DNA of 35,901 nt from Candidatus Acidiferrum typicum. Lineage in GTDB: Bacteria > Acidobacteriota > Terriglobia > Acidiferrales > UBA7541. The notes under the pieces were generated by a model. The model did no database searches and was not told where the DNA came from. It worked only from the letters and a program-made list of their open reading frames with translations. This document shows, one piece after another, positions 1-35,901 of this stretch; the stretch's first letter is position 1, and every line of letters starts with the position of its first letter. Both the position numbers and the translations under genes were made by a program. The stretch is from positions 1-35,901 of the forward strand of contig JAOAPV010000030.1 in NCBI GenBank assembly GCA_025463055.1, read 5' to 3'.

Positions 1-1
1 G

Positions 2-1129
2 CGGGCTCTTCAGGAACTCGCTGATGTTTTTCTGCAGCAACGATCTTTGGTTTCGAATCCTGGCCTAGATTCCTCAGGAGGCTCGGAAGGAGGAACCAAA
101 TCCGAAGTTCCATTGCTCAGCATGGAAGCGAAGTACCGCGCACTAGTGGAGCAAATTCCCGCCGTTGTGTTCATGGCTTACCTGGACAAAGGAATCGGCG
201 AAGCCTATGTGAGCCCGCAGATTGAAGCAGCCCTCGGCTTTTCGCAGAGCGAATGGCTAGAAGATCCGGTGCGCTGGTATCAGCAGATTCACCGTGATGA
301 CAAAATGCGATGGAGCGTGGAAGCCGCGGAAATGTTTCTCTCGGGCAAGTCGCTGCGTTCCGCGTACCGCGTCATTGCGCGCGATGGACGGGTGCTTTGG
401 TTCCAGTGTGAAGCAAAAATGATTCGCCGCGACGACGGACGGCCGTGGTTCATTCATGGCGTAGGATTCGACATTACCGAACGTAAGAGTCTTGAGGAAG
501 CAATTCTGGATATAAGCGCCAGGGAGCAACAGCGCATCGCTCAGGATTTGCATGACGGACTAGGGCAGCACCTGACGGGTATCGCCTTCATGAGCAAAGT
601 TCTTGAAGAGAAACTCTCCGACCAGTCGTTGCCGGAGGCTGTAGAAGCCGCGAAGATCGTAAAAATGGTGAATCAGGCGATTGAAAACACGCGTCAACTC
701 GCTCGCGGGCTCCACCCGGTGACGGCAGAGCCGCTAGGCCTGATGTCTGCCCTTAAAAAATGGGCGAGCGAGGTCGAAGAACTTTTTCACATCAACTGCA
801 GTTTTCAATGCGAGAAGGCGCTTCTGATTCACGACGTGAGTTTGGCCACACATCTCTATCGTATCGCTCAAGAAGCGGTGAACAACGCGATACGCCACGG
901 AAAATCCAGGAACATTACCATCCGTCTAGCGGCCAAGAACGGCGCAGGTACTCTGACAATACAAGATGACGGAGAGGGATTTACGAAGAAGCAGGCGAGT
1001 CAACCGGGAGTCGGTCTGAGCATAATGGACTATCGCGCCGACATGGTGGGCGGATCATTGAAAGTGCAGCCGAACGAGGGCCGGGGAATAACTGTGACTT
1101 GCATGTTTCCCGTTCGAAGCGTTGAATAG
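2..1129 (+). CDS. PAS-domain sensor histidine kinase, NarX/DegS-like (5' truncated)
   Basis: The reading frame is open to the left window edge, so the N-terminus may lie outside; a TTG at 47 and an ATG at 122 are possible internal starts. Counting from the TTG, a PAS domain covers about residues 28-146 and ends in the usual DITERK segment. A HisKA_3 dimerisation domain follows with the phosphoacceptor His169 in QDLHDGLGQHLTG, then a HATPase_c domain (N-box AQEAVNNAIRHG near 275, G1 box DDGEGF near 308, G2 box GVGLSIMDYR near 321). No membrane segment is seen in the visible part, so it is probably a cytoplasmic sensor that autophosphorylates and passes phosphate to the response regulator starting 12 bp downstream. 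Its position directly upstream of the hydrogenase genes suggests, but does not prove, that it controls them. Confidence 0.9.
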   Translation, partial: RALQELADVFLQQRSLVSNPGLDSSGGSEGGTKSEVPLLSMEAKYRALVEQIPAVVFMAYLDKGIGEAYVSPQIEAALGFSQSEWLEDPVRWYQQIHRDDKMRWSVEAAEMFLSGKSLRSAYRVIARDGRVLWFQCEAKMIRRDDGRPWFIHGVGFDITERKSLEEAILDISAREQQRIAQDLHDGLGQHLTGIAFMSKVLEEKLSDQSLPEAVEAAKIVKMVNQAIENTRQLARGLHPVTAEPLGLMSALKKWASEVEELFHINCSFQCEKALLIHDVSLATHLYRIAQEAVNNAIRHGKSRNITIRLAAKNGAGTLTIQDDGEGFTKKQASQPGVGLSIMDYRADMVGGSLKVQPNEGRGITVTCMFPVRSVE

Positions 1130-1141
1130 GACGAGGATCCG

Positions 1142-1831
1142 ATGGGCACCAAGCCTCAGATTCCGTCTCCGGCAAAGAAGTCCAGAGTCCTTCTGGTTGA
1201 CGACCACCCGATTGTTCGCCAAGGACTCGCTCTGCTAATTGACCGTGAAAGCGATCTTTGCGTGTGCGGCGAAGCCGAAGGTGCACATTCCGCATTCCAT
1301 GCCATCACAACTCTTCGGCCTGACATGGTTGTCCTGGATATTTCTCTGAATGGCCCTGACGGGCTCGACGTGCTCAAAGAAATCCGCACAAATACAACAA
1401 ACTTACCTGTCTTGATCCTTTCTATGCACGACGAGTCAATCTACGCAGAACGTGCCATGCGTGCGGGCGCGAACGGCTACATCATGAAGCAGGAGGCGAC
1501 TGAGAAAGTGCTGGTCGCCATTCGACGAATTCTTCAGGGCGAAGTTTATTTAAGTGACCGTCTGACGAATACGATGCTGCAGCAATATGTTCGCGGAGCC
1601 TCTCCGGCCAAGGGTTCTCCGCTTGTAAATCTTACTGACCGCGAGCTGGAAGTTTTTCGCTTAATCGGCGAAGGTCATGGGACTCGCCAGATCGCCGAAG
1701 AGCTGCATCTCAGCGTGAAGACGATTGAGTCGTATCAGGCGCACATTAAGGAAAAACTTGCACTACGGAATGCGCGCGAGCTTGTGCAGCATGCGATTGA
1801 ATGGACCGTGAATCTTAGCGGCGGCTATTAG
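1142..1831 (+). CDS. NarL/FixJ-family response regulator
   Basis: A 229-residue DNA-binding response regulator. The receiver domain spans about residues 14-130, with the acidic pair in LLVDDHP (Asp20/Asp21), the phosphoacceptor Asp66 in VVLDISLNGPDG and the conserved Lys in IMKQEA. A LuxR-type helix-turn-helix occupies about 158-222 (LTDRELEVFRLIGEG, then AEELHLSVKTIESY). It starts 12 bp after the kinase stop and is almost certainly co-transcribed with it as a two-component pair. The hydrogenase small subunit follows after a 270-bp gap with possible operator sequences, making hhyS a plausible target; that link is inference. Confidence 0.93.
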   Translation: MGTKPQIPSPAKKSRVLLVDDHPIVRQGLALLIDRESDLCVCGEAEGAHSAFHAITTLRPDMVVLDISLNGPDGLDVLKEIRTNTTNLPVLILSMHDESIYAERAMRAGANGYIMKQEATEKVLVAIRRILQGEVYLSDRLTNTMLQQYVRGASPAKGSPLVNLTDRELEVFRLIGEGHGTRQIAEELHLSVKTIESYQAHIKEKLALRNARELVQHAIEWTVNLSGGY

Positions 1832-1860
1832 CTCACGGTTATGTATAACGGAAACTCTAG

Positions 1861-1904
1861 GTACCGGGGATTTCCCTACCCCTCTATGAGACCGTCCCCT
1901 ATGA
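1861..1904 (+). promoter_or_regulatory. candidate response-regulator binding region upstream of hhyS
   Basis: Between the response regulator and hhyS. A GTA (1861) and a TAC (1877) flank a core GGGGATTTCCC, giving a loosely symmetric site. TACCCCT at 1877-1883 fits the NarL heptamer pattern TACYYMT. CCCCT(C)TATGA occurs twice (1879 and 1896), with CCCCT starts 17 bp apart. The spacing and location suit an activator site. No convincing -35/-10 pair was found in the remaining 200 bp, so the promoter itself is not assigned. Confidence 0.3.
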
Positions 1905-2101
1905 CAAATTCCGCGTGTACCCGATTGTCGTGGCGCCGCTGTCGCTGTAATCCTTCAAATCGAAATTTTGATAGCAGTAGATATTAATTAGAGTTACGTG
2001 CTTCTCTCGTCTTAGGGCGCTAAGCGTACTGCTTCGTCCATTGCGTTGCGGCACATTTAGAATCGTTGCGCAGAGCCGGGATTGCGGAAGGAGAACCAGT
2101 A

Positions 2102-3166
2102 ATGACACCCGAAGCCGTTCCTTACGGTCGAAAAACCCAAAAACCGTCGCCTGTCTCCGATGTACACATTCTGTGGATTACCGCCGGGCTTGGCTGCGAC
2201 GGTGACTCTGTTTCGGTGACTGCAGCCACCCAACCGAGTATTGAGGACGTCCTGCTGGGTGCGATCCCCGGATTGCCCCGGGTGCATTTACATAACCCAG
2301 TGCTCGCCTACGAAAATGGTGACGATTTTCTGAAGTATTGGTACCAGGCCGAGCAGGGGAAGCTTGAGCCATTCGTTTTGGTTGTGGAAGGGTCGATTCC
2401 CAACGAGAACATAAAGAAAGAAGGCTACTGGGCGGCGCTCGGAACGGATCCGAAGACCGGCCAACCTATTCCGACCACTGAGTGGATCGATCGGCTCACG
2501 CCCAAGGCCCTAGCTGTGGTCGCGATTGGTACGTGCGCGACGTACGGCGGAATCCACGCGATGCAGGGCAACCCCACTGGAGCGATGGGCCTAGCTGACT
2601 ATCTGGGCTGGGGATGGAAGTCGAAAGCCGGCCTGCCAATCGTGAACGTCCCTGGCTGCCCCGTACAGCCTGACAACTTTATGGAGACCGTGCTTTATCT
2701 CCTGTATCAGGTAGCGGGGCTCGCCCCGATGATTCCCCTCGACGACCAGTTACGGCCTACCTGGCTTTTCGGAAAAACAGTACACGACGGCTGCGACCGC
2801 GCTGGTTATTACGAGCAGGGCGATTTTGCGGAGGTTTACGGTTCGCCGAAGTGCATCGTGAAATTGGGCTGCTGGGGACCGGTTGTCAATTGCAACGTGC
2901 CAAAGCGCGGCTGGATGGCGGGCATCGGCGGATGCCCGAACGTCGGAGGCATCTGCATCGGCTGCACTATGCCCGGATTCCCGGATAAGTTCATGCCGTT
3001 CATGGATGAGCCGCCGGGAGCAAGGGTTTCCTCGGCCGCGATCAGCATTTATGGTAAGGCCATCCGATCCCTCCGCGCATTTACCAACGATACGGTGAAC
3101 AAGGAACCAAAATGGCGGCATCCTCGCCCGGAACTCACCACTGGTTATAGGCCCGCGGCGTACTAA
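2102..3166 (+). CDS. hhyS: [NiFe] hydrogenase small subunit, group 1h (high-affinity)
   Basis: The iron-sulfur electron-transfer subunit of a group 1h (formerly group 5) uptake hydrogenase. I place the start at ATG 2102 because AAGGAG lies at 2088-2093; an upstream in-frame start at 2066 has no such site. There is no Tat signal peptide, as expected for group 1h. The first proximal-cluster motif reads C32-D-G-D35, so the usual second cysteine is an aspartate, a known signature of this group. Further ligand motifs are IGTCATYGG, VPGCPVQP, HDGCDRAGYYEQGDF, CIVKLGCWGPVVNC and GGCPNVGGICIGCTMPG. At 354 residues the length is typical. hhyL follows after 20 bp. Together they oxidise atmospheric-level H2 and feed electrons to respiration. 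Confidence 0.97.
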   Translation: MTPEAVPYGRKTQKPSPVSDVHILWITAGLGCDGDSVSVTAATQPSIEDVLLGAIPGLPRVHLHNPVLAYENGDDFLKYWYQAEQGKLEPFVLVVEGSIPNENIKKEGYWAALGTDPKTGQPIPTTEWIDRLTPKALAVVAIGTCATYGGIHAMQGNPTGAMGLADYLGWGWKSKAGLPIVNVPGCPVQPDNFMETVLYLLYQVAGLAPMIPLDDQLRPTWLFGKTVHDGCDRAGYYEQGDFAEVYGSPKCIVKLGCWGPVVNCNVPKRGWMAGIGGCPNVGGICIGCTMPGFPDKFMPFMDEPPGARVSSAAISIYGKAIRSLRAFTNDTVNKEPKWRHPRPELTTGYRPAAY

Positions 3167-3186
3167 CAGATAAAGGAGCGAAAATC

Positions 3187-4983
3187 ATGGCCACGATAAC
3201 GTCTGTAGCGAAGGAAACGCCAACTGGTTCGAGAAAACTCGTGGATATGAACTGGGATCCAATTACTCGGATCGTTGGGAGCCTAGGAATCTTCACGAAG
3301 ATCGACTTTGATAATCGGCAGGTTGTCGAATGCAAAAGTACCTCGTCGATTTTCCGTGGCTACAGCATTTTCATGAAGGGCAAGGATCCCCGAGACGCGC
3401 ACTTTATTACTAGCCGTATCTGCGGAATCTGCGGCGACAACCACGCCACCTGCGCGACGTATGCGCAGAACATGGCTTTTGGCGTGCGGCCACCCGCTCT
3501 CGGGGAGTGGATTGTGAATCTCGGCGAAGCGGCCGAGTACATGTTCGACCACAACATTTTTCAGGACAATCTAGTCGGCGTCGATTTCTGCGAACAAATG
3601 GTAAAGGAGACAAACCCTTCCGTGCTTGCAAAGGCGGAAAAAACCGCCTCGCCACATTCGAATCTCCACGGATTCCGAACCATTGCGGACATAATGCGCG
3701 CGCTGAATCCCTTTACGGGATCGTTCTATCTCGAAGCTTTGCAAATGAGTCGCATGACTCGAGAGATGTTTTGCTTGATGGAAGGGCGGCACGTGCATCC
3801 GTCCACACTGTACCCGGGCGGAGTCGGTACCGTGGCGACAATCCAGTTGTTCACGGATTACCTTGTGCGCTTGATGAAGTATGTAGAGTTCATGAAGAAG
3901 GTCGTCCCGCTGCATGATGACCTGTTTGATTTCTTCTACGAAGCGCTTCCCGGATATGAAGAGGTTGGCCGGCGGCGAGTTCTGTTGGCGTGCTGGGGTT
4001 CGTTCAACAATCCAGCGGTTTGCGACTACACCTACAAGCGCATGACCGAGTGGGGTCGCGCGATGTATGTGACTCCGGGCGTCGTCGTGGACGATAAATT
4101 GGTGACGAACGACCTGGTGGATATCAACCTGAACATCCGAATCTTGCTTGGACACTCCTTTTACGACGATTGGGAGGGTAGCGAGAAGTTTGTGCGAAAC
4201 GATCCGTTAGGCAATCCGGTGGATCAGAGGCATCCCTGGAACCAGACAACGATCCCGCGACCCCAGAAACGCGACTTTGCCGGCAAGTACACGTGGGTTA
4301 TGTCCCCCCGCTGGTTGGACAAGAGGACTGGCGATCATCTTGCGCTCGATACCGGTGGCGGACCGATCGCGCGACTCTGGGCGACAGCATTGGGGGGGCT
4401 GGTGGACATTGGCTACATCAAGTCGACCGGGCGGAGCGTGAAGATGTATCTGCCGAAAACGGCCTCGCTTCCCGAAGTCGAATTCGAATGGAAGATTCCA
4501 AAGTGGAGCAATGCGATCGAGCGCGACCGCGCTCGGACGTACTTCCAAGTATACGCGGCCTCCGCTGCCCTTTACTTTGTTGAGCAGGCATTGGCGGAAT
4601 TGCACGCTGGACGGACCAAAACCTGGTCGGACTTCACCGTGCCGCAAGATGCCATCGGCTGCGGCTTCCACGAAGCGGTTCGCGGTGTTCTGTCGCATCA
4701 CGTCGTCATCCGCGACGGCAAAATCGCGAACTACCATCCATATCCGCCGACGCCGTGGAACGCAAATCCGCGCGACATCTACGGAACGCCGGGGCCGTAC
4801 GAGGATGCGGTGCAGAACACGCCAATCTTCGAGGAAAATGGCCCAGACAAGTTCAAGGGCATTGACATCATGCGGGCGGTGCGAAGCTTCGACCCCTGCT
4901 TGCCATGTGGCGTACATATGTATCTGGGCAACGGAAAGTTGCTTGAGACTCATCACTCACCCATGTTTGGGCTCCACGCTTGA
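3187..4983 (+). CDS. hhyL: [NiFe] hydrogenase large subunit, group 1h
   Basis: The 598-residue catalytic subunit that carries the NiFe(CN)2CO centre. The L1 motif RICGICGDNHATC (C79 and C82) and the C-terminal L2 motif DPCLPCGVH (C571, C574, His577) supply the four cysteine ligands. A 21-residue tail follows His577 and should be removed by the maturation protease at 8023-8853 after nickel insertion. The start at ATG 3187 has AAGGAG at 3173-3178. No Sec codon replaces any ligand cysteine. The subunit pairs with hhyS immediately upstream. Confidence 0.98.
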   Translation: MATITSVAKETPTGSRKLVDMNWDPITRIVGSLGIFTKIDFDNRQVVECKSTSSIFRGYSIFMKGKDPRDAHFITSRICGICGDNHATCATYAQNMAFGVRPPALGEWIVNLGEAAEYMFDHNIFQDNLVGVDFCEQMVKETNPSVLAKAEKTASPHSNLHGFRTIADIMRALNPFTGSFYLEALQMSRMTREMFCLMEGRHVHPSTLYPGGVGTVATIQLFTDYLVRLMKYVEFMKKVVPLHDDLFDFFYEALPGYEEVGRRRVLLACWGSFNNPAVCDYTYKRMTEWGRAMYVTPGVVVDDKLVTNDLVDINLNIRILLGHSFYDDWEGSEKFVRNDPLGNPVDQRHPWNQTTIPRPQKRDFAGKYTWVMSPRWLDKRTGDHLALDTGGGPIARLWATALGGLVDIGYIKSTGRSVKMYLPKTASLPEVEFEWKIPKWSNAIERDRARTYFQVYAASAALYFVEQALAELHAGRTKTWSDFTVPQDAIGCGFHEAVRGVLSHHVVIRDGKIANYHPYPPTPWNANPRDIYGTPGPYEDAVQNTPIFEENGPDKFKGIDIMRAVRSFDPCLPCGVHMYLGNGKLLETHHSPMFGLHA

Positions 4984-5003
4984 TGTTCTTGGGACATCTA
5001 GTT

Positions 5004-5070
5004 GAAGCGGGTGGTTACGCACTAGAAAGTGGGCATAGGGTTTTTCTTTCCCACTGCGGCCACCCGCTTC
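5004..5070 (+). promoter_or_regulatory. nested hairpin between hhyL and the NifU-like gene
   Basis: An 11-bp perfect inverted repeat, GAAGCGGGTGG (5004-5014) and CCACCCGCTTC (5060-5070), encloses a second stem, AGTGGG (5028-5033) and CCCACT (5050-5055). It lies 20 bp after the hhyL stop and ends 15 bp before the next start. A T-rich stretch (5041-5049) sits inside the loop of the inner stem rather than after the outer stem, so it is not a textbook terminator. It could protect the 3' end of the hhySL transcript or lower expression of the downstream genes. Confidence 0.6.
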
Positions 5071-5085
5071 CGTTTGAATGAGACT

Positions 5086-5673
5086 ATGGCGCAGGACATT
5101 GCACTCCAGAAAAGAATTCAGCGTATCGGGGAAGTTGTCGAGCAACTGGAATCGGTAGCCGACCCGAACTCGCGGGCCATGGCGAAGGAACTCCTTGAGT
5201 CGCTAATGGCGCTACACGGGGCCGCCCTGGAACGAATTCTGGAATTGGCTTCCGAGGTCGGCGAAGCCGGAGCAACGCTCATCGCGAAATGTGGACGCGA
5301 TGAGCTGGTGAGCAGCGTGCTACTTCTGTACGGCCTGCACCCGGTGGATTTACATTCTCGCGTGACACGCGCGCTGGACAAATTGCGGCCCTACCTTGAA
5401 TCTCACGCTGCTAAAGCGGAATTGGCCTCGGTCGGTGCCGAAGGCGGAGTCAGGGTGCGACTTCAACTGAAGTCCAATGGCTGCGGCTCTGCCGCGGTAA
5501 AATCCACAGTGGAAGCAGCGCTGCAAGATGCTGCGCCGGACGCGGCAACGATCACTATAGAAGAGACGGGGGCGGTGCTTACGGGTTCCGGGTTTGTTTC
5601 GGTGGCGCAGCTCGAGGCCGGCCAGTCCATAGCTGCTTTTTCCACTGCGCCAGCTCAACGGAGCGGAGACTGA
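5086..5673 (+). CDS. NifU C-terminal-domain-like protein of the group 1h hydrogenase cluster
   Basis: A 195-residue protein. The N-terminal part (residues about 1-110) is helical with no motif I recognise; the C-terminal part (about 110-180) resembles the NifU/Nfu iron-sulfur scaffold domain. In place of the usual CxxC it has KSNGCGSAAVKSTVEAAL, with only one cysteine in the loop, so a classical two-cysteine cluster site is missing. I start at ATG 5086; an upstream GTG at 5029 falls inside the intergenic hairpin. A homologue follows the structural genes in many group 1h clusters, so a role in cluster delivery or electron transfer for HhyS is likely but unproven. Confidence 0.75.
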   Translation: MAQDIALQKRIQRIGEVVEQLESVADPNSRAMAKELLESLMALHGAALERILELASEVGEAGATLIAKCGRDELVSSVLLLYGLHPVDLHSRVTRALDKLRPYLESHAAKAELASVGAEGGVRVRLQLKSNGCGSAAVKSTVEAALQDAAPDAATITIEETGAVLTGSGFVSVAQLEAGQSIAAFSTAPAQRSGD

Positions 5674-5674
5674 C

Positions 5675-6328
5675 ATGCCTTCCGCATTTTCGCCGCAGCA
5701 GGAAAACGCGTTCGCGGCACTTCGCCAGTTTGCGCGCAAGCGGGCCGCCGTCGAGCGCTGCGAAATGTGCAGCCGCGAACTCGGCGCTGATCATGAACAC
5801 TTAGTCGAGCCGGCAAGTCGCAAACTAGTCTGCGCCTGCTCGGCTTGCGCGATTCTTTTCGAAGGTCAGAGTGGCACGAAGTACAAGCGCGTCCCCCGCG
5901 AGGTGATCTTTCTGGAGGATTTCCAGATAACAGACGGGCAATGGGATGGATTGGCGGTTCCGATCGAAATGGCTTTCTTCTTCCATAGCACCCCGCATGG
6001 AAAAGTCATTGCCCTATACCCCAGTCCGGCGGGGCCCACGGAATCGCTGCTCACTCTGGATGCATGGACTGAAATCGCGCAGACCAACCCGGCCCTAAGC
6101 GGGATGCAACCGGACGTGACTGCACTGCTCGTCAACCGGGTTGGACACGGCAGGGGCGCTTCGGCGGAGTACTACATTGTTCCCATCGACGAATGCTACA
6201 AGCTGGTCGGCCTGATTCGCACCTATTGGCGCGGCCTCTCTGGCGGCACCGAGGTATGGCGCGAAATTGGCGTGTTTTTCGCCGCGCTCAAGAAGAGGGC
6301 GGGTGTTGAGCAGGGTGCGCATGCCTGA
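5675..6328 (+). CDS. DUF5947-type hydrogenase accessory protein
   Basis: A 217-residue protein matching my recollection of DUF5947, a family found almost only beside group 1h hydrogenases. Near the N-terminus it has a cysteine-rich segment: C29-x2-C32, H40, H42, then C53-x-C55-x2-C58. Five cysteines and two histidines in 30 residues suggest a metal or iron-sulfur site. The rest is soluble, without membrane segments. The start at ATG 5675 follows the previous stop by one base, and the 3' end overlaps the next gene by 8 bp, so it is translationally linked. Function is unknown; it could be a redox partner or assembly factor. Confidence 0.75.
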   Translation: MPSAFSPQQENAFAALRQFARKRAAVERCEMCSRELGADHEHLVEPASRKLVCACSACAILFEGQSGTKYKRVPREVIFLEDFQITDGQWDGLAVPIEMAFFFHSTPHGKVIALYPSPAGPTESLLTLDAWTEIAQTNPALSGMQPDVTALLVNRVGHGRGASAEYYIVPIDECYKLVGLIRTYWRGLSGGTEVWREIGVFFAALKKRAGVEQGAHA

Positions 6329-6971
6329 CCTACGGCTAACGATCGAAAGTGTTGAGGTGGCCAAGTACGCGGCCGCGCCGCTATTAGTGTTCAAGGCAGG
6401 AATTGCCAACGAACCCAAAGAAGAGATTATTCATACCGTCGCGTTGCGAGCGCAAATCCAGATCGAAGCCAGCCGTCGAAAATATGACGTTAATGAACAA
6501 GCTCGGCTGCTGGACCTTTTCGGCGAACCGAATCGCTGGGGCCAAACATTGCGAAGCATGTTGTGGACTCACGCGAGTGTTGTCGTGCCGCGCTTCACCG
6601 GCACCGTGCTTGCGGATCTTCCTGTCCCCTGTACTTTCGATTTCAATGTGGCGGCAACAAAATACTTTCACGGTGTGACCACAGGGGACTTGCCATTGTG
6701 TTTCCAATTCAGTGGCACTGTTTTCTACCAGAGCGAGGACGGAACCTTTCAGGTCGCTCCGATCTCCTGGGACAAAGAAGCTAAGTACCGTTTGCCCGTG
6801 AAGGTGTGGAAAGACCTCATGGACGTGTTTTACCCAAATTCCGCCTGGCTTGCGTTGCAAAGAGATACGTTTGAGAAGCTCTATCAATACAAAGTGCGCG
6901 AGGGCATTCCAACCTGGGAAGAAGCGCTGGAGAGGGCTTTGAGCGCTCTCCCAGAAACGGTGCGGTCATGA
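6321..6971 (+). CDS. DUF6084-type hydrogenase accessory protein
   Basis: A 216-residue soluble protein that I assign to DUF6084 from its place in the cluster and overall pattern (short beta strands, LDLFGEPNRWGQTLRSMLW, a later YFHGVTTGDLPLCFQFSGT segment). The start at ATG 6321 overlaps the preceding gene by 8 bp, and the stop overlaps the next start by 4 bp. It has few cysteines, so it is more likely a structural or assembly factor than a redox carrier. Its biochemical role is unknown. Confidence 0.72.
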   Translation: MPDLRLTIESVEVAKYAAAPLLVFKAGIANEPKEEIIHTVALRAQIQIEASRRKYDVNEQARLLDLFGEPNRWGQTLRSMLWTHASVVVPRFTGTVLADLPVPCTFDFNVAATKYFHGVTTGDLPLCFQFSGTVFYQSEDGTFQVAPISWDKEAKYRLPVKVWKDLMDVFYPNSAWLALQRDTFEKLYQYKVREGIPTWEEALERALSALPETVRS

Positions 6972-8026
6972 ACGCCGCGCTTGTGGACGGGATCGTGAAG
7001 GCCGTCCTCTACGAAGGGTACATGCTTTACCCGTACCGGTTTTCCGCCGTAAAGAATCGGCAGAGATTTAATTTTGGTGTTGTTTACCCGCGAGCGTACA
7101 GCGAGGCACAGCAAGGGACGGATGCATGGACAATGCAAACCCAATGCCTGGTGCAAGGGAACGGCACAACTCAGTGTGCCGTGCGGGTCAGATTTTTACG
7201 CATGGTCGATCGTTCTCTCGCAAAACTGCGGACTTCGGTAAGTGACCTGTCGTTCGTGGCAGAAGAAAATATTGAAAAGGTGGAGAGGTTAAACCTCGAC
7301 GACCAGGTTTTGTACGCATGGCAAGAGGCCGTCGAGGAAACCATCGAAGTGACGGAGCTCGATCTTTCCGCTCTTGCTGCGCAATCCATGCAATGGCCGT
7401 TCCGGCTGTCCGCAACGCAAACGAGAGAAGCGGTTCGGGATGCGAGTGGCTTGATTGTTGGAGTCATTTACCGCGAGAAAGCAACCGTTGCAGGGACAAT
7501 CGAACTCTCATCGGAACGGCTGGACCCAGGAGTGTTCCGTCTTACAGCGCGCATTTCAAATACTTCGCGCATCGAGAGTTTTGTCACGCGTGAAGCGGCC
7601 CTTTCGCGCTCTCTCGTTTCTGCTCATACGATTCTCGAGGTGCGTGGCGGTGAATTTGTTTCTCTCATAGATCCTCCAGATCCGTGCCTCAGTTTTGCAC
7701 TGGCTTGCCAAAACATCGGTACTTGGCCGGTCCTAGTCGGGCAGGAGGGCGAACGGGACGCTATGCTGTCCTCGCCGATCATCCTCTATGACTATCCACA
7801 AATCGCGCCGGAAAGTCCGGGTGATTTGTTCGACGGCGCGGAGATCGACGAGATTCTGTCGCTCCGCATAATGACTATGACCGATGAAGAGAAACGAGAG
7901 ATGCGGCAGTCCGACGAGCGTACCCGGCAAATTCTCGAGCGCACCGAAGCTCTACCCGCCGAGCAATTCATGAAGCTTCACGGAGCATTGCGCGGCCTGC
8001 GCACCATCAAAGGGGAGGCGCCATGA
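6968..8026 (+). CDS. conserved hypothetical protein of the group 1h hydrogenase cluster
   Basis: A 352-residue protein that I do not recognise by fold. It overlaps both neighbours by 4 bp (ATGA), so it is made together with DUF6084 and the maturation protease. It has no signal peptide or membrane segment. There are a few scattered cysteines, two of them in the segment DPCLSFALACQN. The C-terminal 80 residues are acidic and helical (LFDGAEIDEILSLRIMTM and a Glu/Arg-rich tract). Proteins of similar size occupy this slot in other group 1h clusters to my recollection, so it is probably specific to this hydrogenase. Confidence 0.7.
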   Translation: MNAALVDGIVKAVLYEGYMLYPYRFSAVKNRQRFNFGVVYPRAYSEAQQGTDAWTMQTQCLVQGNGTTQCAVRVRFLRMVDRSLAKLRTSVSDLSFVAEENIEKVERLNLDDQVLYAWQEAVEETIEVTELDLSALAAQSMQWPFRLSATQTREAVRDASGLIVGVIYREKATVAGTIELSSERLDPGVFRLTARISNTSRIESFVTREAALSRSLVSAHTILEVRGGEFVSLIDPPDPCLSFALACQNIGTWPVLVGQEGERDAMLSSPIILYDYPQIAPESPGDLFDGAEIDEILSLRIMTMTDEEKREMRQSDERTRQILERTEALPAEQFMKLHGALRGLRTIKGEAP

Positions 8027-8853
8027 ACGAATGGGAATGGCAGCTCCTGGAAGACAAGACTCCTGTCGAGTCGCTTAACATCAAAGGTGTTCAAGTCCGC
8101 CGCGGTGATCGTGTCAAGTTGCGCCCGCGAGCCGGTGGAGATGTCTTCGATCTCGCGCTCGAGGGGAAAATCGCTGCCATCGAATCCATTGAGCAAGACT
8201 ACGAAGGCAAGTTGCACATCTGCGTCGTCGTCGACGACGATCCTGGTAGAGACATCGGTCTAATGCGGCAACCGGGCCACCGGTTTTTCTTCGCGCCTGG
8301 CGAAGTGGAACCTGTCGCGATAGGCGACGAGACGCAGACCACCGCGGCAAAAAGGATCCTCATCGCTGGAATCGGCAACATCTTTATGGCTGATGACGCT
8401 TTTGGCGTCGAAGTAGCGGCCCGGCTTGCGAATCAATCGTTTCCGGCAGGAGTTCGAGTAGCGGACTTTGGAATTCGCGGTTTCGATCTCGCGTACGCCC
8501 TGATGGAATGCTATGAGACAACAATTCTCGTGGATGCCTATCCCGGCGAAGGCCAGCCCGGCACTCTCTTCGTTCTTGAGCCGGACTTGAAGGACCTGAA
8601 TTCCGCCGGAACGCAGCAAGGTTTCATCGAACCCCACGCTATGAATCCGATTAATGTGCTGCGCATGGCTACAAGCATGGGAGGACAGCTAAAACGAGTT
8701 CTGCTCGTAGGCTGCGTACCGGCAACTCTCGGCCCTGACGAAGGGCAGATGGGTTTGAGTGAGCCAGTGTCAGCGGCTGTCGACGAGGCGATGAAACTTG
8801 TCAGTTCACTGGTAACGAGAATTCTCGCAGGGGAATGGACTGCAACGAAATAA
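8023..8853 (+). CDS. hydrogenase maturation protease with N-terminal extension
   Basis: A HyaD/HycI-type nickel-dependent endopeptidase that should remove the 21-residue tail of HhyL after His577. The catalytic domain begins near residue 112 with GIGNIFMADDAFGVEV; the nickel-binding positions are the Asp of MADDAFG, the Asp of LVDAYPGEG and the His of EPHAMNP. At 276 residues it is about 110 residues longer than typical proteases (about 160). The extra N-terminal domain is beta-rich (VRRGDRVKLRPR ... VVVDDDPGRD ... HRFFFAPGEVEP) and could recognise the group 1h large subunit. ATG 8023 overlaps the previous stop. Confidence 0.88.
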   Translation: MNEWEWQLLEDKTPVESLNIKGVQVRRGDRVKLRPRAGGDVFDLALEGKIAAIESIEQDYEGKLHICVVVDDDPGRDIGLMRQPGHRFFFAPGEVEPVAIGDETQTTAAKRILIAGIGNIFMADDAFGVEVAARLANQSFPAGVRVADFGIRGFDLAYALMECYETTILVDAYPGEGQPGTLFVLEPDLKDLNSAGTQQGFIEPHAMNPINVLRMATSMGGQLKRVLLVGCVPATLGPDEGQMGLSEPVSAAVDEAMKLVSSLVTRILAGEWTATK

Positions 8854-8877
8854 TCTTGTGGTTCAAAGGAGGCTGGC

Positions 8878-9093
8878 ATGGCCGTGGAAATCATGAATCG
8901 GACCGAGGAGGCAAGTGGAGTCGACAAAGAGACCCTCTATATGCTCGGTGGTATCGCCCTCGTAATCGTCGGTGCTGGACTAGTGCTTTCCAATTCGACC
9001 GTCCGCCGCTATCTCGGACAGATGGGCTTGGGCAATTTTGCCTCCGCCGCTTTGCCGGACCTGGAACGGTATTTCCGCCTCCGTTCCATGTAA
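8878..9093 (+). CDS. DUF6893-like membrane microprotein
   Basis: A 71-residue protein with a good ribosome binding site (AAAGGAGG at 8866-8873). Residues about 21-40 form one membrane helix (LYMLGGIALVIVGAGLVLSN), followed by a short basic segment and a C-terminal YFRLRSM. The end pattern, Arg-Tyr-x-(Arg/Lys)-x-Arg-x-Met, matches small proteins called DUF6893 that I recall from group 1h clusters. It could anchor the soluble hydrogenase near the membrane; this is inference. Confidence 0.7.
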   Translation: MAVEIMNRTEEASGVDKETLYMLGGIALVIVGAGLVLSNSTVRRYLGQMGLGNFASAALPDLERYFRLRSM

Positions 9094-9225
9094 ATGGGAT
9101 AACACGCGGATCGCATGAGGTATGAATGGCTCCCAAAACGCACGCGCGCTTCAGCGCCGGACTCTAGCGGGAACGACAGAGCACGGATATAGATTATGCA
9201 AGTAGGAACGCAAAGAGGACTTGCA

Positions 9226-9777
9226 ATGGTGCAGTATCTGATCGACGCAACTGCGAGCCGGTTTACCGTGCAAGCCTTCGCAACCGGGGTGCTCTCCGTT
9301 TTTGGCCACCACCCCACCATTGGAATCCGCGACTACGAAGCGCAGATTCAGTTTGTTCCGGAAATCTTCGAGAATGCACGCGTTCACGTGAAGGTGCAGA
9401 CCTCGGCCATGGAAGTCCTGGACGAAATGAAGCGCGATGATCGCCAGAAGCTTGAGCAGGAAATGTTCGATAAAGTTCTGGACGTAAGTCGTTTTCCGAC
9501 CGCCGTGTACGAGAGCAAAGAAATGACGGTTCAGAAATTGAGCGACACTCTGCTCCAAGCCCGTGTGAACGGCGAACTTTCGTTTCATGGTGTCACCCAG
9601 GCGCATTCCTTTGACGCCCGGGTCACGCCTATGGGAACCATGTTGCGAATATCCGGAGAATTTCCGCTGCGCCAATCCGATTACGGGATCAAGCCGGCCT
9701 CCTTCGCCGGAGGAGCCTTGCGATTGAAGGACGACGTTGAGTTCAAATTTGAGCTGGTGGCTCGAAAGCAGGAATAA
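9226..9777 (+). CDS. YceI-like beta-barrel protein
   Basis: A 183-residue YceI-family protein (lipocalin-like barrel that binds isoprenoid or other lipids). Typical segments are the start YLIDATASRFTVQAFATGVLS, FGHHPTIGIRD, the middle FPTAVYESKEM and the end DYGIKPASFAGGALRLKDDVEFKFELV. There is no signal peptide, so it is of the cytoplasmic type. I choose ATG 9226 because AGAGGA lies at 9214-9219; an in-frame ATG at 9196 lacks a site. It sits between the DUF6893-like gene and hypC; a lipid or quinone link to the hydrogenase is possible but speculative. Confidence 0.85.
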   Translation: MVQYLIDATASRFTVQAFATGVLSVFGHHPTIGIRDYEAQIQFVPEIFENARVHVKVQTSAMEVLDEMKRDDRQKLEQEMFDKVLDVSRFPTAVYESKEMTVQKLSDTLLQARVNGELSFHGVTQAHSFDARVTPMGTMLRISGEFPLRQSDYGIKPASFAGGALRLKDDVEFKFELVARKQE

Positions 9778-9829
9778 ATCGAATGCACGTACGTGGCGGC
9801 AAAAACACTTTTGGAATGGGAGTGGCATC

Positions 9830-10147
9830 GTGTGCTTAGCAATTCCGGGAAAAGTCATCGAGCTGGATTCGCAAAACGCGCTTCAAGCCATTGTTGACGT
9901 CGTTGGCGTACGACGCAAAGTGGATCTTGGGCTCTTGCAGGATGCACCACCAGTCCCAGGTGACTGGGTGCTGATCCACGTCGGTTTTGCCATGAGCAAA
10001 ATCAGTGAAGCGGATGCCGCCGATCAAATGCGAACCCTCACCATGCTGGGTGAGGCCGAAGCTGCCATGCAAGAAGTGCGTGGCTACGGTTTGGAAAATA
10101 AACAGAATGAACAGCAGGACCAATCCGTTCCAAGGTTAAAGCAATGA
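9830..10147 (+). CDS. hypC: HypC, hydrogenase maturation chaperone
   Basis: A 105-residue HypC/HupF protein. It starts with GTG at 9830, giving the diagnostic N-terminus M-C-L-A-I-P-G-K; Cys2 is the residue that carries the Fe(CN)2CO unit with HypD and later contacts the large subunit. The conserved stretch VPGDWVLIHVGFAMSKI is present near residues 43-59. The C-terminal 25 residues are polar and variable. The stop overlaps the hypD start by 4 bp. Confidence 0.95.
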   Translation: MCLAIPGKVIELDSQNALQAIVDVVGVRRKVDLGLLQDAPPVPGDWVLIHVGFAMSKISEADAADQMRTLTMLGEAEAAMQEVRGYGLENKQNEQQDQSVPRLKQ

Positions 10148-11268
10148 AATTTGTTGATGAATTCCGGTCGCCGCGACTCATTTCCAGAACCGGAGAAGAA
10201 ATTCGCAGGCTAGCCGATCCGAATCGGCACTATCGAATCATGGAAGTCTGCGGCGGCCACACACACGCCATTTATCGGTTCGGCTTAAAGGACTTGCTTC
10301 CTTCGAACGTTGAATTGATACACGGTCCCGGGTGCCCGGTTTGTGTTCTGCCGATGGGCAGGATCGACGACGGCCTGTCTCTGGCCGCAGAGCCCAACTT
10401 CATCTTTGCGGCATTCGGCGACATGATGCGCGTCCCCGGAACGCACGGAAGCCCGCTCGAATACAAGGCGCGCGGCATGGACGTGCGGATCGTCTACTCC
10501 CCTACCGACGCGCTCAAATTAGCCCGCAGCAATCCCGAAAAGCACGTCATGTTCTTCGCGATCGGGTTCGAAACCACTGCGCCTTCCACCGCTCTGACTC
10601 TCGTGCGAGCGAAAGCCGAAGGCTTGCGCAATTTTTCCGTATTCTGCAATCATGTCACAATCATTCCCGCAATACGCGCCATTCTCGATTCACCGGACAT
10701 GCGTCTCGACGGCTTTGTCGGCCCGGGACATGTCTCCACCGTGATCGGTTGCCGCCCCTACGATTGGATTGCCAAAGACGAAGGCAAGCCGGTAGTTGTT
10801 TCCGGCTTCGAACCGCTGGATATTCTGCAATCTATTGTGATGCTGCTGCGCCAACTGCGCAAAGGCGAAGCCAAAGTTGAGAATCAATACAAGCGCGTGG
10901 TCCCTTGGGAAGGTAATCGTGCCGCCCTTCGCGCCATGGCTGAAGTCTTTGAGCTGCGTCCCTATTTCGAGTGGCGCGGACTGGGGTTCATTTCGCAATC
11001 CGCCCTCAAAATCCGCGCGAGCTATGCTGCGTGGGATTCAGAACAACGCTTCTCGGTTCCCGGCGTGCGCGTCACGGATCCCAAAGCGGCGCAATGCGGC
11101 GAAGTATTGAAAGGCGTGCTCAAGCCAGCGCAATGCAAACTATTTGGGCGCGAATGCACACCGGAGCAACCAGTAGGGGCCCTAATGGTTTCGTCGGAAG
11201 GCTCGTGTGCGGCTTACTTCAATTACGAGCATCGCAAACCGATTGCTATCGCCGCTGCGGCGAATTGA
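10144..11268 (+). CDS. hypD: HypD, Fe-cofactor assembly protein
   Basis: A 374-residue HypD. Diagnostic segments are MEVCGGHTHAIYRFGL, IHGPGCPVCVLPMGRID, FGDMMRVPGTHGSPLE, FFAIGFETTAPSTAL, FCNHVTIIPA and FVGPGHVSTVIG. C-terminal cysteines (QCGEVLKG, QCKLFGRECTPEQPVGALMVSSEGSCAAYF) bind the [4Fe-4S] cluster. With HypC it forms the scaffold on which iron receives CN and CO ligands. It overlaps hypC by 4 bp. Confidence 0.97.
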   Translation: MKFVDEFRSPRLISRTGEEIRRLADPNRHYRIMEVCGGHTHAIYRFGLKDLLPSNVELIHGPGCPVCVLPMGRIDDGLSLAAEPNFIFAAFGDMMRVPGTHGSPLEYKARGMDVRIVYSPTDALKLARSNPEKHVMFFAIGFETTAPSTALTLVRAKAEGLRNFSVFCNHVTIIPAIRAILDSPDMRLDGFVGPGHVSTVIGCRPYDWIAKDEGKPVVVSGFEPLDILQSIVMLLRQLRKGEAKVENQYKRVVPWEGNRAALRAMAEVFELRPYFEWRGLGFISQSALKIRASYAAWDSEQRFSVPGVRVTDPKAAQCGEVLKGVLKPAQCKLFGRECTPEQPVGALMVSSEGSCAAYFNYEHRKPIAIAAAAN

Positions 11269-11283
11269 GCGAATGACATTGCT

Positions 11284-12324
11284 ATGGCCACTCCTGCTAC
11301 CAAGATCAGGTTCCGCGAACCGCAGATCGAAATGGCGCACGGCGCCGGTGGCAAAGCCAGCCGCAGGCTAGTTGAAGGATTGTTTGCTCCCATTCTTTTT
11401 GGCGCTGGCCAGGGACCACTGGGCGACGCCGCGCACATCCAAATAAACGGGACGCGAATCGCCATGACCACCGACAGTTTCGTGGTCAAGCCTTTGCGAT
11501 TTCCCGGCGGCTCCATCGGCGAGCTAGCCATCAACGGGACCGTCAATGATCTTGCGGTGTCCGGCGCGAAGGCAGAAGCCCTCGTCGTTACCTTTGTTCT
11601 CGAAGCCGGATTGCCAACTGACATTCTCGAAGCGGAAGTTCGCGCCATGGCCGATGCTGCGGAGAAAGCCGGTGTGGTGATCGCCGGTGGCGACACAAAA
11701 GTTGTGGAGCACGGCAAGGCCGACCATATGTATGTCACCACAACCGGAATCGGCCGCCTGCTTTCAGGAGTTGAAATTTCCCCGGGCTCTGTGCGACCCG
11801 GCGACAAGGTTCTGCTCTCCGGTCCCATTGGCGATCACGGCATCACGATTTTGCTGGCTCGCGGAGATCTCGATCTCGAAGCCGACCTGCGTTCGGACAC
11901 GCGCTCCGTGCTTCCGCTCGTTCAGGCGCTGGTGCGCGAAGCCGGCAAAGGTGTCCGCTGGATGCGCGATCCCACACGCGGCGGCGTCGCTACGTCGCTT
12001 AATGAATTGGCGCGCGACTGTGGTCACGGAATCGTTATTTGCGAAGAGAAGATCCCCGTTCGAGACTCCGTACGCGGCGCTTGCGAACTTCTCGGCCTCG
12101 ATCCCCTGCACATCGCGAACGAAGGCCAATTTCTAGCGATCGTTTCCGCCGAGCTTGCCGACACTGCGCTGAGAGCCTTACGTGCAACGCCCGGGGGAGA
12201 AGAAGCAGAAATGATCGGCCAAATCTGCGAGCAACCCGCTGGCGCGGTTTTGGTGACTACCCTTTACGGCGGAACCCGCCTCGTCGACATGCTTGTGGGC
12301 GATCCCCTGCCCCGAATTTGTTAG
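11284..12324 (+). CDS. hypE: HypE, carbamoyl dehydratase
   Basis: A 346-residue HypE that turns HypF-delivered carbamoyl groups into thiocyanate on its C-terminal cysteine. It has the N-terminal HGAGGKASRRLV, the ATP site region MTTDSFVVKP and INGTVNDLAV, VIAGGDTKVV, RDPTRGGVATSLNELA, and ends in the diagnostic PRIC with Cys346 as the acceptor. It starts 15 bp after hypD. Confidence 0.97.
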   Translation: MATPATKIRFREPQIEMAHGAGGKASRRLVEGLFAPILFGAGQGPLGDAAHIQINGTRIAMTTDSFVVKPLRFPGGSIGELAINGTVNDLAVSGAKAEALVVTFVLEAGLPTDILEAEVRAMADAAEKAGVVIAGGDTKVVEHGKADHMYVTTTGIGRLLSGVEISPGSVRPGDKVLLSGPIGDHGITILLARGDLDLEADLRSDTRSVLPLVQALVREAGKGVRWMRDPTRGGVATSLNELARDCGHGIVICEEKIPVRDSVRGACELLGLDPLHIANEGQFLAIVSAELADTALRALRATPGGEEAEMIGQICEQPAGAVLVTTLYGGTRLVDMLVGDPLPRIC

Positions 12325-12347
12325 GCCCGACGTTGTTAGGAATATCC

Positions 12348-13523
12348 ATGCCGACGCTCGAACTAACCACACAAATTGAGCAGCGGTTACTTGCACGCAA
12401 TCGACTCCTCGACTCGTTTTTCACGGTCGAAGCTGGTCGATTGGCGCAAGCGTGCCGCGAAATGTCCGACCGGTTCCTTCAGGGCGGCCGCCTGCTCGCC
12501 TTTGGACGCGGACCGTATGCTACCGACGCGCAGCATGTCTCCGTGGAATTTGTACATCCAGTCATCGTCGGAAAGCGCGCGCTACCGGCGGTGGATCTTT
12601 CTCTGGCCTTTGCGCCGTGGCTCGAAACACTCGTTCAATCCCACGACATGGTAATGGGCTTCGGCCCGCCCGAAGGGGACACCGAAGTCTGGGCCGCGCT
12701 CGACGCGGCACGCCAGCGCGGCGCAATGACATTCGCGCTGCCGGGAGTGCAGGGGTCCTACTTCGCGTCTCCCGCCACGCAAGATCCGTTCATCCACCAG
12801 GAGTTAATTGAAATCCTCTACCATACGCTCTGGGAAACGGTGCACGTCTTCTTCGAGCACCGCGAATTAGGCCATGATGTCGGCGAGGCCGGCTTTCTCT
12901 ATCCATTTCTCGGAAAAGAGAAACAGGAAACCTTTGACGTTGTCGCCGAAGTTGCGTCTTCCATCCAGATGAAAGTACGCGACGATGCGCTTTTGCGCGC
13001 GCAAGTCGCCAAAGAGGAATCGGAGAAAATCGGCAGTGCGGCGGTAGCCATGCGCGAACGGCTTGATCGCGGCGGCAAGCTCATTATGTTTGGGAACGGT
13101 GGTTCGGCCACGGACGCAAATGACTGGGCTATCGATTGCGTCATGCCTCCAGCAGGCTACCATCCCATTCCCGCGGTCTCCCTCTCCATGGAGCCTGCCA
13201 ACATCTCCGCCATCGCCAACGACGTTGGCACCGAGTTGATCTTTCAGCGGCAACTGATCGCGCAGGCCCGGCCGAACGACGTCGCCATCGGAATCTCCAC
13301 AAGCGGTGGCTCGAAAAACATCGTCATGGCGCTGGAGGAGGCGAGGAAACGAAATCTCCTGACGGTCGCGCTGCTGGGCTATGACGGAGGCGAAGTCCTG
13401 CGTCGCGGCCTCGCGGATTTTCCCCTGATTGTCCGGTCAGACTACATCCCGCGCATCCAGGAAGTTCAAGCGTCGATTTATCACCTCATCCGCGAGGCGC
13501 TGGAAGGCTTCGGCCATGCCTAA
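12348..13523 (+). CDS. double SIS-domain protein (GmhA-like)
   Basis: A 391-residue protein with two sugar-isomerase (SIS) domains in tandem. The first (about residues 1-195) contains FGRGPYATDAQHVSVEFVHP; the second (about 200-391) contains FGNGGSATDANDWAIDCV, a phosphoheptose-isomerase-like signature, plus GISTSGGSKNIVMALEEA. The start at ATG 12348 is 23 bp after hypE, and the 3' end overlaps the next gene by 8 bp. SIS proteins bind phosphosugars; why one lies between hypE and hypF is unknown, although I recall SIS genes in other group 1h clusters. Confidence 0.85.
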   Translation: MPTLELTTQIEQRLLARNRLLDSFFTVEAGRLAQACREMSDRFLQGGRLLAFGRGPYATDAQHVSVEFVHPVIVGKRALPAVDLSLAFAPWLETLVQSHDMVMGFGPPEGDTEVWAALDAARQRGAMTFALPGVQGSYFASPATQDPFIHQELIEILYHTLWETVHVFFEHRELGHDVGEAGFLYPFLGKEKQETFDVVAEVASSIQMKVRDDALLRAQVAKEESEKIGSAAVAMRERLDRGGKLIMFGNGGSATDANDWAIDCVMPPAGYHPIPAVSLSMEPANISAIANDVGTELIFQRQLIAQARPNDVAIGISTSGGSKNIVMALEEARKRNLLTVALLGYDGGEVLRRGLADFPLIVRSDYIPRIQEVQASIYHLIREALEGFGHA

Positions 13524-13752
13524 GCTGGAACTCTACGGCACCGCCAGCTGTCCTTACACAGCCGAACTGCGAGAATCGCTTGAATGGAGGGGATCTGATT
13601 TCGTCGAGTACGACATCGAGACCGACACCCAAGCCCGCGAACGTATCTGCACGCTGGCGCAAGCGCCGTTTACCGTGCCTCTCCTCGTCGAAGACGGCAA
13701 AGTGATTCAAATTGGATGGCAAGGCCGCGGCTGCGTCGTCGCTGGAAAGTAA
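13516..13752 (+). CDS. UXX-star-type glutaredoxin-like protein, cysteine form
   Basis: A 78-residue thioredoxin-fold protein. The start is ATG 13516, overlapping the SIS gene by 8 bp. The active-site segment is ELYGTASCPYTAELRESLEW, so the redox motif is C-P-Y-T (single N-terminal cysteine). In the UXX-star family the same position is often selenocysteine; here it is cysteine (TGT). The cis-Pro loop (PFTVPLLVEDGK) and the ending IGWQGRGCVV fit the family. It probably acts in thiol redox or metal handling during hydrogenase maturation. Confidence 0.75.
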   Translation: MPKLELYGTASCPYTAELRESLEWRGSDFVEYDIETDTQARERICTLAQAPFTVPLLVEDGKVIQIGWQGRGCVVAGK

Positions 13753-13755
13753 CAG

Positions 13756-16065
13756 ATGCCGAATGCTTACTCCATTAAAGTCCGCGGCGTAGTGCAGGGA
13801 GTTGGCTTTCGCCCGTTCGTCTACCGACTGGCCTGCGCGAATGATCTGAAAGGTTGGGTCTTAAACGCCGAAGAAGGCGTGGAGATTCATCTCGAGGGCG
13901 ACGAGTGTCACTTGAAATCGTTCCTCGAAGAGATGAAAACGCAAGCGCCAGAGGCGGCCACCATCGCGGAAGTGTGCGCCGCATCCATCGAAGCCTCCGG
14001 TTTCGCGGAGTTCACGATTCGCGAAAGCGCCGGCGCGGGCCGACCCACCGCTCGAATCTCCCCCGATTTGCCCGTCTGCGATAATTGCTTGCAGGAACTT
14101 TTCAATCCCCAAGATCCACGTTATCTCTATCCATATATTAATTGCACGAACTGCGGTCCCCGTTACAGCGTAATTCGGAGTCTGCCATACGATCGCCCGA
14201 ATACCACGATGGCCGATTGGACGCTGGACGATCACTGTGCCGCGGAGTACGCCGACCCCGCCAACCGGCGTTTTCATGCGCAGCCCGTCGCGTGCCCCGC
14301 CTGCGGTCCGCATTATTTGTTTCGCGCCGCCGAGGAAACCGTGCCAGGCGATGCAGAAGCTATTCGCAATGCAGTCCATTACCTTCACACCGGCAGGATT
14401 GTCGCCGTGAAAGGACTCGGCGGCTACCATCTGGCCTGCGATGCGAAGAATGCGGAAGCTGTCTACGCGATGCGCGCCAGAAAATTCCGCAAAGAAAAAC
14501 CGTTCGCCTTGATGGTGAAGAATATCGAGGTCGCGCGCGGCCTGCTGCACCTGACGCCCCAAGCGGAAGCATTGCTCTCCTCGGTGGCCCGCCCTATCGT
14601 TCTCGCGCAAGCGAGATTAGAATTGTCTGGCGTTGCTCCTGAAAACGACGAACTCGGCGTGATGTTGCCGTACACCCCGTTGCATCATCTGCTGTTCGCC
14701 GCAGGCGCCCCGGAAATCCTGGTGATGACCAGCGCAAACCGTTCGAGCGAGCCCATCGCCTACCGTAACGCAGATGCGCTCGAGCAACTCTCCGGCATCG
14801 CCGACGGCTTTTTGATCGGCGAACGCCCCATCGCGCGCCGCGTCGACGATTCCGTTGCTCGCATCGGCGTTTTCGGAGCAACGGTTCTTCGCCGCGCACG
14901 CGGATACGCCCCAAGTGCCGCCGCCACGATTCCCACCGACCGGCCCATCCTCGCTCTCGGCGCGGACCTCAAGAACACCGTCACGCTCGTCGTCGCTGGC
15001 CAGGCATTCGTCAGCCAGCATATCGGAGACCTCGACCACTATGAGTCCTTCTGCGCCTTCCGCGAAACCATTCAGGATTTGTTGTCGATGTACGAAATTG
15101 AGCCAGACGAATTGTTGCTCGTTCACGACACTCATCCTCAATACTTTTCAACGAGCCAGGCGTCGGAGCTTCCCGCATTTGAAAGAGTCGCCGTGCAGCA
15201 TCATCGCGCTCACATCGCGTCCGTGCTCGCCGAGCGTGGCGCCTGGGACAAGCGCGTCATCGGCGTGAGTTGTGACGGCACCGGTTATGGCGACGACGGC
15301 ACAATCTGGGGCGGCGAGATTTTCTCCGGCAGCGTGCGCGAAGACTTCGAGCGCGTCGGGCATTTGCGCCCCGCTGCGCTGCCCGGCGGCGATGCAGCCG
15401 CTTCGTACCCGGCCCAAGCAGCAGCGGGCTTTCTCGCGCAATTAAACGACCTGCCTGACTTGACCGCTCCCCCATTTTCATTTCCCTCACGCTATCTGGA
15501 CGCGGTGGAGCTCGTGCAAGCAAAGGTTCGCTCGTTCGACACCACTTCCATGGGCCGGCTCTTCGACGCGGCGGCGGCTCTGCTGGGCTTCACGCGCGAG
15601 GCTACGTTCGAAGGCCAGGCCGCGATGTGGCTTGAGCGCATTGCCAGCCATTCGTCTGTGACTGACGCATATCCCTTTCCATTTATGGGCAATGAATTGG
15701 ATTTTCGTCCGCTACTCGACGCCGTGATCCGCGATCGACTCCGAGGGCGCAACGAAACCGAAATTGCGCGCGCATTCCACCGTGGCATCGCTGAAGGTCT
15801 TCGCGCCGCCGTCGTAACGCTGTGTCGCGCACACCCGGTTGATACCGTTGTCCTGTCCGGCGGCGTATTTCAGAATGAATTGCTTTTGCACGATCTGAAA
15901 GGTTTCCTGGAGCCGGAGCGCCTCCAGATTTGGACAAATCACGTTGTTCCACCAAACGATGGCGGCATCAGCCTCGGCCAAGCCGCGCTTGCAGCATTGG
16001 CAATCAAGCAATCCCACGCTTCACAAGAAGAAGCGGATTCTGCCTGGGCAACGCACGTGACGTAA
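13756..16065 (+). CDS. hypF: HypF, carbamoyltransferase
   Basis: A 769-residue HypF. An acylphosphatase domain (residues 1-90; GVVQGVGFRPFVYRLA) is followed by two zinc fingers (CDNC at 108-111, CTNC at 130-133, C161, CPAC at 180-183), a YrdC-like domain (about 200-390; KGLGGYHLACDAKN, MLPYTPLHHLLF, MTSANRSSEPIAYRN) and a Kae1-like domain (about 400-750; QHHRAHIASVLAE, GVSCDGTGYGDDGTIWGGEI, LSGGVFQNELL). It activates carbamoyl phosphate to make the CN ligands with HypE. The start at ATG 13756 is 3 bp after the UXX-star gene. Length is close to the usual 750. Confidence 0.97.
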   Translation: MPNAYSIKVRGVVQGVGFRPFVYRLACANDLKGWVLNAEEGVEIHLEGDECHLKSFLEEMKTQAPEAATIAEVCAASIEASGFAEFTIRESAGAGRPTARISPDLPVCDNCLQELFNPQDPRYLYPYINCTNCGPRYSVIRSLPYDRPNTTMADWTLDDHCAAEYADPANRRFHAQPVACPACGPHYLFRAAEETVPGDAEAIRNAVHYLHTGRIVAVKGLGGYHLACDAKNAEAVYAMRARKFRKEKPFALMVKNIEVARGLLHLTPQAEALLSSVARPIVLAQARLELSGVAPENDELGVMLPYTPLHHLLFAAGAPEILVMTSANRSSEPIAYRNADALEQLSGIADGFLIGERPIARRVDDSVARIGVFGATVLRRARGYAPSAAATIPTDRPILALGADLKNTVTLVVAGQAFVSQHIGDLDHYESFCAFRETIQDLLSMYEIEPDELLLVHDTHPQYFSTSQASELPAFERVAVQHHRAHIASVLAERGAWDKRVIGVSCDGTGYGDDGTIWGGEIFSGSVREDFERVGHLRPAALPGGDAAASYPAQAAAGFLAQLNDLPDLTAPPFSFPSRYLDAVELVQAKVRSFDTTSMGRLFDAAAALLGFTREATFEGQAAMWLERIASHSSVTDAYPFPFMGNELDFRPLLDAVIRDRLRGRNETEIARAFHRGIAEGLRAAVVTLCRAHPVDTVVLSGGVFQNELLLHDLKGFLEPERLQIWTNHVVPPNDGGISLGQAALAALAIKQSHASQEEADSAWATHVT

Positions 16066-16119
16066 GAATGTTTTGCAGTCGATGCCACTCGGCGGTCTAA
16101 CTTGAGGTGACGCTCGCAA

Positions 16120-16467
16120 ATGCATGAACTCTCGATTGCCATGAGCATTGTGGAGATGGCCCAGGAAGAAGCGGAACGCCGCGGAGGCGCGCAAGTGCAA
16201 GCTGTACATCTCCGCCTGGGACTCTTGTCCGGCGTCGTCAAGGAAGCGCTTCTTTCTTCCTACGAAATGGTCTGTCACTCTACGCCGTTGGAAGGATCGC
16301 AACTGTTGATAGAGGAAATTCCCGTCGAAGTTTTTTGCCCGCAGTGCGCCGTCCCGCGGCTGGTCCGTTCGATTCAGTGGTTTTGCTGCCCCGAATGTGG
16401 CACTGCGACTCCAACTGTTCTGCACGGCAAAGAGTTAGAAGTAGTAGCGCTGGAGATCACCGAATGA
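16120..16467 (+). CDS. hypA: HypA, nickel insertion protein
   Basis: A 115-residue HypA. The N-terminus MHELSIAMSIV carries the nickel-binding His2. The zinc site is formed by CPQC and CPEC in the C-terminal half, separated by about 13 residues and preceded by an extra cysteine (FCCPEC). A GAGGTGA element precedes the ATG. It overlaps hypB by 4 bp and works with HypB to deliver nickel to HhyL. Confidence 0.96.
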   Translation: MHELSIAMSIVEMAQEEAERRGGAQVQAVHLRLGLLSGVVKEALLSSYEMVCHSTPLEGSQLLIEEIPVEVFCPQCAVPRLVRSIQWFCCPECGTATPTVLHGKELEVVALEITE

Positions 16468-17144
16468 GCGCCGAACCTCGTCTGGTAGAAGTGCGAAAGA
16501 ATGTTCTCAAGCAAAATGACGTGATCGCTCGCGCGCTCCGCGAGCGTTTCCGCGCAGCGGGAGTGCAAACCGTCAGCCTTGTCTCCAGTCCGGGCTCGGG
16601 CAAGACCGCTTTTCTGGAGAAGACTCTGACGCTTCTTCATCCCCGCTACAAAGTCGCCGCACTAGTCGGCGATCTCGCTACGGAAAATGACGCGACTCGC
16701 CTCGCGCGCAGCCAGGCTCCCGTAAAGCAGATCATCACCGGAACGGTCTGCCACCTTGAGGCAGCCATGGTCCAGAACGCTCTCGAAGGCTGGAATCTAA
16801 ACAATCTAGACTTTTTGTTCATTGAAAACGTTGGCAACCTGGTGTGCCCTTCCTCCTACGATCTTGGCGAAGACTTGCGTTTCGTGCTGCTCTCCGTCAC
16901 CGAGGGGGAGGACAAACCACTCAAATATCCGACAATCTTCAATAGCGCGGACGTTGCAGTCGTCACCAAATCAGATCTCGCCGCCGCGGTGGAGTTTGAC
17001 GAGGCCGCCGCCAAACGCAATATCCAAGCCGTGCGGCCGGGCATGGAAATTTTCAAAGTGTCTGCCAAAACCGGGGAAGGAATGATCGAATACGTGGAGT
17101 TTCTCGAACGCCGGCGTGTACGGTCCCGCGCCGCCGCAGTCTGA
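16464..17144 (+). CDS. hypB: HypB, nickel-delivery GTPase
   Basis: A 226-residue GTPase. The P-loop is SSPGSGKT (residues 41-48), followed by LVGDLATENDATRL, the metal-site segment ITGTVCHLEAAMV (one Cys and one His), IENVGNLVCPSSYDLGE, and the NKxD-type VVTKSDL. The N-terminal histidine-rich or CxxCGC extension seen in some HypB proteins is absent. ATG 16464 overlaps the hypA stop. It is the last recognisable hydrogenase gene. Confidence 0.96.
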   Translation: MSAEPRLVEVRKNVLKQNDVIARALRERFRAAGVQTVSLVSSPGSGKTAFLEKTLTLLHPRYKVAALVGDLATENDATRLARSQAPVKQIITGTVCHLEAAMVQNALEGWNLNNLDFLFIENVGNLVCPSSYDLGEDLRFVLLSVTEGEDKPLKYPTIFNSADVAVVTKSDLAAAVEFDEAAAKRNIQAVRPGMEIFKVSAKTGEGMIEYVEFLERRRVRSRAAAV

Positions 17145-17150
17145 AAACAA

Positions 17151-17360
17151 ATGACGCTAGCTTTAAACCAAAAAGAGGATCTGTGCGGCGCACTGCGGCA
17201 GTATGAAGAAGCCCGGACTCAGACCGACAGGTTGGAATTGATAGTAATCGCAAAACAAATTACTGCGCACTATCGCAGGCAAATCACGAAGTACAAACGA
17301 AGGCTTCAACTAGAAAAGCAAAAATCGAGACGGAGGGCTGTGAGCCCTCCGTCTCGGTAG
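17151..17360 (+). CDS. possible small basic helical protein after hypB
   Basis: A 69-codon frame starting 6 bp after hypB. The product would be helical and strongly basic toward the end (YRRQITKYKRRLQLEKQK). There is no ribosome binding site. Its last 11 codons run through the hairpin at 17326-17356. It may be a real small gene ending in its own terminator or a chance frame; I do not recognise a family. Confidence 0.35.
   Translation: MTLALNQKEDLCGALRQYEEARTQTDRLELIVIAKQITAHYRRQITKYKRRLQLEKQKSRRRAVSPPSR
17326..17356 (+). terminator. strong hairpin terminator after the hydrogenase operon
   Basis: A perfect 14-bp inverted repeat, CGAGACGGAGGGCT (17326-17339) and AGCCCTCCGTCTCG (17343-17356), with a 3-nt loop. 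It is preceded by an A-run and followed by GTAGTTTTAG, a weak U-tract. It lies between converging genes and could serve both strands. Confidence 0.8.
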
Positions 17361-17362
17361 TT

Positions 17363-17832
17363 TTAGTAAGTTAATACAGTTAATGTTTCCATGGTTGCCT
17401 GACACGTCCAGTTGGGGTTCACGTCGCTATTATTCCTCATGAGCAATTGCACTGCCGGGCGGGAACCCGGAACCAATCCTACGTAGGTGTTCGTGACCTC
17501 GCCGCTTAGCACGGGAGTTCGGGTAGGCAGAGGAATAGTCAAGCCCGGCACGTAGACTACCGCAGCCGTTACGTCATCGGTGGGAAACACCCCGTTCAAG
17601 GCGGTGTTCACGTAGCAGACATTGCCCATGCCCTGCCGCGCAAAGATTACCTTCGCTATGAGAAGCACCGTGCCGCTCGGCCCCACTGTTACAGTGTTGT
17701 TGAAAAGAACAGGAGTATAGGGGTGGTGGTGACGATAACAGAACCGGCTGTTATTTGCGCGGCGGACGTAAGAGCCGGAGGGCCTTGCGGTCCCACTGGT
17801 CCGGGCAATCCCTGTAATCCCCGCGTGTTGCT
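17363..17832 (-). pseudogene. remnant of a collagen-like repeat protein
   Basis: On the - strand a Gly-X-Y run reads GLQGLPGPVGPQGPP, continuing into ALTSAAQITAGSVIVTTTP. The frame then shifts near 17720 (at the GGGGTGGTGGTG run on the + strand) into a second frame of about 115 codons containing LFNNTVTVGPSGTVLLIAK, FARQGMGNVCYVN and ending in METLTVLTY. No start codon is found before the Gly-X-Y run: an in-frame stop lies just upstream, almost touching the amidohydrolase stop. It looks like the C-terminal part of a collagen-like surface protein with 5' truncation and one frameshift. A sequencing error in the G/T run could explain the shift but not the missing 5' part. Confidence 0.6.
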
Positions 17833-17835
17833 TGG

Positions 17836-18846
17836 TCAGAGTTTGAGGATTCGTGCGGCGTTGTCACCTAAGATCATCTTTCGTTGCGTGCTCGTTATAT
17901 TTATCTCGTCGAGGAAATGTACTGGCCGCTCGCAACCCATATCGAGGCAATAGTCGCTGCCGATCATGATGCGCTCGGCGCCCACCTCGCTGATCACGAA
18001 TTCCATGACGGATTTCGAGTGGACCAGAGTGTCAAACATGAACCGCTGTAGATATTTGCTGGGCGCCTGCGGTAGCTTCAGCTTTTGAATTTCGGGGCGT
18101 ACCGTTGCACCATGATCGATGCGTCCTGTGAGCATCAGCAATACCCCGCCGCCGTGCGGCAGACAAACCTGAAGCTTCGGGTGCCGATCGAGCACACCGC
18201 CGAAAATAAGGTGGCATGCGGCAATGGCGGTATCGAAAGGAAAGCTCAGGATGTTCGAGAGATTGAAGGGTGCGGTACGCTGTCCGCCAACCACCTGCAG
18301 CGGATGCAGAAAAACCGGAAGGTCCAGAGCCTCGATGCGCGCAAAAATCGGCCCAAACAACGGGTCGTCGAGATCGCGATGGTTGATGTTTGTACCCATG
18401 TAAACGCCGCGTATGCCCGGCAATATGCTCGCGCGATTCAATTCATCGACGGCGCGATCCGGGAAGAGCATGGGAAGCGTGAGCAATCCGAACAGCCGCG
18501 TTGGGTACTCCAGGTGCGCAGCGCTAGCCGCATCGTTCCATGCGCGTGACAATTTGTGGGATACGTCTTCGTCGCCCCAATGTGCCATTGGTCCGGTAAG
18601 GGACATGGCCTGGATGGCAGTGCCTTGCGCGTCCATATCCGCGATCCGCTTCTTCAGATCGACGAGGCGATATGGAAGTGGTCCCTGAAAGCGCACCTCC
18701 GTCTTGATGTAAAAGCCTTCCTCCGATGCGCGATATTCCACATTGAAGCGCGGCCCCTCTTCCGCGAGCACGTCAAGATAAGCTTGCGGGAAATAATGCG
18801 TGTGAATATCGATGGGGCGCACACCGGGAACAACATGGTTCGGCAT
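17836..18846 (-). CDS. amidohydrolase family protein (ACMSD-like)
   Basis: A 336-residue amidohydrolase-2 family enzyme with a TIM barrel. The metal-binding N-terminal DIHTHYFP is at residues 13-20, a further barrel-strand histidine is in LPVFLHPLQVVGG and LPHGGG, and the conserved Asp is in MIGSDYCLDMG. Members include aminocarboxymuconate-semialdehyde decarboxylase and other C-C or C-N hydrolases or decarboxylases acting on aromatic breakdown products; the substrate cannot be told from sequence. AGGAG precedes the ATG. It lies 147 bp downstream of the Ldh-family gene and probably belongs to the same cluster. Confidence 0.88.
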   Translation of the reverse strand: MPNHVVPGVRPIDIHTHYFPQAYLDVLAEEGPRFNVEYRASEEGFYIKTEVRFQGPLPYRLVDLKKRIADMDAQGTAIQAMSLTGPMAHWGDEDVSHKLSRAWNDAASAAHLEYPTRLFGLLTLPMLFPDRAVDELNRASILPGIRGVYMGTNINHRDLDDPLFGPIFARIEALDLPVFLHPLQVVGGQRTAPFNLSNILSFPFDTAIAACHLIFGGVLDRHPKLQVCLPHGGGVLLMLTGRIDHGATVRPEIQKLKLPQAPSKYLQRFMFDTLVHSKSVMEFVISEVGAERIMIGSDYCLDMGCERPVHFLDEINITSTQRKMILGDNAARILKL

Positions 18847-18993
18847 GATCAGTGATCTCCTGAATGGTTATGGTCGATGACCGTTTTGTAGCGACGTGTT
18901 GTAGCGGCAATGATGATGCCCCAATTACGTTCGGCGGTCATTGCGAGCATCACCGGCGCCGTCTCTCGCAGCAGTGTTATGTTCGTGCGACCT

Positions 18994-20070
18994 CTATCGC
19001 AATCGCGCAACACCCAGGCGATCCGCGAGTTCATCCAGAGCCTTGCGCAGTTCGGCGCCCAGAGGAATGCCGTGAGCCATCCGCTCCTCGTAGACGTGCG
19101 CCGTTCGCTCTCCAGGCAGCCGAACTTCCTCGACGCCAGGCAGCGTAGGCGACGACTTCATGACGTCCCACATGGCGTCGGCTCCCTGCTTGAAGGCTTG
19201 CACGTCCGCGAATGTTGAGATGTCAACCGCCACAATGACTTGGCCAGTATTGCTCGGGGTTTTGGAATCCTTGGTGTAATCGACCACGTCACGGCCAAAC
19301 GCCGCCCCGTTCAATGTCCCGGCCAGCAAACCAATCATCAGCGCCAAGCCATAGCCCTTCGGACCGCCGATGGGTACAAGAAAACCTTCGCTCGCGCGCT
19401 TCGGGTCAGTCAAAGGGTTCCCTTGCCGATCAATCATCCAACCTTCCGGCATTGGCTCATTGCGTTGTGCCATGAGCCGGATTTTGCCAAAAGCAGTGTT
19501 GGTCGTAGCCATATCGAGAACGATCGAGGGATGCTTCAAGGCAGGCACGGCGATGGCAATAGGATTCGTACTCAGCAGCACTTCAGTGCCGCCCCACGGG
19601 GGCAAGAGATTCGCGTTACCCACACAGAAATACAGCCCTACCATCTCCTGCTCCGCAGCCATTCGGGCGTAAAGCTGCGCGGGGCCCGCATGATTGCTGT
19701 GCCGAGTCCCTACCCAACCGATGCCGCACTGACGGGCCTTCTCAATGGCCAGCTCAGTGGCCCGTTTCATAACCAGATGGCCCAGCGCATTATCGCCGTC
19801 GATGAGCGCAGCGCCCGCCTTATCGTTCAATATGCGAATGGTGGGCCGCGGATTGATCCCGCCGCTTTGGATCTGGTCCACGTATTGCGGCAGCCGGAAC
19901 ACACCGTGGGCGTTCGAGCCGAGCGCGTCGGCTTCGACCATTAGAGCGGCCACTTGGACGGCATCCGCCGGAGGGATGTCAACGGAAACAAGCGCTCGCG
20001 TGACGAATGCCTTCAGTTCATCTATTCCAAGGCCTGCGTTGCTCACTACGGGCTTGGCAGTTTCGGTCAC
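18994..20070 (-). CDS. Ldh-family (malate/L-lactate/ureidoglycolate) dehydrogenase
   Basis: A 358-residue NAD(P)-dependent oxidoreductase of the Ldh/YlbC fold, distinct from classical lactate dehydrogenase. Family segments are ALGSNAHGVFRLPQYV (residues about 50-65), GWVGTRHSNHAGPAQLYA, STNPIAIAVPA, VLDMATTNTAFGKI and PIGGPKGYGLALMI. The catalytic His-containing signature (usually DSHG) reads SNAHG here. It starts at GTG 20070; no in-frame ATG is available. It likely oxidises a 2-hydroxy acid to a 2-oxo acid; the substrate is unknown. Confidence 0.9.
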   Translation of the reverse strand: MTETAKPVVSNAGLGIDELKAFVTRALVSVDIPPADAVQVAALMVEADALGSNAHGVFRLPQYVDQIQSGGINPRPTIRILNDKAGAALIDGDNALGHLVMKRATELAIEKARQCGIGWVGTRHSNHAGPAQLYARMAAEQEMVGLYFCVGNANLLPPWGGTEVLLSTNPIAIAVPALKHPSIVLDMATTNTAFGKIRLMAQRNEPMPEGWMIDRQGNPLTDPKRASEGFLVPIGGPKGYGLALMIGLLAGTLNGAAFGRDVVDYTKDSKTPSNTGQVIVAVDISTFADVQAFKQGADAMWDVMKSSPTLPGVEEVRLPGERTAHVYEERMAHGIPLGAELRKALDELADRLGVARLR

Positions 20071-20169
20071 AATCGCACCATTGAATCTTCAATCATTTGG
20101 TTACACAAAAAGCGTGCGCGCTGACACCGGATCGGGCCGGACGTAGAAATGTCCCGACCGCGGCGTGCC

Positions 20170-21438
20170 TCAAGGTACGTAGTCGAACACCATGAGATGG
20201 GCTTCTTCAATTACCAGGTCAGAAAGCATCGATGTTTGCCAGCCGGATTTCTTTTCGCGTGCTGTCACACCTTGCGCGATGTTCAATTCCTTAAGGAGGT
20301 CTCCCTGGAAGTCCTGCGTCCCATGGCGGGCTGTGAGAACGTAGTGCCTCGGGACCGCCGAGTAAAAGCGCTTCAATTCAGGAACCCAAAGGCCCGTCTT
20401 CGAGATTGCGCCGGTCGGAACTTTTCCCAGAAGCTGAAAGTGATCCGGGTCTACCTCCTTAAAAACAGCAACAGTACCAGTGGTCCCGACGAAGTAAATG
20501 CGCCCGGTAGCCGCGTCATATTGGAGGTCGTCGGCGCCGCCCACGCTGTCCAGCACTTGCGCCACTTTCCCTGTCTCTGTGTTGATCACAACCAACTTCC
20601 CGGGTTCGCGCTGGTGCCCCCCTCCGATATTGCCCGTGTGCGCTATCGTCCGGCTGCCAACAAACAGACGATGATGGGCCGCGTCCAGACCAGCGGTATG
20701 CGGCACTGGGCCTCCGGTGATTGGCCACTGAGCGATTACCCCGCGTTTTTCGAGATCGACGACGGCAACGTGACTTTCGCCGTCCACAATATCTCCCATG
20801 GTTACGTACAATCTTTTCCCTGAAGGCTCGATGGCTATGCCGGCCGGATCACCACCCGGGAGCTTGATGCTGCCCACCAACGTGGCTGTCTTGGTGTCGA
20901 CTATGTCGATCGACGCATCCGTTGATCCGTGCTGACCGCTGCCACCAAAGTTTTCAAAGACTTCAACGCCGGCATAAATCAGATGACTGGCAGGATCGTA
21001 CGCCGCGTTGTCCGCTCCCCTGTTCGGATCGCCATATCCAGACAATTTGACTGTCTTGATTACCTCGTAGGTGGTGCCACTGATGGCTACAACACTGCTA
21101 TCGGTCAGAGTCATCCATACTTCGTCGGTCTCAGGGAGATAGAAAGGCTTCTTGGGCATTGCTGAAAGCCCTTTAGTTTCGTGAATAACCTTACCTGCGC
21201 GCAGGTCCACAACTATGAGGCTTTTCGCGGCCTCTCCAGAAACAAATAGGCGCTGGCCTTTTACGTCTACCGCTAGGTGGTCCATGTAGCCATCCCCCGG
21301 CAAAGGGATGGTCTCAACCAGCCCCAGAATACCGACCATATGCATCATGGGCAGTTGCTGGCTAATGGACTCCTGGCCCTGTGCCTTCGAAACGAAGGCC
21401 GTCAACAAAGTTACGAGAATCGCGAGAAATCTTTTCAC
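20170..21438 (-). CDS. secreted YVTN/YncE-type beta-propeller protein
   Basis: A 422-residue protein. I start at GTG 21438, which has GAGGAGAG upstream; a TTG at 21453 lies within that site. A signal peptide covers about residues 1-21 (FLAILVTLLTAFVSKAQG). Repeated propeller blades of the type LAVDVKGQRLFVSG, AAYDPASHLIYAG, IAIEPSGKRLYVTMG and LDAAHHRLFVGS follow. Such proteins are periplasmic or cell-surface; the function is unknown. It lies between the TonB receptor and the Ldh-family gene on the same strand. A second propeller of the same broad class lies at 25553. Confidence 0.85.
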   Translation of the reverse strand: MKRFLAILVTLLTAFVSKAQGQESISQQLPMMHMVGILGLVETIPLPGDGYMDHLAVDVKGQRLFVSGEAAKSLIVVDLRAGKVIHETKGLSAMPKKPFYLPETDEVWMTLTDSSVVAISGTTYEVIKTVKLSGYGDPNRGADNAAYDPASHLIYAGVEVFENFGGSGQHGSTDASIDIVDTKTATLVGSIKLPGGDPAGIAIEPSGKRLYVTMGDIVDGESHVAVVDLEKRGVIAQWPITGGPVPHTAGLDAAHHRLFVGSRTIAHTGNIGGGHQREPGKLVVINTETGKVAQVLDSVGGADDLQYDAATGRIYFVGTTGTVAVFKEVDPDHFQLLGKVPTGAISKTGLWVPELKRFYSAVPRHYVLTARHGTQDFQGDLLKELNIAQGVTAREKKSGWQTSMLSDLVIEEAHLMVFDYVP

Positions 21439-21603
21439 TTCTTCTCTCCTCAATCGGGAATTGGGACGGCCCTCAGCTAGCTGTAGTTAGCTGCCGGCGG
21501 GCGACATGAAAAGGTCTCCTAGTTGCACGAAGACAAGGTCGTACTGTGGCGGCTTGTCGCTGATTGCAAAAATCACGATCGACCGGCCATTGGTTCTTTT
21601 CTG

Positions 21604-24600
21604 TTACCAGATCACCTTCAATGCAAACTGAACGTCTCGGGGCTGCGTCGCCAAAGTATCCAAAAATCCGTTGGTTATTGCTGCCCCGCTTGCGTCAAAG
21701 ATCCCCGCTCCGTTGAGTGGTTCCGGAGGCACAAAGTTGGTGTGATTGAGGATGTTGAAGATCTCCGCGCGGAACTGAACGTTGAAAGTCTCCGAAATGC
21801 GGCGGATCGGGAAGTTCTTGGTCGACGAGAAATCCAGGTTTACAAGTTTGGGTCCAATGACGGTATTGCGGCCCGCATTGCCTAGCAGATTGGCGCAAGT
21901 GCCGGGGATGCCAGCGGTAGTGGGAGTAGCACCGAAGGTCTGACATTGCGCAGCGATCGCCGGAGTTGACTGGGGCAATGTGTAGCAATTCACGTTGATG
22001 TAGGAAGGGCTTGTACCACCTATGTAATCGTGATTGACAGGGTTGCAGCCGGGAATGCGGTTCGGAATGCCGAATTGGTCTGCACCGCCATTTCCCAAGC
22101 CCGCTGGGTCTCCGTTGATGATGGCAGTGGTCGGAATTCCAGTATTGATCTTGAAAATGCCGCCTAGTTGCCATCCGCCCACCGCCGCCCTTGCTAAACC
22201 ATTAAATGAGGCAGGCGTGGGCAGGGCCCAGAGTAGATTAATGGACGCGCTCTGGCCGACGTTAAAGTCAGAAAGGCCTCGAAGTGATTTCGGGGCGAAC
22301 CAGTACAAAGAGTTCAGGCTATTTGAAAATGTATCCCCCGCGATGGTTGCCGAATTGTCGTCAATCGACTTCGACCACGTGTAGGCGACCTGGAATTGGA
22401 GGCCGTGGCTCATTCTCTTGTCAACATTCAGGTTCATGCCGTGATAGAAGGAGTCGCTTCCCCAATAGAGATAGCGAATAGTCCCTACAGACTGGTTGAT
22501 CTTTGCAGACGTGCCAGCCGAGGTGTTGCCAGCCGTGCAAGAGCCGTCAGCATTTAGCGGGGGACCACAAGGAAAAAGGTATCCCGCAGAGGTGAGGGTA
22601 GGAATGGTCATGTTGCCGTCGTCACCGCGAATCAGCATGTGTACGCCGTGAGAGCCTACATAGCCCAGCGTAACCGACAGATTCGGGGTAATTTGACGCT
22701 GCACGTTGAGATTCCACTCCAGTACGTAATTTCGATGAGGGTTTGTCTCAACCGTGGAGGTGCTTAGCTTGCCTACCTGAATTCCGTCCGGCGGGTTCGT
22801 CAGCAGGCCCTGCCCTCCCGCGGAAAATTTATTCTTCAAGGGATTGAGACCGGAGGCAGGTTTATCCACGGTATCAAATATCATGAATGGTGCGGCCTGA
22901 GCCTGCAGTACGAGGAAGTAGCCGGGCAGGGGCAGCACGTCATAGATACCAAAGCCCCCACGGACCGAGGTCTTTCCATCGCGGAACGGGTCCCATGCAA
23001 ATCCAATTCGAGGCTCAAAGTTACGAAGCGTAGGGTTGTGATAGTAGGGGCCCACGCCGCCGCAGACAGAACCTGCGAGCCTAGGAGCTGTTGGCCCCCC
23101 CGGAGCGAACGAGGAATCAAACTGGACCCCACATTGCGGCGCGGCGTCGGTAATATTCGGCAGGCTAGTAATCTTGCCCTGAGCGTCCTTTATGACTGTG
23201 ACCATTTCGTAGCGCAGGCCGAGGTTCAATGTCAGATTGGAACGAACGCGCCAATCATCCTGGACGTACCCTGCGACCAAGGTCTGTCGAAGTTCACGCG
23301 GTGTGATTGTGGACGGTATTCCCGCCTCAAAATGCTTGGCATTGTTGGTGAGAAAAGCCGCCAGGTTTGAGAAATTCCACCTTCCGCCCGGCGTCACCCT
23401 CGCAATGTAGTTGTATTGCATCCGCTCGATATCCGTGCCAAATTTCAGGGTATGACCCCCATGTATCCAGAATGCATCGTCGGCGAACTGATAATTGTTA
23501 AAGGCGTGTTCGTAATTGGAGGCCGCTCCGACGCCCCCTTGGTTCCTCGTATAGCCACTGATAGCCACGAGAGGGGCCGCCTGTCCCGTAGTGCTGCCCA
23601 GCGACAAATCCTTTGCTGCGGGATTGATCGCGCCAAACGGTATGAGGTTGAGCGCATGACTGCGACTGTAACCAACTCGGGCGGCATTGACCACGCTGGG
23701 GCCGAATGTGTGGCTCTCTCCCAACACAACGGTCTGACGTCTGGTATGTGACTTGAGAAGAACGTTGTTGAAGCTGTCGGGTTGCGTGAAGTCCGTGTCA
23801 TCAAACAAGTACGTTCCGAATAGGCCGTCATTCCTCGAAAGCTTGTGATCTACACGGGCCGTATAGAAATTTTCCGGAACAATTTGCAAGCCGGAGTGAA
23901 TAAATTTGCCTTTGTCTTTCGCGGAGGTTCCAGGCGTGGCCTGCGGAAACATTGCCAATTCCGCCGCTGCTGCGGGGCTCACCGTCACCGTACAAGTTCC
24001 CGGGACGGTCACCGTGCATCCACCAGGAGGGGGAGTGGTCGGGTCGTAGTGGAGGGTTCCCGCCCTTGCGCTGTCGGAAGGGACAGTAATTGTGGTCGTG
24101 ATCCCTTTGGCTTGGCGGAATCCTTCGTAATCTCCGAAGACAAAAGTTTTGTCCTTAATAATTGGCCCGCCGGCCGCGCCGCCGAACTGATTGCGCCTGA
24201 ACTGCGCCAAAGGAGTGTCGCCACTCCTCGAGAAGTAATCTCTCGAGTCCAACGCACTGTTCCGTATGAATTCGTACACGTCGCCATGGAAGGAGTTCGT
24301 GCCGGACTTGGTGATGGCATTCACGACTCCTCCGGAAGCCTTTCCATACTCGGCCGAGAAGCCGCCGGTTAGAACGGAGAACTCCTGAATGGCGTCCACA
24401 CCGAGGGCGGCGCCGATAACATTGCCAGGCCCGCTGTTGGCGTAGTCGTCGACGCTAACTCCATCCAGCCGGTAGTTGTTGTTCGCGGTCCTCTGGCCGG
24501 AGATGGTAAGTTCCGCTCCGAAGCCACGATTGCCGCGCGCGGACTGAGCATAGTCCACCTGGTTTTCGATCAGGCTCACGCCGGGATGAAGCGTAGCAAG

Positions 24601-25077
24601 TGAAGTCCAATCGCGGCCGTTCAGCGGCAACTCGAGTATCGTCTGAGATTCGACCTGCCCAGTCAGGGTTGATGAGGTGAGATCAATTTGCGGTGCAGCC
24701 TGCGTTACCTGAATGGTCTGCGATATTTCCCCGATTTTCATCGGGATATTGAGCTGCTGCTGAGCCCCCACCGCAAGGGTCACCATCGAAACTACCGTGC
24801 TGAAGCCCTTAGCCGTCACCCTGACCTCATAAGTCCCCGGTGCCAGGTTGGGAACCGTATAGTAGCCCTCGGAATCGGCTAGAACGTCCTTACTGATGCC
24901 AGTGGCAGCATTCTTGATGGAGATCTGCGCTCCGGGTATTGCAGCGCCGGAAGAATCCGAGGTGGTCCCGGAGAGAGTCGCTCCGGTTACCTGTGAGTAT
25001 AAGGAAATGGCGCCCGACAGACTAAGAACGATCGCTACCAATGGCGTGAAGATCTTCGTGAGTTTTCGAGGGTGCAT
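21604..25077 (-). CDS. Oar-like TonB-dependent receptor with carboxypeptidase-regulatory domain
   Basis: A 1157-residue outer-membrane protein. A signal peptide covers about residues 1-29; a carboxypeptidase-regulatory (CarboxypepD_reg) domain follows at about 30-110 (GTTSDSSGAAIPGAQISI, DSEGYYTVPNLAPGTYEV), then a plug domain at about 120-260 (ELPLNGRDWTSLATLHPGV, YRLDGVSVDDYAN, SAEYGKASGGVVNAITKSG) and a long beta-barrel ending in the aromatic FALKVIW. The size and layout are typical of Acidobacteriota and Oar-like receptors. AGGAGG precedes the ATG. It probably imports a large or polymeric nutrient; the neighbouring propellers and enzymes may process it. Confidence 0.95.
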   Translation of the reverse strand: MHPRKLTKIFTPLVAIVLSLSGAISLYSQVTGATLSGTTSDSSGAAIPGAQISIKNAATGISKDVLADSEGYYTVPNLAPGTYEVRVTAKGFSTVVSMVTLAVGAQQQLNIPMKIGEISQTIQVTQAAPQIDLTSSTLTGQVESQTILELPLNGRDWTSLATLHPGVSLIENQVDYAQSARGNRGFGAELTISGQRTANNNYRLDGVSVDDYANSGPGNVIGAALGVDAIQEFSVLTGGFSAEYGKASGGVVNAITKSGTNSFHGDVYEFIRNSALDSRDYFSRSGDTPLAQFRRNQFGGAAGGPIIKDKTFVFGDYEGFRQAKGITTTITVPSDSARAGTLHYDPTTPPPGGCTVTVPGTCTVTVSPAAAAELAMFPQATPGTSAKDKGKFIHSGLQIVPENFYTARVDHKLSRNDGLFGTYLFDDTDFTQPDSFNNVLLKSHTRRQTVVLGESHTFGPSVVNAARVGYSRSHALNLIPFGAINPAAKDLSLGSTTGQAAPLVAISGYTRNQGGVGAASNYEHAFNNYQFADDAFWIHGGHTLKFGTDIERMQYNYIARVTPGGRWNFSNLAAFLTNNAKHFEAGIPSTITPRELRQTLVAGYVQDDWRVRSNLTLNLGLRYEMVTVIKDAQGKITSLPNITDAAPQCGVQFDSSFAPGGPTAPRLAGSVCGGVGPYYHNPTLRNFEPRIGFAWDPFRDGKTSVRGGFGIYDVLPLPGYFLVLQAQAAPFMIFDTVDKPASGLNPLKNKFSAGGQGLLTNPPDGIQVGKLSTSTVETNPHRNYVLEWNLNVQRQITPNLSVTLGYVGSHGVHMLIRGDDGNMTIPTLTSAGYLFPCGPPLNADGSCTAGNTSAGTSAKINQSVGTIRYLYWGSDSFYHGMNLNVDKRMSHGLQFQVAYTWSKSIDDNSATIAGDTFSNSLNSLYWFAPKSLRGLSDFNVGQSASINLLWALPTPASFNGLARAAVGGWQLGGIFKINTGIPTTAIINGDPAGLGNGGADQFGIPNRIPGCNPVNHDYIGGTSPSYINVNCYTLPQSTPAIAAQCQTFGATPTTAGIPGTCANLLGNAGRNTVIGPKLVNLDFSSTKNFPIRRISETFNVQFRAEIFNILNHTNFVPPEPLNGAGIFDASGAAITNGFLDTLATQPRDVQFALKVIW

Positions 25078-25552
25078 AGCACCTCCTGAACGATCACATA
25101 CTGATCTCGATCCGAATTTTCGATTGAGTCCTAATCCTCGTGAACTAGAGACTAGACGAATTGGGCGAATTGAATATCTTCATCGATAGAGTGTCAAGTG
25201 CTTTTGCGCCATAAACGCTTAAATCCAGATTAATAAGTATTTACCATTCGCCGAGGGCGCTCCCCGTAGAAGGAGGTCATCTCGCGGCAGCTGAGGCAAC
25301 GCGGTGTTAATTCGGCTCCCGGGTCAAATTTATCTTCCAGAAAGGTTCGCTGGGGCATCATGCGATCGAATGCAGGCAATTACAGCAATTACATGTGGGT
25401 TAGATTTGAAAGCTTTGAGCTGCGCTGTCGTTTTTGATCCAAGGTATAGAGTGCGGCACACCGCTACAAACCATTGACAGGGCCTTTGTGTTGATTCTGG
25501 GCAACAGATTTCCTTGTTCAATAAAGGCAGATAATTCAAAGGAGGGTTATCA
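25078..25552. promoter_or_regulatory. divergent intergenic region of the receptor and the second propeller
   Basis: 475 bp without a gene. On the - strand a TTGACA at 25197-25192 with a weak TATTCA/ATTCAA at 25176-25170 could drive the receptor. On the + strand a TTGACA near 25474 lies upstream of the propeller gene, but no clear -10 follows at 16-18 bp. AAAGGAGGG lies just before ATG 25553. I see no riboswitch-like structure. Confidence 0.35.
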
Positions 25553-26590
25553 ATGAAAGTTTTACGTGGGGTTTGTCTTGCAGTTCTTCTTTCCTTGCCA
25601 CTTCTCGGGATTGTTGTCTTGGCGAGTCCGCCCGGCAGCGGCTACCACCTGGTAAAGAGCGTTCCTCTAGGTGCAGCACCAGGTGACGCCGAGTACTTTG
25701 ACTATGTTACGGTCGATCCCTCGGCACGCCGCGTCTACATTGCGCATGGCGCCGAGGTGAAAGTGCTTGACGCGGACAACTTCTCTGTTGTGGGTTCCAT
25801 AACCGGGTTCAAGCGTTGCCACGGCGTCGCGCTGGTGCCAGAGCTGAACAAAGGATTCATCACCGACGGCGATGGGGAAAAAGTTATGGTCTTCGATATC
25901 AAAAGCCTTAAGATTACCGGCGAGATTAAAACCTATCCCGACACCGATTCGCTGACCTACGATCCTGCATCGAAGCTGGTGTTTACCTTCAATGGTGACA
26001 GCAAGAATTCGGCGGTCATCGATCCGGTGAAGGAAACAATGATCAAGACCATCGACTTGGGCGGCGCCGTAGAACAGCCAGTCGCGGACGGTAAGGGAAC
26101 GATCTACGATAACAATGAAGAAACCAACGACGTAGTGGTGATCGACACCAAGACGCTGACGGTGAAAACGCGGTGGTCCGTTAAGCCGGCTGGGCAACCG
26201 GTGGCTATTGCGCTCGACCCAGAGCACCATCGCATCTTCTCTGCAGGACGCAAGCCCACTATGTTGGTGATGATGGACGCCGACAACGGAAAAGTGCTTC
26301 AGTCCTTCCCGATCACTGCTGGAGTCGACGCCAACATCTATGACCCCGCAACAGGTTTCGTGTTTTCCTCCACCCGCGCAGGCGTGCTCCACGTTTTCCA
26401 CGAGGACTCGCCGGACAAGCTGAGCCCGGTGGAAGAGATCAAGACCCAATTCGGGGCCAAGACCATGGGACTTGATCCGAAGACGCACAATTTGTTTCTC
26501 GTCACCGCCGATTTCACGCCTCCCAGCGGACCAAAGGGGGACCGCAAAGCCATCAAGGGAACAGCCCGCGTAGTGATTTATGGGCGCTAG
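25553..26590 (+). CDS. secreted YncE-family beta-propeller protein
   Basis: A 345-residue protein with a signal peptide at about residues 1-24 (VCLAVLLSLPLLGIVVLAS). Propeller blades include YVTVDPSARRVYIAHGAEV, GVALVPELNKGFITDGDG, LTYDPASKLVFTFNGDSK, VAIALDPEHHRIFSAGRKP and MGLDPKTHNLFLVTADF. Many Acidobacteriota have such YncE proteins beside Oar-like receptors. It is transcribed away from the receptor and has a strong ribosome binding site. Function and ligand are unknown. Confidence 0.88.
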   Translation: MKVLRGVCLAVLLSLPLLGIVVLASPPGSGYHLVKSVPLGAAPGDAEYFDYVTVDPSARRVYIAHGAEVKVLDADNFSVVGSITGFKRCHGVALVPELNKGFITDGDGEKVMVFDIKSLKITGEIKTYPDTDSLTYDPASKLVFTFNGDSKNSAVIDPVKETMIKTIDLGGAVEQPVADGKGTIYDNNEETNDVVVIDTKTLTVKTRWSVKPAGQPVAIALDPEHHRIFSAGRKPTMLVMMDADNGKVLQSFPITAGVDANIYDPATGFVFSSTRAGVLHVFHEDSPDKLSPVEEIKTQFGAKTMGLDPKTHNLFLVTADFTPPSGPKGDRKAIKGTARVVIYGR

Positions 26591-26649
26591 CAATCTTGGC
26601 GCATAGCAAGGAACCTATAGTGTGAAGTGGCCGGTAGAATCGCCGTGCG

Positions 26650-27953
26650 GTTAACGCGGTGGACTCAACAGGTCGATGCAACACCATCTAATATAAATCT
26701 TCTCTTCAAAGGTGGTGTTTATGGTCCAAGGGAAACGGGCGGGCTTTCTGCGGCGCAGGAGACCGACGTATGGTGCCGTTGGAAGGCGGGGCAGTCACTG
26801 CATATGATTGGGCGCGCCTTCGGCAAGCCACATACATCAATTCACTGTCTGTTGTCGCATCACGGTGGGATTGTCCCGGCAGTGCGTCGGCGCTCGCTGC
26901 TAGCACTCACGCTGGCTGAGCGAGAGGACATTTCTCGAGGGATCGCTTGTGGTTCGTCGATTCGGGATATAGCCAAACATCTGGAGCGCGCTGCGTCGAC
27001 GGTGAGCCGGGAGGTGGCACGGCATGGTGGCCGTCCTGAGTATCGAGCCACTGAAGCGGATCACCAAGCCTGGAGCCAGCCTTGCGGCCCGAGGCGTGCC
27101 TTCTTGCCATCCATGTGAAGTTGCAGAAGATCGTTGCGAGTAAACTGATTCTGGACTGGTCGCCTGAACAGATTTCCGGTTGGCTGAAAATCCAGTATCC
27201 CGATGACGAGAGTATCCATGTGTCCCACGAGACCATTTACCGTAGCCTATTCATCCAAGCACGCGGAGTGCTGAAGAAAGAGCTGATTGGGCACCTGCGG
27301 TCCAAGCGCCGCATACGCCGCTCGCAGCACTCTCGTATGGGCGGACCGTCCCGCGGTCAAATCGTCGATGCTATCTCCATCCGGGAAAGACCCGCAGAAA
27401 TCGAGGATCGCGCCATTCCGGTCATTGGGAGGGCGATCTCATTGGCGGCGCGCGGAACAGTCACATAGCGACCTTGGTGGAACGTCCTTCGCGTTTTACC
27501 ACGCTCGTAAAGGTACGAAGCAAGACACTGCTGTTGTGGTTGCCGCACTTAGCCGGCAGGTCCGCAAGCTCCCAGCATCACTGCGGCGCTCGTTGACGTG
27601 GGACCGCGGGCTGGAGATGGCCAAACACGAGACCTTCACGGTAGCTACGAATGTGAAAGTCTACTTCTGTGATCCTCATAGCCCTTGGCAGCGCGGCACC
27701 AACGAAAACACGAACCGGTTGCTGCGACAATACCTCCCCAAGAGAGCCGACCTTTCCACCTATGCTCAATCAGACCTGGACAAGGTAGCACTCCGTCTAA
27801 GTCAACGCCCGCGAAAGACTCTAGGTTTTGAGACTCCTGCGAGTAGACTTCGAGCTAGTGTTGCGCCGACCCATGGAGCCCGCAGCGCTTACCGGACATC
27901 ATCCTTTCAATAGGGGTACGCCAGAGGTACGCCAAGAAACAGGGCGCGTTAAC
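26650..27953 (+). mobile_element. IS30-family insertion sequence remnant (ends uncertain)
   Basis: It holds the decayed transposase at 26721-27913. Possible terminal inverted repeats are GTTAACGCG at 26650-26658 and CGCGTTAAC at 27945-27953, but these contain the palindrome GTTAAC and may be chance. The short direct repeat GGTACGCCA occurs twice near the right end (about 27915-27935). No target-site duplication was identified. Confidence 0.45.
26721..27913 (+). pseudogene. IS30-family transposase, broken by four frameshifts
   Basis: The pieces join into one IS30 transposase: MVQGKRAG, then LSAAQETDVWCRWKAGQSLH with the N-terminal helix-turn-helix (IRDIAKHLERAASTVSREV), then LRPEACLLAIHVKLQ and LDWSPEQISGWLK, then HWEGDLIGGARNSHIATLV (first catalytic Asp), then SLTWDRGLEMAKHETFT (second Asp), FCDPHSPWQRGTNENTNRL (catalytic Glu region) and RPRKTLGFETPA. 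Each junction needs one missing base to restore the frame: near 26745, near 27075, near 27421 and near 27525. The catalytic residues are still present, so decay is recent. It cannot be expressed as one protein as it stands. Confidence 0.85.
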
Positions 27954-27977
27954 TGATTGAAATTGCAATCGATAAAA

Positions 27978-28004
27978 TGGTGGAGGCGGGGGGAGTCGAA
28001 CCCC
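27978..28004 (-). other. 3' end fragment of a tmRNA or tRNA (likely attachment site)
   Basis: On the - strand the sequence reads GGGGTTCGACTCCCC followed by CCGCCTCCACCA: a T-arm with a TTCGACT loop and the 3' acceptor strand with CCA. The acceptor strand has T70 and A73, as in tmRNA and tRNA-Ala (G3-U70). No matching 5' half is present on the - strand upstream (28005-28120). Integrases commonly recombine at such 3' ends, so this is best explained as an att site left by an element. tmRNA is favoured over tRNA-Ala by the CGCCTCCACCA end. Confidence 0.6.
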
Positions 28005-28330
28005 ATACTGCTCTTTAGATTGTGTAAGTTACTGATTCTATGAAGTAATAGAACCCGTCAAATTCACGCAATTATGGAATGTGGACCCGTTTTGGACCCA
28101 GAACATCCCCGGCCTTACACTCTCACAACCTGCCGCTCAGTATCCTAGGGCGCCAGTCTCTTTGATCGTCGTGCCCAGGTAATCTTGCCATCAGGCTCCA
28201 TTTTCTCTAAGAGTCCAGTGTGGAGTTCGGTTCAACCCGACTCGTACGATTGCATTGCAGCCTTCCAGTGCATCCATCTAGAATTGAAATGTGCAGTTCC
28301 CTGCGTACCTAATTATTTCGGGAGGGAGTC
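28005..28330. other. gene-free stretch beside the attachment-site fragment
   Basis: No convincing gene. On the - strand a short tail, FWVQNGSTFHN followed by about 10 residues and a stop at 28038, sits just before the tRNA-like fragment; such tails resemble the last residues of tyrosine integrases that target tRNA genes, but it is too short to assign. The last 15 bases hold the ribosome binding site GGGAGGGAG of the next gene. Confidence 0.3.
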
Positions 28331-28648
28331 ATGGCAGACATCGAGCGAATTAGCGCTCAACAAGCGCATACAAAAGCCGAGTCGAACCAAGCCTTGTTGG
28401 TCTGCGCTTATGAGGACGAGGCCAAATGCCGGATGCTAAATCTGGACGGGTCCATATCCTTCGCCAGCTTGCAGTCCCGAGCGGCGTCACTGCCAAAGAC
28501 TCAGGAAATCATCTTCTATTGAGCTTGACCCGCCGAAGCGAGCGCTGTCGGTCAGGCAGCGAAGTACCAGGCGCAAGGCTTTACGAATGTCAAGGTGCTG
28601 AAAGGCGGGGTCGAGGCGTGGAAGGCTGCGGGATACTCGATGAATTGA
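28331..28648 (+). CDS. rhodanese-like protein with two in-frame UGA codons (possible UxU selenoprotein)
   Basis: One continuous frame of 105 codons from ATG 28331 (ribosome binding site GGGAGGGAG) to TGA 28646-28648, interrupted only by TGA at 28520-28522 and 28526-28528. Before them the protein reads MADIERISAQQAH ... LLVCAYEDEAKCRM ... SLPKTQEIIFY, and after them PAEASAVGQAAKYQAQGF, TNVKVLKGGVEAWKAAGY: a complete single rhodanese domain. Rhodaneses of this type carry Tyr-Cys-x-Cys-Pro at this point, so both UGA codons fall at expected cysteines (codons 64 and 66), the first being the catalytic persulfide cysteine. A hairpin starts directly after the first UGA. Either both UGAs encode selenocysteine, or two TGC codons mutated to TGA and this is a pseudogene. 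Without readthrough a 63-residue inactive fragment results. Confidence 0.65.
28523..28557 (+). promoter_or_regulatory. candidate bacterial SECIS hairpin
   Basis: Bases 28523-28530 (GCTTGACC) pair with 28550-28557 (GGTCAGGC) in an 8-bp stem with one G-U pair. Inside, AGC (28537-28539) pairs with GCT (28544-28546) around a GAGC loop. The apical loop begins 17 nt after the first UGA, and its first base is G, both within what is known of bacterial SECIS elements. The second UGA lies inside the lower stem. This is a hand-drawn fold. Confidence 0.4.
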
Positions 28649-28843
28649 TGGCTTCGACGTGATTTGCACCATACTTATGCAGCCCATACAATCACCGTAT
28701 GCAGCAGTTCCCAACCATCCGCCTCGTTCCCACGCGTGTCGCCGCTCCTTTCGATCACTAATAGGTGTGGTATGTGAACGTCATTTGGCCTGTGGGAAAA
28801 ACGCTCACTCCAATTGACACGAGCTCCCTCCGGATGACACGAT

Positions 28844-28884
28844 TTGAACGCTGCACTTGTTCTCTCAATGGAGAGGAGTGCAGC
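28844..28884 (+). repeat. structured RNA repeat, copy 1 (ribosome-binding-site hairpin)
   Basis: CTGCACT (28851-28857) pairs with AGTGCAG (28877-28883), and TCTC (28861-28864) pairs with GAGA (28871-28874) around a TCAATG loop. The ribosome binding site GAGAGGAG of the gene starting at 28887 lies inside the 3' strand. A second copy at 29562-29602 keeps the loop and the GAGAGGAG and has a compensatory change in the lower stem. Confidence 0.6.
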
Positions 28885-28886
28885 GA

Positions 28887-29075
28887 GTGCCCAAGCCCAG
28901 AACCCCAAACAAGCCAACCTACCGCAACATCTCCATGCAAGTCACAGTCACGCTGATACTGCTGCTGGCATCCCTCTTTGTGATTCTGTCCGGCCAATAT
29001 GACCCTAACTCTCAGCACTGGGCGTTTGCTACGGTCGGAACCATCCTCGGCTATTGGTTGAAGGGGCGGCGGTAG
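28887..29075 (+). CDS. small membrane protein
   Basis: A 62-residue protein starting at GTG 28887, 8 bp after GAGAGGAG. A basic N-terminus (PKPRTPNKPTYRN) is followed by one membrane helix (VTLILLLASLFVILSG), a short linker and FATVGTILGYWLKGRR, a second hydrophobic stretch with a basic end. I do not know the function. Its ribosome binding site is within a hairpin, so translation may be controlled by RNA structure. Confidence 0.6.
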   Translation: MPKPRTPNKPTYRNISMQVTVTLILLLASLFVILSGQYDPNSQHWAFATVGTILGYWLKGRR

Positions 29076-29292
29076 TCATGGACCCTTTTTGCGGCTGTGG
29101 CGGAATCGTTGACGCTGGCCTTTGAAATACCCGCAGCTAACGAAATTTGGCCGCGCCCTGACACGTACCTGTCCTCAAATTGTTCGTATGTACAGTAGAA
29201 AAAGATTTCCCTGCTGGTTAGTCTACGACTCGGATGGAAATTATTTTTCATCCCGCCGCTTTTCGGGGCCATCCGATTACGGCGAGTTGACC

Positions 29293-29365
29293 GCTCCTGT
29301 AGCTCAGAAGGACAGAGCGCCCTAGTCTCACGGGGAGGTCGCGAGTTCGAGTCTCGCCAGGAGCC
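29293..29365 (+). tRNA. tRNA-like gene, possibly tRNA-Glu(CTC), with a weak anticodon stem
   Basis: The acceptor arms GCTCCTG and CAGGAGC pair over 7 bp, the D-stem GCTC/GAGC over 4 bp and the T-stem GCGAG/CTCGC over 5 bp around TTCGAGT. The anticodon arm (CCCTA, GTCTCAC, GGGGA) forms only about three pairs and seems one base short if the usual AGGTC variable loop is used. The loop GTCTCAC would give anticodon CTC. CCA is not encoded. It may be a functional tRNA with an odd arm or a tRNA pseudogene. Confidence 0.6.
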
Positions 29366-29561
29366 CTCTCTTTCGTCTGTGTATTTTGCTTCAGACCTCA
29401 GTGCAATCGCAAGTGGTGAGAAGTACAGGTTTCGGGAACCGTCCGAACGGACCAAGGACTTCTGGGGTTCCTCAAAATTAGTATAGCCGTGTTTTGGGTC
29501 GCCTCAGTTTTTCCACGGATACGACGCCCGTGATTGACTGGACTCATTTCGATGCTATGTT

Positions 29562-29602
29562 TTGAATGCTTGCGCGTTGCTCTTCAATCGAGAGGAGCGC
29601 TG
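29562..29602 (+). repeat. structured RNA repeat, copy 2
   Basis: It aligns with 28844-28884: TTTGAATGCT, then GCG (29574-29576) and CGC (29598-29600) as lower stem, CTCT (29580-29583) and AGAG (29591-29594) as upper stem, loop TCAATCG. The lower-stem pair that is A-U in copy 1 (GCAC/GTGC) is G-C here. It precedes the small hydrophobic peptide gene at 29600. Confidence 0.55.
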
Positions 29603-29737
29603 ACAATCTCAGAAATCATCACAGCTCTAAATCAGTCCCGACGCATTTTCCCGCCACTCAAGAAACTCCTCTTTGAAGCCTTCTGGTTTGTGTTCGCGGC
29701 GGTTGAAATCGTTCGGTTTCTGCGGAGCCTTCTTTGA
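29600..29737 (+). CDS. small hydrophobic amphipathic peptide, repeat family copy 1
   Basis: A 45-residue peptide if it starts at CTG 29600, just after GAGAGGAG; an in-frame ATG at 29552 is another option. The core LNQSRRIFPPLKKLLFEAF, then WFVFAAVEIVRFLRSLL, is a basic amphipathic segment followed by a hydrophobic helix. Copies at 33416, 29991 and 34855 differ from it mostly at synonymous positions, which argues that it is or was translated. The composition resembles small membrane-active peptides, but I do not recognise a family. Confidence 0.5.
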   Translation: MTISEIITALNQSRRIFPPLKKLLFEAFWFVFAAVEIVRFLRSLL

Positions 29738-29789
29738 CTTGAATTCTTGCCTCGGCGTCCCTTCCGTCTCCCTTTTCATCTAATTTGCA

Positions 29790-29954
29790 ATGGCTTTGCA
29801 ATCTCCCGATGAACGGAAAAATGTTTGTCGCTGGGTCAGTCTTGCGCTCATTATTCTCATACTCTTGCTGGGAATCATGTTTGTGAGAAACAAAGCTCCG
29901 CACAAACGAGAGACCGAAAATATCGCTAAAGTCTTCCAGTCTGAAGATGCGTGA
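29790..29954 (+). CDS. single-pass membrane microprotein
   Basis: A 54-residue frame from ATG 29790 to TGA 29954. A polar N-terminus (ALQSPDERKNVCRW) precedes one strong membrane helix (VSLALIILILLLGIMFV) and a charged tail (RNKAPHKRETENIAKVF). No clear ribosome binding site. Function unknown. Confidence 0.4.
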   Translation: MALQSPDERKNVCRWVSLALIILILLLGIMFVRNKAPHKRETENIAKVFQSEDA

Positions 29955-29990
29955 ACGGTCTTAAATCGCCACGTCTCACTGTAAGCGCGA

Positions 29991-30041
29991 ATCGTGGTTG
30001 CCGCCGTTGAAATCGTGCGGTTTCTCAGAAGCCTGTTATAG
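29991..30041 (+). repeat. hydrophobic peptide repeat, copy 3 (3' part only)
   Basis: It encodes VAAVEIVRFLRSLL and a TAG stop in one frame. Compared with 29700-29737 most differences are synonymous (for example CTGCGG to CTCAGA, CTTCTT to CTGTTA). It ends 8 bp before the ATG of the DNA-ligase fragment. Confidence 0.6.
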
Positions 30042-30049
30042 ATAATGGT

Positions 30050-30321
30050 ATGAAGCGAAGCGCCGCAGCTCGCCTGGATACTCTTCCGAAAAGAAAGCTG
30101 ATTTCATCGAACCAATGGAGTGTGCTCTTGTTCCAAGCCTTCCCGAAGGACCGCAGTGGACCTATGAAGTAAAGCTGGACTGATACCGTGCCATCGGCGT
30201 TAAATCCAGTCGCGAAACGATTCGGTATTCGCGGAACCACAAGAACTTCAACAAACGATTCCCGCAGATCGCCGAGGCGCTCAGTAATGACGTTGGGCGT
30301 CTACATGATTCGCCGGATTAA
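30050..30321 (+). pseudogene. ATP-dependent DNA ligase fragment (N-terminal, catalytic-lysine part)
   Basis: From ATG 30050 the frame reads MKRSAAARLDTLPKRK; one missing base near 30096 then leads into ADFIEPMECALVPSLPEGPQ, WTYEVKLD, a TGA stop, then YRAIGVKSSRETIRYSRN and NFNKRFPQIAEALSN. The motif EVKLDGYRA is the nucleotidyl-acceptor site of LigD-type ATP-dependent ligases; its lysine is kept, but the following glycine codon has become TGA. The homology ends after about 85 residues. With a frameshift, an internal stop and truncation it is a pseudogene. A possible C-terminal partner lies at 34443. Confidence 0.75.
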
Positions 30322-30353
30322 CGGGGCAGTTTTGAATTGATAGGAACTACCGC

Positions 30354-30554
30354 ATGGACCAGTGCTCCGAGTGGTACACGCGGAAACGGTCGCGCCTGTT
30401 GGCTTTCTGGGTCGTCGGGAATTTGGTGCTCATCGCTGTTGCCTTCTCTCTTAACTGGAAGTTCGGTGTTGCTTGGACTGTGCTTGCAGTATTGGGATTC
30501 ATTGTCGGTGAAAAGCTGTTGCTCCGTCGCGTTGACGACGCAGCTCCAAGATAG
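30354..30554 (+). CDS. small two-helix membrane protein
   Basis: A 66-residue protein from ATG 30354. The N-terminus DQCSEWYTRKRSR is basic, and two membrane helices follow (LLAFWVVGNLVLIAVAF and VAWTVLAVLGFIVG), ending in a basic tail. Only a weak AGGA lies upstream. Function unknown. Confidence 0.5.
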   Translation: MDQCSEWYTRKRSRLLAFWVVGNLVLIAVAFSLNWKFGVAWTVLAVLGFIVGEKLLLRRVDDAAPR

Positions 30555-31014
30555 GGTTCATTGCCGCGGCGCTCGAACCGCCTATCGATTCCTCAGTTGC
30601 ACCAATCGTTGTGTCCTTCCCTACGCTTGCGCCGCTAACGACTAATTGCACCTACCGGAAATCAGGTAGACTTCTTCAATATTCGGGCATGGCCGTGTCA
30701 CGAGATTTGTTACTTTCCTAAGTGGTTGCAAGCTGCGTAAGGAACCAAACTGAGACCCACTCCAGCTAGGACGGTATTCACAGCTCCATAAATCCATGCG
30801 AACCTCAACTTAGGGTGGCTACTCCTACTAGTTCCTTCTAAACACTCCATGACGACGGTCCTGCTAAACACCAAGGCCGCCCCTCTCTGACCCTCGTCTG
30901 AAAATGCCAACGGGAGCCACTCACCCGGTTTTCTTACAACTGCTGTGGGGAGGATTTAGCATGATTCCTTCCCTAGCTACCGTGGCTGAAACAACGAGCC
31001 GAATGAGGTGCTAA
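30555..31014. other. intergenic stretch with a doubtful - strand microprotein
   Basis: 460 bp without a firm gene. On the - strand a 46-codon frame (30850-30710) contains one hydrophobic helix (FAWIYGAVNTVLAGVGLSL) with AGGA 8 bp before its ATG; it may be real, but support is slight. A GAGGTG near 31003 is the ribosome binding site of the gene at 31015. Confidence 0.3.
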
Positions 31015-31524
31015 ATGCAAAAAAGATGGATGCTTGCCCCAATCACGCTACTTGGGCTCAGCCTCGTGGTAAATGTTCCAACTCCAGCTCAAAACACCGG
31101 CAACGCCGCGCAGGAATCGAACGATCAGATGAAGAAAAAGGCTGTGGCGGAAAAGAAGGCGGCGGCGGCAAAGGAAAAGTGGATCAAGGCACAAGAAAAT
31201 ACAAAGAACAAACAAGAGGACCTCGCCAAGGCCAAAAAGGAGCAAGAGCAGGCTCGCATTGCAGCACGGCAGGCGCAGGATGCACGCGACAAGCTGAAGC
31301 AACCAGTGCCGTCGTCAGCTAAAGCTAGTGAGAACCAGTCGAGCGCAGAGATCAAGCAGGACGCAATTATCGAGAAAAAAGCGGCGGAGGCTAAGGAAAA
31401 ATGGGCTAAGGCGCAGGAGAATACCAAGCGCAAGCGAGCAGACCTCAAGGAAGCCAAGGAAGATGAAGAAAAGGCCCGCGCCGAAGCCCAACGGACCCAG
31501 GCGGAAAGCGATGCGGTGAAATGA
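31015..31524 (+). CDS. secreted Lys/Glu/Ala-rich coiled-coil protein with internal duplication
   Basis: A 169-residue protein. A signal peptide covers about residues 1-25 (MLAPITLLGLSLVVNVPTPAQ). The rest is highly charged coiled coil. Two halves repeat each other: EKKAAAAKEKWIKAQENTK (about 47-65) and EKKAAEAKEKWAKAQENTK (about 119-137), each followed by a related charged segment. GAGGTG precedes the ATG. It is probably a periplasmic structural or stress protein; no family is recognised. Confidence 0.7.
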   Translation: MQKRWMLAPITLLGLSLVVNVPTPAQNTGNAAQESNDQMKKKAVAEKKAAAAKEKWIKAQENTKNKQEDLAKAKKEQEQARIAARQAQDARDKLKQPVPSSAKASENQSSAEIKQDAIIEKKAAEAKEKWAKAQENTKRKRADLKEAKEDEEKARAEAQRTQAESDAVK

Positions 31525-31567
31525 TGTGCGATGTCTGTCTAAAGTACATTCCAAAGGAGACCGGATA

Positions 31568-31786
31568 ATGAATGCCAAGATTATTACGTTTTCATCTCGC
31601 GGCGATACCACGCTTCTCGAATACGATCCGGCAACTGTCGACATGGACGATGTGAACAAGCTGATTTCGGAATACGAAGCGAGGACAGGAGCACAGCCGT
31701 TTGACGTGAAAACCGGTGAACGCATTGAGAAGGTTACGCGGGATCAGAGCGAAGTGCTCATGGTTCATCCGGTGGCAGGCGGTTGA
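31568..31786 (+). CDS. conserved small hypothetical protein
   Basis: A 72-residue protein with a strong ribosome binding site (AAAGGAGA at 31551-31558) before ATG 31568. Sequence highlights are KIITFSSRGDTTLLEYDPAT, ISEYEARTGAQPFD and EVLMVHPVAGG. It is soluble and acidic. I do not recognise a function; it follows the coiled-coil gene by 43 bp and may be co-transcribed. Confidence 0.6.
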   Translation: MNAKIITFSSRGDTTLLEYDPATVDMDDVNKLISEYEARTGAQPFDVKTGERIEKVTRDQSEVLMVHPVAGG

Positions 31787-31827
31787 TCGGGCTAGAGGCT
31801 GGCAGGTCCGCCGTGTTTCTGGAAGTG

Positions 31828-32310
31828 ATGGCTGTAACCCTCTCGTGTGTGGTTTTTGTCCTGATGTGGGGAATTGTGTTTGTTTGCTCGCAGCGGCTGT
31901 TTCTTGGAGAAATCGTCTTACCGCAACAACCACAGCATAATCGCCCAATTTGGGGTTTCGTCGACTACTTTGAAAATAATTGTCCTCAGGATGTAAGAAA
32001 TCAGGCCCAAAGCTATCTGCTGCGCACCGTGGCCCTCACTAATGCCACCGCGATGGGCGACGGTTACCTCCTGAATGTGGGTACAAACACATTCCACGTG
32101 CGCGACAGATATGTGACTCGGCTTCGAGGAGGGAAAGACGCCAAATCCCGTCACGAGCAGACGTGCTTTTTCGTAGCGAACCAGGGGATGCCGAGCGCGG
32201 AGCAAATTGCTACCGCGTTACTGATGCTCAAGAATGACCCGACGCTGTTCGATAAGTGGGCCGTTAAGGACGGAGAGTTATTCAAGGCCGATGGCCAAAT
32301 TTTCGGTTGA
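31828..32310 (+). CDS. membrane-anchored protein, tandem paralogue 1
   Basis: A 160-residue protein. I use ATG 31828; a TTG at 31783 overlapping the previous stop is possible. One N-terminal membrane helix (LSCVVFVLMWGIVFVCS) is followed by a soluble domain with SYLLRTVALTNATAMGDGYL, TCFFVANQGMPSAEQIATAL and LKNDPTLFDKWAVKDG. The soluble domain is clearly related to the next gene (32321-32653). Function unknown. Confidence 0.55.
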   Translation: MAVTLSCVVFVLMWGIVFVCSQRLFLGEIVLPQQPQHNRPIWGFVDYFENNCPQDVRNQAQSYLLRTVALTNATAMGDGYLLNVGTNTFHVRDRYVTRLRGGKDAKSRHEQTCFFVANQGMPSAEQIATALLMLKNDPTLFDKWAVKDGELFKADGQIFG

Positions 32311-32320
32311 TCGGTTCGCG

Positions 32321-32653
32321 ATGAGAACGAGAATCGATTGCCCGAAGCAGCGAGCAGCAATGTATCTGAAACGCATTGTGGCGCTCACTGGGGCTAAACG
32401 AGTATGCGGCGACACCTACTTTCTCAAAGCCGGAGGTAAACGCTTCCTGCTCGATGACAGCGCCGCTCGCCTTATTTCCAAGAATGGCAAATCAACCTGT
32501 TTTTCTATCCCAACTAACCCGTTCCTGCCGAGACAGGAGGTTATCGCGTCTGCGTTGCTTCAACTGAAGGACAATCCGAAACTTTTTAAGAAATGGAGAA
32601 AACGACCCGGATACCTGTTCAGGGCCAATGGGACGATATTTCGCAAGGACTGA
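32321..32653 (+). CDS. small soluble protein, tandem paralogue 2
   Basis: A 110-residue protein from ATG 32321, 11 bp after the previous stop. It aligns with the soluble part of the preceding protein: AMYLKRIVALTGAKRVCGDTYF, TCFSIPTNPFLPRQEVIASA and LKDNPKLFKKWRKRPGYLFR. It lacks the membrane anchor and is more basic. No clear ribosome binding site. Function unknown. Confidence 0.55.
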   Translation: MRTRIDCPKQRAAMYLKRIVALTGAKRVCGDTYFLKAGGKRFLLDDSAARLISKNGKSTCFSIPTNPFLPRQEVIASALLQLKDNPKLFKKWRKRPGYLFRANGTIFRKD

Positions 32654-32665
32654 TTCTTAATCACC

Positions 32666-32869
32666 ATGCTAGGACCCAAGATTATTTCCATCGAAACCAG
32701 AAAGTGTTGTCACTGCGGAAAAACGCTCTACAACAAAGCGGAGCAGTTCTTTCTCACTCGAAAGCTGGTTGTGTGTTGTGTCTGTTGGGACGGCTCAAAC
32801 GCTAATCCGTGCGGTAGAGTGTCAAGCGAACCCGTAGTGAACCTTGTTCCGTTTCCGACCAAAGACTGA
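32666..32869 (+). CDS. small zinc-ribbon protein
   Basis: A 67-residue protein. Two cysteine knuckles, CCHCGK (residues 14-19) and VCCVCW (about 36-41), would bind one zinc ion. The start ATG 32666 has no obvious ribosome binding site. Function unknown. Confidence 0.5.
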   Translation: MLGPKIISIETRKCCHCGKTLYNKAEQFFLTRKLVVCCVCWDGSNANPCGRVSSEPVVNLVPFPTKD

Positions 32870-32907
32870 ACCTCGGGCCGTTTTCGATTGCCTACCTTTT
32901 CGTACCT

Positions 32908-32913
32908 TATAAT
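32908..32913 (+). promoter_or_regulatory. -10 element TATAAT, probably leaderless
   Basis: A perfect TATAAT ends 9 bp before ATG 32923, so transcription would start at or just before the start codon. No good -35 is seen at 16-18 bp. Confidence 0.45.
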
Positions 32914-32922
32914 CCAACTCGT

Positions 32923-33111
32923 ATGGATACGCGTTTTTTGGACCGCTTGGCCAATCAACTCAAGCAGAACAAGAATGCAGCCTGCCGCCGTGCCATCCAG
33001 CGGATTTTAGTCCGTATCAAAGAACACTGCGAAAGTGGCCAATATCAGAGCACGACCGATGCTGAAAATGAGTTTCGACGGCTGGTTGTAAGCGACCTAG
33101 CCTGCAAGTAA
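32923..33111 (+). CDS. small basic helical protein
   Basis: A 62-residue helical protein (LDRLANQLKQNKNAACRRAI, ILVRIKEHCESGQYQ, DAENEFRRLVVSDLACK). TATAAT lies 9 bp before the ATG, and there is no Shine-Dalgarno sequence, fitting a leaderless message. No family recognised. Confidence 0.5.
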   Translation: MDTRFLDRLANQLKQNKNAACRRAIQRILVRIKEHCESGQYQSTTDAENEFRRLVVSDLACK

Positions 33112-33172
33112 CCTCCCTTAATCCTTGTTCAGTTTCCGGGACAGTCGTTAGTGGGAGGGACACTGTGAATGA

Positions 33173-33385
<213 letters not shown>

Positions 33386-33415
33386 TTACCGTTCCTTCTC
33401 CCATTCAACCAGTCG

Positions 33416-33535
33416 CAGCTCTAAATCAATCTCGGCGCATTTTCCCGGCACTCAAGAAACTCCTCTTTGAAGCTTTCTGGTTCGTGTTTGCCGCCGTCGA
33501 GATCGTGTCCGGAGCCTGCTATAATCTTCTTCCCC
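33416..33535 (+). repeat. hydrophobic peptide repeat, copy 2
   Basis: It encodes ALNQSRRIFPALKKLLFEAF and WFVFAAVEIV in the same frame as copy 1 at 29622-29737, with almost only synonymous differences and one Pro-to-Ala change. About 8 bp are then missing compared with copy 1; the remaining GCGGAGCC-like end leads into TATAAT (33530-33535), the -10 element of the next gene. The 5' part upstream of 33416 is unrelated to copy 1. Confidence 0.65.
33530..33535 (+). promoter_or_regulatory. -10 element TATAAT of the first VGF-family gene
   Basis: TATAATCTTCTTCCCC here matches TATAATCCTCTTCCCC at 35437, upstream of a paralogous gene, so the leader is shared between the copies. Confidence 0.45.
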
Positions 33536-33559
33536 CCTCTCTACCGAAAAGGTGCTTCT

Positions 33560-33841
33560 CTGGCAAATCTAACTTTGGTTGGCTTCACTGCTGAAAATGA
33601 AGCAAATCTACAAGCTCTGCGAACACGTCTCCACAAAATGACAGACCAACAATTGCTTCGATTCGGACAAACCGCAAGATACATGTGTTCGTCGGGTGCG
33701 AATTTGGGAGAGCCGCCGCGTGAGATATTTGTAGTTCAATTGCGCGAGGTCCGGACGGAGTGGCAACGGCGCAACCCCGAAGTGCCTCCGAGCGTTAGCC
33801 TAGGCGGAACCGAAGGGAGACCTAGTGGAAGCAAAGCCTGA
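33560..33841 (+). CDS. small helical protein, VGF family copy A
   Basis: About 93 residues. Comparison with copy C (start ATG 35478) puts the start at CTG 33560, with AAAAGGTG upstream; TTG 33575 is the alternative. The family core reads LVGFTAENEANLQALRTRL, KMTDQQLLRFGQTARYMCSS, then GANLGEPPREIFVVQLREV and RTEWQRR. Two relatives lie at 33997 and 35478. The protein is soluble and helical with one conserved cysteine. Function unknown. Confidence 0.55.
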   Translation: MANLTLVGFTAENEANLQALRTRLHKMTDQQLLRFGQTARYMCSSGANLGEPPREIFVVQLREVRTEWQRRNPEVPPSVSLGGTEGRPSGSKA

Positions 33842-33996
33842 ATGCCCGGAACACGAAACGGAAATGAGGTTTTCGGCTTCAAATATTGACCAAGCTTGAG
33901 AAACCCATGCTCCACGGGAAGGAAATCGACACCCGTTTTTACTACTGCGAAGTTGACGGATGCGACTGGCGCTATTCGTCCAAAAGGATTCCAACA
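33825..33996 (+). pseudogene. small zinc-ribbon gene, frameshifted
   Basis: From GTG 33825 (GGGAGA upstream) the frame reads VEAKPECPEHETEMRFSAS and stops at TGA 33897. In the neighbouring frame it goes on as KLEKPMLHGKEID, TRFYYCEVDGCDWRYSSKR. The cysteine pairs CPEH and CEVDGC would form a zinc ribbon. One indel near 33890 breaks it. It overlaps the end of copy A and runs in frame into copy B, which may now use its second half as an N-terminal extension. Confidence 0.5.
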
Positions 33997-34368
33997 ATGT
34001 CAGTCGGATTTTCCAGCGGTGAAGACGAAGTTGACTTAGAAGGTTTGCGCCGCCGCTTGCAAAAAATGAAGGACCAGGAATTGAGGCAATTTGAAACTGC
34101 GGCGAAATTCATGTGCTCACCTGGAGCGAACAACGGGCAGCCACCGCGTCAGACATTGGTTGCCCAATTAGATGAAGCGCGGGCAGAACTGGAGCGCCGA
34201 AAAACGGCAGAGCCGCCTTGCAGAGATAAGGCAAAGTATGGGTCTCAGGCGGAAGCGTACGCCGTGGCGTCATATCGAGTCAGTAACACACTCGAAAGAC
34301 AGGCTGCGCTGAAAGCTTATAAATGTCCGGAGTGTGACAGTTGGCATCTAAATTCCGCCGAGTTCTGA
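33997..34368 (+). CDS. VGF-family copy B with a C-terminal CPxCxxWHL domain
   Basis: A 123-residue protein from ATG 33997; the frame is open back to 33886. The family core is SVGFSSGEDEVDLEGLRRRL, KMKDQELRQFETAAKFMC, SPGANNGQPPRQTLVAQL and EARAELERRK. Unlike copies A and C it has a C-terminal addition, KYGSQAEAYAVASYRVSN, then YKCPECDSWHLNSAEF, a short zinc-knuckle-like domain that I have seen in other small bacterial and phage proteins. Function unknown. Confidence 0.6.
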   Translation: MSVGFSSGEDEVDLEGLRRRLQKMKDQELRQFETAAKFMCSPGANNGQPPRQTLVAQLDEARAELERRKTAEPPCRDKAKYGSQAEAYAVASYRVSNTLERQAALKAYKCPECDSWHLNSAEF

Positions 34369-34442
34369 TGGTATCGGGATTTTCTAAGGTCTGCGCTTAG
34401 GTGTGAATTTCCCTCTTTCCGGTTTCTTAGCGGCGCGGCATC

Positions 34443-34595
34443 GCTCTGTACCAGGAAATCTGCCAGCGCCATTTAGAAGGCGTGGTTTGCAAAAGGAAGG
34501 ATGCGCCGTATTCAGTTTCCGGACAGTGGCAGAAGGTGCTGAATCCGAACTACACGCAACACCACTTTCAAGAAACGGTCAAGCCGCGCCGATTC
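34443..34595 (+). pseudogene. ATP-dependent DNA ligase fragment (C-terminal motifs)
   Basis: An uninitiated frame reads ALYQEICQRHLEGVVCKRKD, APYSVSGQWQKVLNPNYTQ, corresponding to the LEGVVxKRxDxPY and WxKxxNPxYTQ motifs in the later part of LigD-type and other ATP-dependent ligases. It has no start of its own and no upstream ligase sequence. Together with the fragment at 30050 it may come from one gene. Confidence 0.6.
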
Positions 34596-34771
34596 GCCCA
34601 TTCTGTCCGAGCGAGCGCGTATTCCTCGGTAGCCTGTTTATGCTTTGTCACTAGTTCGTCGAAACCACTTGTCGTGAGGTAGAATTTTCCAGGTGCGGAA
34701 TACAAACGTAGTTCATCCGCTGTCCTCTTCATCGCAAGTCGCGCCGAAACCACTTCTTTCAATGTCGTCAT
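34568..34771 (-). CDS. small helical hypothetical protein
   Basis: A 67-residue protein on the - strand, ATG at 34771 with AAGGCGG upstream. Sequence highlights are TLKEVVSARLAMKRTADELR, SAPGKFYLTTSGFDELVTK and QATEEYALARTEWANRR. It overlaps the tail of the ligase fragment on the other strand. Function unknown. Confidence 0.5.
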   Translation of the reverse strand: MTTLKEVVSARLAMKRTADELRLYSAPGKFYLTTSGFDELVTKHKQATEEYALARTEWANRRGLTVS

Positions 34772-34854
34772 CGTTTGACCGCCTTGCAAAAGTTTAACAT
34801 CGAAGCCGCACAGCTACACCGACAATAATGTGTCCACCCCACCAGTCGTTGGGC

Positions 34855-34878
34855 CGGTTTCTTCGGAGCCTTCTGTAG
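34855..34878 (+). repeat. hydrophobic peptide repeat, copy 4 (last codons only)
   Basis: It encodes RFLRSLL and a TAG stop, like the ends of the copies at 29714 and 30018. Only the last 24 bp are clearly related. Confidence 0.35.
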
Positions 34879-34950
34879 AATTGCTCGCACCAGTTCAAAG
34901 ATGCGACTGCCACAACTTGTTCTCCCTGGAATGCTAAAATCAAAATAGGG

Positions 34951-35421
34951 GTGAAGTTTCAAACCCTACCGTTGAAGGAGGACAATTCCACCACGTACGA
35001 CTTTGATTTGCCGAATGACGGGCAACAGTGCAAAGACTTTTCGGGCACGTCCTGTTTTGCTCTCCCGGTTATGGCGACTCTGGCGCTTTTCTTGCGAGCT
35101 GCTCACATTAAGCCGCGCGAATTGTCCGGGTTAATGGTATTGCTTCTGATGAGCATCCCGGCCCTAGCCTTGGGAATCTTCTTTGCATTCTTGGCGAAAA
35201 ATGCCAAAAACAAATACGATGAGTTGGACTTTTTTCTTCGGTCAACGCACGGAGAAATTTCACCGTATAGAGAAAAGCTCTTACGTGACTTGCGAAACAA
35301 TCACGAAAGGATTTCGATTTACGCAGACCGCAGCATCGAACTTTGCGGATTGGGCTTAGCTTTGTCCCTAGTCATTGTCATCGCACTGCCTATTTGTGTG
35401 GCTTTTTTCGCCCATTCGTAG
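34951..35421 (+). CDS. membrane protein of unknown function
   Basis: A 156-residue protein starting at GTG 34951. TAAAAT at 34935-34940 lies 10 bp upstream, so the message may be leaderless. Three membrane helices are visible: FALPVMATLALFLRAAH (about 36-52), LMVLLLMSIPALALGIFFAF (about 61-80) and LGLALSLVIVIALPICVAFF (about 133-153), with a charged loop between the last two (DELDFFLRSTHGEISPYREK). No family recognised. Confidence 0.55.
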   Translation: MKFQTLPLKEDNSTTYDFDLPNDGQQCKDFSGTSCFALPVMATLALFLRAAHIKPRELSGLMVLLLMSIPALALGIFFAFLAKNAKNKYDELDFFLRSTHGEISPYREKLLRDLRNNHERISIYADRSIELCGLGLALSLVIVIALPICVAFFAHS

Positions 35422-35436
35422 TCACTCCCATACGGG

Positions 35437-35442
35437 TATAAT
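35437..35442 (+). promoter_or_regulatory. -10 element TATAAT of VGF-family copy C
   Basis: TATAAT followed by CCTCTTCCCC, matching the leader of copy A at 33530. The ATG is 36 bp downstream, with AGAAGG just before it. Confidence 0.45.
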
Positions 35443-35477
35443 CCTCTTCCCCGTTCCCTCTGCCAGAAAGAAGGTCT

Positions 35478-35716
35478 ATGGCAGGTCTAAACTCAGTTGG
35501 GTTTTCCAATAGCGACAATGAGGTTGATTTAGAAGGTCTGCGGACCCGACTCCGCGAAATGAATGATGCCGAGTTGCTCCGGTTTGGGCGGGCTGCAAAA
35601 TCCATTCGCCGGACGCCTACTTTGGGCAAGCGCCGCGTCAGACGTTCGTGATTCAACTTGCAAAAGCACGGGCAGAGCTGGAACGAAGGAACGCAGAAAA
35701 GGAACACAAGAGATGA
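35478..35716 (+). pseudogene. VGF-family copy C, frameshifted
   Basis: From ATG 35478 the frame reads MAGLNSVGFSNSDNEVDLEG, LRTRLREMNDAELLRFGRAA and then leaves the family after AAK; it stops at 35650. Adding one base to the AAAA run near 35600 restores the family end, YFGQAPRQTFVIQLAKARAE, LERRNAEKEHKR, stopping at TGA 35714-35716. It is either a pseudogene or a one-base sequence error. Confidence 0.6.
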
Positions 35717-35737
35717 CAAGGCAGGGAGGCCGCACCA

Positions 35738-35901
35738 ATGCTAACCGCGCTCATCGTTCTCATAGTCTTCACAATCATGTTTGTCGTACTTATCTGGTGG
35801 AATAGACGATGGAGTTACAAAATGGGCGGTTCCATATCTTGGGTGGCATTAGGTGTCCTCTTGTTCTTAGCGTGGGGAGTGAGCTACTTCGTGTTTCACG
35901 T
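35738..35901 (+). CDS. membrane protein, 3' truncated by the window edge
   Basis: From ATG 35738 with GGGAGG eight bases upstream. Two membrane helices are visible (LTALIVLIVFTIMFVVLIWW and SWVALGVLLFLAWGVSYF) separated by a basic loop (NRRWSYKMGG). At least 54 residues; the frame is still open at the edge. Confidence 0.5.
   Translation, partial: MLTALIVLIVFTIMFVVLIWWNRRWSYKMGGSISWVALGVLLFLAWGVSYFVFH

Follow-up and report, generated by a model that had tools for sequence, protein, structure and literature searches.

A gene on the forward strand of the window, the 35,901-nucleotide stretch of Candidatus Acidiferrum typicum DNA analysed here, very probably encodes a functional, stand-alone, single-domain rhodanese selenoprotein with selenocysteine (Sec) at codons 64 and 66 (probability about 0.87); we infer the actual insertion of Sec at both codons from the sequence evidence given below. 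The coding sequence (28331..28648) starts with an ATG at 28331 and comprises 105 codons followed by a terminal UGA (codon 106, 28646..28648), and its delimitation is supported by orthologues, purifying selection and an AF2 model. The terminal UGA is read as a true stop because conservation ends after codon 106. TAA and TAG are both absent from the frame. A sequence-only reading of the window had described a rhodanese frame of 105 codons interrupted only by UGA at 28520 and 28526, and this was confirmed: with the UGAs entered as Cys, the translation matches the Pfam Rhodanese family PF00581 with 38.2 bits (cut-off 22.2). The two codons, 64 (28520..28522) and 66 (28526..28528), form the first and second U of a UxU motif, and if UGA is read as Sec the surrounding sequence is Tyr-Sec-Ala-Sec-Pro. 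The same reading had proposed the gene as a candidate UxU selenoprotein, which is now supported by the Sec machinery of the genome, by orthologues, by selection and by a covarying hairpin.

The selA, selB, selC and selD genes, which had been suggested as a check and which mark a bacterium equipped for selenoprotein synthesis, are all present in the window's genome. SelA scores 560.7 bits (cut-off 267.9), SelB 353.8 bits (cut-off 242.25) and SelD 348.9 bits (cut-off 125). The tRNA-Sec model gives one match above its cut-off among 11 (65.2 bits), and ARAGORN names the same gene tRNA-Sec with the anticodon UCA.

The two-TGA protein occurs in three of 89 genomes of the same bacterial family, namely the window's genome, G006 and G021, and the same three genomes carry the gene among 95 genomes of the order (E ≤ 1e-15). 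A scan of the GTDB r220 genomes returned 62 loci, including a further UxU orthologue, L043 (QIAN01000075.1), as well as L044 and L045, which are copies of the orthologues in G006 and G021. In the orthologues of the three other species both UGAs stand at identical codons, and the pair is therefore not a chance occurrence. The codons behind the UGAs are under purifying selection between the window and these three orthologues: over the 38 codons after the UGAs we counted 15-16 synonymous and 2-5 nonsynonymous changes with dN/dS values of 0.02-0.06 (16 and 3 changes for L043), and dN/dS before the UGAs was 0.04-0.11. The earlier description of this stretch as free of stops and conserved thus holds for the orthologues as well. 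Among themselves, the three orthologues gave dN/dS values of 0.09-0.14 after the UGAs; the four acidobacterial UxU genes compared with the CxU gene L046 gave 0.13-0.41, and other UxU pairs 0.07-0.43. For L194 and L195, a pair of a CxU and a UxU gene separated by few changes, dN/dS was 0.31 after and 1.58 before the UGAs, the stretch before them being unconstrained (2 synonymous and 9 nonsynonymous changes).

Homologues of the window gene mostly carry a single Sec. The first set of 59 rows (the window and 58 loci) consists of 55 CxU and 4 UxU sequences, besides which L092 has a CxC motif. Among the family rows that were read, TGC, TGT and TGA all occur at codon 64; at codon 66 the rows have TGA, with a single TGC. 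This agrees with the Cys/Sec pairing at codons 64 and 66 for which the sequence-only reading had suggested a search. In the enlarged set of 108 rows (89 CxU, 18 UxU and 1 CxC) codon 64 is TGA in 18 and a Cys codon, TGC or TGT, in 90, so that the first in-frame UGA lies opposite Cys in most homologues; codon 66 is TGA in 107 and Cys in one. Outside this set, the position equivalent to codon 66 is Cys in 15 of 38 further rhodanese motifs. The idea of two independent TGC to TGA changes had to be given up, as codon 66 is TGA in 107 of the 108 members and only codon 64 changed in the lineage of the window. Since the relatives are mostly C-x-U proteins, and given the placement of the UxU genes in the trees, UGA66 is taken to be the older of the two Sec codons, and UGA64 to have arisen later by a change from Cys to Sec.

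The first tree, with 60 rows, unites the four UxU genes in a single clade (99/97) next to the CxU gene L046, and the motif label changes twice overall, one of these changes being for CxC. The enlarged tree recovers the five rows comprising the window clade and L046 with a support of 100/96 and the four UxU genes within them with 100/96; in addition L194 (CxU) and L195 (UxU) are a sister pair with a support of 100/95. At least two separate motif changes thus appear well supported. Parsimony counts 11 state changes in the enlarged tree, a figure from which the number of UxU origins remains uncertain because 43 of the 105 inner branches are open, which leaves the tree poorly resolved, because one row, L180, is very long, and because a change can be a gain or a loss. 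Several loci were left out of this tree: L100, L103 and L104; L179, which is short and broken; the duplicates L152, L156, L161, L162 and L183; L157, which the motif pattern missed and which reads CAU by eye; and L105 and L134-L137, which are other copies of genes already included.

The UxU family members are spread over four phylum-level groups. Among the matches listed from 396 genomes of the window's own phylum there was no further match with two TGAs. Protein searches of three other phyla revealed UxU motifs in eight of the 14 matches (13 genomes) from 395 genomes of the phylum of G493 (Thermodesulfovibrionia, Nitrospirota), in two of the 28 matches from 395 genomes of the phylum of G491 (Desulfomonilaceae) and in four of the 15 matches from 95 genomes of the phylum of G492 (Candidatus Rokuibacteriota); the names in brackets follow record titles. 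In the matches listed from these three phyla the stops inside the matches are exclusively TGA, with no TAA or TAG. The view that UxU is private to one acidobacterial clade was dropped when these searches added 14 UxU members. The GTDB scan itself was biased against UxU, as one of its two patterns was the peptide QEIIFYC; this pattern presumably could not find UxU genes because its back-translation demands a Cys codon at position 64.

Two TGAs were also found in rhodaneses that match NF041203. We examined 13 such loci for two TGAs and found nine further UxU loci in the phylum of G493 (L139, L215, L218, L222, L224, L226, L227, L229 and L230); their distinction from the window's family was made by eye (DxR-type motif vs VCAY) rather than by a tree; the other four (L228, L231, L232 and L233) are without a clear motif. 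Three of the nine score above the NF041203 cut-off (L226, L215 and L227) and six below it, L226 reaching 145.2 bits with two TGAs inside. By eye, an N-terminal signal or membrane stretch is apparent in L139, L226 and L230. That UxU recurs in NF041203-type rhodaneses and in four phylum-level groups speaks for a useful second Sec rather than a relic.

Behind the UGAs the family possesses a conserved hairpin with G and U in the loop, as expected of a bacterial SECIS element. RNAalifold, run on 59 Sec members over 57 nt starting at codon 64, gave a single hairpin of four pairs; these are the inner pairs of the stem, which was extended to six pairs for counting; with UGA66 as positions 1-3 the stem is formed by positions 19-24 and 30-35 and the loop by positions 25-29. 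In the window this predicted SECIS upper hairpin occupies 28544..28560 on the plus strand, with a stem of 28544-28549 and 28555-28560 and the loop GGTCA (28550-28554). The loop is usually GGUC plus one base in the 59 members. Of the 354 cells counted 90.4% are paired and 37 show double changes, neither value being equalled in any of 500 shuffles; none of 500 shuffles had as good a covariation score, and slid control hairpins pair in 23-51%. Two measures were less clear: the number of pairs with double changes (3) was equalled by 42 of 500 shuffles, and that of further pair types (9) by 10 of 500. Pair 21/33 is seen as UA, CG, GC, AU and UG and is once unpaired. Four rows were left out of these counts, namely L092 (CxC), L100 (frame broken after the UGA), L103 (decayed, without the motif) and L104 (an ordinary rhodanese).

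Folding of single sequences gave a more mixed result: L044, L046 and L057 favour other folds, the centroid of L043 differs, and the z-scores of the six Sec members folded are weak (0.04 to −2.16). A rival helix, UGACC/GGUCA, is the minimum-energy fold of some single sequences; it was rejected, none of its pairs being changed on both sides. All five inner pairs are kept in 17 of 18 UxU and 80 of 89 CxU members, and the GGUC loop in 15 of 18 and 66 of 89, respectively. L092 (1970-2281), the sole CxC member found, has a loop of GGGG instead of GGUC and folds weakly, a loop change as would be expected after the loss of Sec. It is probable that the covarying hairpin is a SECIS element that has been kept in the UxU genes. 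The hairpin was scored at one offset in UxU and CxU sequences, and no shift accompanies UGA64; the loop begins 21 nt behind UGA66 and 27 nt behind UGA64. Consensus models of the bacterial SECIS permit roughly 16-37 nt from the UGA to the loop. In the NF041203-type UxU loci the hairpin is less clear than in the main family, with 3-6 of 6 pairs by ungapped counts in seven of the nine, the loci other than L215 and L227. Codon 73 (28547-28549) is GTC (Val) in all four acidobacterial UxU genes and encodes Ala in L046 and most CxU members; the Val codon turns a C-G pair of the hairpin into U-G.

The predicted structure is that of a rhodanese. The AF2 model, based on an alignment of 53 sequences, has a mean pLDDT of 92.1, and its best PDB matches are rhodanese-domain proteins, including 6mxv and 3ilm, with E. 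coli GlpE (1gmx) in 14th place. The phmmer alignment to 6mxv places residue 64 on the Cys of its FYC motif, and in the model this residue directly follows the strand 59-63. The predicted chalcogen residue thus occupies the position of the active-site Cys, where a strand ends, as in rhodaneses; this Cys is the catalytic, persulfide-forming residue of rhodaneses. Residue 25 (28403-28405) is Cys in all 53 aligned members (VCAY and similar), and Cys25 may be a third chalcogen in the molecule. By eye, proteins with a DedA fusion (DLR) and of NF041203 type (DVR) have the Asp of the DxR motif at this position. Its fold, its CxU ancestry and a Sec at the catalytic position make it most likely that the protein acts in redox reactions or chalcogen transfer.

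The site very probably descends from a C-x-U selenoprotein in which UGA66 was decoded by SelB through one hairpin, with its loop 21 nt behind. In the lineage of the window the Cys codon 64 (TGC or TGT) turned into TGA, and the same hairpin would serve UGA64, at 27 nt to the loop, as well as UGA66. Judged from the motif, Sec64 would stand in for the persulfide-forming Cys and Sec66 would be its resolving partner, either by forming a diselenide or by perselenide/persulfide exchange. U-x-U might be a repeatedly and independently evolved rhodanese diselenol site, in which one SECIS drives two SelB-dependent insertions one codon apart and the two Sec form a diselenide or hand selenium or sulfur to each other in a perselenide relay, which would make the rhodanese a specialist in selenium transfer or in very fast redox exchange; we put this combined proposal forward tentatively, at somewhat less than an even chance. 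With its CxU sisters and its CxC member as controls, the family offers a natural and compact system for asking whether a single bacterial SECIS is able to serve two UGAs one codon apart.

Rather unlikely is an arrangement in which only UGA66 is usefully decoded and UGA64 acts mainly as a stop or as a selenium-sensing brake, so that mostly a stub of 63 residues would be made and the full-length protein would be rare or regulated. This would agree with the location of UGA64, whose distance to the hairpin is 6 nt greater than that of the older Sec codon, and with a hairpin offset that was left unchanged rather than adjusted to accommodate it. However, the codons behind both UGAs are constrained like those before them when the window is compared with its orthologues, and a useful residue explains better than a brake why UxU recurs across lineages and in NF041203-type rhodaneses.

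Decay of the gene by two nonsense mutations among other remnants, an explanation that the sequence-only reading had kept in play, is very improbable and was rejected in view of the selection on the codons after the UGAs and of the family pattern. The surroundings do give some reason to consider it: a likely broken transposase lies upstream at 26627-27913 (HTH_38 and a below-cut-off integrase-core match in separate frames), the flanks cannot be aligned, and the gene occurs in only three of the 95 genomes of the order. Against this, four species share both UGAs with dN/dS well below 1 after them, the gene is without any other stop or frameshift, the SECIS hairpin has been kept, and all but one of the 108 family members have UGA at codon 66. 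The surroundings also differ among L044, L045 and the window, their flanks do not align, and few genomes of the genus carry the gene; differing surroundings and this scattered presence suggest horizontal movement of the gene.

The chance that UGA is read as another amino acid, by an alternative code or by a Cys-charged UCA tRNA, is likewise very small: Cys is indeed the usual homologous residue at codon 64, but the genome has a complete Sec pathway, a hairpin follows the UGAs, and the gene itself ends in UGA, where conservation stops. A sequencing or assembly error at codon 64 can practically be dismissed, for although the window's assembly consists of 146 contigs and the three close orthologues come from metagenome assemblies, the codons are identical in different species from, judging by record titles, at least two projects, amid many synonymous differences.

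The reading as a double-Sec rhodanese can be compared with known selenoproteins. A 2026 table of 119 prokaryotic selenoprotein families and subfamilies (PMC13188914) has rhodanese entries with the motifs UxxS, UxxG, CxU (NF041203), UxxG and UxxxxU. A UxU rhodanese is absent from this table (Table 1), and the strings 'UxU' and 'DedA' are absent from the main text. CxU rhodaneses have thus been catalogued already, and the motif with Sec at both chalcogen positions is absent from the 119 entries. A specialist would expect more CxU rhodaneses, but a recurrent UxU probably not. The accessible parts of PMC9312934, PMC2398784, PMC5029168, PMC1794560 and PMC12013277 contain no UxU rhodanese. The full-text literature searched, mostly without subscription papers and preprints, held no paper joining rhodanese, selenocysteine and UxU, so that priority is unproven; within the same partial coverage no paper was found in which two UGAs at a distance of 6 nt are decoded through a single bacterial SECIS. 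UxU genes are easily shortened by gene finders or labelled as pseudogenes, and probably are under-annotated.

The best curated match of the window protein is NF041203 (rhodanese_LYCAU, 'rhodanese-related (seleno)protein'), likewise a rhodanese and listed as rhodanese-like form 3 with Sec as the second residue of the CxU motif (PMC13188914). Its cut-off of 115 bits is reached neither by the window protein (56.1 bits) nor by L010 (51.4 bits) and L011 (52.6 bits), and eight proteins of the window's family, with UxU as well as CxU motifs, also remain below it (52.7-68.5 bits). Moreover, NF041203 as listed has Cys in the first position of the motif, whereas the window protein is predicted to have Sec. 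The UxxS, UxxG and TsoB (UxxxxU) rhodanese-like selenoproteins resemble the window protein in having Sec in a rhodanese domain, but none is U-x-U; in TsoB, a DsbD-like fusion, the two Sec are spaced five residues apart (PMC13188914). Two Sec in one short bacterial motif, as proposed here, are also found in the UxxU redox selenoproteins (Prx-like, the FmdB family and the metal-binding protein NF041115), which, as far as the accessible sources describe them, belong to other families and have two residues between the Sec instead of one. The accessible part of PMC11818150 describes UXU as a metal-binding motif of animal selenoprotein P, a protein that, unlike the window protein, has the motif in a Sec-rich C-terminal domain and depends on eukaryotic decoding.

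Closer relatives are fusions of a DedA (VTT) domain and a CxU rhodanese from the same bacterial family, in which the motif is homologous (e.g. YCTUPNEATSAR) and the hairpin has the same position as in the window gene. Their frames are mostly ca. 320-390 amino acids long and have a single Sec, with Cys at the first position; the VTT domain was found in L030, the one DedA-type fusion scanned. The window's own genome also encodes a rhodanese of this DedA-fused type, with the motif LYCTUP and one UGA. The fusion is common in this acidobacterial family (L012-L038, and L008 at 1815-3074 on the minus strand in the window's genome), its motif being CxU in many of the genomes but CxC in others; most Sec forms retain the hairpin, and in most Cys forms it has eroded. 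When 38 further rhodanese motifs from L008, L012-L038 and L105-L129, many of them DedA fusions, were compared, all six pairs were present in 19 of 23 Sec sequences vs one of 15 Cys sequences; the 23 count L126 with two motifs and also contain L105, which is a copy of L046. Only three of the six pairs form in the Sec sequences L115 and L117.

The genomic context provides no strongly shared neighbour: a comparison of the surroundings of the window gene and of its five nearest relatives gave, apart from the gene itself, just two weak matches (25-26% identity). When more loci were compared, a single cluster was widely shared (13 loci); it resembles a chain of unrelated long frames, and the other clusters listed comprise at most four loci. 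A partner protein can therefore not be named, and the proposed function rests on fold and motif. Downstream of the gene lies a tRNA-like gene (29293-29366) that has an odd anticodon loop and is left unnamed by ARAGORN, with a score of 48.6 bits against the Rfam tRNA model.
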